A DNA stretch of 64,000 nucleotides from Deltaproteobacteria bacterium (lineage in GTDB: Bacteria > Bdellovibrionota > JACOXK01), in the NCBI GenBank assembly GCA_016186995.1, contig JACPKQ010000007.1, forward strand, positions 1-64,000, written 5' to 3'. A program made the translations under genes and the position numbers. Positions 1 to 64,000 of this stretch are shown here, one piece after another. The notes beneath the pieces are model-generated. The model was not told where the DNA came from. It did not search any database and saw only the letters and a list, made by a program, of their open reading frames with translations. How positions within the stretch are numbered: position 1 is the stretch's first letter; the number at the start of each line of letters is the position of its first letter.

Positions 1-24
1 TCAAGAACTTAAGTATCGAAAAAA

Positions 25-41
25 CACCCTCCCTACTCAGA
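25..41 (+). repeat. Short intergenic repeat, copy 1
   Basis: The 17-base string CACCCTCCCTACTCAGA is repeated exactly at 10106-10122. Both copies lie in gene-free leaders. Here it stands 49 bases before the first start codon, and an imperfect inverted partner (TGGGAAGGGTGTT) occurs at 77-89, so the leader could fold into a hairpin. Function unknown. Confidence 0.5.
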
Positions 42-89
42 ACCAAGATTGTAGAGGTGCAAATATTGAAATAATATGGGAAGGGTGTT

Positions 90-1220
90 ATGGGGAAGGG
101 AATGATTAAAGTAGAATCTTTTTACAACCCACCGAGGAAGTTTTTTTCATTTCCATGGAAGATTTATAAAGAGGATCCGTATTGGGTTCCCCCACTTCTT
201 ATAGAACAAAAAAAAATTCTCAATCGAAAAAAAAATCCACTTTGGAAGAACGGAGAAATCGAATTTTTTTTGGGTTTTAAAGATTGAAAAATTGCGGGTC
301 GAGTGGCTGCTATTTTAAATGGGCATCATAATGAAGTAACGGGTGAAAACGCTGTTTTTTTTGGTTTTTTTGAATGTATCCAAGATCAGGAGGTAGCGAA
401 TGCTCTTTTAGATACTGTTCTCAACTGGGGAAAAAAGAAGGGCCTTACTCTCCTTAAGGGTCCCACAAGCCCAACTATTAATGATGATTCTGGATTACTT
501 ATAGAGGGTTTTGATTCTTCTCCTTATATTATGATGTCTTATAATCCACGGTATTATCAAAATTTGTTTAAAAATTATGGTCTTTCTAAAGCAAAAGATC
601 TTTTTGCTTATTTTATGGATGTGACTCAAAGAGAAGTTTATGAAACACAAAAAATTGTTGAGCTTTCACAAGTAGTTCGAGAACGCGAAAAAGTAACAGT
701 TCGAAATGTTTCACTTAAAGGAGATATAGAAAAAGACCTCCAGTTTGCTTATGAAATTTATAATAGTGGGTGGAGCAAAAACTGGGGTTATGTTCCTATG
801 ACCTTGGAAGATATTCGATTTCTTATACAATCACTTAAAAGTGTGGCCATTCTTGATTTTACATTTATTGTGGAAGCGGGTGGTGTGCCAGTCGGGCTTT
901 GTTTTGCAATACCTAATCTCAATGAAATTTTAAAAAATATCCATGGAAGACTATTACCTTTTGGGTGGTGGAAGCTTTTGAGAGGTTTTAAAAAGGTTTC
1001 ATCCTTAAGAGTTTTTGCTTTGGGTGTTAAAAAAGAATATCATGCAAGAGGTTTAGGTGTTGTTTGTTATCATGAACTTATGGAACGTACTAAAAAATAT
1101 AATTTTACAGAAAGTGAACAATCCTGGATTTTAGAAGATAATCACATGCTTAATAAGGCTATGGAGCATATGGGCGCCTTTGTTTATAAAAGATATAGAA
1201 TTTTTGAAAAGAAAATATGA
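90..1220 (+). pseudogene. GNAT-like acetyltransferase-family protein interrupted by one in-frame TGA
   Basis: One reading frame runs from ATG 90 to the TGA at 1218-1220 (376 sense-length codons) and is broken only by TGA 285-287. The N-terminal part has the phrases FPWKIYKEDPYWVPPL and NPLWKNGEIEFFL. After the TGA the same frame continues as KIAGRVAAILNGHHNE, then FFGFFECIQDQEVANALL and GFDSSPYIMMSYNPRYY, which I recognise as one continuous family of GNAT-like proteins of unknown substrate. Relatives normally read D-G-K where this reads D-stop-K, so a single base change (GGA to TGA) explains it. A shorter product from GTG 303 would lack the first 71 codons. The stop codon overlaps the next gene by four bases, so the pair was or is one transcription unit. 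Read-through or a sequencing error cannot be excluded. Confidence 0.75.
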
Positions 1221-2638
1221 AAGCTCAGCCATTTTATCTTGGAGGCGAGTGGAAAGAGTCCCAAGAAGTTATCGAGATCAAAAACCCTTTTAATGGGAAG
1301 ATCGTTTCGAAGGTATGCCAAGCACAATCTCAAGATATACTTTTTGCAGTTCAAACAGCTCATAACATATTCCCAAAATTAAAATCACTTTCTTCTTTTG
1401 AAAAAGCCTGCATTTTAAAGAATATAGTTAAAGGGCTTCTCGAGGAAAAAGAAACTCTTGCAAAATCCATTACCCAAGAGATGGGAAAACCCTTAAAAGA
1501 ATCCTTAAATGAAGTTTTAAGGGCGCTCAATACATTTGAAATAGCAGCTGAGGAAGTAACACGTTTTGGGGGTGAATGGATCCCTTTAGATACAACACCC
1601 ACTTCTTTAGATAGAGTAGGCCTTTCAAAACGTTTTCCAGTGGGCGTTGTGTGCGGGATTACTCCTTTTAATTATCCTTTAAATTTAGCCTCCCATAAAA
1701 TAGCACCTGCTTTAGCTGTAGGAAATCCACTTATTTTAAAACCACCGCTACAATGCCCTACAAGCTCTCTTCTTTTAGCTAAAATTATTGAAAACTCCGG
1801 TTTACCCAAAGAAGCTTTCAGTGTTTTACCTTGTTCTAATGAGCTCGCGGAAGCTTTAGCTTTTCATCAAAATATTAAACTTATTAGTTTTACAGGAAGT
1901 GCTCATGTGGGTTGGTATTTGAAACAAAAAGCACAAAAACAAAAAGTTATTTTAGAATTGGGCGGTGTTGCTAATCTTGTTGTTGATGAGGATGCTGATT
2001 TAAATGATGTTGTTAAGCGTTGTCTTATGGGTGCTTTTACAAATGCAGGGCAATCTTGTATTTCAACACAGAGAATTTACGTTCATCATCGTATTTATAA
2101 AAAGTTTTTAGAACTTTTTATTCCCCAGGTTCAAAAATTAAAAATGGGAAATCCTTTAAATCTTAAAACAGATTTGGGTCCTCTTGTTACGCAGAAAGCT
2201 GCAGAACGAGTGGAAGAATGGGTTAACGAGGCTGTAAAAAAAGGTGCAAAACTTCTTTGTGGAGGAAAAAGAAAAAAAACTTTTTATGAACCTACTGTTT
2301 TAACAGGGGTAAAAGAAAATATGAAAATTTCATGTGAAGAAATTTTTGGCCCTGTGTGTTTTGTGAATTCTTTTACCCATTTTGATGATGTTTTAAAAAC
2401 AGTTAATAACACACCTTTTGGTTTACAAGCAGGACTTTACACACAAGATATCCAAAAAATTTGGAAAGCCTATGAAGTTTTAGATGTGGGGGGACTTGTG
2501 GTGGGTGATACCCCTACATTTAGATTAGATCACATGCCCTACGGCGGTATTAAAGATTCAGGGGTAGGGAGAGAAGGGCTTAAATATGCTATGGAAGAAA
2601 TGACAGAACCTAAACTTCTTGTATTGCGCAAACAATGA
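1217..2638 (+). CDS. NAD(P)-dependent aldehyde dehydrogenase family protein
   Basis: Soluble oxidoreductase of 473 residues that should oxidise an aldehyde to a carboxylate with NAD(P). Family landmarks are in order: the TPFNYP loop with Asn152, the cofactor-binding KPP with Lys175, FTGS at 225-228, catalytic Glu247 in ELGG, and nucleophile Cys281 in NAGQSC. The C-terminal MPYGGIKDSGVGREG motif is also present. Length is normal. The C-terminal phrases resemble lactaldehyde or non-phosphorylating glyceraldehyde-3-phosphate dehydrogenases, but the substrate cannot be read from the sequence. ATG overlaps the stop of the acetyltransferase-like gene (ATGA), implying translational coupling with that gene. 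Confidence 0.9.
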   Translation: MKAQPFYLGGEWKESQEVIEIKNPFNGKIVSKVCQAQSQDILFAVQTAHNIFPKLKSLSSFEKACILKNIVKGLLEEKETLAKSITQEMGKPLKESLNEVLRALNTFEIAAEEVTRFGGEWIPLDTTPTSLDRVGLSKRFPVGVVCGITPFNYPLNLASHKIAPALAVGNPLILKPPLQCPTSSLLLAKIIENSGLPKEAFSVLPCSNELAEALAFHQNIKLISFTGSAHVGWYLKQKAQKQKVILELGGVANLVVDEDADLNDVVKRCLMGAFTNAGQSCISTQRIYVHHRIYKKFLELFIPQVQKLKMGNPLNLKTDLGPLVTQKAAERVEEWVNEAVKKGAKLLCGGKRKKTFYEPTVLTGVKENMKISCEEIFGPVCFVNSFTHFDDVLKTVNNTPFGLQAGLYTQDIQKIWKAYEVLDVGGLVVGDTPTFRLDHMPYGGIKDSGVGREGLKYAMEEMTEPKLLVLRKQ

Positions 2639-2718
2639 ATCTCTCATGGATATGTGTCATCCCTACTCTCTCATGGACTCGAATTCTCCACATGTAGTGA
2701 AGCATATTTTCCAGAAAG

Positions 2719-2736
2719 TGTTGTAAAAAAACAACA
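2719..2736. promoter_or_regulatory. Palindrome, candidate activator site for the lpxC sigma-54 promoter
   Basis: TGTTGT-AAAAAA-ACAACA is a perfect 6-6-6 palindrome in the 197-base leader of lpxC. Its centre is about 98 bases upstream of the start expected from the -24/-12 elements at 2799-2814, which is where enhancer-binding proteins usually bind. A matching palindrome, TGTTGC-AAAAAT-GCAACA, lies at 3877-3894 before the kinase gene. Binding by the NtrX-like protein encoded downstream is inference. Confidence 0.55.
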
Positions 2737-2798
2737 TATACCCTGTCTTAAAAATATCTTGAAGTTTTTAACTTATTGAAATAATTCGTTATTTATTT

Positions 2799-2814
2799 TT
2801 GGCACGAAGCTTGC
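2799..2814 (+). promoter_or_regulatory. Sigma-54 (-24/-12) promoter of lpxC
   Basis: TTGGCAC-GAAGC-TTGC matches the sigma-54 consensus TGGCAC-N5-TTGC at every conserved position, with GG and GC ten bases apart. Transcription should start near 2825, about 10 bases before the lpxC ATG at 2836, giving a very short leader. Two genes downstream lies an activator with the sigma-54 contact motif GAFTGA, which fits autoregulation. Confidence 0.8.
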
Positions 2815-2835
2815 CTTTAGTTTTTAGAGAGAAAT

Positions 2836-3867
2836 ATGATTTTAACACAAAGAACAATCCAAAAAAGCATTTCTCTTTCAGGTAAAGGACTTCATTCAGG
2901 GAAGGTTGTTAAAGTTTATTTACATCCAGCCCACACCGATTCTGGAATTGTTTTTAAAAGAACTGATATTAAGAATGCGCCACTTATTCCAGCGCGTTCT
3001 GAATACGTGGTTGATACAACCATGGCTACGACATTAGGTAAAAAGGGCATTTCGATTGCTACCGTTGAACATCTTCTTTCAGCAATAGCAGGGCTCCAAA
3101 TTGATAATATTCGAATTGAAGTTGAGGGTCCTGAAATACCTATTATGGATGGGAGCGCTCATCCTTTTTTTGAAGCGCTTCACAATGCGGGTCTTAAAGA
3201 GCAAAAAGAACTTAAAAAGTTTCTTGTTATTACAAAACCTGTTGCCGTTAGAAATCAAGATCGGTTTTGTTATCTCTTTCCTTCTAAACAATTTAAAATT
3301 ACATGCCGTATTGAGTTTCCTCAAAAATGTATTGGTAAACAGCGTTTTGAGGTCAGTTTTCCTCTTTTTTCTAAGAAAGAATCAAATGCTTGTGATCATT
3401 CTCATGGGTATAAAAATGGGAATGGAAAGGCAAAAAATGGAAATGGACAAAGTCACTTTGCAGATATTTCAGAGATTTTTTTTGAAGAGATTAGTCGAGC
3501 TCGGACATTTGGTTTTTTAGAAGAAGTTGAAATGCTTCAAAGAAAAGGACTCGCTTTGGGGGGTGGGCTTGAAAATGCTGTTGTTATTGATAAAGACACT
3601 ATTCTTAACAAAGAAGGTCTTCGTTGGCAGGATGAGTTTGTAAGACATAAAGTTTTAGATGCTATGGGAGATCTTTCTCTCTTAGGAATGCAGATTATAG
3701 GGCATCTAGTGACTTACCGTTCTGGACATTCTCTTCACCATAAACTTGTTGAAAGAACACTTAAAAATAACAGTAATTGGAAGATTATGACTTTTGAGGA
3801 AACAACCTCTGGAGAAGAAGAGTTTTTTTTAAGTCGATCCTTAAGCCAAGTGAGGGCCTTCCTTTAG
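2836..3867 (+). CDS. lpxC: UDP-3-O-acyl-N-acetylglucosamine deacetylase
   Basis: Zinc hydrolase that catalyses the committed step of lipid A synthesis in the cytoplasm. Visible are SGKGLHSG near the start, Glu78-His79 in VEHLLSA, the EGPEIPIMDGSA segment, RARTFGFLEE, zinc ligands His271 and Asp275 in HKVLDAMGDL, and His298 in SGHS. The 343 residues exceed the usual 300-odd because of a Gly/Asn/His-rich insert (about 183-213) placed before the RARTFGF segment. It is first in a run with the NtrY/NtrX-like genes and is preceded by a sigma-54 promoter, which is unusual for this gene. Confidence 0.95.
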   Translation: MILTQRTIQKSISLSGKGLHSGKVVKVYLHPAHTDSGIVFKRTDIKNAPLIPARSEYVVDTTMATTLGKKGISIATVEHLLSAIAGLQIDNIRIEVEGPEIPIMDGSAHPFFEALHNAGLKEQKELKKFLVITKPVAVRNQDRFCYLFPSKQFKITCRIEFPQKCIGKQRFEVSFPLFSKKESNACDHSHGYKNGNGKAKNGNGQSHFADISEIFFEEISRARTFGFLEEVEMLQRKGLALGGGLENAVVIDKDTILNKEGLRWQDEFVRHKVLDAMGDLSLLGMQIIGHLVTYRSGHSLHHKLVERTLKNNSNWKIMTFEETTSGEEEFFLSRSLSQVRAFL

Positions 3868-3875
3868 TCCTTTAA

Positions 3876-3895
3876 ATGTTGCAAAAATGCAACAT
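3876..3895. promoter_or_regulatory. Second copy of the lpxC-leader palindrome
   Basis: ATGTTGC-AAAAAT-GCAACAT is a perfect 7-6-7 palindrome in the 69-base gap between lpxC and the kinase gene. Its core has the same pattern (TGTTGY-N6-RCAACA) and A-rich spacer as the palindrome at 2719-2736. It lies 41 bases before the kinase start and could be a second site for the same regulator. Confidence 0.5.
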
Positions 3896-3936
3896 ACTTC
3901 TTGCCTTTCTTAAAGCCTTTATTATATCGTTGAAAA

Positions 3937-6237
3937 GTGCAGAAGAATGATTCTTTAAATCGTGAGTTTTGTGCAGAGCAAAAACGCCGTAAGAGAGAGA
4001 AAAAGCTTATTTTTTTCATCTCTTTAGGGTTTGCTTTTCTTACGATTTTAGAGGTTTCACTCAGTGAGCTTTCCGAAAAACTCTCTGTGACAGCCTCTTT
4101 ATTCTTTTTTATTGTTGTTAACATTAACATTATTTTACTGGGGCTTCTTATATTTTTAGTTTTTCGAAATTTTATTAAATTACTTCTTGAAAGAAAGGAT
4201 CGTGTTTTTGGCTCTAAACTTAAATCTAAGCTTATTGTTGTTTTCCTTGGTTTTGCACTTATTCCAACCATTCTTCTTTTTACTATTTCTGCTTTCTATA
4301 TTCACAACAGTTTTGGTAAATGGTTTAACTCCCATATCCAAACATCTCTTAAAAGTGGTGCAGAAATATCCGAAACTTATTATGAAAATCTTAAAAAGTT
4401 AGGACGAGATTTTGGAGAAACTGTTTCTCATTTTATTGCTCGAGAAAAATTGTTTAGAGATTCTAAAAAAGATTTTTTGAAGAAAACCCTCAAAGATTTT
4501 CTAGAAAACTATCATCTTGCTTCTTTAGAGTTATATCAAAAAGATTCAGGGCAATATTCTGAATTTGTACACCCCAAATATACAGATTATGGATTCCCAA
4601 GACCTCCTGAGGTTTTTTTAAGTAATGCTTTAGAAGGATATGAAAACCAATTTATTCAAAGTATCGGAAAAGGGAATTTAGTAAGATGTATTTTTCCTAT
4701 TTATCAAGATACTAAACAAGAAAAGCCTTCAGGTGCTCTTGTACTTAGTTTTTTTGTACCTTTAAGTTTAGTTCTTAAGATAGAAAAAATTCAAAACACT
4801 TATCAAGATTATGCAGCTACCTCACCTTTTGCTTCCTCCATTCAATCGAGTTATTTTCTCCTTCTTATTCTTATAACCCTTCTTATTATGTTTACTGCTA
4901 CCTGGTTTGGTTTTTATTTGGCCCGTCAACTTATTATTCCTCTTGAAAGTTTAGCCGAGGCAACAAAAGAAATTGTAAAAGGGAATTTAGATATTCAGTT
5001 AGATCAGGTTGGATCGAAGATGGCTACAGACGAGTTTAATATTTTAGCAACGTCTTTTAATAAAATGACGCAAGATTTGAGAAAAAACAGGGGAGAAATA
5101 GACAAAGCACATAAAACTCTTAAAACAGCAAATCGTGAACTTTATCAAAGACATAAATATGTTGAAGCCATTTTAGAAAATGTAGCAGCCGGTATTATTT
5201 CATTAGATGCTTTTGGTATTGTGACCACGATGAATAAATCAGCTCAAAATATATTTAATGTTGATACAAAAAATATGATTGGAAAACATTATAGAGATAT
5301 TGTTGGGGATGAGTATATTAAACAAGTCGATGAATTTATCTGCGATATTATTGAGAATGAAAAAATTAATTTTCATAAAAAGGAGTTTTCTTTTACTAGG
5401 GGGGGTAAAGAATTCTCACTTTTAGCAAGTGTTGCAACTGTTCGAGATGAAAATGGAGATTATATTGGTATGGTTGTTGTTTTAGAAGACTTAACTGAAA
5501 TGATAGATATTCAAAAAGCAGCCGCCTGGAGAGATGTTGCTAAAAGAATTGCGCATGAGATTAAAAATCCGCTTACTCCGATTAAGCTTTCAGCACAACG
5601 TTTAAAGAAAAAACTAACTCAACAAGAAGATGCCGATTTAATTCATATGTGTATTGATACCATTATTCATGAAGTTGATGGGCTCAAAGACTTAGTGAAT
5701 GAATTTTCTGATTTTGCAAGATTGCCGCGACCTCGTTTTTCTAAAATATCTCTTAAAGAGATTGTTGTAGAAGTTGTTTCTCTTTACCAATCTGCTCACG
5801 AAAAAATTAAATTTATTTTTAAGGAAATGGAAACAACCCCGCTTGTTTATGCAGATAGAGAACAAATACGGAGAGTGTTTATTAATTTGGTTGAGAATGC
5901 ACTTGATGCAGTGGGGAAACAAGGAGAAATTAGTTTTTATCTGAAATATAATAGTATTTTAGATATTGTTATTATTGAAGTTTGCGACAATGGAAAAGGT
6001 TTTGACGATGCTTTAAAATCAAAAATTTTTGAACCTTATTTTACAACAAAAACGAAAGGAAGTGGTTTAGGGCTTGCTATTGTTCAGAGAATTTTGAAAG
6101 AACACGGCGGCATTATCCGAGTTTATAAGAATGATCCACAAGGATCAAAATTTATTATAGAACTACCAGTTCAAAATAAAACATATTTTCTTGCGCAAGA
6201 TAAGACTAGTAACACGGGATATTTTACAGAAACATGA
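3937..6237 (+). CDS. NtrY-like membrane sensor histidine kinase
   Basis: Sensor kinase of 766 residues. Hydrophobic helices at about 23-40, 52-77 and 98-121 are followed by an extracytoplasmic region (about 125-300). A further membrane helix lies at 304-327, then HAMP (328-382), PAS (405-520), the H-box with His540 in RIAHEIKNPLTP, and an ATPase domain with the N-box (N650, N654), DNGKGF (684-689) and GSGLGLA (709-715). Three N-terminal helices plus sensor, HAMP and PAS is the NtrY layout. The start is GTG 3937 with a weak ribosome site. Its stop overlaps the response-regulator start by four bases, so the two form a pair. The signal is unknown; position after lpxC suggests envelope or nitrogen status (inference). 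Confidence 0.9.
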   Translation: MQKNDSLNREFCAEQKRRKREKKLIFFISLGFAFLTILEVSLSELSEKLSVTASLFFFIVVNINIILLGLLIFLVFRNFIKLLLERKDRVFGSKLKSKLIVVFLGFALIPTILLFTISAFYIHNSFGKWFNSHIQTSLKSGAEISETYYENLKKLGRDFGETVSHFIAREKLFRDSKKDFLKKTLKDFLENYHLASLELYQKDSGQYSEFVHPKYTDYGFPRPPEVFLSNALEGYENQFIQSIGKGNLVRCIFPIYQDTKQEKPSGALVLSFFVPLSLVLKIEKIQNTYQDYAATSPFASSIQSSYFLLLILITLLIMFTATWFGFYLARQLIIPLESLAEATKEIVKGNLDIQLDQVGSKMATDEFNILATSFNKMTQDLRKNRGEIDKAHKTLKTANRELYQRHKYVEAILENVAAGIISLDAFGIVTTMNKSAQNIFNVDTKNMIGKHYRDIVGDEYIKQVDEFICDIIENEKINFHKKEFSFTRGGKEFSLLASVATVRDENGDYIGMVVVLEDLTEMIDIQKAAAWRDVAKRIAHEIKNPLTPIKLSAQRLKKKLTQQEDADLIHMCIDTIIHEVDGLKDLVNEFSDFARLPRPRFSKISLKEIVVEVVSLYQSAHEKIKFIFKEMETTPLVYADREQIRRVFINLVENALDAVGKQGEISFYLKYNSILDIVIIEVCDNGKGFDDALKSKIFEPYFTTKTKGSGLGLAIVQRILKEHGGIIRVYKNDPQGSKFIIELPVQNKTYFLAQDKTSNTGYFTET

Positions 6238-7577
6238 GACTCAGAAACATTTTAATAATTGATGATGAATTAAGTATTCGCGAAACCCTTTCTGGGGTTT
6301 TAAAAGATGAAAACTACAAAGTATGGACAGCCCATAACGAGGTTGAAACTCTAAGAGTTTTATCTCAAGAAGATATCCATGTTGTTTTTCTAGATATTCT
6401 CATGAAACCTGTTGATGGTATAGAACTTCTTAAAAGAATTAAAGAAAGATATTCAAAAGTGATCGTGATTATGATGAGTGGGCACGGCACTATTGAAACA
6501 GCGGTGCAGGCTACAAAACTCGGTGCCTATCATTTTATTGAAAAACCTCTGTCTCTTGAAAAAATTCTTGTTATTTTAGAAAATGCATTTCAGAGTAAAG
6601 AATTAGAAGAAGAGAACGAAAGATTAAGGTTAGAAAAATACCAAAATGTTGATCTTATTGGACGTTCTCAAGCTATTTCCAAAATTAGAGAGTTTATTAA
6701 GATGGTGGCCCCCACAAATAGTTGGGTTCTTATTTCTGGGGAAAATGGAACAGGAAAAGAAATGGTAGCACGGAATCTTCATCATTTAAGTTTGAGATTT
6801 CACCGTGAATTTGTCGCAGTGAATTGTGCTGCTATACCAGAAAATCTCATTGAATCAGAGTTATTTGGTTATGAAAAAGGTGCTTTTACGGGTGCTTATT
6901 CTCAAAAGAAAGGAAAGTTTGATTTAGCAGATGGTGGAACTCTTTTTTTAGATGAAATTGGGGACATGAGTCTTCATACTCAATCTAAAGTTTTAAGAAT
7001 TTTGCAAGAACAAAAATTTGAACGCGTGGGTGGAACAAAAACAATTGAGGTTGATGTGCGTGTGATAGCTGCTACGAATAAAGATCTTAAAAAAGAGATT
7101 GGAGAGGGGCGTTTTCGAGAAGATCTTTATTATAGACTTAATGTTATCCCTTTTCATATTCCTCCTTTAAGAGAGCGCAAAGAAGATATTAAACCATTAG
7201 CTCACTTTTTCTTAAGTGAAATAGCGTTAGAAAATAATAAGGGAAATATAAAAATCACTGACAGAGCTTATGAGAGGTTGTATCAGTATGATTGGCCAGG
7301 TAATATTAGGGAATTAAGAAATCTTATCGAAAGGTTTGCTATCATGTCTCAAACAGAAACTATTGATGTAGAGGGTGTTGTATTACCAACAGAAAGATTT
7401 CAAAGTGGAAATTTTTCTAGCGATTTCAGAAGTGCTCGTGAAAATTTTGAGAAAAAATTTATTGAGGAAAAATTAAAAGAGTTTAATGGTAATATTTCAA
7501 AGACAGCACAATCCATTGGTGTAGAAAGAAGCCATTTACATCGAAAAATTAAACAGTACGAGATAAAAGTAGACTAA
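6234..7577 (+). CDS. NtrX-like sigma-54-dependent response regulator
   Basis: Enhancer-binding activator of 447 residues with three domains. The receiver (1-120) has Asp10-Asp11, phospho-acceptor Asp54 and Lys104. The AAA+ domain has Walker A GENGTGKE (169-176), the sigma-54 contact GAFTGA (216-221) and Walker B GGTLFLDE (234-241). The C-terminal Fis-type helix-turn-helix is around 418-445 (GNISKTAQSIGVERSHLHRK). It follows the kinase with a four-base overlap and precedes proS by three bases. It is the obvious candidate to activate the -24/-12 promoter at 2799-2814, and the palindromes at 2719 and 3876 are candidate sites. Confidence 0.92.
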   Translation: MRLRNILIIDDELSIRETLSGVLKDENYKVWTAHNEVETLRVLSQEDIHVVFLDILMKPVDGIELLKRIKERYSKVIVIMMSGHGTIETAVQATKLGAYHFIEKPLSLEKILVILENAFQSKELEEENERLRLEKYQNVDLIGRSQAISKIREFIKMVAPTNSWVLISGENGTGKEMVARNLHHLSLRFHREFVAVNCAAIPENLIESELFGYEKGAFTGAYSQKKGKFDLADGGTLFLDEIGDMSLHTQSKVLRILQEQKFERVGGTKTIEVDVRVIAATNKDLKKEIGEGRFREDLYYRLNVIPFHIPPLRERKEDIKPLAHFFLSEIALENNKGNIKITDRAYERLYQYDWPGNIRELRNLIERFAIMSQTETIDVEGVVLPTERFQSGNFSSDFRSARENFEKKFIEEKLKEFNGNISKTAQSIGVERSHLHRKIKQYEIKVD

Positions 7578-7580
7578 ACA

Positions 7581-8831
7581 ATGAGATATTCTCAATATTA
7601 TATTCCAACTCTTAAAGAGGTGCCTAAAGAAGCTGAGGTTATGAGTCATAAGTTGATGCTACGTTCAGGTATGATTCGAAAACTTTCTTCAGGCGTTTTT
7701 ACATATCTTCCAACAGGACTTCGTTCTTTAAATAAAGTTTCTCAGATTGTTCGAGAAGAGATGAATCGTGCAGGAGCTTGTGAGCTTCTTATGCCTATGG
7801 TGCAACCTCGAAGTCTTTGGGATGAAACAGGCCGCTGGGAACAAATGAAGGGTGTGCTTCTTCAGTTTCAAGATAGAAAGGGGAGTGATTTTTGTTTAGG
7901 ACCTACTCATGAAGAAGTCATTACTGATTTGGTGAGAGGAGAACTTCGATCTTATAAAGACCTTCCTAAGACACTGTATCAGATTCAAACTAAATACCGT
8001 GATGAGATTCGACCTCGTTTTGGTCTTATGCGGGGGCGAGAGTTTCTTATGAAAGATGCTTATAGCTTTGATCGCACAAAAGAGGATACTTTCAAATCGT
8101 ATGAAGTTATGAGGGAAGCTTATAAAAAAATTTTTTCTCGTTGTGGACTTCAATTTCGACCTGTATTAGCTGATTCTGGTGATATTGGTGGAAGTCTTTC
8201 TCATGAGTTTCAAGTATTAGCGCACACGGGTGAAGATCGTCTTTTAAGTTGTACAAAATGTGATTATTGCTGCAATGTTGAGGTTCATAATGGGAAAAAC
8301 CAATGTCCACAATGTCGTGGAGAACTTGAAGAGCTTCGGGGTATTGAAGTAGGGCATATTTTTTATTTAGGAACAAAATACAGTGAGAAAATGAAGGCTT
8401 TCTTTATTGATGAGGATAATAAAGAAAAACCTTTTGAAATGGGGTGTTACGGTATTGGTATTGGAAGAACTATTGCAGCTGCGATAGAGCAAAACCATGA
8501 TGAGAAAGGAATTAAATTTCCAAAAGCACTGGCTCCTTTTGAGGTGGTTCTCATTAATCTAGATCCAGAGGATGTAAAAACTTCAGAAAAAGCAGAAGAA
8601 CTTTATCAATATCTCGTAAAACATAAGATCGATGTTCTTTATGATGAAAGAAAAGAAAGACCTGGTATTAAATTTAACGATGCTGATTTGATGGGTATTC
8701 CTTTACATATTGTTTTAGGAAAGCGTGGACTTCAAAATCAAAAGATTTCTATAAAAAATCGTTTTACAGGTGGTTCATCTGAAGTTGAGTTATCTCATAT
8801 TGAGAAAAAAATTTTAGAGAGTCTTAAGTAA
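7581..8831 (+). CDS. proS: Prolyl-tRNA synthetase, short form without the editing insertion
   Basis: Class II synthetase that charges tRNA-Pro. Motif regions [39 protein letters not shown] and [10 protein letters not shown] are present, and an anticodon-binding domain follows from about 320. At 416 residues it is much shorter than the roughly 570-residue bacterial enzyme because the INS editing domain is missing. Between [13 protein letters not shown] and RGIEVGHIF only about 30 residues remain. They carry two CxxC pairs (C224/C227 and C242/C245), so a small zinc ribbon seems to replace the domain. Mischarged Ala-tRNA-Pro would then need editing in trans (inference). Confidence 0.93.
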
Positions 8832-9526
8832 TGAGTAATCTTATTGTTTCACTTGAAACACATTCTTTAAATGAAACTCAAAAGCTTGTTGATACATTAG
8901 GACAAGAAGTGAGTTATTATAAAGTAGGACTTCCTCTTTTTGTGAAAGAAGGAGAAGTGATACTTAATTTTCTTCACACATTAAACAAAAAAGTTTTTCT
9001 CGATTTAAAATTTTATGACATTCCCTCTGTAACAAAGCGCGCGGTCGAAAGTGCGTGTGATAAAGGTGTATTCATGGTTAATGTGCATGCTTTAAGTGGA
9101 GAAAAAACTCTTAGAGAAGTAGCATCGCTTAAAAATAAATACCCAGAAACTCAATTCATTGGGGTGACGTTACTTACAAGCTATTCTGAAGTTGAATTAC
9201 ATGAAGAAGGTTTGTTACAGCCTCATGAAACAGTTGAAAAAAGAGTTTTAAAGTTAGCCCAAAAAGTTAAAGACTCAGGACTTCACGGAGTTGTAGCCTC
9301 AGTTTATGAAACAAAAAAAATTAAAGAAAAGTGTGGTCATCAATTTTTAGTTATCACTCCAGGCGTTCGTTTGGACAAAAATAAAACAGATGATCAGTCT
9401 CGGGTGGCACCTGTTTCAGAAGCGCTTTCTGCAGGAGCAGATTATCTTGTAGTGGGGCGCCCTATCTGTCATGCAAAGGACCCCAAGGTAGCAGTTCAGT
9501 CTTTTCTGGAAGCATTGAGAATCTAA
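8831..9526 (+). CDS. pyrF: Orotidine 5'-phosphate decarboxylase
   Basis: Catalyses the last step of UMP synthesis. The 231 residues show the catalytic DLKFYDIP motif (Asp58, Lys60, Asp63), VTLLTS, VITPGVRL and the phosphate-binding GADYLVVGRPI near the end. The early Asp usually seen in the IVALD segment is Glu here (IVSLE), a conservative change. ATG shares a base with the proS stop (TAATG), so it is the last gene of the lpxC run. Confidence 0.95.
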   Translation: MSNLIVSLETHSLNETQKLVDTLGQEVSYYKVGLPLFVKEGEVILNFLHTLNKKVFLDLKFYDIPSVTKRAVESACDKGVFMVNVHALSGEKTLREVASLKNKYPETQFIGVTLLTSYSEVELHEEGLLQPHETVEKRVLKLAQKVKDSGLHGVVASVYETKKIKEKCGHQFLVITPGVRLDKNKTDDQSRVAPVSEALSAGADYLVVGRPICHAKDPKVAVQSFLEALRI

Positions 9527-9532
9527 AATAAA

Positions 9533-9561
9533 TTGACAGTTTTTGAATTATGTTTTTATCT
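9533..9561 (+). promoter_or_regulatory. Promoter of the tRNA cluster
   Basis: TTGACA at 9533-9538 and TTATCT at 9556-9561 are 17 bases apart, a good housekeeping sigma-factor promoter about 77 bases before the first tRNA. Confidence 0.55.
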
Positions 9562-9637
9562 GAGGTAATCTTTCAAGGATTCTTTCGAGGGATCTTTGTG
9601 TTGTGAAACGTGAAGTATGTGTTTATGTGGTAGAGAT

Positions 9638-9710
9638 GCTGGCGTAGCTCAGTTGGTAGAGCAGCTGATTTGTAATCAGCAGGTCGCGGGTTCGAGTCCC
9701 ATCGCCAGCT
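9638..9710 (+). tRNA. tRNA-Thr (anticodon TGT)
   Basis: A 73-base cloverleaf: acceptor GCTGGCG pairs with CGCCAGC, and the anticodon loop TTTGTAA gives TGT. The T-arm TTCGAGT loop has one C-A mismatch in its stem. CCA is not encoded. First of five tRNAs read in the same direction. Confidence 0.95.
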
Positions 9711-9721
9711 TGTTCTTTGGT

Positions 9722-9798
9722 GCGGGAGTAGCTCAGCTGGCTAGAGCATCAGCCTTCCAAGCTGAGGGTCGCGGGTTCGAATCCCGTCTCCCGCTCCA
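9722..9798 (+). tRNA. tRNA-Gly (anticodon TCC)
   Basis: Acceptor GCGGGAG pairs with CTCCCGC. The anticodon loop CTTCCAA gives TCC, the T loop is TTCGAAT, and CCA is encoded at 9796-9798. Confidence 0.95.
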
Positions 9799-9820
9799 TT
9801 TTTTTTCTATTGTATTGTAT

Positions 9821-9903
9821 GGAGAGATACCCAAGTGGCCAAAGGGGACAGACTGTAAATCTGTTGGCGTTAGCCTTCGGAGGTTCAAATCCTCGTCTCT
9901 CCA
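9821..9903 (+). tRNA. tRNA-Tyr (anticodon GTA)
   Basis: Class II tRNA with a long variable arm (about 83 bases). Acceptor GGAGAGA pairs with TCTCTCC, discriminator is A, and the anticodon loop CTGTAAA gives GTA. CCA is not encoded. Confidence 0.95.
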
Positions 9904-9917
9904 GTTTTTTGGGCTCT

Positions 9918-9989
9918 GCCCACGTAGCTCAGTGGTGGAGCACTTCCTTGGTAAGGAAGAGGTCATCGGTTCAATCCCGATCGTGGGCT
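9918..9989 (+). tRNA. tRNA-Thr (anticodon GGT)
   Basis: Acceptor GCCCACG pairs with CGTGGGC. The anticodon loop TTGGTAA gives GGT. Second threonine tRNA of the cluster; CCA is not encoded. Confidence 0.95.
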
Positions 9990-10001
9990 TTTTGTTATGA
10001 T

Positions 10002-10077
10002 AGGCCAGTAGCTCCAACGGTAGAGCACCGGTCTCCAAAACCGGGTGTTGGGGGTTCAAATCCCTCCTGGCCTGCCA
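10002..10077 (+). tRNA. tRNA-Trp (anticodon CCA)
   Basis: Acceptor AGGCCAG pairs with CTGGCCT, discriminator G, CCA encoded at 10075-10077. The anticodon loop CTCCAAA gives CCA. It lies directly upstream of secE-nusG, a common bacterial arrangement. Confidence 0.95.
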
Positions 10078-10105
10078 CTTTACATAGATGTAAACACGAG
10101 CAGTG

Positions 10106-10122
10106 CACCCTCCCTACTCAGA
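10106..10122 (+). repeat. Short intergenic repeat, copy 2
   Basis: Exact second copy of the 17-base string at 25-41, here between tRNA-Trp and the secE promoter. The gap 10078-10212 holds this repeat and the promoter, and no rpmG gene is seen in it. Confidence 0.5.
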
Positions 10123-10160
10123 CCAAAGCACTTAAGAACCTGTGGAAATTCAAAAAAGTA

Positions 10161-10188
10161 TTTACAAATGTTTTTAAGCGTATATAGA
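10161..10188 (+). promoter_or_regulatory. Promoter of secE-nusG-rplKAJL
   Basis: TTTACA at 10161-10166 and TATAGA at 10183-10188 are 16 bases apart, 25 bases before the secE ATG. Confidence 0.5.
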
Positions 10189-10212
10189 TAAGAACTTTAC
10201 AATGGGGATTCT

Positions 10213-10581
10213 ATGCAAAATCAAAAAATAGTTTCAGCTACATTGGTTGGTTTTGGAGTTGCACTCTGGTTTGTTTTAAATGCTGGAATTGTTAAAGTTT
10301 TTGATCACTATGACTTGACTTTCGGTGTTTATGATGCGATTAAACATGCGATTCCATTGCTAGTTTCGGCAGTGAGTGTTTTTGTTTTATTAAAGAATGT
10401 AACTGTTACAAATTTTCTGACTGAAGTGGTTGTAGAGTTGAGAAAGGTAACATGGCCATCTTCTAAAGATACATGGTCTGCTACCTTTGTCGTTATTGTG
10501 TTTGTAATTATTATTTCTTTTATATTAGGGGCGATGGATTTGGGTTGGGCTTATCTTGTTCAAAAATTAATTATTAGGTAA
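10213..10581 (+). CDS. secE: Preprotein translocase subunit SecE
   Basis: Small inner-membrane subunit that clamps SecY in the Sec translocon. The 122 residues have two extra N-terminal hydrophobic segments (about 9-27 and 46-62), then the conserved amphipathic segment VVELRKVTWPSSKDT and the essential C-terminal membrane helix (92-116). This three-helix form resembles the long enterobacterial type. It is seven bases upstream of nusG. Confidence 0.95.
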   Translation: MQNQKIVSATLVGFGVALWFVLNAGIVKVFDHYDLTFGVYDAIKHAIPLLVSAVSVFVLLKNVTVTNFLTEVVVELRKVTWPSSKDTWSATFVVIVFVIIISFILGAMDLGWAYLVQKLIIR

Positions 10582-10587
10582 TTTCTC

Positions 10588-11217
10588 ATGAATGAAGAAA
10601 ATAAAAAGCTTGAAGAAAGTGGTGTAGAGAATCAACAAGAGGAAACACCCGTTTCTTCACAACCGCAACCAGAAATTCTCAAGAATGAAAATTTAAAGTG
10701 GTATGTTGTTCATACTTATTCAGGTTTTGAATCTCAAGCCAAACAAGCTCTTCAAGAGAAGATTAAAAATGGAGCCTTTGAAAAATCTTTTGGAGATATT
10801 CTTGTTCCTATTGAAGAAAGTGAAAAACTTGTTAAAGGAAAAAAACGTAAAACTTCTCGAAAGTTTTTCCCAGGCTATATGATAGTGCAAATGGAATTGA
10901 ATGAAGCAACATGGCATCTTGTGAAAGCAACACCTAAGGTCACAGGTTTTGTGGGTGGACTTCAGAATCCTACACCTGTTTCTGAAAAAGAAATTCAGCT
11001 TATTCGGGATCAAATGTCTGGTGAGGTTGCTCTTTCAACATTAGAAACAAGTTTTCAAGAAGGTGAAAATGTAAGGGTTGTTGAAGGACCTTTTGCTAAC
11101 TTTAATGGTGTTATTGAAGAAGTGAAACCTGATAAGCAAAAAGTAAAAGTTTTAGTGAGTATTTTTGGACGTTCAACCCCTGTAGAATTATCCTATTCTC
11201 AGGTGGAAAAAGCATAG
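10588..11217 (+). CDS. nusG: Transcription termination/antitermination factor NusG
   Basis: Binds RNA polymerase and links it to Rho or the ribosome. The NGN domain starts at WYVVHTYSGFE (about 38) and includes FPGYMIVQM. The KOW domain covers the last 55 residues (GPFANFNGVIEEV). A roughly 36-residue Glu/Gln-rich N-terminal extension precedes the NGN domain, so at 209 residues it is longer than the usual 180. Confidence 0.95.
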   Translation: MNEENKKLEESGVENQQEETPVSSQPQPEILKNENLKWYVVHTYSGFESQAKQALQEKIKNGAFEKSFGDILVPIEESEKLVKGKKRKTSRKFFPGYMIVQMELNEATWHLVKATPKVTGFVGGLQNPTPVSEKEIQLIRDQMSGEVALSTLETSFQEGENVRVVEGPFANFNGVIEEVKPDKQKVKVLVSIFGRSTPVELSYSQVEKA

Positions 11218-11229
11218 AGGTTAATTATT

Positions 11230-11658
11230 ATGCCACCAAAAAAAGAAATTACAGGTCTGATTAAACTTCAGATTCAAGCAGGAGCCGCAAACCCTTCACC
11301 ACCTGTTGGACCAGCTTTAGGTCAACATGGTGTCAATATCATGGATTTCTGTAAGGCTTTTAACGACAGAACAAAAGATCAAAAAGGAATGGTTATTCCT
11401 GTTGTTATCACGGTCTATAAAGATCGTACTTTTTCTTTTATTACAAAAACGCCACCAGCAGCTATTCTTCTTTTAAAAGCTGCGGGAATTCAAAAAGGTT
11501 CTGGAGTGCCTAATAAAGAAAAAGTGGGAAAAGTAACAAAAGAGCAAGTGAAGCAGATTGCAGAAACAAAAATGCCTGATTTAAACGCCAGGGACATTGG
11601 CGCAGCTATGAGGATCATTGAAGGGACTGCACGTAGTATGGGAATTGAGGTTAAGTAA
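11230..11658 (+). CDS. rplK: Ribosomal protein L11
   Basis: Large-subunit protein of the GTPase-associated centre. It has the typical 142 residues, with [22 protein letters not shown] in the N-terminal domain and the C-terminal rRNA-binding region ending in [10 protein letters not shown]. It shares one base with the rplA start. Confidence 0.97.
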
Positions 11659-12206
11659 TGGGGAAAAGATATAAAAATAATTTTAAAAAAGTGCAACAAG
11701 ATAAAAACTATACACCCGGGGAAGCTTTTCAGATTTTAGATAGTTTTGAAAATGCTAAGTTTGATGAAAGTATTGATGTGGCTATCCGACTTGGTGTTGA
11801 TCCTAAGCAATCAGATCAGATGGTACGTGGATCTGTTGTTTTACCTCATGGTACAGGTAAGAAGATAAAACTTCTTGTATTTGCCAAGGGGGATAAGCTT
11901 AAAGAGGTTGAGTCTCTAGGAGTTGATTATGCTGGTGGAGATGAGTTTATCAGTAAAATTCAAGGGGGTTGGCTTGATTTTGATAAAGTTATTGCAACCC
12001 CTGACATGATGAGTTCAGTGAGTAAAGTTGCAAAAATTTTAGGTCCTAAGGGCCTTATGCCTAATCCAAAGTCGGGTACAGTGACTTTTGAAGTTGCAAA
12101 AGCAGTTGAAGATGAGAGGAAAGGTAAAGTTGAGTTTAGAATTGATAAGAGTGGGATTGTGCATACAAATATTGGTAAAAAATCTTTTGGCTCAGAGTTA
12201 AAGTAG
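11658..12206 (+). CDS. rplA: Ribosomal protein L1, C-terminally shortened
   Basis: L1-stalk protein that also represses its own operon in other bacteria. The N-terminal half is normal ([21 protein letters not shown], then [16 protein letters not shown], then [15 protein letters not shown]). The protein stops after [10 protein letters not shown] at residue 182, where relatives continue for about 50 residues to the conserved TMGPGV-type end. Those residues complete rRNA-binding domain I. Only 53 bases separate the stop from rplJ, too few for the missing part in any frame, so this is a true shortening and not a simple frameshift. Confidence 0.9.
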
Positions 12207-12259
12207 ATCCTATGAAGGTTATTTCATGATGGGGTGGTTAAGAGAGAAAGGTTGTAAAT

Positions 12260-12793
12260 ATGAATAAAGAAGAAAAAAAACAGAGTGTCGCGGAATTAAA
12301 AGATCGGTTTCAAAATTCAATTTGTGCTATTGTAGCTCATTATCGAGGCCTTACAGTTTCTCAAATAACAGATTTGAGGCAGAAACTTCATAGAAATAAG
12401 GACGAGCTTAAAGTTATTAAAAATAGGCTTGCTAAAATTGCTTGCAAAGATACAGAGTGGGAGATTTTGAATGAAGATTTTATAGGGCCTAATGTTGTTG
12501 GATTTGCAAGTAGTGATCCTGTAGGTTTAGCAAAAATTTTTGTTGAGCTATCGAAAGAAGAAGACAGTAAGCTTCAATTAAAAACAGCTGTTTTGAAGGG
12601 CAAGAAACTTTCATTAGAGCAGATAGCAGATCTTGCAGCTCTTCCAGGTCGTGAGCAATTGTTAGCTCAATTTTTAAGTGTTCTTCAAGGGCCTGTAAGA
12701 GGTTTAGTCACTGTTTTAAGTGGTATTCCTAGACAGTTTGTACAAGTCCTTGAGGCGGTATGTAGGGCTAAAGAAAAGGATGGGTCTGTATAA
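12260..12793 (+). CDS. rplJ: Ribosomal protein L10
   Basis: Base of the L7/L12 stalk. The 177 residues start with NKEEKKQSVAELKDRF and have the IVAHYRGLTVSQITDLR and KNRLAKIA segments, then the C-terminal helix that carries L7/L12 dimers. Length is normal. It lies 53 bases after rplA and 86 before rplL. Confidence 0.95.
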   Translation: MNKEEKKQSVAELKDRFQNSICAIVAHYRGLTVSQITDLRQKLHRNKDELKVIKNRLAKIACKDTEWEILNEDFIGPNVVGFASSDPVGLAKIFVELSKEEDSKLQLKTAVLKGKKLSLEQIADLAALPGREQLLAQFLSVLQGPVRGLVTVLSGIPRQFVQVLEAVCRAKEKDGSV

Positions 12794-12879
12794 TTATTGA
12801 TGAATAGATTAAGGCATAAAGAAATAAAAAAAAATGTTTAAGTCAAAATATGATTTAAATTTAAGGAGGAAGAGGTACT

Positions 12880-13269
12880 ATGACAGCAAAAGCAATGACA
12901 AAAGCAGACGTAGTTGAATTTGTAAAAGGTATGAACGTTCTGGAATTATCAGAACTCGTCAAAGAGTTAGAGGAAACATTTGGTGTTTCAGCTCAAGCTC
13001 CTGTGATTATGGGTGGTGCAGCTCTCGGTGCAGCTACAGCTCAAGCAGCTGAAGAAAAATCAACATTTGATCTTGTTCTTAAAGCTTCAGGTGAGCAGAA
13101 AATCCAGGTTATTAAAGAAGTTCGTACCATCACAGGTTTAGGGCTTAAAGAAGCTAAAGATCTTGTAGAAGGGGCTCCAAAGACGGTGAAAGAAGGGGTC
13201 TCTAAAGAAGATGCTGCCAAATTTAAACAGCAGTTAGAAAAGGTTGGGGCTACTGTCGAGCTTAAATAA
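12880..13269 (+). CDS. rplL: Ribosomal protein L7/L12
   Basis: Stalk protein that recruits translation GTPases. Of 129 residues, the N-terminal dimerisation domain holds [12 protein letters not shown], the Ala-rich hinge lies at about 46-60, and the C-terminal domain contains [20 protein letters not shown] and ends VEL. A strong ribosome site AAGGAGG stands at 12862-12868, in keeping with the four-copy stoichiometry of this protein. Confidence 0.96.
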
Positions 13270-13288
13270 CATTGAAGAATTTTATTGA

Positions 13289-13324
13289 AACGCCTATTTT
13301 GAAGGGAGTGTCGAAGTAGGTGTT
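13289..13324 (+). promoter_or_regulatory. Hairpin between rplL and rpoB
   Basis: AACGCCTA (13289-13296) can pair with TAGGTGTT (13317-13324), eight pairs with one G-U, followed by a T-rich tail. In Escherichia coli the same interval carries an attenuator and an RNase III site. An equivalent role here is inference. Confidence 0.4.
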
Positions 13325-13359
13325 TGTCTTATTTTTCAAATAATAAGGAGAAGAGGTCC

Positions 13360-16300
13360 ATGGGTGAGTTAATATCTCATAGAAGGCGTCAACGTAAGAG
13401 CTTTGAAAAAATCCCCCAGATTGTTGAACTTCCAGGGCTTATTGATGTTCAAAGAAGATCATTTGAAGAGTTTCTTCAAGAGGGGATACCTTCAGCAAAA
13501 AGACAAAATGTGGGATTAGAAGCTGTTTTTAGAAGTGTTTTCCCCATTGAAAGTTTTGAGGGAACAGCTTCATTAGAATATGAAAATTATATTTTAGAAA
13601 CTCCTAAATATGATGTAGGGGAGTGTCGTGATCGAGGTATGACTTATGCATCTCCTTTAAGAGTCACTGTAAGACTTCTTGTATGGGATGTTGACGAAAC
13701 AACAGGAGCAAAGACTATTCGTGATGTCAAAGAACAAGAAGTTTATTTAGGTGAAGTTCCTCTCATGACCGAAACGGGTTCTTTTATTATTAATGGAAAT
13801 GAAAGAGTTATTGTCAGCCAATTACACCGATCTCCTGGTGTTTTTTTCTCTCATGATAAAGGAAGTACTCATGCTAGTGGTAAGCTTCTTTACTCAGCAC
13901 GAGTTATTCCTTATAGAGGAAGTTGGATAGATATTGAGTTCAATCATAAAGATCTTATTTTTGTAAGAATTGATCGTCGCCGAAAAATGCCTGCTACAGC
14001 TTTGTTAAAAGCTTTAGGATATTCTACCCAAGATCTTATTAAGTATTATTATCAATCTGAAACTCTTTATTTAGCAGAAGATTCTTATTCTAAAAGTATT
14101 GAGTGGAATCTTCTCAAAGGCCAAAGATCCACATTTGAAATTAAGCACCCTAAGACAAAGAAAGTTCTTGTTAAGAAAAATAGAAGATTCACAGAGCGTG
14201 CGCTTGAAGAAATGAAAAGTGCTGGGCTTAAAGAAATTCCTATAGATATTGAAGAGGTTGTTAAGAAAATTTGTTATGAAGATATTATTGATAAGAAAAC
14301 TGGAGAAGTTCTTTTAAGTTGTAATCAAAAATTGACAAGATCGATGCTTAAAGATCTTCAAAAGAAAGGTGTTAAAGAAATTAAGATTCTTTTTGCTGAT
14401 GATCTTAATAGAGGAGCTTACATTTCTGAAACACTTGCAAGTGATAAAGTTGAAAGTACAGAAGAGGCTCTCATTGAAATTTATAGGAGACTTCGCCCAG
14501 GGGATCCTCCCACTTTAGAAGCTGCAAAAAATTTATTTGAAAATTTATTTTTTAATCCAAGTCGATATGATCTCTCAAGGGTAGGACGTCTTAAATTAAA
14601 CCATAAATTTAAGTTAGACATCCCCATAGAAACAACAGTTCTCACAAAGAAAGATATCTTGGAAACACTTCGATATCTTGTAGAACTTAAAGATGGTCGA
14701 GGAAAGATTGATGACATTGATCATCTTGGAAATAGACGTGTAAGATCCGTTGGAGAACTTATTGAAAACCAATTCCGAATTGGTTTAGTACGAATGGAAA
14801 GAGGAATTCGTGAAAGAATGAGTCTGCAAGAAGTTGAAACACTTATGCCTCATGATCTTGTGAATTCAAAACCCATTCAGGCTGTGATGAAAGAATTTTT
14901 TGGAAGCAGCCAACTTTCTCAGTTTATGGATCAAGTGAATCCTCTCGCTGAAATTACACATAAACGCCGTCTTTCTGCTTTAGGTCCCGGGGGTCTTACT
15001 CGTGAAAGAGCAGGTTTTGAAGTTCGGGATGTTCACTCCACACACTATGGTAGGATTTGTCCTATTGAAACTCCTGAAGGTCCAAATATTGGACTGATTT
15101 CTTCATTGTCTACCCATGCAAGGGTGAATCCATATGGTTTTATTGAAACACCTTATAGAAAGGTGGTAGGCAAAAAAGTGACTGATGATATTGAGTATTA
15201 CAGTGCCCTTAATGAAGAAGATCATGTTATTGCTCAAGCTAATGCACAAGTCAAAGGTGGTAAGCTTGTATCTGATTATGTGACATCACGTAAGGCAGGA
15301 GAGTTTATTATTACAGGAGCTCAAGATGTGGATCTTATGGACGTTTCACCTAATCAACTTGTCAGTGTTGCAGCAGCACTTATTCCATTTTTAGAGCATG
15401 ATGATGCAAACCGTGCCCTTATGGGTTCTAATATGCAACGTCAAGCTGTCCCTCTTTTAAAACCTAGATCTCCACTTATTGGAACGGGTATGGAAAAAAA
15501 GGTGGCCAGTGATTCTGGAGTTACACTGAGAGCCAAGAGAGATGGGGTTGTTGAAAGTGTTGATGCTTCAAGAATTGTAGTTAAAGCAAAAACAAAAGCA
15601 AGTGATGCAGATATTGGTGTTGATATTTATAAATTAGATAAATTTCGAAGATCAAATCAAGGTACTTGTGTGAATCAAAAACCCATTGTTAAAGAAGGAG
15701 ATAAAATTCAAAAAGGTGAAGTTATTGCAGACGGAGCGGCTACCCATTTAGGAGAACTTGCTCTTGGGCAAAATATCACTGTCGCTTTTATGCCTTGGGA
15801 AGGATACAACTTTGAAGACTCTATTCTTGTAAGTGAAAAACTTCTCAAACAAGATATTTATACTTCTGTTCATATAGAAGAGTTCGAATGTGTTGCTCGA
15901 GATACTAAGTTAGGACGTGAAGAAATAACTCGAGATATTCCTAACGTAGGTGAAACTGCTTTAGCTGATTTGGATGATAGCGGTATTATTCGAATTGGTG
16001 CCGAGGTGAAGCCTGGTGATATTTTAGTGGGTAAAATTACACCTAAGGGTGAAACACAACTTTCTCCTGAAGAAAAACTCTTAAGAGCTATTTTTGGTGA
16101 GAAAGCCCGTGATGTAAGAGATACCTCACTTCGTGTTTCTCCTGGTATTGCAGGAACGATCATTCATGCTCAAGTCTTCTCTAGAGAAGGTATCGAGAAG
16201 GATGAAAGAGCAAAAATAATTCAAGATGAAGAGGTCTCTCGTCTTATGAAAGATAGAGATTCTGAAACTCAAATTATTAAATCTGCGGCTAAAGAAAAAC

Positions 16301-17463
16301 TTGAAAAGGATCTTGTTGGAGCACGTGTTACTGGTAAGGTTTTAAGTCTTGATGGTAAAGAAACGTTACTTTCAAAAGGTAAAACACTGACTCAGGAAGT
16401 TTATGACAATCTTCCTTTTGATCTTTTACAACATCTCCCTTTAAGTCAAAATCTTGAAGAAAAGATTTCAAAAACAATAGAAGGGGCAGTACAACAAATT
16501 GAACTTGTGAAATCTGTTTTCCAAGAAAAAATGAAAAAACTCAAGCAAGGAGACGAGTTATCTCCTGGTGTTATTAAAATGGTGAAAGTGTATGTTGCTA
16601 TGAAACGACGTTTGGCTGTGGGTGATAAAATGGCTGGTCGACATGGTAACAAAGGTGTTGTTTCTAGAATTCTTCCAGAAGAGGATATGCCTTATATGGA
16701 AGATGGAACACCTGTTGATGTTGTTCTTAATCCGCTTGGAGTTCCTTCAAGAATGAATTTGGGACAAATCTTGGAAACTCACTTAGGCTGGGCTTCTAAA
16801 GAGCTTGGAAATAAAGTGGGTGAGTTTGTTAATAATTTCGAAGCACATGCTTTAAAAAAACTTCTTAAAAGTATTTATTCATCTCAGGAGATTGATGGGT
16901 ATTTAGAAAAGGCTTCAACAGAGGAACTTCGAAATATCGCACGTTATCTTAAAGATGGTGTGCCCATGGCAACTCCTGTCTTTAACGGAGCAACTGAAAA
17001 TGAAATTCGGGCTGCTCTTCTCCAAGCAGGTCTTCCTTCTACTGCACAAACAACCCTTTATGATGGACGAACAGGGGAAGCCGTTGCTCAGGATGTTACA
17101 GTTGGGGCTATGTACTTTCTCAAACTGCATCACTTGGTAGAAGATAAAATTCATGCTCGTTCCATTGGGCCTTATTCTCTTGTGACACAACAACCTCTTG
17201 GTGGAAAAGCTCAATTTGGAGGTCAAAGATTAGGGGAGATGGAAGTGTGGGCTATGGAAGCTTACGGGGCTGCTTATGCTCTTCAAGAGTTCTTAACTGT
17301 TAAGGCAGATGACGTCGCGGGAAGAACAAGAATGTATGAAGCCATTGTCAAAGGAGAAAACGTTTTAGAACCAGGATTGCCTGAGTCTTTTAACGTTTTA
17401 ACCAAAGAGCTTCAAAGCCTTTGTCTCGATGTCGAGTTACAGGAAGAGGAGATAAAACCATGA
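13360..17463 (+). CDS. rpoB: RNA polymerase beta subunit
   Basis: Catalytic core subunit of 1367 residues. I chose ATG 13360 because AAGGAG (13345-13350) is well spaced before it; an in-frame TTG at 13324 lies inside the upstream hairpin. The rifampicin-binding region is of the sensitive type ([10 protein letters not shown] and [14 protein letters not shown]). [29 protein letters not shown] and the C-terminal beta-prime contact ([18 protein letters not shown]) are all present. The stop TGA overlaps the rpoC ATG by four bases. Confidence 0.97.
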
Positions 17464-20400
17464 GAGATTTATTACATTTTTTTGATAAGCCTAGAGATCC
17501 GCTTTCTATTAAAGCGCTCAAGATCAGACTTGCCTCAGCAGAGAAGATACGTTCTTGGTCTCATGGTGAAGTTAAAAAACCAGAAACCATCAACTACCGT
17601 ACATTTAAGCCGGAAAGAGATGGTCTTTTTTGTGCCAAGATTTTTGGTCCTGTAAAGGATTACGAGTGTACTTGCGGTAAATATAAGAGAATGAAGCACC
17701 GCGGTGTTGTGTGTGAAAAATGTGGTGTTGAAGTCATTCAATCTAAAGTGCGTCGTGAAAGACTTGGGCATATTGAACTTGCAACTCCTCTTGCACACAT
17801 TTGGTTTTTAAGAAGTCTTCCTTCTCGAATTGGAACTATTTTAGATCTTGCACTTAAGAACTTAGAAAGAGTTCTTTATAGTGAGTCTTATATTGTCACT
17901 GATCCAGGTGGTAGTGATCTCAAAGAAAAACAAATTCTTTCTGAGGAAGAATACCATCAAGCTCTTGAAGAGCATGGTGCTTCTTTTACAGCCTCTATGG
18001 GTGGAGAAGCTATTCTTGAGCTTCTTAATAAGTTAGATATTGATAAACTTGCTAAAGAGTTGCGCGAAGAAATGAAAGAAACAAATAGTGCAGCTCAAAA
18101 GAAAAAATTAGCAAAACGTTTAGATGTTATTGAGGCTTTCCAAAAATCTACAAATAAACCTTCTTGGATGATGCTCGAAGTTATTCCTGTTATCCCTCCT
18201 GATTTGCGCCCACTTGTTCCTCTTGAAGGTGGACGTTTTGCAACAAGTGATTTGAACGATCTTTATCGAAGAGTTATTAACCGTAATAATCGTCTTAAAA
18301 GACTGATTAAACTCAATGCCCCAGATATTATTATTAGAAACGAAAAAAGAATGCTCCAAGAAGCTGTAGATGCTCTTTTTGATAACGGAAGAAGAGGAAA
18401 AGTTTTTACAGGACCTAATAGAAGACCTTTAAGATCTCTTTCCGATATGCTTAAAGGAAAGCAAGGTCGTTTTCGTCAGAACTTACTTGGAAAACGTGTC
18501 GATTATTCAGGTCGTAGTGTTATTGTTGTAGGGCCAGAACTTAAACTCCATCAATGTGGTCTCCCAAAAGTAATGGCTTTAGAGCTTTTTAAACCTTTTA
18601 TTTACAACAAGCTTGAAGAAAAGGGTTTTGCAACAACGATTAAAGAAGCTAAAAAGCTCGTCGATGATAAAGCACCTGAAGTATGGGATATTTTAGAAGA
18701 GGTGACTTCTGAACACCCAGTACTTCTTAATCGTGCGCCTACTCTTCACCGTTTAGGAATTCAAGCTTTTGAACCGGTTCTTACAGAAGGTAAAGCTATT
18801 CAGCTTCACCCTCTTGTATGTACAGCTTTCAACGCAGACTTTGATGGAGACCAAATGGCTGTACACATACCTCTTTCTGTTGAAGCTCAACTTGAAGCAC
18901 GCGTTCTTATGATGTCCACAAATAATATTTTATCTCCAGCTCATGGAAAGCCTATCATTATGCCCACACAAGATATTGTTTTGGGTATTTACTTTCTGAC
19001 GCGTGAAAAAGTTTTTGCTAAGGGTGAAGGACGTATTTTTTCTTCTCCTGATGAAGCTCTTTATGCTCATGCATCAGGCGCAGTTGATACTCAGGCAAAA
19101 ATAAAAGTTCGTATTAAAGGCAAGCTTGTTGAAACAACAATGGGAAGAATTGTTTTAAGAGATGTGCTTCCGGAACAAATTCCTTTTGAATCCTATAACA
19201 GAGTTATGGACAAGAAAGTTTTAGCAAATCTTGTTGATGTTTGTTACCGATCTTGTGGCAACAAAGTAACCGTTATTATGTCAGATAAAATTAGAACATT
19301 AGGTTATCACTACGCCACAAAGGCAGGTATTTCAATTTGTATTGATAATATTAAAATTCCAAACAAAAAATCAGAATTACTTGACGCCGCACATGCGCAA
19401 GTTCGAGAAATACAACAACAGTATGAAGATGGTCTTATTACAGATGGAGAGCGTTACAACAAAGTTATCGATATTTGGGCTCAAACAACGGAATCTGTTG
19501 CAGAAGAAATGATGCATAAAATTGGAACGAGTTCTTTCGAAGATGGAAAAGGAAATAAAAAAGATTCTACCAGTTTTAATCCTATTTTTATTATGGCTGA
19601 TTCCGGAGCTCGTGGAAGCCAGGCTCAAATTCGTCAGTTAGCAGGAATGAGAGGGCTTATGACAAAGCCTTCTGGAGAAATTATTGAAACTCCAATTACT
19701 GCAAACTTTAGAGAAGGCTTATCTGTGTTGCAGTACTTTATTTCCACACACGGAGCTCGTAAAGGATTGGCTGACACGGCTTTAAAAACTGCTAACTCAG
19801 GATATCTGACTCGCCGTCTTGTTGATGTTGTTCAAGATGTCATGATTATGGCTGAGGACTGTGGAACAAAAGATGGTATTGAAACTTTTTCACTCATTGA
19901 AGGGGGTGAAGTCATTCAACCACTAGAAGATCGTATTTTAGGAAGAGTTGCAACGCAAGACATTATAGATCCTTTCAATAATAAGGTTCTTGTTTCAGCT
20001 GGACAATCTATCGATGAAGAAAAAGTTAAAAAAGTATTGGATGCGGGTGTTGAAAAAGTAAAGGTACGTTCACCTCTGACATGTGAGCTTCATTGGGGAA
20101 TGTGTGCTACTTGTTATGGGCGTGATTTAGCTCGTGGTGAGACTATTAATATGGGAGAAGCTGTTGGTATTATTGCGGCTCAATCTATCGGTGAACCTGG
20201 CACTCAGCTTACTATGAGAACTTTCCATATTGGAGGAACTGCTTCACGACGTGCTGAACAAAGCACTATTGAAAATAGATATAAAGGTCATGTGAAGTTT
20301 ATAAATTTAAAAACAGTCGAAAATAGAGAAAAAACACTGACCGTCATGAATCGTAATGGTGAGATGACTATTGTAGATGATGATGGAAGGGAAAAAGAAA

Positions 20401-21608
20401 GATACCCTATTATTTATGGAGCTAAACTTCTTGTTGTTGAAGGGCAGAAGATTGAAGAAAGAACACTTCTTGCTGAGTGGGATCCTTACACGAATCCTAT
20501 TGTTTCTGAAGTAGGGGGTATTGTTAAATTTGGAGATCTTGTTGAGGGGGTTACTTTTAAAGAACAGGTTGATGATGTGACCGGGCTTTCTCATAGAGTC
20601 ACCATTGCTGCTCGTGACATTGATATGCATCCTAGAATTTCTATTAAAGATAAAAAAGGTGATACCTTTCAATTACCTCATGGACGAGGTTGGGCCAGGT
20701 ATTTGTTACCTCAAGGAGCCAATATTGTTATTAATGAAGGCTCAGAGGTTAAACCTGGAGATATTTTAGCAAAAATTCCTCGTGAAACAACAAAGACAAA
20801 AGATATTACTGGGGGGCTTCCAAGAGTTGCAGAACTTTTTGAAGCGCGGCGTCCAAAAGATTCTGCCATTGTGAGTGAAATCGATGGACTTGTTTCTTTC
20901 GGAAAAGATGTAAAAGGAAAAAGAAAAGTTATCATCACCCCAGAGGTAGGAGAGCCTAAAGAATATCTCATTCCAAAAGGAAAACATATTGGTATTCTTG
21001 AAGGTGATTTTATTCGTTCTGGTGAAGCTCTTATGGAAGGGGCTGCAAATCCTCATGATATTTTAAGAGTTCTCGGGGAAAAAGAAGTGGGACGATACCT
21101 TGTTGATGAAGTTCAACAGGTTTATAGACTTCAAGGGGTGCCTATTCATGATAAACATATTGAAGTCATTATTCGTCAGATGCTCAAAAAAGTGAAAGTT
21201 ATTGAGGTTGGAGATACAAAATTCTTAATTGGTCAACAAGTTGAAAAAACTGAACTTGAAGAAGAAAACAAACGTGTTAAAGCAGAAAAAGGAAAAGTGG
21301 CAACTTATGAACCTCTTCTTCTTGGGATTACAAAAGCCTCTCTAGCAACACACAGTTTTATTTCAGCAGCTTCTTTCCAAGAAACAACAAAAGTTCTGAC
21401 TCAAGCAGCACTGGAAGGAAAAGAAGATACTTTACGAGGACTCAAAGAAAACGTTATCATGGGACGTCTCATACCTGCAGGAACTGGATTGAGATCTTAT
21501 GGAGAGTTACAGGTTGATGCAGATTTACCTGAAGAACCACAAGATGATATTATTTCTGTTCCTGAGGCCAGAGAAAAAGTATCTCTTTCAGAAATGAGAG
21601 AAGCATAA
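17460..21608 (+). CDS. rpoC: RNA polymerase beta' subunit
   Basis: Catalytic subunit of 1382 residues. It has the N-terminal zinc ribbon Cys70, Cys72, Cys85, Cys88, the bridge to rpoB and the active-site [12 protein letters not shown] that holds the catalytic magnesium. The second zinc site ([16 protein letters not shown]) and the trigger-loop segment [13 protein letters not shown] are also seen. The start is ATG 17460, preceded by GAGGAGA; an in-frame GTG further upstream at 17421 lies within rpoB. It ends with an acidic tail. Confidence 0.97.
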
Positions 21609-21635
21609 TAATGAGTAAGTGTTATGAATGTTTAT

Positions 21636-21664
21636 TGACGTGGATGAGCTCGTTTGTTAAACGT
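21636..21664 (+). promoter_or_regulatory. Possible promoter before rpsL
   Basis: TTGACG (21636-21641) and TAAACG (21659-21664) are 17 bases apart in the 82-base gap between rpoC and rpsL. The -10 is weak. Confidence 0.3.
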
Positions 21665-21690
21665 AACGATTATTAAAAAGATAGGAAACT

Positions 21691-22059
21691 ATGCCAACAA
21701 TTAACCAGTTGATACGACACGGAAGAAAATTGCAAAAAGTGAAGACCACTTCACCTGCACTACAGAACTCTCCTCAAAAAAGGGGTGTGTGTCTTCGTGT
21801 TTATACAACAACACCTAAAAAACCTAACTCTGCATTGAGAAAGGTTGCTCGTGTGAGGTTAACTAATGGTTATGAAGTAACAGCTTATATTCCAGGTGTA
21901 GGACACAATCTTCAAGAACACTCTGTTGTTCTTATTCGTGGAGGCCGTGTTAAAGACTTGCCCGGTGTTCGTTATCATATTATCCGTGGTAGTCTTGACG
22001 CAGCTGGGGTTGATGGGCGTAAACAAGGTCGTTCTAAATACGGAGCCAAGAAGAAATAG
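21691..22059 (+). CDS. rpsL: Ribosomal protein S12
   Basis: Decoding-centre protein of 122 residues. It has [18 protein letters not shown], where the lysines correspond to the streptomycin-sensitive form, and [21 protein letters not shown]. First gene of the str run rpsL-rpsG-fusA-tuf. Confidence 0.97.
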
Positions 22060-22074
22060 TTAAGGAGTGTATAA

Positions 22075-22545
22075 ATGCCACGTCGTCGAGATGTACCCAA
22101 AAGATTCGTTGCCCCAGATAGACTTTATAACGATCCCCATTTTGGGAAATTTATTAATATTGTTATGAAGCAAGGTAAGAAAAGTACAGCTGAGAAAATT
22201 TGTTATGGTGCTTTAGATATTTTAAAACAAAAAGAAAAAGAAGAACCTATAGAAATTTTTAAGAAAGCTCTAAAAAATGTAAGACCTCAAGTTGAAGTCA
22301 AAGCGCGACGTGTTGGAGGATCCAACTATCAAGTTCCTGTCGAAGTTCCTAATCAAAGAGGTTATGCTCTTGCCATGAGATGGATTGTTGAGGCTGCGGG
22401 GGAGCGTGGTGAAAACTCCATGGTTAAAAAACTTGCAGCAGAATTAGCAGAAGCAGCTCAAAACACAGGGATTGCTATCAAGAAGAAAGACGAAGTACAT
22501 CGTATGGCAGAAGCTAACAAAGCTTTTGCTCATTATCGTTGGTAA
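22075..22545 (+). CDS. rpsG: Ribosomal protein S7
   Basis: Assembly initiator of the 30S head, 156 residues of normal length. Motifs include [31 protein letters not shown] and the C-terminal [21 protein letters not shown]. It precedes fusA by six bases. Confidence 0.97.
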
Positions 22546-22551
22546 ATCCCC

Positions 22552-24621
22552 ATGAGTGATCTTCATATTCTCAGAAATATTGGAATTATGGCGCACATTG
22601 ATGCGGGTAAGACAACCACAACTGAACGTGTGCTTTATTACACAGGGCGTGCTTATAAAATTGGAGAAGTGCATGAAGGAACTGCCACCATGGATTGGAT
22701 GGTTCAAGAGCAAGAGCGTGGTATTACTATCACTTCAGCCGCAACAACTTGTTTTTGGAATAAACATCGAATCAATATTATTGATACTCCTGGTCACGTC
22801 GATTTTACTATTGAAGTAGAGCGTTCTTTGCGAGTTCTTGATGGAGCCGTTGCAGTTTTTTGTAGTGTTGGAGGTGTTGAACCTCAATCTGAAACAGTGT
22901 GGAGACAAGCGGATAAGTATAAAGTTCCTCGAGTTGCTTTTTTTAATAAAATGGATCGGGTAGGTGCTGACTTTTTTGAAGGTGTTAAACAAATGGTTGA
23001 AAAGCTCGGTGCCAATCCTGTTCCCTTTCAAATTCCTATAGGAAGTGAAGAAAATTTTAAAGGCGTTGTTGATCTTTTTCATATGAAAGCGATCATTTGG
23101 GATGAAGAATCTTTAGGTGCTCAATTTCATGAAGAGGACATTCCAGAAAATTTAAAGTCTCAAGCAGAAGATTACAGAAAACAAATGATTGAAAAAATTG
23201 CCGAGCATGATGAAGTTCTTTTAGAAAAATATTTAGAAGATAAACCTATTTCTGTAGAAGAATTAAAAAAAGCAGCTCGTGCAGCAACAGTTCATTTAAA
23301 AATAACACCTGTCTTGTGTGGAAGTGCTTTTAAAAATAAAGGTGTTCAACCTATGCTTGATGCAGTTGTTGAATATCTTCCTTCACCCCTTGATATACCA
23401 GCGGTTAAAGGACACGATATTCGTGATCCAGAAAAAATTTTGGAAAGAAAACCCGATGATAAAGAGCCTTTCTCAGCGCTTGCTTTTAAAATAGCAACAG
23501 ATCCTTATGTAGGGCAGCTCACTTATTTTAGAGTTTACTCAGGAAGTTTAACTGCGGGTTCAGGTGTTCTTAATTCTTCAAAAGATAGAAATGAAAGAAT
23601 GGGGCGACTTTTACAAATGCATGCTAACAATCGTGAAGAAATTAAAGAAGTTCATGCTGGAGATATTGCTGCTGTGGTAGGTTTAAAAAATACCACAACA
23701 GGGGATACTTTATGCGATCCTAAAGATCCTGTTGTTTTAGAAAAGATTATTTTTCCAGAACCTGTTATTTCTATTGCTATTGAACCAAAAACTAAAGCAG
23801 ATCAAGAAAAATTAGGAATGTCTTTACAAAAATTGGCTCAAGAAGACCCTTCTTTTAGAGTTCATACAGATGAAGAAACAACACAAACAATTATTTCTGG
23901 AATGGGAGAACTTCATCTAGAAATTATTGTAGATCGGTTACTCAGAGAGTTTAAAGTTGAAGCTAATATAGGTAATCCACAAGTTGCTTATCGAGAAACA
24001 ATACAAAAAGAAGTTGAAACTCAAGGAAAACACATCAAACAAACCGGAGGTCGTGGGCAATATGGTGATGTATGGATGAGAATTATTCCTCAAGAACCAG
24101 GTAAAGGATATGAGTTTGTAGATGCAACGAAAGGTGGATCTATTCCTCGAAACTTCATGCCTGCCATTGATAAAGGAATTCAAGAAGCAATGCAGACTGG
24201 TGTTTTGGGAGGTTATCCTGTTGTTGATCTTAAGATTGAAGTTTTTGATGGTTCTTACCATGATGTCGACTCTGATGAAATGTCTTTTAAAATTGCTGGG
24301 TCAAAAGGTTTTAAAGAGGGGTGCCGCAAAGCAGCTCCTATTTTACTAGAACCTATTATGAAGGTAGATGTTACTGTTCCTGAAGAGTTTATGGGTGAGA
24401 TTATTCGAGATTTGAGTTCCCGACGAGGAAATATAAAAAATATGGAGCAAAAAGGGCATTTACGGCTTATTCATGCTGAAACTCCATTAGGTGAAATGTT
24501 TGGCTATGCTACTGATTTAAGATCTGCATCTCAAGGACGCGCAACTTATAGTATGGAGTTTTCTCATTACGGAAAAGTTCCTGCAAATGTTCAAGAAAAT
24601 ATCCTTGCGGGAAAAGAGTAA
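22552..24621 (+). CDS. fusA: Elongation factor G
   Basis: Translocation GTPase of 689 residues. The G motifs are [22 protein letters not shown] and [11 protein letters not shown], and the switch I segment [12 protein letters not shown] is present. Domain IV contains [10 protein letters not shown], and the C-terminal end has SLRRG-like [10 protein letters not shown] and [14 protein letters not shown]. It is single in this window and lies in its classical place in the str operon. Confidence 0.97.
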
Positions 24622-24641
24622 GTATTTTATGTAGAAGAGCT

Positions 24642-24667
24642 TAAAACTGTTTACAAACAGAGTTTTA
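24642..24667 (+). other. Hairpin in the fusA-tuf gap
   Basis: CTGTTT-AC-AAACAG with outer TAAAA/TTTTA arms forms an AT-rich stem-loop that overlaps the tuf -35 element. It might end some fusA transcripts, but it lacks a GC-rich stem and T tract. Confidence 0.35.
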
Positions 24668-24677
24668 TAGCTATAAA
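24650..24677 (+). promoter_or_regulatory. Promoter of tuf
   Basis: TTTACA (24650-24655) and TATAAA (24672-24677) are 16 bases apart, about 78 bases before tuf. A private promoter fits the need for high EF-Tu levels. Confidence 0.5.
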
Positions 24678-24754
24678 GGAAGGATTAGGCTGAGATTTTT
24701 GCATCAAAAAAGTACAATTTAATGGATTACTAAGATTCATGTAAGGAGGAGACA

Positions 24755-25945
24755 ATGGCTAAGGAGAAATTTGAGAGGAAAAAACCCCACGTTAACGTTG
24801 GAACTATTGGCCACGTTGATCATGGGAAAACAACGCTGACTGCAGCACTCACAAAAACTTTGGCAGAAGAAGGGCTTGCTAATTTTATTGCGTTTGACCA
24901 GATTGATAAAGCCCCAGAAGAGAAAGCAAGAGGTATTACTATTTCAACATCGCACGTTGAGTATGAATCACACAAGAGACACTATGCTCACGTCGACTGC
25001 CCAGGTCACGCTGACTATGTTAAAAACATGATTACTGGTGCTGCTCAAATGGATGGTGCCATACTCGTTGTTTCTGCTGCAGATGGACCTATGCCGCAAA
25101 CTCGTGAACACATTCTTTTAGCAAGACAAGTCGGTGTTCCTTACATTGTTGTTTTCCTCAATAAAGTAGACATGGTTGATGATAAAGAACTCTTAGATCT
25201 TGTAGAACTTGAAGTAAGAGAGCTTTTGAGTGCCTATGAATTTCCAGGAGATAAAATTCCCATTATTAAAGGAAGCGCTCTCAAAGCTTTAGAAGGAGAC
25301 AAGGGAGAATTGGGTTCCCAAGCTATTAAAAAACTTGTTGAAGCCCTTGATACTTATATTCCAGAACCTAAGAGAGATATTGAAAAAGATTTCCTTATGC
25401 CTGTTGAAGACGTTTTCAGTATTGAAGGACGTGGAACAGTTGCTACAGGTCGTGTTGAAAGAGGAAAAGTGAAAGTGGGTGAAGAAGTTGAAGTTGTTGG
25501 CATTACACCTACAAAGAAAACAGTTGTGACTGGAGTTGAAATGTTCCGCAAACTTCTCGATGAAGGTCTAGCAGGGGATAATATTGGTGCTCTTTTGAGA
25601 GGGCTCAAAAGAGAAGAGGTACTTCGTGGACAAGTTCTGGCAAAACCAGGATCCATTACACCCCATACGAAATTTAAAGCTGAGGTTTATGTTCTTACAA
25701 AAGAAGAAGGTGGACGTCATACACCTTTCTTCAATGGCTATCGCCCTCAGTTTTATTTTAGAACAACAGACGTTACAGGATCTGTGACTTTACCTAAAGA
25801 TGTTGAAATGGTGATGCCAGGGGATAATGTAACTATTGAAGCTGAACTTATTACACCTATTGCTATGGAAAAAGAACTTCGCTTTGCAATACGAGAAGGC
25901 GGAAGAACTGTAGGAGCCGGTGTTGTGAGTGAGGTTGTTCAATAA
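24755..25945 (+). CDS. tuf: Elongation factor Tu
   Basis: GTPase that delivers aminoacyl-tRNA to the ribosome. It has the normal 396 residues with [44 protein letters not shown] and NKVDMVDD in the G domain, followed by domains 2 and 3 ([20 protein letters not shown]). A strong AAGGAGG ribosome site (24742-24748) precedes ATG. Only one tuf copy is seen, in the str position and not beside the tRNA cluster. Confidence 0.97.
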
Positions 25946-25971
25946 AGAGTAAGTAAAAGGAAGTTGGTATT

Positions 25972-26286
25972 ATGGAGGTTACGCAACGTATCAGATTAAG
26001 ACTTAAAGCTTTTGATCATAAGCTTTTGGATAAGTCCGTCGCAGAAATTGTAGAAACCATTAAAAGAACGGGTGCTCACATTGCTGGACCTATTCCCTTG
26101 CCAACGAAAATTAATAAATATTGTGTTTTGCGTTCTCCACATATTGATAAAAAATCAAGAGAACAATTTGAAATACGATCTCATAAAAGGCTTATAGATA
26201 TTATTGAACCTAAGCAGTCAACAGTGGATGCTCTTATGAAATTAGATTTATCTGCGGGGGTTCATGTGGAGATTAAAACAACATGA
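25972..26286 (+). CDS. rpsJ: Ribosomal protein S10 (NusE)
   Basis: First gene of the S10 operon, 104 residues. [14 protein letters not shown] near the start and [29 protein letters not shown] are typical. It also acts as the NusE antitermination partner of NusG. The stop overlaps the rplC start by four bases. Confidence 0.96.
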
Positions 26287-26933
26287 GTGCCCACCAAACG
26301 AGTCCATCTTTGTATGCTGGGGGTCTTCTTACGTTTAAGCTTGGGATGACAAGCATTTATCATGAAGGCAAAAATGTTTCCGTGACAGTTCTTCACGCGC
26401 CTAAAAATGTTGTTACATCTTTAAAAATACAAGATAAAAATAAGTATACAGCTGTTCAGCTTGGCGTTAAAAAGAAAAAACCTCAACTTTTAAATAAAGC
26501 CGAGAAAGGAAATTTTTCAAAATTAAAAATAGAACCTTTGGCATATTTAAAAGAGTTTAGAGTTCCAGATCACGCCCATCTTAAGATAGGAGAAGAAGTT
26601 GGGGTTTCTGCTTTTCAAGTAGGAGAAACAGTGAATGTTGTGGGTATTTCAAAAGGAAAAGGTTTTCAGGGTGTTTTTAAACGTCATGGTTTTCATGGCG
26701 GAAGAGGTAGTCGTGGTTCAAGGTTTCATCGAGTCACAGGATCTATCGGTAACCGAGCTCAGCCAGGGCGTGTTTTTCGTGGAAAAAGGATGCCAGGCCA
26801 TATGGGAAATGAACAAGTTACTTGTCTTAATTTAACTGTGATGGATGTTGATCAAAATAGAGAATTATTGGTTGTTAAGGGTGCGGTTCCAGGACCTACA
26901 AGCTCCTTGGTGCAGGTGAGGAAAGTTTCATGA
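26283..26933 (+). CDS. rplC: Ribosomal protein L3
   Basis: Large-subunit assembly initiator reaching the peptidyl-transferase centre, 216 residues. FKLGMTSIY lies about ten residues later than usual, so there is a short N-terminal extension. [31 protein letters not shown] and [12 protein letters not shown] follow. The residue equivalent to the methylated Gln150 of E. coli is His here. Four-base overlaps on both sides couple it to rpsJ and rplD. Confidence 0.95.
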
Positions 26934-27583
26934 ATGTAAGTTTGCTCAATCAAGATAAAAAAGAAGTGAAAAAATTGACACTTCAAAAAGATCTTTTTGA
27001 ATGTGAGAAACCTGAGTTTCTTATTCATCAAGCTGTGAACACAGAACTTTCTAATAGAAGGAATGCACAGCCCTTTTTTAAGAACCGAGCTTTGGTTTCT
27101 GGTGGTGGTGTAAAGCCTTGGCGTCAAAAAGGAACAGGAAGAGCACGTCAAGGAAGTATCCGATCTCCACAATGGGTTGGAGGTGGTGCGGTCTTTGGTG
27201 CTCAAAGAAAAAATGTTAAGAAAAATATTAATAAAAAGCAACGAAGAAAAGCTTTAGCAGCCACAATAGCTTTACTTTTAAAAGATAAAAAGGTTTTTAT
27301 ACTGGAAGATCTTAAGCTTAAAAATCCTAAAACAAAAGAAGTTCTTTCCCTATTTAAAAAGCTAGGTGTGAGTTCAGGGGTTGTTGTTGATAGTCATGAA
27401 AATAAAAATTTGGTTTTGGCACTTCAAAATCTTCAGAAATATACTTTTGTAACAGTTTCTGCACTCAGTATTTTTGAACTTCTTAAGTTTGAAGGGTTAA
27501 TAATAAGTTATAGTGCTTGGGAGAAGCTTTTGGAAAGGCTCTCAGCTCCTCAGAAGGTAGTGAAAAATGAAAAGAGTTCTTAA
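26930..27583 (+). CDS. rplD: Ribosomal protein L4
   Basis: Exit-tunnel protein, and in E. coli the repressor of the S10 operon. The 217 residues include the long loop GGGVKPWRQKGTGRARQGS and SPQWVGGGAVFG, which reaches the tunnel constriction. The last 17 bases overlap rplW. Confidence 0.95.
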   Translation: MNVSLLNQDKKEVKKLTLQKDLFECEKPEFLIHQAVNTELSNRRNAQPFFKNRALVSGGGVKPWRQKGTGRARQGSIRSPQWVGGGAVFGAQRKNVKKNINKKQRRKALAATIALLLKDKKVFILEDLKLKNPKTKEVLSLFKKLGVSSGVVVDSHENKNLVLALQNLQKYTFVTVSALSIFELLKFEGLIISYSAWEKLLERLSAPQKVVKNEKSS

Positions 27584-27848
27584 AAAACCATTAGTATCTG
27601 AGAAAAATACTTTATTATCGCAAAACTTAAACCAGTATGTTTTTGAAGTTGATGGCGGAGCCAACAAAATTGAAATTAAGCATGCTGTTCAAAAAAGGTT
27701 TGGAGTTGAAGTAGAAGGTGTTAGAACACTTATGCAACGTGGAAAGATGAAAGTTCTTGGAAGAAGTATGGGAAAGCGGCCTAATTTTAAGAAGGCTGTG
27801 GTTACACTTAAAAAAGGGCAGAAGATTGATTTGTTTGAGGGAGTTTAA
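27567..27848 (+). CDS. rplW: Ribosomal protein L23
   Basis: Protein at the tunnel exit that binds trigger factor and SRP. The 93 residues start [20 protein letters not shown] and contain [21 protein letters not shown]. The start lies inside the end of rplD. Confidence 0.95.
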
Positions 27849-27853
27849 AGAAA

Positions 27854-28684
27854 ATGGGATTACGAAAATATAAACCAACATCAGATGCACGAAGATTTTA
27901 TTCGGTTCCTGATTTTGCAGAATTAACAGGAGATAAACCTCAAAAATCCCTCCTTCGAATTCTGAAAAGTACAGGTGCACGTAACAATAGAGGTCGAATC
28001 ACAGTACGTTTTCGAGGTGGCGGGGTAAAAAGAAAATATCGCTTTATTGATTTCAAACGCAATAAAGATAATGTTCCTGCAACTGTTGCTTCTATCGAGT
28101 ATGATCCTAATAGATCAGCTTACATAGCACTTCTTCATTATTCAGATGGTGAGAAAAGATATATTTTAGCACCCCATCTTATTAAAAAAGGAGAAAAAGT
28201 TCTTTCAGGGGACAAAGTAGATATGAAGGTAGGAAATACCATGGCTCTTAAAAATATTCCTGAAGGTACTTTTGTACATAATATTGAGATGAGACCAGGA
28301 AAAGGTGGTCAGATTGTACGTACTGCTGGAGGTTATGCTCAGTATCTTGGGCGCGAAGGGGGATATGCAATTTTGAAACTTCCTTCAGGGGAAGTAAGAA
28401 AGGTTTTGGAAACTTGTCGTGCTACTGTTGGTGTTGTGAGCAAAGTAGATCATGAAAACATTCAATGGGGTAAGGCAGGAAGAATGCGTTATTTAGGAAG
28501 ACGTCCTCATGTTCGAGGAACAGCTATGAACCCTGTTGATCACCCTCACGGAGGTGGTGAAGGAAAAACATCCGGTGGAAGACATCCTGTAACTCCTTGG
28601 GGGCAACCTACAAAAGGTTATAAAACAAGAAATAATAAGAGAACAAATAAATTTATTGTTCGTAGAAAAAGAGGGAAGAGATAA
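27854..28684 (+). CDS. rplB: Ribosomal protein L2
   Basis: Conserved large-subunit protein needed for subunit joining and peptidyl transfer, 276 residues of normal length. It has [16 protein letters not shown]-type residues ([20 protein letters not shown]) and the C-terminal [20 protein letters not shown] with the critical histidine. Confidence 0.97.
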
Positions 28685-28686
28685 TT

Positions 28687-28974
28687 ATGGGACGTTCTAT
28701 TAAAAAGGGACCCTTTGTTGATGAACATCTTTTAAAAAAGATACAAATCGTACTTGATAAAGGAAGTAAAGAAGTTGTGAAGACATGGTCACGCAGATCA
28801 ACAATTACTCCAGATATGGTAGGAGTTACTCTAGCTGTTCACAATGGAAGAAAATTTGTTCCTGTTTATGTGACAGAAAACCTAGTAGGACACAAGTTGG
28901 GTGAGTTTGCCCCTACAAGAACATTTAGAGCACATACAGCGGGTGGTAAAAAAGAAGAAGGGCAACAATCATAA
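28687..28974 (+). CDS. rpsS: Ribosomal protein S19
   Basis: 30S head protein contacting the A-site finger, 95 residues. [18 protein letters not shown] at the start, [13 protein letters not shown], and [15 protein letters not shown] near the end. It is two bases after rplB. Confidence 0.97.
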
Positions 28975-28976
28975 AT

Positions 28977-29309
28977 ATGGAAGTTAAAGCGGAATTAAAT
29001 TATTTAAGAATGGCACCTAGGAAAGTTCGCCTTGTGGTTGACCTTATACGTGGTGCACGTATTGGAAAGGCTTTACATACTTTAAAGTTCACACCTCGTT
29101 CTGCCTCTCAACCTGTGCAGAAACTACTTCAATCTGCTGTAGCCAATGCACAGCAAAAGGGAAGTATTGATGTTGATACTCTTTTTATTAAGAAAATTAC
29201 AGTAGATGAAGGCCCAACACTCAAACGTTGGTTACCTCGTGCACATGGCAGAGCGACACCCATTAGGAAAAGAACAAGTCATGTGACTGTTGTGCTGGAG
29301 GAGATTTAA
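28977..29309 (+). CDS. rplV: Ribosomal protein L22
   Basis: Tunnel-lining protein of 110 residues. [15 protein letters not shown], the VANAQQKG segment and the beta-hairpin tip [15 protein letters not shown], which faces the exit tunnel and is the usual macrolide-resistance site, are all present. Its last base is shared with rpsC. Confidence 0.96.
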
Positions 29310-29959
29310 TGGGACAGAAAGTTCATCCAATTGGTTTGCGCATTGGGATTATCAGAGGTTGGAATTCTAATTGGTATGCTGAAAAGGGATATAGCAAGTT
29401 TTTGCATGAGGATTTGAGTTTGAGGAGTACACTCAAGAACAAACTCAAGCATGCCGGTGTTTCAAAAATTCTTATTAGTCGCCTTGCTGATAAAATCAAT
29501 GTCGATATTCATACAGCTCGGCCTGGAATTATTATTGGAAAAAAAGGTGCTGGTATTGAGGGATTAAAAGATGAATTCAAAAGAAAAATGGGCAAAGATA
29601 TCAGTATTAATATTATTGAAGTTAAAAAGCCTGAAATGGATGCTCAGCTTGTTGCAGAAAACGTGGCGTTGCAACTTGAAAAACGAGTTGCTTTTCGTCG
29701 TGCTATGAAGAGAGCAATGAGTTCAGCTATGAGATATGGTGTGAAGGGTATTAAAATTATGTGCTCAGGTCGCTTAGCAGGAGCAGAAATTGCACGGACA
29801 GAACACTATGCTGAAGGAAGTGTTCCATTGCACTCTTTGAGAGTCAATATTGATTATGGATTTGCTGAAGCTATGACAACTTTTGGTCTTATTGGAGTTA
29901 AGGTTTGGATGAATCATGGAGAGATTCTTCGTGAGAAAAGAAAAGAAGTTGGAGTTTAA
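29309..29959 (+). CDS. rpsC: Ribosomal protein S3
   Basis: mRNA-entry protein of 216 residues. It starts [20 protein letters not shown], has the KH-domain loop [17 protein letters not shown], and the C-terminal [17 protein letters not shown]. Length is normal. Confidence 0.97.
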
Positions 29960-29965
29960 TTTTAT

Positions 29966-30379
29966 ATGTTGAGTCCAAAGAAAGTTAAATGGAGAAAACA
30001 ACAAAAAGGTCGTAGAAGAGGATTGGCCTGGAAGGGTGCTTCTTTAAGTTTTGGTGAGTTTGGCCTTAAAGCTTTGAAGTGTGGTCACCTCACTTCTCAA
30101 CAAATCGAAGCAGGTCGGGTGGCTATTAGCCGTAGTGTCAAAAAAGGTGGAAAAGTATGGATTCGGATTTTTCCTGATAAGCCTATTACTAAAAAACCTG
30201 CTGAAGTTCGTATGGGTAAAGGAAAAGGAAATCCAGAGTTATGGGTGGCAGTTGTAAAACCAGGAAGAATCTTATATGAAATGGAGGGTGTTTCTAAGGA
30301 AGTAGCAACCCAAGCCTTGACCCTTGCAGGGCATAAACTTTCTGTAAAAACAAAGGTTGTATCTCGAGAAGGAATATGA
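29966..30379 (+). CDS. rplP: Ribosomal protein L16
   Basis: Large-subunit protein near the A-site tRNA, 137 residues. It opens [19 protein letters not shown], with [20 protein letters not shown] and [19 protein letters not shown] later. It overlaps rpmC by four bases. Confidence 0.96.
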
Positions 30380-30561
30380 AAGCGAAAGAATTGAGAAATT
30401 TAGATAAAACTGAACTTGAAAGAAAAGAGAAAGATTTAGGGAGTGAAGTTATGAATCTCTATTTTCAGCGCCATATGGGTCAGCTTAAGAATGTGATGAG
30501 AATAAGGCAAGTTCGTCGAGACGTAGCACGTGTTAAAACTATTTTAAAGGAGAAGAAATAA
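30376..30561 (+). CDS. rpmC: Ribosomal protein L29
   Basis: Small two-helix protein near the tunnel exit, 61 residues. It has [21 protein letters not shown], then [17 protein letters not shown]. Confidence 0.95.
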
Positions 30562-30564
30562 ACT

Positions 30565-30831
30565 ATGAATCGAGCACCTTTGAAAAGAATGCTTGTTGGA
30601 GTTGTTGTGAGTGATAAGCCACATCAAACTATTTCGGTTGTAACAAAAGCTTTGCAAAAGCATTCTTTTTATAAAAAATATGTAACGCATTTTACTAAGC
30701 TTGCAGTCCATGACCCTAAGAATGAAGCCCATGTTGGGGATACTGTTGAAATTATAGAATGTCGCCCTCTTTCTAAAACGAAGATGTGGCGTTTAAAAAG
30801 TATTAAACAAAAAGCAGGGGTTGAAGAGTGA
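30565..30831 (+). CDS. rpsQ: Ribosomal protein S17
   Basis: OB-fold 30S protein of 88 residues. [20 protein letters not shown] is the typical first strand pair, followed by [25 protein letters not shown]. Its stop overlaps the GTG start of rplN. Confidence 0.96.
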
Positions 30832-31196
30832 TTTGCGAATATACAAGACTTAAAGTTGCTGATAACTCGGGGGCGAAAGAACTTGGTGTTATCCGAATTT
30901 TAGGTGGATCTAAACGTCGTTATGCTTCATTGGGAGATGTTGTTGTGGTTTCTATTAAAGAAGCTATTCCTAGAACGAAAGTTAAAAAAGGACAGGTTGC
31001 TAAAGCAGTTATTGTCCGAACAAAAAAAGAAGTGAGTCGTGAAGATGGAAGTTATGTTCGTTTCGATGATAATTCAGCAGTGCTCATTGATAATAATCAA
31101 GAGCCTATTGGAACTCGTATTTTTGGTCCTATTGCAAGAGAACTTCGAGCTAAGAAATTTACAAAGATTATTTCATTAGCTCCAGAGGTTGTTTAA
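30828..31196 (+). CDS. rplN: Ribosomal protein L14
   Basis: Large-subunit protein at the subunit interface, 122 residues. It uses GTG at 30828, inside the rpsQ stop. The start gives [20 protein letters not shown], which aligns with the usual N-terminus. [20 protein letters not shown] and IISLAPEVV at the end are typical. Confidence 0.96.
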
Positions 31197-31199
31197 AAA

Positions 31200-31514
31200 A
31201 TGAGAATACATAAAAATGATTTAGTACAAATTATTTCAGGGCGGGAAAGAGGAAAGACAGGTAAGGTTTTACTTGTATCCCCTAAAAAAGATGCTGCTAA
31301 GGTTGAAAAACTTAACCTTGTGAAACGCCATGTTCGTCCTGATCAAAAGAATCCTCAAGGTGGAACAAAAGAAAAAGAAGCGTGGATTCATTTATCTAAT
31401 TTACAACCTGTGTGTCCTAAGACAAATCAGGGAACACGTATTCGTATGAAAGAAGTTAAAGGAAAAAAAGTTCGTGTTTCTGTTCGAAGTGGTGAGGTTG
31501 TTGATAAAAAATGA
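31200..31514 (+). CDS. rplX: Ribosomal protein L24
   Basis: KOW-domain assembly protein of 104 residues. IHKNDLVQIISGRERGKTGKV is the KOW motif, and NLVKRHVRPDQKNPQGG and CPKTNQGTRI follow. It overlaps rplE by four bases. Confidence 0.95.
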   Translation: MRIHKNDLVQIISGRERGKTGKVLLVSPKKDAAKVEKLNLVKRHVRPDQKNPQGGTKEKEAWIHLSNLQPVCPKTNQGTRIRMKEVKGKKVRVSVRSGEVVDKK

Positions 31515-32080
31515 TGTTAAGAGAAAAGTATTCCAAAGAAGTTGTACCAGAACTTAAGAAAAGATTAGGGGTTCAAAATGTGTTGGCTTTGCCTCGTCTT
31601 CATAAAGTTGTTATTAATTGCGCAACCTCTGAGGGAATCAAAGATATTAAAGTTATGGATAGAATTTCTCAAGATCTTGCAGCTATTACAGGACAAAAAC
31701 CTATTTTAAGAAGAGCAAAAAAAGACATTGCTAACTTTAAATTACGTAAGGGCAATCCAGTTGCTTGTAGTGTTACCTTAAGAAAACAGAGAATGTATGA
31801 GTTTTTAAATCGTCTTATTAACATAGCTTTACCTCGGGTACGTGATTTTAGGGGTGTTTCAGTGAAGGGTTTTGATGGAAATGGAAATTATTCTTTAGGG
31901 CTTAAAGAACAAATTATTTTTCCAGAACTTGTTTTTGATAACGTAGATAAAACAAGAGGTATGACAGTAACGATAGTGACAACAGCTAAAACAAATGAAG
32001 AATGCAAAACATTATTAGAATTACTGGGAATGCCTTTTTATAGAAAGGATGGTCAGCGTGGCGCGCAAAGCACTCATTGA
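31511..32080 (+). CDS. rplE: Ribosomal protein L5
   Basis: 5S rRNA-binding protein of 189 residues. It has [36 protein letters not shown] and [19 protein letters not shown], and ends with [10 protein letters not shown] plus a short tail. The rpsN start lies inside its last codons. Confidence 0.96.
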
Positions 32081-32243
32081 AAAATCACAGAAAAAACCTA
32101 AGTTTAAAGTTCGTGCTTATCATCGTTGTAAGTTATGTGGTCGTGCGCGGGGGTTTTATAAAAAGTTTGAACTTTGCAGAATTTGTTTTAGAAAATTAGC
32201 ACTCCGAGGAGATCTCCCTGGAGTGACAAAATCGAGTTGGTAG
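32058..32243 (+). CDS. rpsN: Ribosomal protein S14, zinc-binding short form
   Basis: 30S head protein. GTG 32058 gives the canonical 61-residue [13 protein letters not shown] start and has AAGGA nine bases upstream. An in-frame ATG at 32049 would add three residues. Cys24, Cys27, Cys40 and Cys43 form the zinc site of the short type. It overlaps the end of rplE by 23 bases. Confidence 0.93.
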
Positions 32244-32256
32244 GAGAACAAAAAAA

Positions 32257-32649
32257 ATGACTGATCCGATAGCAGATTTATTAACAAGAATGAGAAATGG
32301 ACTTAAAGCTCGTCATGAAGTGGTGAGCGTTACAAATTCACGTTTAAAACGTGTTTTGCTGGATGTTTTGAAAGAAAAGTCGTTTATTAATGATTATAGC
32401 GTTAATGAAAAAGAAAATAAAATAGAAGTACGTCTTAAATATGTAGGAGGGAGAAAAAAGATTCCAGCTATGTTGGAACTCAAAAGAGTGAGTCGTCCGG
32501 GTCGAAGAATTTATGTTAGTTCTCGGAATCTTGATCAATATGTAGACTCTTTAGGCGTTTCTGTACTGTCAACTCCTTTAGGATTGATGACTGCTTTAGA
32601 AGCACAGGAAAAAAAGGCAGGCGGAGAAGTTCTCTGCACGATAGGGTAA
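32257..32649 (+). CDS. rpsH: Ribosomal protein S8
   Basis: Central-domain 30S protein, and in E. coli the spc operon repressor. The 130 residues start TDPIADLLTRMRNGLKARHE, with KRVSRPGRRIYVSS and the C-terminal STPLGLMTALEAQEKKAGGEV that binds 16S rRNA. Confidence 0.96.
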   Translation: MTDPIADLLTRMRNGLKARHEVVSVTNSRLKRVLLDVLKEKSFINDYSVNEKENKIEVRLKYVGGRKKIPAMLELKRVSRPGRRIYVSSRNLDQYVDSLGVSVLSTPLGLMTALEAQEKKAGGEVLCTIG

Positions 32650-32655
32650 AAAGTT

Positions 32656-33204
32656 ATGTCACGAATTGGTAAACAACCTGTTTTGATTCCTGATGGAGTG
32701 AGTGTCACTCTTCTCCAAGGAAAGGTTCAGGCAAAAGGTCCTAAGGGAACCTTAGATTTTAATATTCCTCAAGGATGTGAGGTAAAGCAGGAAGAAAAAA
32801 AACTTGTTGTTGTAAATAGTGCAAGTGATAAAGCTAAATACGGTTTAACAAGAGCCTTGCTTTTTAATGTAATTCAAGGGGTTAAAGAAGGTTTTACTAA
32901 AGAACTTGAATTAGTAGGGGTTGGATATCGTGGCAAGGTTGAAGGAAGAAAACTTGTTTTAACTTTAGGGTATTCAAACCCATTAGATTATCTTCTTCCG
33001 GAAGGAATCGAAGTAAAAGTGGTAGTAAATAAAATTATTATTTCAGGGATTGACAAACAAAAGGTTGGACAAGTTGCCTCAGAAATTAGAGGCTTACGGT
33101 TACCTGAGCCTTATAAAGGTAAGGGTGTTAAGTATGTAGATGAGGTCATTCGTAGAAAAGCTGGTAAGGCTATGGGTGCAGGTGCAGGCGCAGGTGCAAA
33201 ATGA
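32656..33204 (+). CDS. rplF: Ribosomal protein L6
   Basis: Large-subunit protein near the sarcin-ricin loop, 182 residues. SRIGKQPVLIPDGV at the start, ELVGVGYRGKVEGRKLVLTLGYS in the middle, and RLPEPYKGKGVKYVDEVIRRKAGKA near the end are typical. A Gly/Ala repeat tail of about ten residues (MGAGAGAGAK) replaces the usual lysine end. Confidence 0.95.
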   Translation: MSRIGKQPVLIPDGVSVTLLQGKVQAKGPKGTLDFNIPQGCEVKQEEKKLVVVNSASDKAKYGLTRALLFNVIQGVKEGFTKELELVGVGYRGKVEGRKLVLTLGYSNPLDYLLPEGIEVKVVVNKIIISGIDKQKVGQVASEIRGLRLPEPYKGKGVKYVDEVIRRKAGKAMGAGAGAGAK

Positions 33205-33551
33205 TTATAAATGACAAAAAAGAACAAAGACTTAGAAAAAAAAGAAGAATTCGAGGTAAGATTTTTGGTACACCAGAACGTTTAAGGGTTGCTGTTTATC
33301 GTTCTACAAATCATTTTTATGCTCAAGTTATTGATGATATGAGTGGTAAAACAATTGATAGTGTTTCAACCTTATCTCAAGATTTTAAAGGTAAAAAAAC
33401 CTCTAACAAAGATGCAGCAGCCGAAGTAGGAACACTTTTAGCTCAAAAATACAAAGGTAAAAAATTTGTTTTAGATCGAAATGGCTTTCTATATCATGGT
33501 CGAGTCAAAGCTTTCACAGATGCCTTAAGAGAAGGTGGAGGAGTTCTATAA
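33201..33551 (+). CDS. rplR: Ribosomal protein L18
   Basis: 5S rRNA-binding protein of 116 residues. It has RLRVAVYRSTNHFYAQVIDD and the C-terminal FLYHGRVKAFTDALREGG. It overlaps rplF by four bases and abuts rpsE. Confidence 0.96.
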   Translation: MIINDKKEQRLRKKRRIRGKIFGTPERLRVAVYRSTNHFYAQVIDDMSGKTIDSVSTLSQDFKGKKTSNKDAAAEVGTLLAQKYKGKKFVLDRNGFLYHGRVKAFTDALREGGGVL

Positions 33552-34016
33552 ATGTCACGTGTTGATGCAAGTTCTCTAGAATTAGAAGATACTATCGTTC
33601 ACATTAATCGTGTTGCTAAAGTTGTTAAAGGTGGACGTCGTTTTAGCTTTAGTGCTCTTGTTGTATCCGGAGATAAAAAAGGTCATGTTGGTTATGGTTT
33701 GGGTAAGGCCAATGAAGTACCAGAGGCTATTCGTAAAGCGGCTCAAGAAGCACGTAAAACTCTTATTAAGGTTAAACTCCAAAGCGGAACTATTCCGCAT
33801 GATGCAGTAGGTGCCTATGGTGCTAGTCGTATTATTTTAAAGCAGGCAGCCGAAGGAACAGGTGTTATTGCAGGCGGTGGAGCTCGAGCTGTTTTGGAAG
33901 CATGTGGGGTAGAAAATATTCTTACAAAATGTTTAGGCTCTCACAATCACCATAATGTGATTCGCGCTACTTTTGATGCACTGACAAGTTTACGGGAGGA
34001 AGACAATGCTGCTTGA
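33552..34016 (+). CDS. rpsE: Ribosomal protein S5
   Basis: Accuracy-related 30S protein of 154 residues. [37 protein letters not shown], and the C-terminal [13 protein letters not shown] are present. The next gene is rplO, overlapping by 11 bases. No rpmD (L30) lies between them, as in several other bacterial lineages. Confidence 0.96.
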
Positions 34017-34449
34017 TAGACTTAAAGCTCCGTATGGTGCTTTTCAAAATCATAAACGTGTTGGGAGAGGTCCAGGTTCTGGTAATGGAACTTATGCTGG
34101 GCGAGGAATGAAAGGACAAAAATCTCGAAGTGGAGGGAAAATTGCACCTTATTTTGAAGGTGGACAAATGCCTCTGCAACGTCGTTTACCAAAATCAGGT
34201 TTTACAAATATTTTTCGAAAGAAAATAGCTATTCTTAATATTCAAGATTTGGAAAAGTGGGATTTAGGAAGTTTAGAAGTTAATCTTGAAACTTTGAAAA
34301 AAAATAAAAGGGTTCCACTTCAATCTCAAGTTTTAAGAGTTTTAGGAACTGGAGATCTTAAGAAAAAACTAACCATTAAAGCCAACCATTTCACAAAAAG
34401 TGCGAAAGTACAGATCGAAAAAGCAGGTGGGAAGGTTGAGGTAATATAA
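34006..34449 (+). CDS. rplO: Ribosomal protein L15
   Basis: Large-subunit assembly protein of 147 residues. [20 protein letters not shown] and [15 protein letters not shown] in the basic N-terminal arm, then a globular end ([14 protein letters not shown]). Confidence 0.96.
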
Positions 34450-34450
34450 A

Positions 34451-35767
34451 TTGGCTGGGGTTCAAGGGATTACAAAGATTCCTGAATTACGTCGACGTAT
34501 TTTCTTTACCTTTTTTATTCTTGCTTTAGTTCGTTTGGGAACTTATATTCCGCTTCCAGGTATTAATGCCGAGGTACTTCAGGAGTATTTTCGTGCTGAT
34601 ACCATCTTTGGTTTTTTTAACCTTATTTCAGGTAATGCACTTTCTCAAATGTCTATTCTTGCCTTGGGAATTATGCCTTATATTAGTGCCTCCATTATTT
34701 TTGATCTTCTTAAAGTTGTATGGCCTTATCTTAAAGAGCTTTCTCAAGAAGGTGAGGAAGGGCGAAAGAAAATTACACAATATACTCGATATGGAACTGT
34801 TGCTCTTTCCTTGTTTCAAGGAATGATGTTAGCAAGTCTCATCAGTCGTGCTCCTGCCCAAGGTGGGCAATCTGCTGTCATGCACCCTGGATTTGAGTTT
34901 ATTTTAATGACTATGGTTACGCTTTCCACAGGAACGATGCTACTTGTGTGGTTGGGGGAGCAAATCACAAGTCGTGGTATCGGTAATGGTATTTCACTTA
35001 TTATTTTTGCAGGTATTGCAGCCCGTATTGTTCCTAATTTTAAACAACTTTTTAGTTATGTTGGTTCGACAACTTCATCACTCAACATGATTGATGTTTT
35101 TTTTATTCTTGGTTTTATTGTGCTTGTTATTGCTTTTATTGTTTTTATGGAGCGTGGGCAAAGACGCGTTCCGATCCAATATGCAAAAAGAATTCAAGGT
35201 CGTCGCATGTATGGTGGGCAAAGTACACATTTACCTTTAAAAATAAATACCTCAGGGGTTATTCCACCTATTTTTGCATCCAGTATCCTTACTTTTCCTA
35301 ATTCTATTTTACAATTTTTCACAGTTGGTTTCCTAGCTATGTTTGCAAGTGTCATGAATGATCCTGTTGTTTTTAATGTTGTCTATGTAGGATTGATTAT
35401 TTTCTTCTGTTATTTTTATACATCTATTGTTTTTAATCCTCAGGAAGTTTCTGACAATTTAAAGAAGTATGGTGGATATATTCCTGGTATTCGACCTGGC
35501 TCTATGACGGCTGATTATTTAGAGCAACTCTTAAATCGTATTACTTTTGGTGGAGCACTTTATATTTCCGCAGTGTGTGTTATCCCAACTCTTTTTTATT
35601 CAGCCATTGGTTCTGAGGTGGCTTTTATGGGATATGCTTTTGGTGGTACAAGCGTCATCATTCTTATCGGTGTTGCCCTTGATACTGTAGCACAAGTTGA
35701 GTCTCATCTTCTTTCAAGGCATTATGAAGGCTTTATGAAGCAAGCCAAGATGCGTGGTCGTCGGTGA
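34451..35767 (+). CDS. secY: Preprotein translocase subunit SecY
   Basis: Channel subunit of the Sec translocon with ten predicted membrane helices in 438 residues. It starts at TTG 34451, one base after the rplO stop, giving the normal MAGVQGITKIPELRRRI. PLPGIN, GIMPYISASII, GNGISLIIFAGI, QRRVPIQYAKR and GGYIPGIRPG mark the family. Its stop overlaps the GTG of adk. Confidence 0.96.
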   Translation: MAGVQGITKIPELRRRIFFTFFILALVRLGTYIPLPGINAEVLQEYFRADTIFGFFNLISGNALSQMSILALGIMPYISASIIFDLLKVVWPYLKELSQEGEEGRKKITQYTRYGTVALSLFQGMMLASLISRAPAQGGQSAVMHPGFEFILMTMVTLSTGTMLLVWLGEQITSRGIGNGISLIIFAGIAARIVPNFKQLFSYVGSTTSSLNMIDVFFILGFIVLVIAFIVFMERGQRRVPIQYAKRIQGRRMYGGQSTHLPLKINTSGVIPPIFASSILTFPNSILQFFTVGFLAMFASVMNDPVVFNVVYVGLIIFFCYFYTSIVFNPQEVSDNLKKYGGYIPGIRPGSMTADYLEQLLNRITFGGALYISAVCVIPTLFYSAIGSEVAFMGYAFGGTSVIILIGVALDTVAQVESHLLSRHYEGFMKQAKMRGRR

Positions 35768-36399
35768 GTGGAAAATCTATTAATCTTGTTTTTTTAGGGG
35801 CTCCGGGCGCTGGTAAAGGAACTCAGACAAAACGTCTTATAAAAAACTTTCATTTTACACATCTTTCAACAGGGGATCTTTTAAGAAAACTCATAGTCGA
35901 AAAGCACCCTTTAGGTATAAAAGCAAAATCTTTCATGGATGAAGGGAGTCTCGTCCCTGATTCTTTAATTATTGATATGATAAAAACTCAAATGACAAAA
36001 AAGAAAGGTTATGTGTTTGATGGGTTTCCAAGAACTTTAGCGCAAGCTGAAGCATTAGATCAGATCACAAATATTGATAAAGTTGTTTTTCTTGATATTC
36101 CTCAAAAAGAAGTTATTCGAAGACTTACAGGACGGAGGATTTGTCGAAAGTGTGGTTTTGAATATCATGTTGAGTTTCTTCCTTCAAAAAAAGGAAAAGT
36201 GTGCGAAAAGTGTGGTGGAAATCTTTATCAGAGGGATGATGATAAAGAAGGAGTTATTAAAAAAAGACTTTCTGTTTTTACGTCTCTTACGACTCCACTC
36301 ATTCAATATTATGAAAATAAACTTCTTCGGATGCAAGCAATAGGAACAGTAGAAGAAATTTATAAAAAAATAACTGAAGGGCTCAATCTTTCTTCCTAA
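35764..36399 (+). CDS. adk: Adenylate kinase, zinc-lid type
   Basis: Interconverts AMP, ADP and ATP. The 211 residues contain the P-loop GAPGAGKGT (12-20), LSTGDLLR, GYVFDGFPRT and the long lid with Cys127, Cys130, Cys147 and Cys150, which should bind zinc. Start is GTG 35764, inside the secY stop. Its place between secY and map is classical. Confidence 0.96.
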   Translation: MSGKSINLVFLGAPGAGKGTQTKRLIKNFHFTHLSTGDLLRKLIVEKHPLGIKAKSFMDEGSLVPDSLIIDMIKTQMTKKKGYVFDGFPRTLAQAEALDQITNIDKVVFLDIPQKEVIRRLTGRRICRKCGFEYHVEFLPSKKGKVCEKCGGNLYQRDDDKEGVIKKRLSVFTSLTTPLIQYYENKLLRMQAIGTVEEIYKKITEGLNLSS

Positions 36400-36405
36400 T
36401 TTTTT

Positions 36406-37176
36406 ATGATTGAAATTAAATCAGTACAAGAAATTAAAAAAATGAAAATAGCTTGTAAAGCTGTAGCAGAAATTCTTTCTTTTTTAAAAAAGTCTACGGA
36501 AGTGGGTATGACTACAAAAGAGTTAGATACACTTTCTGAAAAACTTATTTATGAAAAAAAAGTAAAACCAGCTTTTAAAGGTTATCGTGGTTTTCCTGCA
36601 TGTCTTTGTGTGAGTGTTAATGAACAAGTTGTTCATGGAATTCCAGGAAATAAAAAACTTAAAAAGGGAGATCTTTTAAGCCTTGATTTTGGAGTTATTT
36701 ATGAAGGTTATTATGGTGATTCTGCACTTTCTTTTATTGTTGGACATCCCCCAACTCAAGAACAAGAAAAACTTTTAAGAATAACAGAAGAATCTTTATA
36801 CAAAGGAATTGAACAAGCACAAGTTGGAAACCATATTTCTGATATTTCTCACGCTGTTCAAAAACATGTTGAAGCACATGGCTTTTCAGTTGTGCGTGAA
36901 TTTGTGGGGCATGGAATTGGAAGAGAGCTTCATGAAGATCCGCAAATTCCAAATTATGGAGAGCCTGGTGAAGGAATTCTTCTTAAAGAGGGGATGGTTT
37001 TGGCTATTGAACCTATGGTGAATTTTGGTAAATCTGAAGTAAGGGTTCTTTCAGATGGGTGGACTGTCGTGACTCAGGATGGTAGTTTATCAGCCCACTT
37101 TGAGCATACAGTTTCTGTAAGCCGTAAGGGTCCTGAAATTTTAACTGAACGAGAAAATGAGGAGAGCTATGAGTAA
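36406..37176 (+). CDS. map: Methionine aminopeptidase, type I
   Basis: Removes the initiator methionine. In 256 residues all five metal ligands are seen: Asp94, Asp105, His169, Glu202 and Glu233, with His78 in VVHGIPG. Length is that of the simple type I enzyme without a zinc-finger extension. Its end overlaps infA by eight bases. Confidence 0.96.
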
Positions 37177-37390
37177 AAAAGAGGAAGCTATTGAGGTTGA
37201 GGGGAAGGTTTTAGAAACACTCCCAAATGCCATGTTTCGAGTAGAGCTTGAAAATGGCCATAAGGTTTTAGCGCATATTTCAGGTAAAATGCGCATGTTT
37301 TATATTAAAATTTTGCCTGGAGACAAGGTTAGAGTTGAACTTTCGCCTTATGACTTAAGCCGGGGAAGAATTATCTATAGAGAGAAATAA
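37169..37390 (+). CDS. infA: Translation initiation factor IF-1
   Basis: OB-fold factor that blocks the ribosomal A site during initiation. ATG 37169 follows GAGGAGAG at a good distance and gives 73 residues beginning [20 protein letters not shown]; an in-frame ATG at 37157 would add four residues inside map. [14 protein letters not shown] and [13 protein letters not shown] are typical. Confidence 0.95.
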
Positions 37391-37395
37391 AAGGG

Positions 37396-37426
37396 CCATA
37401 ATGGTAACAAAATCAACCAATTATGG
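37396..37426. promoter_or_regulatory. Inverted repeat before the rpmJ promoter
   Basis: CCATAAT (37396-37402) and ATTATGG (37420-37426) form a 7-bp inverted repeat with a 17-base spacer, ending just before the -35 of the alpha-operon promoter. It could be an operator or an RNA hairpin. Confidence 0.35.
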
Positions 37427-37427
37427 G

Positions 37428-37456
37428 TTGACAAGAGGGCTTACTATAAATAATAT
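37428..37456 (+). promoter_or_regulatory. Promoter of rpmJ-rpsMKD-rpoA-rplQ
   Basis: TTGACA (37428-37433) and TAATAT (37451-37456) are 17 bases apart, 21 bases before the rpmJ start. This would give the alpha operon its own transcript. Confidence 0.55.
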
Positions 37457-37477
37457 GCCCGGATTCGGAGAAATAGT

Positions 37478-37591
37478 GTGAAAGTGCGTTCTTCTGTAAA
37501 GAAAATTTGTGATAAATGTAAAATCGTTCGTCGAAACCGTATTGTACGCATTGTGTGTGTCAATCCTAAGCACAAGCAAAGACAGGGGTAA
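37478..37591 (+). CDS. rpmJ: Ribosomal protein L36
   Basis: Tiny zinc-ribbon protein of the large subunit, 37 residues: [19 protein letters not shown] followed by [18 protein letters not shown]. Zinc ligands Cys11, Cys14, Cys27 and His32 are all present. Start is GTG 37478 with GGAG at 37467-37470. It sits in its classical place before rpsM. Confidence 0.95.
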
Positions 37592-37597
37592 GAAAAA

Positions 37598-37984
37598 ATG
37601 GCAAGAATAGCAGGTATCGATTTACCTAAAAACAAGAGAATGGAAGTAGCACTTACCTATATCTATGGCATTGGAAGAAGTCGTTGTCTTAAAATTTTAG
37701 GAATGGCAAAAATTGATTTAAATAAAAAATCAGATGAATTAACAGATAATGAAGTCTCAGCCATTCGAGATGTTATTGAAAAAAGTTATGTTGTTGAAGG
37801 AGATTTAAGAAGAGAGGTTTCTCTTAATATTAAGCGTCTTATGGATTTGGGAACTTATCGTGGGCTTCGTCATCGAAAAGGATTGCCAGTGCGAGGTCAA
37901 AATACTCAATCAAATGCTCGAACACGTAAAGGGCCACGAAAAACAGTTGCTGGTAAACAATCAGTGAAGGCACTTAAAGGTTAA
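37598..37984 (+). CDS. rpsM: Ribosomal protein S13
   Basis: 30S head protein of 128 residues that contacts the large subunit and P-site t[28 protein letters not shown] at its start (in two overlapping phrases) and the basic end [20 protein letters not shown] are typical. Confidence 0.96.
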
Positions 37985-37992
37985 AAAGAATT

Positions 37993-38406
37993 ATGACAGA
38001 AGCTGTAGTACAACCTATTAAAAAAAGACAACCCAGTGCAAAGAAAAAGGTTAGGAAAAATGTAAGTACTGGTATTGTTTACGTTAAGGCTAGTTTTAAT
38101 AACACCAATGTAACAATTACAGATTTGCAAGGTCATGTGATTGCGTGGGCTACTTCGGGGCTTTGTGGTTTTAAGGGTGCACGAAAAAGCACACCTTATG
38201 CTGCTGGGCTAGCTGCCAAGAATGCTTTAGACAAAGCGAGAGATTTTGGTTTAAGAACAGTTACTGTTAAGGTTAAGGGGCCAGGTGCCGGAAGAGAAAG
38301 TGCCATTCGTGCTCTTCAAGCAACAGGCGTTAAAGTTTTGAGTATTGAAGATGTCACTCCCATTCCACATAATGGTTGTCGTCCTTCAAAACAAAGAAGA
38401 GTTTAA
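37993..38406 (+). CDS. rpsK: Ribosomal protein S11
   Basis: Platform protein of 137 residues. [20 protein letters not shown], the [17 protein letters not shown] segment, and the end [16 protein letters not shown] are typical. Confidence 0.96.
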
Positions 38407-38424
38407 ACAAAAGGAGATTAGATT

Positions 38425-39042
38425 TTGTCTCGCTATACAGATGCAGTTTGTCGGGTTTGTCGTAGAGAGGGAATGAAGCTCTATTTAAAGGGAGATCGTT
38501 GCTATACGGATAAGTGTGCTATTGAAAGACGTAGCTATCCACCTGGACAACACCGAGTTATGAAGAGAAAACAATCTAATTTTAGTTTACAGCTTCGTGA
38601 AAAGCAGAAACTTCGTTTCATTTATGGTATTCAAGAGAAACAATTTGGTCTTACTTTTAATCGTGCAGAGAAAATGAAGGGTGCAACGGGAGTTAACTTT
38701 ATTTCTCTTTTAGAGAGAAGGCTTGATAATGTCATTTACCGTCTTGGTTTTGCTAATAGTCGCGCTGAAGCGCGTCAGTTAGTAAAACACGGACATTTTA
38801 ATGTTGATGGAAAAAAGGTGACTATTCCTTCCCTAACTTTGAAAAAGGGGCAAGTTATTGCTTTAAGAAGACAAAGTGAAAAGGTAAAACAGGCTCTAGA
38901 AGCTTCAGGTAAAAGAGAAAGACCTGTTTGGCTTGATCTTAATGCAAGTGATTTACAAGGGATTATTAAAGAACTCCCAACCCGTGAGGATGTCACAATT
39001 CCTATCGAAGAGAAACTCATTGTTGAGTTCTATTCTCGTTAA
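38425..39042 (+). CDS. rpsD: Ribosomal protein S4, zinc-binding form
   Basis: Primary 16S rRNA-binding protein, and in E. coli the repressor of the alpha operon. The 205 residues start at TTG 38425, with AAGGAG at 38411-38416. Cys9, Cys12, Cys26 and Cys31 form the zinc site of the C+ type. The S4 RNA-binding domain RRLDNVIYRLGFANSRAEAR is clear. With zinc-type S14 and L36, the ribosome set is of the zinc-using kind. Confidence 0.96.
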   Translation: MSRYTDAVCRVCRREGMKLYLKGDRCYTDKCAIERRSYPPGQHRVMKRKQSNFSLQLREKQKLRFIYGIQEKQFGLTFNRAEKMKGATGVNFISLLERRLDNVIYRLGFANSRAEARQLVKHGHFNVDGKKVTIPSLTLKKGQVIALRRQSEKVKQALEASGKRERPVWLDLNASDLQGIIKELPTREDVTIPIEEKLIVEFYSR

Positions 39043-39060
39043 TTAAGGGGGGATAAAATA

Positions 39061-40128
39061 ATGTTAGCAAAAACAGTTTTTGAAAATTGGAGAGGACTTA
39101 TCAAGCCCAAAGGTGTTGAAGTTGAAAGATCATCTTTGACAAAAACCTATGGTAAGTTTGTCATAAAGCCTTTAGAGCGAGGTTATGGTATTACTATTGG
39201 TAATTCACTTCGCCGAATTCTTCTTTCTTCTCTAAGAGGTGCAGCTATTACATCTGTAAAAATTGAAGGAATTCTTCATGAATATACTTCTATTCCAGAT
39301 ATAGCTGAAGATGTTACCGATGTTGTTTTAAACTTAAAAGAAGTACGTTTTCATTTTCATTCAGAAGAACCTAAAATTATTCGTATTTCTAAAAAAGGCC
39401 CTGGTGTCGTGACAGCAGCTGATTTTGAGTTGGACTCAACTGTTGAAGTATTAAACCCTGACCAACATATTTGTACCATTTCTAAAGGGGGTAGTTTTAA
39501 TGTTGAGTGTGTTGTGGAGTGGGGACGCGGTTATGTTGTTGCAGAAGATATAGATAAAAATGACAAAGCAGTTGGTTCTATTGCATTAGATGCGCTTTTT
39601 TCTCCTGTTACAAAAGTAAATTATTCTGTAACAAATGCACGGGTTGGACAAAAAACAGACTATGATAAATTAACTCTTGAAGTGTGGACAGATGGAAGCG
39701 TAGGCCCTGATGCAGCAGTTGCTTTTGGTTCTAAAATTCTCAAAGATCAACTCAGTGTTTTTATTAATTTTGAAGAAGAAGAAGAGCCTCAAGAGCATCA
39801 AGATGGTGAACAAAAAGTAAATCAAAATCTTTTTAAAAGTGTTAATGAATTAGAACTTTCTGTAAGAAGTGCTAATTGTTTGAAGAATGCTAATATTAAA
39901 ACTATTTATGAACTTGTCACAAAAAGTGAACCAGATATGCTTAGAACAAAAAACTTTGGTCGCAAATCTCTTAATGAAATTAAAGAGATTCTTAAAACTA
40001 TGGGCTTACACTTGGGGATGAAATTAGACCATATTCAACCTCCTTCAGAAGAGTTATCTCAAGGAGAGGAAGAAGTTCTTGATGAAGGTTTTTCAGATAA
40101 TGAAGATAACGAAGGTACAGCGCATTAA
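39061..40128 (+). CDS. rpoA: RNA polymerase alpha subunit
   Basis: Assembly subunit of 355 residues. The N-terminal domain has [19 protein letters not shown] and the EGILHEY segment. The C-terminal DNA-binding domain covers about 255-325 ([29 protein letters not shown]). An acidic tail of about 25 residues follows. It is 18 bases after rpsD. Confidence 0.97.
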
Positions 40129-40134
40129 AATATT

Positions 40135-40725
40135 ATGAGACATAGAATGCACGGGAGAAATTTAGGAAGACGAAAATCGCATCGTGATGCGATGCTTTCG
40201 AACATGCTATGTTCTTTGATTACTTATGGAAGAATTAAAACAACGGTTGCTAGAGCAAAAGAACTGAGAATTTTAGCTGATAGAATGGTTACTTTGGCAA
40301 AAAATGGAACGCTTCATGCTCGTCGCGAGGCCAGACGTTGGGCACCTCAAAAGACAGTGATTCAAAGATTATTTTCTGAATTAGGGCCACGTTTTAAAGA
40401 AAGAAATGGTGGGTACACGCGTCTTTACAGAGCAGACTTAAGAGCTGGAGATAAAGCCCCTATGGCCCTTATTGAGTATGTTGATGAAAATTTTCTCAAA
40501 AAGACTGAAGTAGCTTCTAAGAAAAAAGTGAAAGTAAAAGATAAAAAAGTGAATAAAGAAGCCAAAAAGGAAACAAAAGAAAAAGCTCAAAAGGCAAGTG
40601 CTCAAGAAAAGCTCAAAAAAAGCGAACAAAAAGCACATGCTGAAGAAGCTCAAGCTCTTGATCGAGATAAAGGTACTAAGAAATCTTTTTTTAGAAAAAG
40701 TTCAAAAGGCACAGGCCGCTCTTAA
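40135..40725 (+). CDS. rplQ: Ribosomal protein L17 with a long lysine/glutamate-rich tail
   Basis: Residues 1-120 are a complete L17 (MRHRMHGRNLGRRKSHRDAM, ITYGRIKTTVARAKELR, ALIEYV near 111-116). Relatives usually end near 120-130. Here about 70 more residues (126-196) rich in Lys, Glu and Ala follow, then KSFFRKSSKGTGRS. The tail is probably disordered or a charged helix at the ribosome surface. It is the last gene of the alpha operon. Confidence 0.93.
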   Translation: MRHRMHGRNLGRRKSHRDAMLSNMLCSLITYGRIKTTVARAKELRILADRMVTLAKNGTLHARREARRWAPQKTVIQRLFSELGPRFKERNGGYTRLYRADLRAGDKAPMALIEYVDENFLKKTEVASKKKVKVKDKKVNKEAKKETKEKAQKASAQEKLKKSEQKAHAEEAQALDRDKGTKKSFFRKSSKGTGRS

Positions 40726-40766
40726 TTTTTTATTTTAGTTATCATTCTATATTTTCCAATTAAACA

Positions 40767-40794
40767 TTGACTTTCTAGGCACCATTGTTAAACT
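40767..40794 (+). promoter_or_regulatory. Possible promoter of pal
   Basis: TTGACT (40767-40772) and TAAACT (40789-40794) are 16 bases apart in the 138-base gap between rplQ and pal. No clear terminator follows rplQ. Confidence 0.35.
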
Positions 40795-40863
40795 TTTTGT
40801 GTTCTTGAGTTTAGATATTTACTGACATAAAATAGAAAAAAGATTTAAAAAGAGGAGGAATTC

Positions 40864-41283
40864 ATGAAGAAAAAAGTTTTACTTATGGTATTACTTGCGG
40901 TTGTTATAGGTGTGGGGTGTTCTAAAAAAAGTGTTGGTACTTCTGACGCTGGTTTAAGAACCATTCATTTTGATTTTGATAAATATGATATTCGAAGTGA
41001 TGCTCGCGAAGTTATGGCTCAAAACGCTGAATATTTGAAAACTAATTCTAGTGTTGAAATTCAAATTGAGGGGCACTGCGATGAAAGAGGAAGTACAGAA
41101 TACAACATGGCTTTGGGACAAAGACGTGCTAATGCTGCTAAACAATATCTTGTTGATTTAGGGGTTGATGGAAGTCGAGTGACAACAATCAGCTATGGTG
41201 AAGAGCGTCCTGTGGATAGTGATTCAACACCTTCTGCTTGGTCTAAGAATAGAAGAGCAGAATTTCGAGTGACATCTAAGTAA
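40864..41283 (+). CDS. pal: Peptidoglycan-associated lipoprotein Pal
   Basis: Outer-membrane lipoprotein that grips peptidoglycan. The 139 residues begin with a signal peptide ending at Cys19 (VGC). The OmpA-like domain has HFDFDKYDIRSDAR, IEGHCDERGSTEYNMALGQRRA, and RRAEFRV at the end. A strong ribosome site GAGGAGG stands at 40852-40858. The other Tol proteins are not in the window. Confidence 0.95.
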   Translation: MKKKVLLMVLLAVVIGVGCSKKSVGTSDAGLRTIHFDFDKYDIRSDAREVMAQNAEYLKTNSSVEIQIEGHCDERGSTEYNMALGQRRANAAKQYLVDLGVDGSRVTTISYGEERPVDSDSTPSAWSKNRRAEFRVTSK

Positions 41284-41289
41284 CCACTC

Positions 41290-41640
41290 ATGGTTCCGTC
41301 ATTGCGAACTAAGCGAAACAATCTCAGCCTCTCTTCTTTTTTGAAGAGAGGCTTTTTTATTTTTATTTTGTTTTTCTTATCCTGTGCAGGAACAGCGCCT
41401 AAAAAAGAATATGCTCAGGCTAAGATGGCTATTTTAGGCGCTGAAGAGGCGGGGGCATCTCTCTACGCACCCCTTTCTTATAATAAAGCGCAAGATTATT
41501 TAAAACGAAGTGAGCGTGCTTTTTATGAAAGACTTTATTCTGAAGCACGTAGACTTGCTCTTTTGGCAAAAGAAAAAGCTGAAGAAGCCGAAGAAAGTGC
41601 ACTTCAAAAGAAAAAGACCCAACCCGATGCAACGGAATAA
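41290..41640 (+). CDS. DUF4398-like small lipoprotein
   Basis: After a lipobox (FLSC) the mature part is about 85 residues, helical, with YAQAKMAILGAEEAGASLYAP and NKAQDYLKRSE, then a Lys/Glu/Ala-rich end. That pattern fits DUF4398 lipoproteins found beside Pal and OmpA genes. ATG 41290 would make the N-terminus from a repeat and a terminator hairpin. TTG 41341 gives a cleaner signal peptide (MKRGFFIFILFFLSC), but neither start has a good ribosome site. Its end overlaps the next gene by 14 bases. Confidence 0.7.
   Translation: MVPSLRTKRNNLSLSSFLKRGFFIFILFFLSCAGTAPKKEYAQAKMAILGAEEAGASLYAPLSYNKAQDYLKRSERAFYERLYSEARRLALLAKEKAEEAEESALQKKKTQPDATE
41297..41325. repeat. REP-like dispersed element
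   Basis: CGTCATTGCGAACTAAGCG followed by AAACAATCTC resembles the CGTCATTGCGAG...GAAGCAATCTC repeats scattered in many bacterial genomes. It lies between the pal stop and the terminator hairpin. Confidence 0.45.
41327..41358 (+). terminator. Rho-independent terminator after pal
   Basis: A perfect 10-bp stem GCCTCTCTTC / GAAGAGAGGC with a six-T loop, followed by TTTTTT. It lies 43 bases after the pal stop, but inside the start region of the next lipoprotein gene. Confidence 0.8.
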
Positions 41641-42349
41641 ATTTTTACATTTGTTTTTTGCTTTGATTGTTGGTTTGTTGCTCTCAGCTTGTAGTTTAAC
41701 CGAAGAAGATCGCGAGAACGTTGATCTTATGAGAGAAGAAGTTGATAAGGTTATGCAGGAAAGAGCAGAATATAAAGCAGAAGTGGATGAGCTTAAAAAT
41801 CAGATTCTTAATCTTGAATCAGAGCTTGAAAATAAATCTAAATCTGAGGAAGAAACACGAGAAAAATTAGAAGTAGCATTGCAATCTTTAGAAGAAAGAA
41901 TTTTAGAGCTTGAAAAAAATGTTCGAGATATTTCTTTGGGAAAAGCCCTTAAGGACGAGAAAAAAGTAACTTCTTCAAGTTTATATTATAAGGGTAAGAA
42001 GGAGTATTCAGAAAAAAACTTTCGGCAAGCATTACTTACTTTTAAATTATTAGTTGAAAAGTATCCTCAAAGTAGTCTTCTTGATGATGCACATTATTGG
42101 ATTGGCGAAACTTATTTCGAGCTTAAAGATTATGAAAAGGCGATTGTTGAATTTGATCTTATCAGAAAGAATTTTCCAAAAGGTACTGCTATTGCAGGGG
42201 CTCTTTATAAAGAAGCTCTTTCTTTTAAAGAATTGGGAAAAAAAGAAGAAGCGCAAATTCTTTTAAAAACTGTGGTTGAACAATTTCCTGATTCTCCAAC
42301 GGCAACCAAAGCAAAAAAAGAACTTTCAGTAGAGCTGCTGGTCAGGTGA
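41627..42349 (+). CDS. CpoB/YbgF-like lipoprotein with coiled coil and TPR repeats
   Basis: Periplasmic cell-division coordinator family linked to Tol-Pal. I chose ATG 41627, which gives a signal peptide with lipobox LSAC (Cys22) and 240 residues; the frame is open further upstream but without a signal. Residues 25-105 form a coiled coil rich in Glu/Lys, and TPR-like repeats follow (YYKGKKEYSEKNFRQAL, AHYWIGETYFELKDYEKAI, ALYKEALSFKELGKKEEA). The usual CpoB is soluble, so a lipid anchor is a variation. Confidence 0.85.
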   Translation: MQRNKFLHLFFALIVGLLLSACSLTEEDRENVDLMREEVDKVMQERAEYKAEVDELKNQILNLESELENKSKSEEETREKLEVALQSLEERILELEKNVRDISLGKALKDEKKVTSSSLYYKGKKEYSEKNFRQALLTFKLLVEKYPQSSLLDDAHYWIGETYFELKDYEKAIVEFDLIRKNFPKGTAIAGALYKEALSFKELGKKEEAQILLKTVVEQFPDSPTATKAKKELSVELLVR

Positions 42350-42369
42350 CAAAAATAGTGATTTTTGTC
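42348..42369 (+). other. AT-rich hairpin after the CpoB-like gene
   Basis: GACAAAAAT-AGTG-ATTTTTGTC, a perfect 9-bp stem overlapping the stop codon and ending 12 bases before the next start. There is no T tract, so it may affect mRNA stability or the next ribosome site. Confidence 0.4.
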
Positions 42370-42380
42370 ATGATGAGTAT

Positions 42381-44090
42381 ATGAAATTCCGTTATTTCAT
42401 CATGCTTTTTTTTGTTCTTTCTACGCTTCAATGTACAAAAAAGAGCTTTCCTTGGAAATTAGTTACTGCCCAAGAAAAAAGTTTACCCAAATTCAATATT
42501 TATTTTACTGGAAGTATTCAGGGTGAACTTGAACCTTGTGGGTGAATATCTAATCCACTTGGCGGGCTCGCTAGGAAAGGACAATTTTTTGAGGGTATCC
42601 GCAATCAAAGAGATTTTGTCTTCTTTGATAGTGGGGATCTTCTTTCTAAATCTGCTCAAGTTACAGGGTTTTTGAAAGATCAGTACAAACTTCAAGCTGA
42701 GGTATTAGTACAAGGAATAAGTTCGCTTCCTCTCACAGTAATGACTATTGGGGAAAAAGATTTTACTTTTGGAAAAGATTTTTTAATTGAACAAGTGAAG
42801 AAATTCCATCTTCCTGTTGTGAGTAGCAATGTTTATGAAAAGGGCACAAGAAAACTTCTTTTTGAAGATCACAAGATTGTGACTGTACGGGGAAAAAGAT
42901 TGGGCATTTTTGCTTTAACAGAACCTTTTCACTTTAAATTTCTTGCAACTCAAGAAGTCGATGTAACAGATCCCATTCCCATAGCTCAAAAAATGATTAA
43001 AAAACTTGTGAATGACAAGGTGGATTATATTATTGTTCTTTCAGATTTAGGAATTTTGAGAGAAACCAAATTAGCAAGTCAAGTTGAAGGTATTGATATT
43101 ATTATAGGGGGCCATTCAGAAGATGTTTTACAACAACCACGAATGATTAAAAATACTTTGATTGTTCAAGCAGGCTATCAAGGGCATTATATTGGGAATC
43201 TTACTGTTTTTTCAGAAGTACAGAAAAAGATTTATAATCATGAGTTAGTAGCTTTAGACACACATTTTGAACCTGGAACACCTTTTATGAGAAAACTTGT
43301 TTCTGATTTTAAAGAAAAGCTTGAAAAACACGAAACTGTTCCAGAAAAAACACAAAAGAATGGAAAAGTTCCTCAAGGTTATGAAACATCTTCTTACTGT
43401 GTTCAATGTCATACAAAGCAAACAGAGGTGTGGAAAAATTCACACCACTCAACAGCTTTTCTTTCTCTTTATGTAAGAAATCAGCATTTTAATAATGAGT
43501 GTATTTCATGCCATACAGTTGGATTCCATAAAGAGGGTGGTTTTACAGATGTACGTAAAGCAGTTGTAAAAAATGATGGAACCTTTTTGGATCTTTCTCA
43601 GTTAGCCGATACCATGATTCTTGAAACACAAGAATTGAATCAAGATTTAAAAAAACTTTTGAAAAAAAACATTGCTCAGTTTAAAGAGGCTATCAAAGCA
43701 ACTCAAGAAAAAGATAAAAAAAGCCTTTATGAGGGGCAAATTTTTGCACTTCAGAAGATTGAAGAAACAAAGTCTTTAAAGGGAAGCATGCTTTCTTTTT
43801 ATGAAAACCCTGAAATTTACAATTTTTTAAGAAAGTTGTATATAAAAGAGCTTGATAAGACAAAGCTTGCCAAGAACTACTGGGGTGTTCAGTGTGAAAA
43901 TTGCCATGGAGGAAGAGCTGGGCATCCTTTTGAAAAAGGTGACTTTTCCAAAAAAGTTGGTACAAAGGCTTGTGCGACCTGTCATAACAAGGAAAATAGC
44001 CCCCGTTTTAATTTAGAAGAGTTTCATCGTGTTCAAGGAATCCACAAGTCGGGAAAATTTGCCTTTATCTGCGCCGAAGGCAAACCTTAA
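42381..44090 (+). CDS. Candidate selenoprotein: 5'-nucleotidase-like domain fused to tetrahaem cytochrome c
   Basis: One frame of 569 residues from ATG 42381 to 44090 with an in-frame TGA at 42543-42545 (residue 55). The N-terminal part up to the TGA has a lipoprotein-like signal (Cys18) and FTGSIQGELEPCG. After the TGA come NPLGGLARK, FFDSGDLLSKS, TIGEKDF and GGHSE, a calcineurin/UshA-type fold with degenerate metal ligands. Relatives read EPCGC, so the TGA stands at a cysteine. Four CxxCH haem sites follow at about 340, 374, 505 and 531. A hairpin 8 to 36 bases after the TGA fits a bacterial SECIS. Starting after the TGA would lose the signal peptide needed for haem attachment. It may act in periplasmic electron transfer. 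Confidence 0.75.
42554..42581 (+). promoter_or_regulatory. SECIS-like hairpin after the in-frame TGA
   Basis: CTTGGCG (42558-42564) pairs with CGCTAGG (42569-42575) around the loop GGCT, and TCC (42554-42556) pairs with GGA (42579-42581) across a small internal loop. The loop begins with GG and starts 20 bases after the TGA, within the usual bacterial range. Confidence 0.6.
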
Positions 44091-45075
44091 CATTTTAGGT
44101 ATTGAGTCGTCTTGTGACGATGCAGCGGCTTCTATTTATTCATCAGGTCAAAAAAAACTTCTTTCAAATGTTGTTTCTTCACAGATTAAAGTGCACAATC
44201 CATTTGGTGGAGTTGTGCCAGAGCTTGCTTCAAGAGAACATTTTAAAAATATCCCTCTTGTGGTTGATCAAGCACTACAGGAAGCAGGCCTTGATGTGGA
44301 TGATATTGATCTTATTTCAGTGACTCATGCTCCAGGACTTATTGGAAGTCTTTTAGTGGGACTTGCTTATGCAAAGGGTTTAGCTTTTTCAAAAAATATT
44401 CCTTTTATAGGGGTTCATCATATTGAAGCGCACATGTTGGCCATTCATATCGAGAAAAAAATTCCCTTTCCTTATGTGGCGCTTGTTGTTTCTGGGGGGC
44501 ATACACATCTTTATGTGATTCATGATGTTGGAGAGTATGAACTTGTAGGAGCAACGTGTGATGACGCAGCTGGAGAAGTTTTTGATAAAGTTGGAAAAAT
44601 TTTTAATTTAGGATTTCCAGGTGGGCCTGTGATCGATCGACTTTCTAAAAAAGGAAATCCAAAAGCTATTTCCTTTCCAAGAGCTTTTATTAAAGATGAA
44701 CAGTTTCGATTTAGTTTTAGTGGGTTAAAGACAGCTGTTTCTTATTATATTCAGAAAAACCCACATTATAATATCAATGATGTTTTGGCTTCATTTCAAG
44801 AAGCAGTTGTGGACGTACTTGTTCACAAAGCACTGAAACTAGCTTTAAAAAGAAACATATCAAACGTTGTTGTATGTGGTGGGGTTGCTTGTAATTCAAG
44901 GTTGCGTGAAAGGATGGACGAGGTTCTTTCTGTTCATAAAATAAACTTTTCAGTACCGACTCCAAAGCTGTGTGCCGATAATGCTGCTATGATAGCTTAC
45001 ACGGGTTGGGAGTTGTGGAAAAAGGGGAGGCAAGATAATTTCGATTTGAATGCTTTCCCAAATAAAGTACTATAG
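44059..45075 (+). CDS. tsaD: tRNA N6-adenosine threonylcarbamoyltransferase TsaD
   Basis: Transfers the threonylcarbamoyl group to A37 of ANN-decoding tRNAs. It has NILGIESSCDDAAASIY, PFGGVVPELASREH, the metal-binding HHIEAHML, VSGGHTHLY, the GEVFDKVGK region and GGVACNSRLRE. TTG 44059 gives about 338 residues, the usual length; GTG 44029 is an alternative. Either start lies inside the end of the cytochrome gene in another frame (overlap 32 or 62 bases). Confidence 0.93.
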   Translation: MPLSAPKANLNILGIESSCDDAAASIYSSGQKKLLSNVVSSQIKVHNPFGGVVPELASREHFKNIPLVVDQALQEAGLDVDDIDLISVTHAPGLIGSLLVGLAYAKGLAFSKNIPFIGVHHIEAHMLAIHIEKKIPFPYVALVVSGGHTHLYVIHDVGEYELVGATCDDAAGEVFDKVGKIFNLGFPGGPVIDRLSKKGNPKAISFPRAFIKDEQFRFSFSGLKTAVSYYIQKNPHYNINDVLASFQEAVVDVLVHKALKLALKRNISNVVVCGGVACNSRLRERMDEVLSVHKINFSVPTPKLCADNAAMIAYTGWELWKKGRQDNFDLNAFPNKVL

Positions 45076-45081
45076 CCAATC

Positions 45082-45606
45082 ATGAGCTTATTTGAGAATT
45101 TCTACAAAAAGCTAAAATCAGTTTATTATCAGTTTGTAAGGTTGCGTGCTACGCCTGAAGAGGTGAGTCGTGGTTTGGCTTTGGGTGTTTTTGTGGGAAT
45201 GACACCCACTTATGGTTTTCAGGTTGTTTTAGCTATACTTCTTGCTGTTGCTCTTAAAGAAAACAAACTTGCAGCCGTTTTAGGTGTATTTGTAACAAAT
45301 CCTTTTACAGCCATTCCTATTTATTATTTTAATTATCGAATAGGGCGCTTGTTTGTTCCTTCTTTAACAGAAAGGTTGACGACTCTAGAGAGTCTTTCTG
45401 TTAAAGAACAGTTATCGCATCTTGCCAATGCAAGTGTTGATTTTCTCCTTGTGTGGCTTTTAGGATGTTTGATTGTAGGTCTTATATCCGCACTCTTAAC
45501 CTATTGGATTTCAAAACCCATCTACATTTATTTAAGAGATAAAAAAAGAATTTTCTCCGAAAAGAGGGCAATGAAAGATGAGTCATCCGAAATATCTTCT
45601 GAATAG
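45082..45606 (+). CDS. DUF2062 membrane protein
   Basis: Inner-membrane protein of 174 residues. ATPEEVSRGLALGVFVGMTP followed by TYGFQVVLAILLAVAL, and TNPFTAIPIYYFNYRIG, are the DUF2062 signature. About three hydrophobic segments are seen (31-58, 64-84, 118-142). Function is not established. It overlaps rsmA by 29 bases. Confidence 0.85.
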   Translation: MSLFENFYKKLKSVYYQFVRLRATPEEVSRGLALGVFVGMTPTYGFQVVLAILLAVALKENKLAAVLGVFVTNPFTAIPIYYFNYRIGRLFVPSLTERLTTLESLSVKEQLSHLANASVDFLLVWLLGCLIVGLISALLTYWISKPIYIYLRDKKRIFSEKRAMKDESSEISSE

Positions 45607-46354
45607 TTTAGGGCTCCGCCCAAGAAAAAGTTTTGGACAAAACTTTCTCATTCAGAAAAACATTATTCAAAAAACAGTCAAAGAAGGTCATCTTTCCAAA
45701 GATGACTTTATTTTAGAAATAGGCCCTGGATTAGGTGCCTTAACAGAAGAGCTGTTAAAACACGATATTTCTTACATAGGCGTTGAGAAAGACAAAAAAC
45801 TTTATGAATATTTAAAAAATAGATTTACTGGAAATAAAACCCAATTTATGTGTGAGGATTTTTTAGATTTTGTATTGCCCACTTCAAAAATAACAGTTTT
45901 TGGTAATATTCCTTATAATATTACCTCTCCTATTTTAGAAAAACTTGCTAGAAATAAAGAAAGGCTTAAAGAAGTTATTCTTATGATTCCTAAAGATATA
46001 GCTTTAAAGCTTAAGGCGAAAGAAGGAAAACTTTATGGACCTCTTTCTTTGCTTGTTCAGTTACACTTTGAGGTGCAAAACTTATTTGAAGTGGGAGCTG
46101 CCAATTTTTATCCTCAACCTAAGATTCAATCACAGGTTCTAAAACTAACACCCCGTAAAAGTTTATTAGATCCTGCCCAAGAAGAGATCTTTTTTAAAAT
46201 TGTAAGGCATGCCTTCCAAAAAAGACGCAAAATGCTTAAGGCTATTTTCCCTGAAGTTCATGATTGGGTGACAATAGGGCTTAATCCCCAATTAAGACCC
46301 GAAAACGTGACATTGGAAGAATTCATAAAATGGTCAAAAATAGGGCTATTTTGA
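45578..46354 (+). CDS. rsmA: 16S rRNA dimethyladenosine transferase RsmA/KsgA
   Basis: Methylates two adenosines in the 3' hairpin of 16S rRNA. In 258 residues: RPRKSFGQNFLIQ, the SAM-binding LEIGPGLGALTEEL, and the catalytic NIPYNITSPILEKL. C-terminal FYPQPKIQSQVLKL and AFQKRRKMLKA are typical. Confidence 0.95.
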   Translation: MSHPKYLLNSLGLRPRKSFGQNFLIQKNIIQKTVKEGHLSKDDFILEIGPGLGALTEELLKHDISYIGVEKDKKLYEYLKNRFTGNKTQFMCEDFLDFVLPTSKITVFGNIPYNITSPILEKLARNKERLKEVILMIPKDIALKLKAKEGKLYGPLSLLVQLHFEVQNLFEVGAANFYPQPKIQSQVLKLTPRKSLLDPAQEEIFFKIVRHAFQKRRKMLKAIFPEVHDWVTIGLNPQLRPENVTLEEFIKWSKIGLF

Positions 46355-46395
46355 CTTGAAAAATGCCCTGTGATAAGTAACTACGGGAAAACATT

Positions 46396-47703
46396 ATGAA
46401 ATTAAAATTTTGGATGATTATTTTCTGTGTACCGACCCTTTTAGGGGTTGGAAACGCCTCTGCAGTTTTAGATTATGGATTTGGCTCTCAAACCTCTGTA
46501 GTTGGAAACTATCAAAGAGTCAGTAAAAAGGTAGTTGATGCCTATTCTTATGTGATGAACCCCTCTCGTTTAGGAGAATTAAGAAAGCCCTATGTATCTT
46601 TTGGATTTTTGGGAACCTATGGGGACTTTCTTCCTATTAAAGATGTTGTGATAGGCAATCATGATACCGGAAAAGAATTTCGTATAGGGGATGTTTCTAC
46701 TGATTATGATGAAACTTTAGGTGGGTCTTTTGCGCTTGTTCTTCCTCTAAGAGAAAAATGGCCTCACATTGCTTTTGGTTGTGGAGGATTTCTTCCCTTT
46801 GGTGATCTTATGAAGGTAAAACTTTCAAGTCTTAATTATATTCCTTCTTACCCTATGTATGATGGACGCACTCAAAGACCTTCTATATTAGCTTCTCTCG
46901 GGCTTCATCCTTTTCCAAATTTTTATGTTGGATTTGGCACTAATTTTTATTTTACTCAAACTGCTCAGGCTTATTTAGATTTAAATCCAGACAATCCTGG
47001 GCAAATTATTAATATGCAAGTAAGAAACAATGTCTCTCCACTTGTGAGCCTTTCTTATATAACAGATGATTTAGCTATGAGTTTTAATTATCGTGGAAAA
47101 AGTGATTACAAAACAGAAACACTTTCTATTGCTGATGTAAATGCTTCTTTGGATGGCAAAACTGCTTCTTTACCAACTCAGTTTATTTTAAATGGATCTT
47201 CTTTTTACGATCCTCATGAAGTTGAATTAGGGGTGGGTTTACCTTTGTGGAAAAAACTTTCTTTTTCTTCAAGTCTGACATGGCAAATGTGGGCTCTTCA
47301 AGAAAATCCCTTGGGGCAATTTGAGTCTTCTATTGGTTCTTCTGCAGAAGATTTTAAATACAGAGATACAGTTGTTGCAAAAATAGGGCTTAACTGGAAT
47401 CAGGGAATTTATTCTTTAAGAAGTGGTTATTTTTATTCCCCAACACATGTGCCTGATCAATCGGATTCTAATCTTAATATTTTAGATACGAATAAACATG
47501 TTTTTACTTTAGGTGCAGGGTTTCAGTTAGACTCAATATTGGGTGCTATCGATCATCCTATGGGTTTTGACCTGCATATGCAGTATCATGCTTTGGAAGA
47601 AAAACAGGTCGATAAAATTCATCCCGATCAAGTTGGGGGTGGAGGTTATCGTATAGGAGGGCGTTTCTTCACATATGGATTAAGTATGAGTATGGAGTTG
47701 TAA
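46396..47703 (+). CDS. FadL/OmpP1-like outer-membrane protein
   Basis: A 435-residue protein with a cleavable signal peptide (about 1-23, ending NASA). The rest is rich in alternating beta strands. The late segment RSGYFYSPTHVPDQSDSN, then LDTNKHVFTLGAGFQL, follows the FadL-family pattern, and the chain ends in a strand with terminal Leu. It may be a channel for hydrophobic compounds; the substrate is not evident. It stands alone between rsmA and panB. Confidence 0.65.
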   Translation: MKLKFWMIIFCVPTLLGVGNASAVLDYGFGSQTSVVGNYQRVSKKVVDAYSYVMNPSRLGELRKPYVSFGFLGTYGDFLPIKDVVIGNHDTGKEFRIGDVSTDYDETLGGSFALVLPLREKWPHIAFGCGGFLPFGDLMKVKLSSLNYIPSYPMYDGRTQRPSILASLGLHPFPNFYVGFGTNFYFTQTAQAYLDLNPDNPGQIINMQVRNNVSPLVSLSYITDDLAMSFNYRGKSDYKTETLSIADVNASLDGKTASLPTQFILNGSSFYDPHEVELGVGLPLWKKLSFSSSLTWQMWALQENPLGQFESSIGSSAEDFKYRDTVVAKIGLNWNQGIYSLRSGYFYSPTHVPDQSDSNLNILDTNKHVFTLGAGFQLDSILGAIDHPMGFDLHMQYHALEEKQVDKIHPDQVGGGGYRIGGRFFTYGLSMSMEL

Positions 47704-47707
47704 AAAA

Positions 47708-48514
47708 ATGGAAAACAAAAAAATTACAATCGAACATTTTTTAAAATTTAAAAAGGGTGATCAAAAACTAACGATGGTAACGGCTTATGACGCAACCTTT
47801 GCAAAACTTATTGATCAAACAGAAGTAGATGCTGTTTTAGTTGGGGATTCCTTAGGTATGGTCATTCAAGGAAAGGAAAGTACCTTGGGTGTTTCTGTGG
47901 ATGATGTTGTGTACCATTCGCAATGTGTGAGACAAGGCCTAAAACGCGCTTTCTTAGTGGCAGACATGCCTTTTATGTCTTATCAAGTATCTGCTTCTTT
48001 AGCTGTTGAAAATGCAGGGCGGTTTATTTCTGAAGGGGGAGCCCAGGCTGTAAAGTTAGAGGGAGGTGAAGAAATAGCAGAAACCTCCAAGAAAATTGTT
48101 CAATTTGGTATTCCTGTTATGGGGCATTTAGGCTTAACCCCACAATCGATTCATCAGTTTGGAGGTTTTAAAGTTCAGGGAAGATCTTCAGAGGCCCGTA
48201 AGAAGCTCATTTTTGACGCTAAAGCACTGGAAGGAGCGGGGTGTTTTGCTCTTGTTTTAGAAAGTATTCCTTTAGACTTGGCACAAGCTGTGACAGAGGC
48301 AGTTCGTATCCCTACGATTGGTATTGGTGCTGGCCCTCATTGTGATGGGCAAGTTCTTGTTATTTATGATCTTCTTAATATGGACCCTCAGTTTAATCCA
48401 AAATTTCTTAAAAAATATGCAAATGGTTTTTCAATTGTAAAAGAAAGCGTTGGAGCCTTTGTAAGGGATGTGAAAGAAGGAAAGTTTCCAACTGAAGAAC
48501 ACAGTTTCCATTGA
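47708..48514 (+). CDS. panB: 3-methyl-2-oxobutanoate hydroxymethyltransferase
   Basis: First committed enzyme of pantothenate synthesis. 268 residues with KLTMVTAYDATFAKL, AVLVGDSLGMVIQGKEST, ADMPFMSY, AVKLEGGEE, VMGHLGLTPQSIH and GIGAGPHCDGQVLV. It is followed by panC after seven bases. Confidence 0.96.
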   Translation: MENKKITIEHFLKFKKGDQKLTMVTAYDATFAKLIDQTEVDAVLVGDSLGMVIQGKESTLGVSVDDVVYHSQCVRQGLKRAFLVADMPFMSYQVSASLAVENAGRFISEGGAQAVKLEGGEEIAETSKKIVQFGIPVMGHLGLTPQSIHQFGGFKVQGRSSEARKKLIFDAKALEGAGCFALVLESIPLDLAQAVTEAVRIPTIGIGAGPHCDGQVLVIYDLLNMDPQFNPKFLKKYANGFSIVKESVGAFVRDVKEGKFPTEEHSFH

Positions 48515-48521
48515 TTTTCTC

Positions 48522-49382
48522 ATGCAAATAATAAGAAGTGTTCAAAAAATGCAGGCTTGGGCTGGTGAGGTACGCATTCAAAAGCAAAGCGTTGGTTTTG
48601 TTCCTACGATGGGGGCTCTGCATGAAGGGCACTTAAGTCTTATAAGAGAAGCTCACAAAAAAGCAGATAAAATTGTGGTGAGCATTTTTGTTAATCCAAC
48701 ACAATTTGGGCCACATGAAGATTTTAAAAACTATCCACGAACTTTTGAAAAAGATCAAAAACTTTTAATTCAAGAAAAAGTAGATGTTTTATTTTATCCA
48801 GATGCACACAGTATGTATGAAGAGGGGTTTCAAACAAATATTGTATTAACAGAGCTTTCAAAGCCTCTTTGTGGAGAGTTGAGGCCCGGACATTTTGAAG
48901 GTGTGGCAACAGTTGTTCTAAAACTTTTTAATATTGTAAAACCTCACTTTGCTTTTTTTGGAAAAAAAGATTTTCAACAATTTTTGATTATTGAAAAAAT
49001 GGTTGAAGACCTTAATTTAGACATCCATGTTGTGCCTTGTGCTCTCATAAGAGATGAAGATGGTTTAGCTTTAAGTTCAAGAAACAAAAGATTAAGTGAA
49101 GAAGAGAGAAAAAGAGCGCTTGTTATTCCAAGAGCACTTAAGATGTGTCAAGAGTTCTATCAAAAAGGAATCAAAAATGTGGCACAACTGCAAAGTAAAG
49201 TTCTTGAGTTCGTTGACAAGGAAGGAGACTTGAACATACAATATTTTGAAATAAGAGATGCAAAAACACTTGAAAGTATTGAAGAAATACAAAAGCCTAC
49301 GGTTTGTGCAATAGCTGCTTATGTCGGAAATGTGCGTTTAATCGATAATCTTCTTCTGGGAGAAAAAAATGACTCGGTTTAA
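48522..49382 (+). CDS. panC: Pantoate-beta-alanine ligase
   Basis: Joins pantoate and beta-alanine with ATP. 286 residues: VGFVPTMGALHEGHLSL with the HxGH site, FVNPTQFGPHEDF, RPGHFEGVATVVLKLF, FGKKDFQQ, and LALSSRNKRLS. It overlaps the DUF502 gene by 14 bases. panD is not in the window. Confidence 0.96.
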   Translation: MQIIRSVQKMQAWAGEVRIQKQSVGFVPTMGALHEGHLSLIREAHKKADKIVVSIFVNPTQFGPHEDFKNYPRTFEKDQKLLIQEKVDVLFYPDAHSMYEEGFQTNIVLTELSKPLCGELRPGHFEGVATVVLKLFNIVKPHFAFFGKKDFQQFLIIEKMVEDLNLDIHVVPCALIRDEDGLALSSRNKRLSEEERKRALVIPRALKMCQEFYQKGIKNVAQLQSKVLEFVDKEGDLNIQYFEIRDAKTLESIEEIQKPTVCAIAAYVGNVRLIDNLLLGEKNDSV

Positions 49383-50022
49383 AATTTTTTTTAGAAAATC
49401 ATTTATTACAGGATTTCTTGTTGTTGTTCCCTTGGCTTTGAGTATATGGATTTTGTGGTCTGGAACCATATGGTTGGATGAAATTATTTTAGGATTTGTT
49501 CGCGGAAGCTTAGGCTTATCAAGTGCGTGGAACCCTAGTTCTTATTTGCCCTTTAAATTTTATATTCCAGGTATTGGTATTTTTTCGGTTGTTATATTGC
49601 TTGTTGTAATTGGAGCTTTTACTCGTATTTATTTTGTAAACTATTTTATTTCTCTGGGTGAGCGTTTTATTGGACGCATTCCCCTTTTAAGTAATCTTTA
49701 TTCAGGACTTAAGCAGCTTTTAAATACAATTTTTTCTTCGTCTAAAGAGAAGTTTAATAAAGTTGTTTTGGTTGAATTTCCTAGAAAAGGTATTTATGCC
49801 ATTGGTTTTGTTACAGGTGTTTCCAAAGGTGAGCTTCAAGAAAGAACTCAGCAAAAAGTTTATAATATTTTCATGCCTACAACACCGAATCCAACATCAG
49901 GTTTTTATTTTATGTATCCAGAGAATGAAATTATCGAACTTGATATGACAGTAGAAGAGGCTTTTAAAGTTATCATTTCTGGAGGGATTGTTTCTCCTCC
50001 TATGAGAAAAAAGATTCCTTAG
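49369..50022 (+). CDS. DUF502 membrane protein
   Basis: A 217-residue inner-membrane protein. FITGFLVVVPLALSIWILW and FSVVILLVVIGAFTR are two membrane helices. GERFIGRIPLLSNLYSGLKQ, VLVEFPRKGIYAIGFVT and PTTPNPTSGFYFMYP are family signatures. Function is unknown. Confidence 0.88.
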   Translation: MTRFKIFFRKSFITGFLVVVPLALSIWILWSGTIWLDEIILGFVRGSLGLSSAWNPSSYLPFKFYIPGIGIFSVVILLVVIGAFTRIYFVNYFISLGERFIGRIPLLSNLYSGLKQLLNTIFSSSKEKFNKVVLVEFPRKGIYAIGFVTGVSKGELQERTQQKVYNIFMPTTPNPTSGFYFMYPENEIIELDMTVEEAFKVIISGGIVSPPMRKKIP

Positions 50023-50035
50023 TTTTTTAAGGTTT

Positions 50036-50079
50036 GTCATCCCCGTCAAGAGCTATAGGCACTAGCGGGAATCCAGAAA
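50036..50079. repeat. REP-like palindromic element, degenerate
   Basis: GTCATCCCCGTCAAG...CACTAGCGGGAATCCAGAA has the layout of dispersed GTCATCCC...GGGATCCAG hairpin repeats, with imperfect arms. It fills most of the DUF502-smpB gap; a better copy lies at 50559-50578. Confidence 0.4.
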
Positions 50080-50099
50080 GCGAAGCCACTTTATTATAA

Positions 50100-50549
50100 A
50101 TGAAAATTATTTGTCAGAATAAACAAGTAGGTTTTAAGTATCAACTTACTGAAAAGTTTGAAGCAGGTATTATTTTGTTAGGACCTGAAGTAAAATCTCT
50201 TCGTGAAGGAAAGGCCAATCTTAGAGAAAGTTATGCTGTTTTTAAAGGAGAAGAACTTTATCTTTTAAACTGCCATATTACACCTTATAAAAATGCAAGA
50301 GTTGAAGAGCTTGATCCTAAAAGAAATAGAAAGCTTCTTTTGCATAAAACAGAACTTGAACGACTTTTAGGAAAAATAAAAGAAAAAGGGTTAACTTTAG
50401 TGCCCACTAAAATGTATTTTAATGAAAAGGGAAGGGCTAAGGTTGAAATTGCACTTGCCAAGGGTAAGACGGGGCGTGATAAAAGGGATACAATTAAGAA
50501 GCGAGAAGCTGATAGGGAATTAAGAAGGGTGCTTAAAAAGCACTCTTAA
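50100..50549 (+). CDS. smpB: SsrA-binding protein SmpB
   Basis: Partner of tmRNA in ribosome rescue, 149 residues. NKQVGFKYQLTEKFEAGIIL, GPEVKSLREGKANLRESYA, and the tail GRDKRDTIKKREADRELRR are typical. It lies 54 bases before ssrA, its RNA partner. Confidence 0.96.
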   Translation: MKIICQNKQVGFKYQLTEKFEAGIILLGPEVKSLREGKANLRESYAVFKGEELYLLNCHITPYKNARVEELDPKRNRKLLLHKTELERLLGKIKEKGLTLVPTKMYFNEKGRAKVEIALAKGKTGRDKRDTIKKREADRELRRVLKKHS

Positions 50550-50558
50550 AAAGATGTC

Positions 50559-50578
50559 ATCCCAGCGTAGGCTGGGAT
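50559..50578. repeat. REP-like hairpin between smpB and ssrA
   Basis: ATCCCAGC-GTAG-GCTGGGAT is a perfect 8-bp stem within GTCATCCCAGC...GGATCCAG, a dispersed-repeat type. It covers the position where the ssrA -35 should be, and could fold as RNA at the end of smpB. Confidence 0.55.
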
Positions 50579-50587
50579 CCAGATCTT

Positions 50588-50596
50588 TGATATAAT
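50588..50596 (+). promoter_or_regulatory. Extended -10 promoter of ssrA
   Basis: TGATATAAT is an extended -10 (TGnTATAAT) ending eight bases before the mature tmRNA 5' end. No good -35 is present; the REP-like hairpin occupies that place. Confidence 0.6.
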
Positions 50597-50603
50597 AGTA
50601 GAT

Positions 50604-50950
50604 GGGGGCGAATTAGGTTCGACAGGGTTATTGAAGCTTTAAGGAGCATGTGGAGTTGGCCGACTCGTTAAACAGGCTAAACTAGTAATCGCAAACGATT
50701 ACGCATTAGCTGCTTAATAAAAAGTAGCCGTGCTTCAGTACTTCGCTCATTGGGTATTGAAAGTGCGCAAAACAGATGGGCTAGCCAATAAGAGTTGCTC
50801 TTCCTCTTAAAGGCGAAATAAAAGAAGAACTCGTTCTTGAAAATCCTGTTTTTGGGAGTTTTGGGAACTTAAGACAAATCAAAGACTAAACATGTAGCGC
50901 CTTAAGTGGATTAACTTTGGACGAGGGTGCAATTCCCTCCGCCTCCACCA
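50604..50950 (+). ncRNA. ssrA: Transfer-messenger RNA (tmRNA)
   Basis: A 347-base tmRNA. The tRNA-like ends pair as GGGGGCG (50604-50610) with CGCCTCC, and the 3' CCA is encoded. The T arm is GGGTGCAATTCCCTCC-like, and the 5' GGTTCGAC region is conserved. The tag frame starts at GCA 50691 and encodes ANDYALAA before two TAA stops (50715-50720). It tags stalled proteins for proteolysis with SmpB. Its 3' end marks the border to accessory DNA. Confidence 0.96.
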
Positions 50951-50961
50951 TTTGGGGTATT

Positions 50962-51006
50962 TTCCGGGCACATCCTTTACAGAATATTCCGGGCACATGG
51001 TTTACA
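50962..51006 (+). repeat. Tandem 20-base repeats downstream of ssrA
   Basis: TTCCGGGCACAT-CC-TTTACA (50962-50981) and TTCCGGGCACAT-GG-TTTACA (50987-51006) are two copies spaced 25 bases apart. They resemble repeated ends of insertion elements, but no transposase is seen nearby. Confidence 0.5.
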
Positions 51007-51027
51007 CTTTAGGCATAGAAGCCCTTT

Positions 51028-51118
51028 ATTCAGGGGACACAATACTTAATTAAATAATTGTGTCCCCAAGAATCTTATAAATCACAGAGTTAAGAATTAA
51101 GTATTGTGTCCCCTGAAT
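51028..51118. repeat. Inverted-repeat element (24-bp perfect arms)
   Basis: The arms at 51028-51051 and 51095-51118 are exact reverse complements and include AGGGGACACAATACTTAATT. A third partial arm (ATTGTGTCCCC, 51057-51067) pairs with the left arm as an inner hairpin. This GGGGACACAATACTT type resembles ends used by REP-associated Y1 transposases (from memory). The right arm forms the end of the small gene at 51090-51236. Confidence 0.65.
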
Positions 51119-51236
51119 TTATGGCTTTTACATATTCTGTAGCCAAGATATCGGCTACGTGATCTAGAAATGATTCAATTTCTTCTGCAATGTCTGTATC
51201 TATTTTAGATTGATTTAATTTACTGACAGCCTTCAT
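51090..51236 (-). CDS. Small acidic 48-residue protein under an operator
   Basis: A 48-residue frame, MKAVSKLNQSKIDTDIAEEI, continuing with FLDHVADILATEYVKAI. It has AGGAG close before ATG, a TTGACA-18-TATTAT promoter (51273 to 51244) and a 25-bp palindrome filling the spacer. The last ten residues are encoded by the inverted-repeat element, so the original end may have been replaced. The family is not recognised; the size and an operator-covered promoter recall antitoxins or small regulators. Confidence 0.5.
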   Translation of the reverse strand: MKAVSKLNQSKIDTDIAEEIESFLDHVADILATEYVKAINSGDTILNS

Positions 51237-51241
51237 AGCTC

Positions 51242-51266
51242 CTATAATAGACAATGTCTATTATAG
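51242..51266. promoter_or_regulatory. 25-bp palindromic operator
   Basis: CTATAATAGACA-A-TGTCTATTATAG is perfectly palindromic. On the minus strand it lies between TTGACA (51273-51268) and includes the -10 TATTAT, the classic place for a repressor. Its core ATAGACAATGTCTAT recurs with one mismatch at 55239-55253. Confidence 0.65.
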
Positions 51267-51297
51267 ATGTCAACAGCAATTTATTTTATTATACTTT

Positions 51298-53190
51298 CTA
51301 TTTCTTATTTTTTCGTTTCTTTCTAGAACATATTGGACACCATGTTCCTCTTTTTATATGATTGAAAGTAGACATCCAAGTATGCCTCTTTTGGCATTGC
51401 CATTTCATTTTTGTGTTTGCATTTTTATAGCGCTTAGAAAGACACTTGCCTCCCCTAGCTTTAGCAACTTTTTTCGTATCTTTTGAAGTTAGTTTTGGTC
51501 TGCCAGCACAACTTGGACACCAAGTACCCTGTTGAATATTACCCCATTGCGCCTTCCAGGTGTGGCCTTTAGAACATACCCATTCCATTTTAGTTGAATT
51601 ATTAATATATTTTTTCGAGAGACATTTACCACCCTTTTTTTTAACAAATTCTTTGATAACATTTAGGGTGACGAATCTGCCAGCGCAGTACGGACACCAT
51701 TTCCCTCTAGATACATTTGCTAGCGTTGCTTTCCATTTATGTCCTTTCTTGCATTTCCATAATAACTTTGCATGCACATTTTCATATTTCTTTGAAAGCA
51801 AATAACCTTTCTTTTTTTGTGCCATCTCTTTAGCGTCATCTAATGTCTTTTTTACATATTTAGTACATTTTCTGCACCACTGGCCAGTGCGAATATTGTT
51901 CGGTGTCGCGTACCAGTGATGTCCTTTTTGACATTCAAAGAGTAATTTTCTTCTAGCACCGTGATAATGATGTGAAAGACACATCCCTTTTTTTGCTTTC
52001 GCGATTTTTTTGAGTTCTGCTAGGTTTGCTTCTGATTTGGCAGTGAATGGTTGTAGTTTTTTCTCTGCTTTTTTACTGATGCGTCTTGGTTTTGGTGCAC
52101 CCGATTTTCTGAGTTTTTTTATAAGTTTTTCTTGAATCAATAACGGTTCAGTAAGATCTGCTGCTTCAACATATATCAACAGTACATTATGCTTTTTGCA
52201 TAATTTTCTTTTTTTAAGGTCATCTTTAATCCGTTGTTTCAATTTTTGTTTAGACGGCTGTAAACGTGTGGTTTCAAAGTGCTGAATACCTTGATATTCA
52301 ATGGCAAGACCAAGATTCCTATTATATAGGTCTAGTTCCATTCGATTACCTCTATCATTTACTAGCCAGCTTGGGCGTGTTTTTGGAAAGGATCTACCAT
52401 ACATTTTTTCTATATATCTTCTTACAATTGATTCAGATAGATGGTATTTGCATTGGGGACACCAGCTTTTTCTTATAACATCCCATGTTGTTGTCCAAGT
52501 ATGTCCTATGCTACATTGCCACTTCATTTTTGTAGAAGAATCCCTGTATTTTTTAGATAGGCAGAAACCGCCTCTAGTTGCTGCTAATTCTTTTGCATTA
52601 CTTATTGTAATGTGTTTTCCGGCACAAAATGGGCACCAAGAGCCTCGCTTGATGCTAGAAGGTCTTGCTTTCCATTTATGTCCTTTCTTGCATTTCCATA
52701 ATAACTTTGCATGCACATTTTCATATTTTGACGATAAACAAAGACCACCACGCTTATGAGCAAGCTGCTTCATTTCTTCAATATTGGATTTTCGTCGGAA
52801 TACATTTTTTTGAATAGCGCATTTTGGACACCATGTTCCTTGTTTTACGGCGTTTGGTACAGCTTGCCAAATGTGTCCATTTTGACACTTCCATTTTAGT
52901 TTAGTTTGGCTATTTACATATCTCTTAGCTAAACATTTTCCACCGCGTTTTTTTGCAAGCTGCTTCATTTCTTCAATAGAGCCACGTTGTTTAGATGCCC
53001 GCTTTTCGATTCCACAGCTTGGGCACCAAGTACCACTTTTTATACTATTATAGAGAGCGTTCCATTTGTGACCTTTTTCACACTGCCATTTCAATTTGGA
53101 GTGATTGTTAATATATTTCTTCGAAAGACACTTTCCTCCCTTTTTCTTAGCGAGTTTCTGCACATCTTTAATTGAAAGCTTCTTACCCAT
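51298..53190 (-). CDS. Eight-repeat treble-clef/zinc-ribbon protein with a central restriction-like nuclease domain
   Basis: A 630-residue protein. About 60-residue units of the form GGKCLSKKY...KLKWQCEKGHKW...GTWCPSC occur four times before (about 8-250) and four times after (about 388-625) a central domain. Each unit has Cys/His ligands (C-x2-GH and WCPxC), so it should bind zinc and probably DNA. The centre (252-365) has MELDLYNRNLGLAIEYQG and QHFE, with Glu285-x-Asp287 and Glu298, a pattern of restriction-like (EDxHD/DUF559-like) nucleases. One repeat (6) has lost its first Cys (GYLLSKKY). It overlaps the start-side gene by eight bases and shares its direction. The target is unknown. Confidence 0.8.
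   Translation of the reverse strand: MGKKLSIKDVQKLAKKKGGKCLSKKYINNHSKLKWQCEKGHKWNALYNSIKSGTWCPSCGIEKRASKQRGSIEEMKQLAKKRGGKCLAKRYVNSQTKLKWKCQNGHIWQAVPNAVKQGTWCPKCAIQKNVFRRKSNIEEMKQLAHKRGGLCLSSKYENVHAKLLWKCKKGHKWKARPSSIKRGSWCPFCAGKHITISNAKELAATRGGFCLSKKYRDSSTKMKWQCSIGHTWTTTWDVIRKSWCPQCKYHLSESIVRRYIEKMYGRSFPKTRPSWLVNDRGNRMELDLYNRNLGLAIEYQGIQHFETTRLQPSKQKLKQRIKDDLKKRKLCKKHNVLLIYVEAADLTEPLLIQEKLIKKLRKSGAPKPRRISKKAEKKLQPFTAKSEANLAELKKIAKAKKGMCLSHHYHGARRKLLFECQKGHHWYATPNNIRTGQWCRKCTKYVKKTLDDAKEMAQKKKGYLLSKKYENVHAKLLWKCKKGHKWKATLANVSRGKWCPYCAGRFVTLNVIKEFVKKKGGKCLSKKYINNSTKMEWVCSKGHTWKAQWGNIQQGTWCPSCAGRPKLTSKDTKKVAKARGGKCLSKRYKNANTKMKWQCQKRHTWMSTFNHIKRGTWCPICSRKKRKNKK
51726..51789. repeat. 64-base exact direct repeat, copy 1
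   Basis: Identical to 52665-52728. The copies encode KYENVHAKLLWKCKKGHKWKA in repeat units 6 and 3 of the treble-clef nuclease. Perfect identity over 64 bases while flanking units differ implies recent duplication or gene conversion. Confidence 0.85.
52665..52728. repeat. 64-base exact direct repeat, copy 2
   Basis: Second copy of 51726-51789, 939 bases away, in the third unit before the nuclease core. It could recombine with copy 1 and remove three units plus the nuclease domain. Confidence 0.85.
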
Positions 53191-54670
53191 GACTTTGTTT
53201 TATTTTTGGAAAGACAAGGTTATTTAAAACTTCAAATATCTTTAGCAATGCAAGTGTATCTAACTTGCAGTATTTTTTAAGATCCTGTTCTATTTTTTTA
53301 ATTTTAGAAGAAGATAATTTTGTTTTTTGAACATTAAGATACGCAACGCTTGCTAGTGTGCCTTTATTTATATCAAGATCTTCATATGTAAGTTCAGGGC
53401 ATAAAACGGGTAGAATGCTTTTTAAACTAAGAGAGCCATAAAATTTAGGATCGTAATAAAATTTTTGAAAGACTTCTTCTAAGTCGATCATATTAGTTGC
53501 GATGTTGTTTATTTCGTCTTCAAAGGGAAGAAAGATTTTTGATAAGTTGTTAAGTATCATTTTTTCAAAACTGGCATGGTAAGCGATAACTGAGCCATTA
53601 TCACCTATAGTATCTAACAAGTTTTGAATAAAAGCGGGCCTGGGATCTTTTTTATTTAAATCTAGAAAGTCTTTGTGGGTGATATTTCCTTCAGAATCTA
53701 AGATATGACAACTAAATTGAAATGGAAGTTGTTCATAGGGGTGTATGCCTTTAAAAAGTGGAATGGCTGGGTTTGCTGTTTCAAAATCAAGAAAATGAAT
53801 GGGGTATTGAAGCTGGTTAATAAAGTTTTCAATTCCTTCTTTGTCGATATAAGGCTTATTTTCTTCAATGGTTTTCTTTTGGGCATACTGAAAGACATTG
53901 AGTTTATAATTTTCTGGAAGATCTTTTATTTTTAAAATACCTGATTTATACAGTTTAAACTTTTCTGTATTTTTTAAATGATAAAGTTCAAAGACTGAGT
54001 GCTCTGTTACATGTTGCCAACAGTGACTTTTAAAAGGACATTCATAGGGCTCATTACAATAAGGACCAATATCAATATTAGGCGCAGTTTCTAGTTTCAA
54101 TGTTTCAAATTGTCTTTTTAAATTAGATTCTATTCCAATTTGTTTTATTAGGACCTTGTCAGTTATGTCTTCTTTAATAAAAAAATTTGAGAGCTCTGGA
54201 TAAGTACACTCTGTATTTACATGCATAAGGAAGGTGTTTTCTATATTGATATTGTTGTTTTTAAGAACGTAATATTGAATAGCGACATCATCTATCAAAT
54301 GATCTTCTACTTTAGTGGTTGATTTTACTTCTATAAGATTCCATCCCGTTTCGGTTTTTTCTAAAATATCAGCTTTAACAAGGATATCATTATATTCAAA
54401 AGTTGCTTCAAATATAGCTTGAGGTTCTTTTTCTAGGACTTTTTGCGTGAGTTCTATCTGTTTTTCTAATCCTCTTTCTTGTATGGTACATATATCGATA
54501 CCGTCTTTAAAAAAGGTTTTAGCTAGATTGCCAACTTCATGGCCTTGTTGAAAAAGAAATTTTTCAGCCTCATCTAAGTTTTTCTTAAGTTTAGGTTGTT
54601 TGGTACCAAGGTAGAGTGCTTTTAAGCACTTTATTCCGGTTAAGTATCTTGATTTTGAAAGTTTAGCCAT
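53183..54670 (-). CDS. DUF2779 protein: Cas4/RecB-like nuclease fused to a DnaQ-like exonuclease
   Basis: A 495-residue protein. The N-terminal half has PD-(D/E)xK residues Glu88, Asp101 and Glu114-Val-Lys116 (NLIEVKSTT). One early cysteine (Cys15) and three later ones (Cys205, Cys211, Cys217 in CPFKSHCW) are spaced as in Cas4/AddB iron-sulphur nucleases. The C-terminal DUF2779 part begins at HFLDFETANP (Asp295, Glu297), then YHASFEKMIL and YCKLDTLAL (Asp471), a DEDD-exonuclease order. No Cas genes or arrays are near, so a DNA-repair or defence role is more likely. It lies 69 bases after the regulator and overlaps the next nuclease by eight bases. Confidence 0.8.
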   Translation of the reverse strand: MAKLSKSRYLTGIKCLKALYLGTKQPKLKKNLDEAEKFLFQQGHEVGNLAKTFFKDGIDICTIQERGLEKQIELTQKVLEKEPQAIFEATFEYNDILVKADILEKTETGWNLIEVKSTTKVEDHLIDDVAIQYYVLKNNNINIENTFLMHVNTECTYPELSNFFIKEDITDKVLIKQIGIESNLKRQFETLKLETAPNIDIGPYCNEPYECPFKSHCWQHVTEHSVFELYHLKNTEKFKLYKSGILKIKDLPENYKLNVFQYAQKKTIEENKPYIDKEGIENFINQLQYPIHFLDFETANPAIPLFKGIHPYEQLPFQFSCHILDSEGNITHKDFLDLNKKDPRPAFIQNLLDTIGDNGSVIAYHASFEKMILNNLSKIFLPFEDEINNIATNMIDLEEVFQKFYYDPKFYGSLSLKSILPVLCPELTYEDLDINKGTLASVAYLNVQKTKLSSSKIKKIEQDLKKYCKLDTLALLKIFEVLNNLVFPKIKQSHG

Positions 54671-54739
54671 AAGCTTTTTATCGGAATTCTTTTTAGAATC
54701 CTTAAGTCTATGTAACTATTATATTTTTTGATTTAATTG

Positions 54740-55246
54740 TTATAAAGCTTTTTCGGCTAGAGCAACAAGGTCAAGCTTTAGAAGGGATTCATATTTCTTA
54801 GGCAAAGCACTCATATTTTTTAGGTGTATGTTTTTGATATTACCTCGAATTACTTTCTGTAAATCAAAGCCCATGACAGACTTTTTAATTTCAAATAGAA
54901 GGTCATTTCCATTAAAAATATAAAAGTTGAGAGGTATTTTCTTTTCAACAAGTGTGTGAGGAAGGTTAAAGTTTTTTAGCTTTTTCTGAACTGCTTTTTC
55001 AAAGGAAGATATTACTTTCATAATAATTGCAGTTGTTGAAACTGAAATTTCATATTTTCTAAGTTCCAGGGCCACAATAAACTCAAAAAGATTTTTTTGA
55101 GAGAACTTTCGCCATTGGCCCCGACCTTGCGTTTGTTCAAATTCTGGAACGATGACGTTTTTTTCACAGAGGTGAATTAAAACATGCTGTGGCATGCCCA
55201 GTTTAATTTGAATTTCTTTAAGCGTTAGCTGTTCCATTATCGACAT
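54740..55246 (-). CDS. MerR-like transcriptional regulator
   Basis: A 168-residue protein. The first 75 residues read as a MerR-type winged helix: LTLKEIQIKLGMPQHVLIHL, then QGRGQWRKFSQKNLFEF and ALELRKYEISVSTTAIIM. The remaining part is unlike known effector domains. The annotated ATG (55246) lies inside a palindrome; ATG 55237, three codons later, is an equally good start. It heads a same-strand run with DUF2779 and the treble-clef nuclease. Binding to the palindromes at 55239 and 51242 is inference. Confidence 0.65.
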   Translation of the reverse strand: MSIMEQLTLKEIQIKLGMPQHVLIHLCEKNVIVPEFEQTQGRGQWRKFSQKNLFEFIVALELRKYEISVSTTAIIMKVISSFEKAVQKKLKNFNLPHTLVEKKIPLNFYIFNGNDLLFEIKKSVMGFDLQKVIRGNIKNIHLKNMSALPKKYESLLKLDLVALAEKAL

Positions 55247-55253
55247 TGTCTAT
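55239..55253. promoter_or_regulatory. Second copy of the operator core
   Basis: ATCGACATTGTCTAT is the reverse complement of ATAGACAATGTCGAT, one base from the palindromic core at 51247-51261. It covers the start codon of the MerR-like gene, so binding could block initiation or transcription of the nuclease cassette. Confidence 0.55.
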
Positions 55254-55293
55254 TAAAATTGATTCCAGGTCAATCTTAAGCTATGCTCAAATA

Positions 55294-55392
55294 ATGGCTC
55301 AAGTTAAAGGTATCCTTTTTGATCTCGACAACACGCTGATTGATTTTATGAAAATGAAGAGAATAACTTGTTTAGAGACTGCCTTTGCATGA
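55294..55392 (+). pseudogene. Truncated N-terminal copy of a HAD hydrolase gene
   Basis: ATG 55294 opens a 32-residue frame, MAQVKGILFDLDNTLIDFMK, continuing MKRITCLETAFA and a stop. It matches the first 30 residues of the intact HAD protein at 57814-58473 (KGILFDLDNTLIDFMKMKKM) at protein level but differs at many bases, so it is an old paralogous copy that lost its body. HAD motif I is intact. Confidence 0.75.
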
Positions 55393-55542
55393 CTGCAAAA
55401 CTACAAAATACAGTGTGGCTATAGCGACAAGTAGTGTAAAAATGTCAATACTTAGTGACCACTTAAACTTCTTAGAATCTCTTTCAGCTTTTAGCTTCAT
55501 CTCCTTCATTATTTCGTTATGCATCTCCCGTGAATTTGACAT
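55372..55542 (-). CDS. Small single-pass membrane protein (56 residues)
   Basis: A 56-residue frame: a charged helix (MSNSREMHNEIMKEMKLKAE), then KKFKWSLSIDIFTLLVAIA-TLYFVVLQ-type membrane segment at about 29-50 and a short end. It lies opposite the truncated HAD gene and overlaps it by about 20 bases. There is no clear ribosome site and no recognised family. The rest of 55247-55671 (425 bases) shows no other gene. Confidence 0.35.
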   Translation of the reverse strand: MSNSREMHNEIMKEMKLKAERDSKKFKWSLSIDIFTLLVAIATLYFVVLQSCKGSL

Positions 55543-55671
55543 AACTGTAGGATAGCAATGCTAAGATTAGCGTGCAAGACTCAAATGTAGCTCTAATAAA
55601 TGTATATCTAATTTTATAGATATACTATTGTATTGCTATAGTAATTATGATAAAAATGATATCTTGTTAGC

Positions 55672-56481
55672 ATGAAGGAAACGTTTTATAAAAAGGAAAT
55701 TAAAGTTCATGGCAATGTATATCCTTCCATTCGACAAGCAGCGCTATATTTTCATCTGAAACCACAACTTGTATGGGCTAGATTGAAGAGAGGAAAATCT
55801 ATAGACGAAGCATTTTCAAAAGTTTACCTCAAGCGTATCGGTAAAGGAAAGCCCTTTTCTATAGAAGGGAATCATTTTGATTCAATTGCGGAAGCGGCAA
55901 GGTTTTATGATATAAATGAAAGCACAGTTCGACACCGGCTAAAATCTGGATGGTCAAGAAAGCAAGCGTTTGGAATTGTAGGCCGGCCTCGAAAAGACCG
56001 CATAAAGATCAAGGTAAATAATATAGAATATTCTTCACTCACTGAAGCAGCACGCGCTCATAATTTAGCTCCTTCAATTGTTTGGCAAAGACGTCGACGA
56101 GGGTGTTCTATAGAAGAATTGTTCTCAAAAGATTGCTTGCCGTTGAAAGGCAAAAGTCGAACAATTGTCGTACAAGACAAAACATATCCTTCAGCAAAAA
56201 TCGCAGCTGTAAAGTTTGGTGTTCATTATAGCAAAGTACGTTGGCGTCTTAAGAATGGTTGGTCGCCAGAGCAAGCTTGTGGCATTGAGGAACGACCAGT
56301 TAAGCAGCGGAGACCTGTTTCATTCAGAGGTAAACAACATGAATCAATGTCTACTTTTGCACGGTATTACGAAAAAGATCCAAGATTAATTGGTGCGCGG
56401 TTAAGACGCGGATTGAGTATTGAGGAAGCGCTTGATATTAAAGAAAGGAATTATCGATCTAAGCCAATTACCTGTTTATAG
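55672..56481 (+). CDS. NUMOD-repeat DNA-binding protein, probably the first half of a split GIY-YIG nuclease
   Basis: 269 residues made of five helix-turn-helix units of about 42-50 residues: I-x-V-x-G-x-x-Y-x-S-x-x-E-A-A ... V-x-x-R-L-K-x-G-x-S-x-E-x-A. They read like NUMOD1/IENR1 modules that read DNA in homing endonucleases. Unit ends alternate between GxSIEEAFSK and GWSxEQAxGI. No nuclease residues are present in this frame. It ends just where a GIY-YIG domain starts in the +1 frame, so either one gene has been frame-shifted or two proteins are translationally coupled. Confidence 0.65.
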   Translation: MKETFYKKEIKVHGNVYPSIRQAALYFHLKPQLVWARLKRGKSIDEAFSKVYLKRIGKGKPFSIEGNHFDSIAEAARFYDINESTVRHRLKSGWSRKQAFGIVGRPRKDRIKIKVNNIEYSSLTEAARAHNLAPSIVWQRRRRGCSIEELFSKDCLPLKGKSRTIVVQDKTYPSAKIAAVKFGVHYSKVRWRLKNGWSPEQACGIEERPVKQRRPVSFRGKQHESMSTFARYYEKDPRLIGARLRRGLSIEEALDIKERNYRSKPITCL

Positions 56482-57205
56482 TGTGACCAATACAAAAGCC
56501 GGTAAGCAATATGTTGGCGAGTCCTCATGTACACTTGAAAAGCGTAGGCAATGGCACATGAAGCAAGTTTACGGTGAAAAGAGACCTGCTGAAGGTAGTT
56601 TGCAGGAGGCGATTAAAAGAGATGAACCTGAGTATTTTAAATGGAAAGTGCTTGCACGCTGTAGGTCGATAGATCAAGCTAACAGACTCGAACGAAAATT
56701 TATCAGAGAGTTTAATACTTCATACCCACATGGTTACAATCTTCGGCGAGGTGGGACAGGCATTTCAAAAAAAGGTAAAAAAATATTGGTGAATGGGAAG
56801 CCTTTTGACTCTTACAGAGCTGCAGCTGATGCCCATGGTGTAAATATTGGAACATTTCAGGATAGGTTGTACGCGGGGTATTCACCCGAACAGGCTGCTG
56901 GTTTGATTCCGCTTGATAAAGTGCATCCAAAATCACGTAAAATTAAAATAGATAATATAGAATATCCAACAATAAAAGATGCTGCTAAAGCTGCTGGTCA
57001 GCCTGCAAATAGAGTGAGAAATAGAATTCACTCTGGCTGGTCTGTAGAAAAGGCGCTTAAAACACCATTTTCGAGAAGAGATACTCCTGTGAAAATTGAT
57101 GGTACCACTTATTCATCAATGGGGGTTGCTGCAAGGAAATTAGGTATTAATTATGACACATTGAGATACAGGCTGAAAAAGCAAAGGAAGAACATGTATG
57201 TTTAA
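56432..57205 (+). CDS. GIY-YIG endonuclease with three NUMOD-like repeats
   Basis: From TTG 56432 (GAGGAAG just upstream; TTG 56420 also possible) 257 residues. The GIY-YIG domain has PVYSVTNTKAGKQYVGESS (Tyr16, Tyr27, Gly29), Arg38-Arg39, Glu87 in RLERKFI and Asn103 in GYNLRRGG. Three NUMOD-like modules follow (about 117-160, 169-212, 217-250). The start overlaps the previous gene by 50 bases. With that gene the array is five modules, nuclease, three modules. Solitary homing-type or mobile nucleases use this layout; no intron is seen. Confidence 0.7.
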   Translation: MILKKGIIDLSQLPVYSVTNTKAGKQYVGESSCTLEKRRQWHMKQVYGEKRPAEGSLQEAIKRDEPEYFKWKVLARCRSIDQANRLERKFIREFNTSYPHGYNLRRGGTGISKKGKKILVNGKPFDSYRAAADAHGVNIGTFQDRLYAGYSPEQAAGLIPLDKVHPKSRKIKIDNIEYPTIKDAAKAAGQPANRVRNRIHSGWSVEKALKTPFSRRDTPVKIDGTTYSSMGVAARKLGINYDTLRYRLKKQRKNMYV

Positions 57206-57292
57206 AATTAAAGATATTCTTTTCTTACAAAATAGAGTGGTTAGACATTTCGATGCAAAAATTAGAATGTCAGTAAATTGTGGAGATAAATC

Positions 57293-57817
57293 TTGAGTAT
57301 TAAGATTGTTCCCTTGATAGAGGCAATTCCAAATTCTGGATACGATTCCAATAAACGACGGTCTAGTTTATTAGCACATGCTGGCGTTGCTTATCTCGAG
57401 GCATATGAAGCTATGAGCAATCTACCTGAAAAGGGATTTGCTGTTCATTTCGTTGAGCTACCTTTATTGCACATGACTTTGGAACTTTTGATAAAAGCGT
57501 ATGTGTCGTGGATTGATGATAGTTTTGATCCAAAAAAAAGGGCATACAGACATTGTACAAAAAAAATTATTGAAGATTATGCGGATAAAATAAATGAATT
57601 CTCTTTGATAAAGAATAATCCTGAGAAAATTGCTCTCATTGAACAGCTAGAAAAAGCATGGAGATACTTGAGATATGGGGAAAGCACCCTTACGTGTGAA
57701 AGAAAAGATTTACATATGGCAAAAGATTTAGCAATCGAACTTGCAGAAGCTTATCATAAAGCCACTGGTCTTCGCTTTTTTAGCCATCATTTTTCGCAAA
57801 AAGGAGCAAAAAGGTGA
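57293..57817 (+). CDS. Unknown helical protein in the HAD operon
   Basis: 174 residues from TTG 57293, preceded by GGAGAT. Mostly helical: LLAHAGVAYLEAYEAMSNLP, then LPLLHMTLELLIKAYVSWID and KIIEDYADKINEF. The layout recalls HEPN-type four-helix proteins (a conserved LELLIKA helix followed by RxYRHxxKK), but the canonical RxxxxH motif is not clear. The end overlaps the HAD start by four bases (GTGA), so they are translated together. Confidence 0.55.
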   Translation: MSIKIVPLIEAIPNSGYDSNKRRSSLLAHAGVAYLEAYEAMSNLPEKGFAVHFVELPLLHMTLELLIKAYVSWIDDSFDPKKRAYRHCTKKIIEDYADKINEFSLIKNNPEKIALIEQLEKAWRYLRYGESTLTCERKDLHMAKDLAIELAEAYHKATGLRFFSHHFSQKGAKR

Positions 57818-58473
57818 AAAAAATAAAAGGTATACTCTTTGATTTGGATAATACACTCATAGATTTCATGAAAATGAAGAAAATGGCTTGTTCTGAGGCT
57901 GCAGCAGCCATGCTTGGTGCAGGGCTAAAAATAAAAGCAGAGAACTTGGCAGATGATCTTTTTAAATATTATTTAAATTATGGTATTGAGGGTGATTATC
58001 CTTTCACTGACTTTTTAAAAGAGCATAATGCCTATAAAGATGAAATTCTGGCAGCAGCAATCAATGCTTATAATCGGGTGAAATCAGCTTTTCTAGAACC
58101 CTATCCAGGGGTGATTCCAACGTTCATTAAGTTAATTAAAAAAGGAATAAAGCTTGGTATTGTGACAGATGCCCCTTCTTTAAAAGCTCACAGAAGAATT
58201 GACTCTATGAAGCTTCACGGATTTTTCGATGTCGTTGTTACTGAAGCAAATAAACCTGATCCGAAAGGTTTTTTGGAGGCTGTGAAGAAATTGAATCTGG
58301 AGCCAAAAGAAGTCATGATGCTCGGTGATTGGCCTGAGAAAGACATAGTTGGGGCTAAAAACGCAGGACTCATCACTTGTTTTGCAAAGTATGGGCAAAT
58401 GGAAAATGTTAAAGAGAAAGTTGAAGCTGACTATGTGATTCAACGAATTGAGGAGGTTAATCAAATTTTATGA
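57814..58473 (+). CDS. HAD-superfamily hydrolase
   Basis: 219 residues, probably a phosphatase. Motif I DLDNT (Asp9-x-Asp11 region in GILFDLDNTLIDF), motif II IVTDAP, motif III Lys in NKPDPKGF, and motif IV MLGDWPEKD are intact. The cap is inserted after motif I (type I). It starts at GTG 57814 and overlaps both neighbours by four bases. A truncated copy of its N-terminus lies 2.5 kb upstream. Confidence 0.85.
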   Translation: MKKIKGILFDLDNTLIDFMKMKKMACSEAAAAMLGAGLKIKAENLADDLFKYYLNYGIEGDYPFTDFLKEHNAYKDEILAAAINAYNRVKSAFLEPYPGVIPTFIKLIKKGIKLGIVTDAPSLKAHRRIDSMKLHGFFDVVVTEANKPDPKGFLEAVKKLNLEPKEVMMLGDWPEKDIVGAKNAGLITCFAKYGQMENVKEKVEADYVIQRIEEVNQIL

Positions 58474-58991
58474 GTCAAGGATATAATAATACTGAAGAAA
58501 GAAAATTTCAATTTGCTAAAGATTATTGGCAGGCAAATACACAATCGCAAAGAAATTATTTGGGATGGTTGATATCGATAAATGGAGGATTATGGGCTGC
58601 GCTTTATGCGATATCAAAGTCTTCAGATTATAGCGTAGAGTTTTGGGGTGGTTTAACAATGCTTGCCCTTATTTTAGTCAATCTTATTATATCGCTTCAT
58701 TATACCAGACAGCACTATTTAAATGAGCTACTTTTTGACAAGATTTTATCCAAGTATAAATCAATAGAGGAAAACGAAGACAAATGGAAAGGTTGGGGAT
58801 GGATTTTGACTCGATTAGTCTTATCATTGATGGGAGCCATATCGATCATTTATGGAGTTAATTTTTTTTGTAAAGATTCATTGAATGTCTGTGTTTATGT
58901 TCTTGGAGTATTTATTGTAGTAATCGTTTGGTATTTTGCTCTGACACTACTTGGAAAAGCTAATAAGCCAATGGATCCTGATAAGAAATAA
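58470..58991 (+). CDS. Four-helix membrane protein of unknown function
   Basis: 173 residues with membrane helices at about 30-49, 58-77, 110-130 and 139-161 and a charged N-terminal region (1-28). The loop between helices 2 and 3 (78-109) is charged and cytoplasmic by the positive-inside rule. The ATGA overlap ties it to the HAD gene. The family is not recognised. Confidence 0.7.
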   Translation: MSQGYNNTEERKFQFAKDYWQANTQSQRNYLGWLISINGGLWAALYAISKSSDYSVEFWGGLTMLALILVNLIISLHYTRQHYLNELLFDKILSKYKSIEENEDKWKGWGWILTRLVLSLMGAISIIYGVNFFCKDSLNVCVYVLGVFIVVIVWYFALTLLGKANKPMDPDKK

Positions 58992-59047
58992 ATTTTTTAA
59001 TTATCTTTTATACACAGGAAAATATTTAAAAAAGTAGGAAGCCGAGA

Positions 59048-59755
59048 ATGAGTGATGTAACTTTTAAATACAAAGGTAAGACATATACAGAAGCAAAGAA
59101 TGCTGAATCAAGCAAAGATTCTGAGCGATATAAGTGCTTTGATTCCATTATTCAACTGACAGATGACGAAGGCAGTACCCTTTCCGGTCTGTTTCATGAC
59201 AAAGATTTGGAGGTCATTCAGCTTGGCCTTGTAGCTGGAGAATTTAAGCCTAAACTTTTATCGACTTTAAAAGTTACTCAAATGGTGACTTTCTTGCTTT
59301 ATAGGTTCAATGTTTTTGACCTTCAGATGGGAATTGGGATTCTATATGCTAAAGCTTACAAAAAAGGAAATGCATCTTTTTATATGCCGAATGAATTGTT
59401 AAAAATGCTCAATGAACCTAAACTTTCTATTTTTAAAAAAAGAAAAGATAAATGTGGAACGCATGTTTCTGTGCCTGATAGAATTAATATGCTTAAGGAA
59501 AATAAAATCTGCCAAGATGATTCCCTTCTTAAATCTGTAAGGGCATTTGGTCATTTGAGAAATGTCTTAGTACATCCATTGTTTAAACAGCGAGAACCAA
59601 TAACGGCTCTAAAAGAATTAGGATATGATATCATTTTGATGAATATTTATGAAAAAGACATGCGCTCGATTGAGCAAGTAGGAAAACTTATTTTAGAAAG
59701 TTGGTATTGTATAAATCAGATAAAGCATTATGTTTGTGACTTGGTTAAAAATTAG
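59048..59755 (+). CDS. Protein with a HEPN-type RNxxxH motif
   Basis: 235 residues, no signal. The helix SVRAFGHLRNVLVHPLF contains Arg171-Asn172-x3-His176, the RNxxxH motif of HEPN ribonucleases and toxins. The long helical stretch before it (60-105) fits a HEPN bundle. The N-terminal 50 residues (FKYKGKTYTEAKNAES) are separate. It is 56 bases after the membrane protein and in the same direction. RNase activity is inference. Confidence 0.55.
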   Translation: MSDVTFKYKGKTYTEAKNAESSKDSERYKCFDSIIQLTDDEGSTLSGLFHDKDLEVIQLGLVAGEFKPKLLSTLKVTQMVTFLLYRFNVFDLQMGIGILYAKAYKKGNASFYMPNELLKMLNEPKLSIFKKRKDKCGTHVSVPDRINMLKENKICQDDSLLKSVRAFGHLRNVLVHPLFKQREPITALKELGYDIILMNIYEKDMRSIEQVGKLILESWYCINQIKHYVCDLVKN

Positions 59756-59951
59756 GGTAAGAAGTTTTTGAAAAAATTGCCTTTTTGACGGTTTTTTCAT
59801 CAACCCCAAGAGCCTTTCCGATTTGATAATAATTCATCCCTAATTTAAAAAGTTGTTTGGCTTTTGGGCTGATTTTTTGATAAAGAAAGAGTTCTTCTGT
59901 AAATATTGGGAAATCAAGGTCAATTTCAGAGATGGTGCGAATTGGTGGCAA
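59745..59951 (-). pseudogene. Recombinase-like remnant with a helix-turn-helix
   Basis: 68 residues from TTG: PPIRTISEIDLDFPIFTEEL, then KAKQLFKLGMNYYQIGKALG and VDEKTVKKAI. The last part is a helix-turn-helix as found at the ends of resolvase-type recombinases and transposases. There is no catalytic domain and no ribosome site, so it looks like the end of a lost gene. It converges on the HEPN-like gene with an 11-base overlap. Confidence 0.4.
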
Positions 59952-59985
59952 ACGTGTCCACCAACTTCTATATTTTTTGTTATTA

Positions 59986-60453
59986 TTATTTATTTTCTTT
60001 TAAAACTTTTTTAAGATCCTTTAAAGTATCTCCAATATTCATATGGTCGGAAGGTAAAATTCCTTTTGCCTGATAATAAGCTTTTGAAAAAGTGTCTCCC
60101 ATTGATCTAATAAGAGTTTCCACAAATGGCTCACTATGGGGCATGTGTTGAACAAGTATTTTGTTAATGTCAATTTGAATTCCCTGTCCCTCACTAAAAA
60201 CTTTTACAAGGGAGTCTTTGTTGTTTCCGTATTTGCACGTTAACCCATGCTTAAACTCTTCTTGAATAAATTTATAATCTTCTTTTTTTGACATTTCATT
60301 AAAAAGCCTAGCTCGTTCCAACTGCTTCCATATTTCAAAACGTAACTCATCACTGAATTTTTTAAGTTCACTTGCTTTTTGAAAAGGGAGCCCAGCTAAT
60401 TTATCTCTTGTAGCTGAATTGTTTGCGTGGTTTTTTTTATTATTTTCTTGCAT
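59986..60453 (-). CDS. Hypothetical soluble protein
   Basis: 155 residues, polar, with an Asn/Lys-rich start and helices FSDELRFEIWKQLERARLF, FVETLIRSMGDTFSKAYYQA and DTLKDLKKVLKE. No motif or family is recognised. It stands alone on the minus strand, divergent from the response-regulator gene across a very AT-rich 195-base gap. Confidence 0.5.
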   Translation of the reverse strand: MQENNKKNHANNSATRDKLAGLPFQKASELKKFSDELRFEIWKQLERARLFNEMSKKEDYKFIQEEFKHGLTCKYGNNKDSLVKVFSEGQGIQIDINKILVQHMPHSEPFVETLIRSMGDTFSKAYYQAKGILPSDHMNIGDTLKDLKKVLKENK

Positions 60454-60520
60454 ATAATGTATTAAAGATACTGGAAAATATTAAAAGTTTCAATATATTA
60501 CGTCATGTCTTTACGAAAAC

Positions 60521-60609
60521 CTACATAAAACTACATAAATATTTATTTAATATTTGAAAAATACATAAAAATATTATAAATATATAAAAATAACTAATAT
60601 CTACATAAA
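60521..60609 (+). repeat. Four CTACATAAA-type boxes spaced at multiples of 10 bp
   Basis: CTACATAAA at 60521, 60531 and 60601, and ATACATAAA at 60561. Spacings of 10, 30 and 40 place all boxes on one face of the helix. They lie in the AT-rich gap before the response regulator (start 60649) and look like iterated binding sites for a regulator. Confidence 0.5.
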
Positions 60610-60648
60610 ATAGAAAAAAATCTCATTTGATTTTAAAAAAGGAGCACA

Positions 60649-61059
60649 ATGGAAGAGAAAATATCAGTTTTAGTTATTGATGATGACGACCTCTTTCGTC
60701 GAATGATGTTTAACTTTCTAAGTAAAAAGAAATTTGATGTTAATGAGTGTAAAAGCGGAAAAGAAGCAGTTAAGTGTGTGAAAGAAAGACATTTCGACAT
60801 TATATTTTGTGATATGGCCATGCCTGAAATGAATGGAATCAAGACGGTAAAAGCACTTAAAAAAATTGATCCAGAAGCTAAAATAATCATAATGACAGGT
60901 TATGCAGATGAAGATGATTGGCGTGAAATCCAAAAATCAGGAGCCTGTGCGGGACTTCTTAAATCAGTTAAAATGGACAATATTTGTTTAATCATTGAAA
61001 AATCAATAGAATTGACCATTCCAGAATTTGAAAAATGGATTCAAGAGACTCACAATTGA
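60649..61059 (+). CDS. Single-domain response regulator (CheY-like)
   Basis: 136 residues, one receiver domain: acidic pocket Asp11-Asp13, phospho-acceptor Asp55 in IIFCDMAMPEMNG, Thr83 in MTGYAD and Lys105. The usual Lys-Pro is Lys-Ser here (LLKSV). There is no output domain, so it should act by protein contact or in a phosphorelay. GGAG stands well before ATG. It is followed by a kinase after 101 bases. Confidence 0.88.
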   Translation: MEEKISVLVIDDDDLFRRMMFNFLSKKKFDVNECKSGKEAVKCVKERHFDIIFCDMAMPEMNGIKTVKALKKIDPEAKIIIMTGYADEDDWREIQKSGACAGLLKSVKMDNICLIIEKSIELTIPEFEKWIQETHN

Positions 61060-61160
61060 AGGAATAGAATATCTTTTCATTTGATCTCGGATTGATGATT
61101 GAGGGGTTTTCTATTGCACAATTCAAAAAATAAACTGTTTCTTCCGATAATGAAGAAGCG

Positions 61161-62654
61161 ATGAAGTATTTTAATAAATTAAGCCTTTTAACCAAAATCT
61201 CGCTGGTTGTGAGCTTTGCTATTATTGTCATAGAAGTGATGATTGCCATTCCGTCCGTGATCAAGAGAAAAAAGGATGTATTTTTGCGTCATCATCATTT
61301 TAATTTTAGTCTTCTTCATACCATTCACAAACCCCTGATTCATTATCTAGATTCAAATCGAATAGTGGATAGTAAAATGCTCATGGATATGTTTCGTGTG
61401 CATGTCGAGGTTGGATTTAAAGAATATGCTATTACAGATCAATCGGGAAATCTTCTGGTCTCCTTATATAAAAAGACTTCATTTCATACCCAGAAAATTG
61501 ATTATGATCTGACAGAGAACGAAAATTTTTACTGGAAACACCTTAAGAAAAAAAATATGCTCATTTATAAATATAATATTACAAAAGAAAATAAACTCTT
61601 ATATTCGATTTATCTTTCTTATTCAGATGCTTATTTTTGGAAACAGGTATGGGTTTATACTGGAAGCGTTTTGCTTTTGATCACTCTCATTATTATTTTT
61701 ACATCTGCTGGAATAGTATTGCTTCTGAATCCGATTATTATTAGCCCTATTAAAAGAATAGTCCTTGCTAATAAGAAAAAGGAATTTATTGAGAGGCATT
61801 TTTTCCCTGGTGATGAATTGGGGAGTATTATGGAATCTCGCCATGAGATGTTGGAACAGTTAAGAGAATATCAATCAAATCTGGAAGACAAAATTCAGGA
61901 AAATACAGAAACGCTCAATCAAGCTTATAGAAAATTACAGGTTTTAGATAAAGCTAAAGATGATTTTTTAGATCTTATATCACATGAAATGAGAACCCCT
62001 CTAACGCTTATTGAAAATACGTTTACGTTGTTTAAAGAGCAGATTGTGAAAGGAAAACAACAAAGTCTTCACCTTTTAGATGTCGGTATTAAAAACAGCA
62101 AACGCCTCGAAAAATTGGCAGATTTATCGATAGATATTGCTGCTCTGAATGAAGAAAAGTTTATGCCAAAGCAGGAAAGTATGAATCTCAATGAAATTAT
62201 TTTAAGTGCGATTCTATCAATGCGCCCGCACGCTCATCAAAAAGGAATTGTTATTAAAGCAGATTCTTTAGAAGACGGGGTTTTAATCATGAGTGACAAA
62301 GAGAGATTGGTTAAAGTTATTAAGACTGTTTTAGAAAACGCTATCCAGTTCAGCCCCCAGAATAAAAAAGTAATAATTGAAGAAGAGTTCAGAGAAAATA
62401 ATGTTATTATTAAAATTCAGGATTTTGGAGCAGGTATTAAGGAAGACCTCAAACATCTTGTTTTTGAGCCCTTTGCTTCAATAGAAGATATTTTATCTCA
62501 TACGAAAGGTTTAGGTTTAAGTCTTTTTTGGTGCAAAAAAGTGATGGGAGTTCTGGGAGGATCGATCTCTTTTGAAAGCAAAGAAGGACAGGGTGCTACC
62601 TTTTTTATTCAACTTCCCCTTCTTCAAGAATTAAAGCGGAACAAGGCTGCTTAG
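61161..62654 (+). CDS. Membrane sensor histidine kinase
   Basis: 497 residues. Membrane helices at about 13-34 and 166-190 enclose an extracytoplasmic sensor of about 130 residues. A HAMP-like linker (191-235) and coiled coil (236-265) lead to the H-box DLISHEMRTP with His275. The ATPase domain has ENAIQFSP, DFGAGI and KGLGLSLFWCKK. The adjacent single-domain regulator is the likely partner. The stimulus is unknown. Confidence 0.9.
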   Translation: MKYFNKLSLLTKISLVVSFAIIVIEVMIAIPSVIKRKKDVFLRHHHFNFSLLHTIHKPLIHYLDSNRIVDSKMLMDMFRVHVEVGFKEYAITDQSGNLLVSLYKKTSFHTQKIDYDLTENENFYWKHLKKKNMLIYKYNITKENKLLYSIYLSYSDAYFWKQVWVYTGSVLLLITLIIIFTSAGIVLLLNPIIISPIKRIVLANKKKEFIERHFFPGDELGSIMESRHEMLEQLREYQSNLEDKIQENTETLNQAYRKLQVLDKAKDDFLDLISHEMRTPLTLIENTFTLFKEQIVKGKQQSLHLLDVGIKNSKRLEKLADLSIDIAALNEEKFMPKQESMNLNEIILSAILSMRPHAHQKGIVIKADSLEDGVLIMSDKERLVKVIKTVLENAIQFSPQNKKVIIEEEFRENNVIIKIQDFGAGIKEDLKHLVFEPFASIEDILSHTKGLGLSLFWCKKVMGVLGGSISFESKEGQGATFFIQLPLLQELKRNKAA

Positions 62655-62672
62655 AGTTGCAGTTGGATAGTG

Positions 62673-64000
62673 TCAATGGATCAGCGCGCAGACTTTCCAT
62701 GTAGAATCATAGCGCTTGAGATGAATAAGAACTTTGTTTTTTGGAAATGACAGTATGGCTCTGTCGGGTGAAATAAGACGAAAGCGCCCGAATTGAAGTA
62801 GCGCATCAGCCGTCATATTCGAGGGGACAACTTTTCGAAAAAAATGAGAGAGTTCATTCGCAATAACATTTCTTCTGGAGAGGCTTTCTTGATGAACACT
62901 GTCCAGATAGCGCTGCCTTTTTTTTCTCTTAACTTCTTCTCGTGAAGTTTCACCCAGTCGATTTAACATCTGAAGCCTTTGTTTCCATTGAAGCAGATTT
63001 TGTGTGAGTGTCATGTGCTCTTGTTGTGTCAGGTTGTTTTTTAACAAATTTTCGATCTGAGAAATCTTGCTCTGACACAACCTTAAATCATTTTCCAACT
63101 GATCAAAGTGTTGGTCCACCTGCGCTTCCATCTCTTGAATTTTTTCTTGTACCGTTTTTGTTTCTGAAAATGCCAGTGGAAACCCATCCAGCTGAATAAA
63201 GAGTTCATCTATGGCAACAAATTGATCTATAGTGTTAGCATGTAAATGTTCCTTTTGGAGAATGGATAAAAATTTTGTAGAATCGTTTTTTGCCTCTGCA
63301 CGCAAAGCTTCTTTTTCTTCCAAAGAAAGTGTATCAAGCGCTTTTTTCCCCTCATCCACTCTCAGACGGCTTACTTCGGTAATTTTGCGAATTATTTTTT
63401 CATTTTCATCCCTGATTTGAACGACCCCATTGCATTCTTGAACAACTGTGAGTGGGAATAATGAAGGCATCAATGAAAAAACAAAAGTCTTTTCGTTTGC
63501 CGCTGTCCCTTCAAATTCAAAGACTTCCACAGATAGTTTTTTCTTCTCCGCAAGATGATGAACGAAGATGGAATCTAATTTAATCGTTTTAATAGAGAGA
63601 AAACTTTTAATGTTTATTTTGGGATAGATCTTCCAATCAATAGAAACTTTTTGGGGTTCCTTTTGCCCGGATTTTATCACTTCAAGATCAACAGAAGATT
63701 CATGGACTTTTGTCACCTTGATGACTTCTCTATAGGGTCGATCTTCGGAGATCTCATATATTACATAATCTCCTTCTTGAACGCCCCCCCATAAATATTC
63801 TTTTGAATATTCGAAAGGATAAGAGACAGAATCTTTCACATCTTCTTGATGTGTCACAACCTCAATATGTTCTATGGAGCGAAAAATTTCTGCCATGCGA
63901 AGATCCGCTTTTAAAAAGCTCTCTTCAGCCACAACATAGCCACTTAAAATGGCTCCACCGTCTGTAACCACCGCGGCTGCCAATAGGGGTTGGGTGACAT
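62673..64000 (-). CDS. Coiled-coil protein, N-terminus beyond the window
   Basis: At least 442 residues; the frame is still open at base 64000, so the start is probably outside (TTG 63983 is the first possible start inside). The N-terminal third is beta-rich with EGDYVIYEI. Residues about 270-375 form a coiled coil (IQEMEAQVDQHFDQLENDLR, KRKKRQRYLDSVHQESLS). The end HLKRYDSTWKVCALIH is globular. A hydrophobic LLAAAVV at the very edge could be part of a signal peptide. No family is recognised. It converges with the kinase gene. Confidence 0.65.
   Translation of the reverse strand, partial: VTQPLLAAAVVTDGGAILSGYVVAEESFLKADLRMAEIFRSIEHIEVVTHQEDVKDSVSYPFEYSKEYLWGGVQEGDYVIYEISEDRPYREVIKVTKVHESSVDLEVIKSGQKEPQKVSIDWKIYPKINIKSFLSIKTIKLDSIFVHHLAEKKKLSVEVFEFEGTAANEKTFVFSLMPSLFPLTVVQECNGVVQIRDENEKIIRKITEVSRLRVDEGKKALDTLSLEEKEALRAEAKNDSTKFLSILQKEHLHANTIDQFVAIDELFIQLDGFPLAFSETKTVQEKIQEMEAQVDQHFDQLENDLRLCQSKISQIENLLKNNLTQQEHMTLTQNLLQWKQRLQMLNRLGETSREEVKRKKRQRYLDSVHQESLSRRNVIANELSHFFRKVVPSNMTADALLQFGRFRLISPDRAILSFPKNKVLIHLKRYDSTWKVCALIH

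Follow-up and report, generated by a model that had tools for sequence, protein, structure and literature searches.

A UshA-like tetrahaem gene with an in-frame TGA in an uncultured Bdellovibrionota lineage very probably encodes a selenoprotein of the catalogued NF041198 family

The window, the whole stretch of 64,000 nucleotides analysed here, carries in succession an OmpA/Pal-like gene, a DUF4398 gene, a TPR (YbgF/CpoB-like) gene and a gene for a UshA-like protein with four haem sites, the last of which very likely encodes a selenoprotein of the known family NF041198. The 3' end of this gene is overlapped by the tsaD ORF (44029-45075), in which no ATG precedes NILGIESSCDD. The features of the locus are the following.

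42381..44090, + strand: UshA-like tetrahaem gene, very likely for a selenoprotein, open with TGA read as selenocysteine (Sec), 569 aa, Sec55; NF041198 score of 288 bits against a cut-off of 275
42489..43253, + strand: 5'-nucleotidase/UshA N-domain with a metallophosphoesterase fold and active-site ligands partly lost (VIA-align to 3ivd_A; alignment)
42543..42545, + strand: probable Sec codon TGA in EPCGU; Cys or Sec aligned there in 35/35, TGA in relatives of the same class
42558..42575, + strand: predicted bSECIS stem-loop CUUGGCG-GGCU-CGCUAGG, within the bSECIS limits of PMC13188914; Sec and Cys members compared
43398..43412, + strand: haem site 1, CVQCH, residue 340; invariant in the 35-member alignment
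43500..43514, + strand: haem site 2, CISCH, residue 374; invariant in the same alignment
43893..43907, + strand: haem site 3, CENCH, residue 505; likewise invariant
43971..43985, + strand: haem site 4, CATCH, residue 531; likewise invariant

When TGA is translated as Sec, the only stop inside the frame 42381-44090 is the TGA at 42543-42545, which lies in the motif EPCGU (residues 51-55; context EPCG-U-ISNPLGGLAR), and homology is continuous on both sides of it. An earlier sequence-only reading had described a single frame broken only by this TGA, with coding similarity flanking it and a 7-bp stem with a GGCT loop after it; the frame was reproduced at 569 aa, the homology was found to run through the codon, and the stem is present, with its loop 19 nt from the TGA. 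Under table 11 the frame stops at the TGA and a separate 472-aa ORF starts at TTG 42672, so a plain gene caller would truncate this gene. The same arrangement speaks for a true nonsense mutation, in which case the gene would be decaying and the part after the TGA would be left over or would encode a shorter protein of its own. This explanation is nevertheless very improbable, since the 514 codons 3' of the TGA are intact, all haem motifs included, the TGA is kept in relatives at 37-44% identity, and the gene order is kept in one member (L050).

The machinery for Sec insertion, which the sequence-only reading had named as a check, was found in the window's own genome: selA is present, selB scores 342 bits against a cut-off of 242, selD scores 346 bits against a cut-off of 125, and a tRNA-Sec with the anticodon UCA matches the Rfam tRNA-Sec model with 69.1 bits against a gathering score of 47. 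ARAGORN reported no tRNA at the locus concerned (L003), where the Rfam model matches. The selD gene of this genome (L018, 1399-2457, - strand) itself carries a TGA in frame where the catalytic residue usually lies (SQSSGUGAK); this is a known form of SelD and serves as an internal control for UGA decoding. An altered code, with TGA standing for Trp or some other ordinary amino acid, has nothing specific in its favour and is the most improbable of the explanations considered for the codon, because the TGA at 42347-42349 ends the gene just upstream, the Sec machinery is complete with its UCA tRNA-Sec, and the residue aligned with the TGA is Cys, not Trp.

The search for relatives covered 368 genomes of the same phylum. 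Among the best matches, five further genomes have a TGA inside the match (one from the same family and four from the same class), all with PCGU; the TGA is at the same codon in L021, L022, L023, L024 and L035/L050, and the same-family relative has kept both the TGA and the gene order. The relatives that share the conserved TGA are 37-44% identical to the window protein, and other relatives in the phylum read PCGC. A scan of named genomes identified further Sec forms, from Candidatus Eisenbacteria, Zymogenaceae and Thermodesulfobacteriota; almost all of them carry four CXXCH motifs, and identity between the window protein and other Sec members is about 28-44%. In the alignment of 35 members, PCG(C/U), the four CXXCH motifs, H356 and H515 are invariant, and four CXXCH motifs occur in nearly all full-length members. 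The column of residue 55 thus holds Cys or Sec in 35/35, in line with the family Cys and the Cys/Sec exchange that had been anticipated for it.

The stem-loop consists of 7 bp (42558-42564 paired with 42569-42575) and the loop GGCU (42565-42568), with 19 nt from the TGA to the loop. The published bSECIS limits are a loop of 3-9 nt, a stem of 4-16 bp, a G in loop positions 1-2, a spacing of 16-37 nt and an energy of at most -7.5 kcal/mol (PMC13188914); the element in the window lies within them, at -7.5 kcal/mol for the bare stem and -11.0 with its flanks. Since folding of the 71 nt around the TGA gave no better result than shuffled sequences, the stem-loop was tested by comparison among relatives, with the limits run by one script over every member, Sec and Cys alike. 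The limits were passed by 18/20 Sec genes vs 9/62 Cys genes (Fisher p 1e-9, a value that is too optimistic because the rows share descent). In synonymous-codon shuffles of single genes, the stem gave p values of 0.005-0.195, with a marginal p of about 0.10 for the window gene. The stem-loop is therefore unexceptional alone for its coding sequence and significant once set against relatives. The stems differ between distant clades, CUUGGC... in the window gene and CUCGCCCGGCGGGCGAG in Eisenbacteria, a difference that speaks for selection acting on the structure.

These comparisons also bear on the possibility that the true codon is TGC or TGT, misread in sequencing or assembly, and the protein an ordinary Cys form, EPCGC. 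Cys does occur more often than Sec in the family at large, but the TGA recurs at the same codon in independent assemblies from the same family and class, most Cys members lack the bSECIS stem-loop and the genome has the full Sec machinery, so that an error is highly unlikely. All three rivals of the Sec reading, namely an error, a nonsense mutation and an altered code, were rejected. Judged from these genome comparisons, the in-frame TGA at 42543-42545 very probably encodes Sec: the assignment of Sec to the Cys-Gly-Sec motif, proposed before any database search, is borne out by the presence of the machinery, the Cys/Sec exchange and the bSECIS in Sec members. UGA at codon 55 would be read as Sec by SelB and the tRNA-Sec(UCA) under the guidance of the stem-loop 19 nt beyond it.

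The N-domain of the AlphaFold2 model (mean pLDDT 86.8; modelled without haem) was aligned with 3ivd_A (VIA-align Z 33.2, rmsd 2.2, 277 residues) and with SoxB 2wdc (Z 31.3, rmsd 2.5, 283 residues). The UshA dimetal site and catalytic His (NDxHG, GD, GNHE, H, GHxH) were not found as a set in the window protein, which has GSIQG, GD, GEKDF, SDLG and GGHSE. A paralogue in the same genome (L130, 844-2349, - strand) is a canonical 5'-nucleotidase with NDHHG, GNHEF, SHLG and GGHNH intact and no PCGC; at these sites the window protein reads GSIQG, GEKDF, SDLG and GGHSE, the pairing of NDHHG with GSIQG being made by eye, outside the local alignment. In the alignment of 35, the metal ligands are partly or wholly gone across the family. 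In the aligned sequences, the conserved core of the family is PCG(C/U) with the haems and not the nucleotidase site. Several relatives have a lipobox and the window protein has an N-terminal hydrophobic segment; it is probably exported and would take up four c-type haems.

Because PCG(C/U) and the haems are invariant and the nucleotidase ligands have decayed, we infer a redox role for Cys-Gly-Sec together with the haems, and this role comes close to an even chance. The former nucleotidase site, with most of its metal ligands gone, would now hold a Cys-Gly-Sec (or Cys-Gly-Cys) redox centre, which may exchange electrons with the haems. For the family as a whole, we tentatively suggest, at somewhat less than an even chance, a redox enzyme and not a phosphoesterase, with a decommissioned 5'-nucleotidase/SoxB site rebuilt round Cys-Gly-Cys/Sec and electrons passing to or from four covalent haems; such an enzyme may work outside the inner membrane, with compounds of sulfur, selenium or arsenic as substrates. 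Alternatively, the protein could have kept hydrolase activity, as a nucleotidase or a SoxB-like enzyme. Sec would then play an accessory part, by binding metal or as a covalent carrier of the kind seen in SoxB-SoxY, and the haems would work with a different partner. Such a hydrolase would agree with the clear 5'-nucleotidase/SoxB fold and with the His at the residue 222 column in 20/35 and the Asp at residue 86 in 18/35 members; it is an unlikely though appreciable alternative, given the loss of the motif I His, the motif III Asn-His and the last His of motif V against an invariant PCG(C/U). The conserved core of PCG(C/U) plus haems provides a testable idea of the family's function.

The gene order of the window is the same in the 43% identical member L050, and in L058 the UshA-like gene has a lipoprotein gene before it and tsaD and then rsmA after it (names by eye from translations); the order common to L050 and L058 indicates that the gene has been vertically kept. 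A consistent neighbourhood pointing to a substrate was not found across the phyla compared. In one case, a Sec member from Thermodesulfobacteriota (L115) is flanked by two large multihaem cytochrome genes at 539-2737 and 5572-7542, with 16 and 9 CXXCH motifs, the second of them fused to a cytochrome b561-like part. In another single case, a Sec member from Candidatus Zymogenaceae (L114, 270-8658) lies among ArsR, SaoE/SO_0444-like, thioredoxin, ArsG and ACR3 genes, neighbours that may connect it with arsenic or thiol chemistry.

The combination of Cys-Gly-Sec with a multihaem protein had been taken as undescribed, and this claim does not hold. UshA-like CxU selenoproteins of COG0737 were reported in the GOS survey in 2008 (PMC2398784), the UshA-like family was entered as CxU in 2022 (PMC9312934) and 2026 (PMC13188914), and the NCBIfam model NF041198.1, 'UshA-like (seleno)protein' (UshA_like_PCGU), covers the combination. 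The window protein matches this model at 1.3e-85, by a modest margin over the cut-off, and a genome search with it gave 280.5 with neighbouring pieces; all 35 aligned relatives match it as well. The stretches of the model matched are 16-266, 346-455 and 462-517, of which the last two fall on the haem region, and the catalogued family therefore already holds both the UshA domain and the haems. In literature outside subscription journals, no described haem-bearing UshA selenoprotein was found beyond reviews. Since the family is already catalogued, the window gene is a well-supported added member and not a new kind of protein; it is an ordinary member of a catalogued, uncharacterised family, and it adds a comparison-backed Sec member in an uncultured lineage of the same phylum as Bdellovibrionales and Oligoflexia.

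Among known systems, NF041198 proteins share with the window protein the PCGU/PCGC motif, the UshA-like N-domain and the C-terminal haem region (about 346-517); the window protein stands apart from the others by a score only a little over the cut-off and by an identity of about 28-44% to other Sec members. The COG0737 CxU selenoproteins share the UshA-like domain and CxU, and their paper (PMC2398784) makes no mention of haem or cytochrome. UshA-like (seleno)protein family 2, NF049981, entered as CxxU (PMC13188914), has a related fold, and the window protein scores 40.3 against its cut-off of 140. SoxB (TIGR04486) and the 5'-nucleotidases (UshA, CD73) share the metallophosphoesterase fold with the window protein (VIA-align Z 30-33), which scores far below their cut-offs (93.6 vs 550 and 41 vs 600 bits, respectively) and, unlike them, has lost metal ligands and gained haems and Cys-Gly-Sec.
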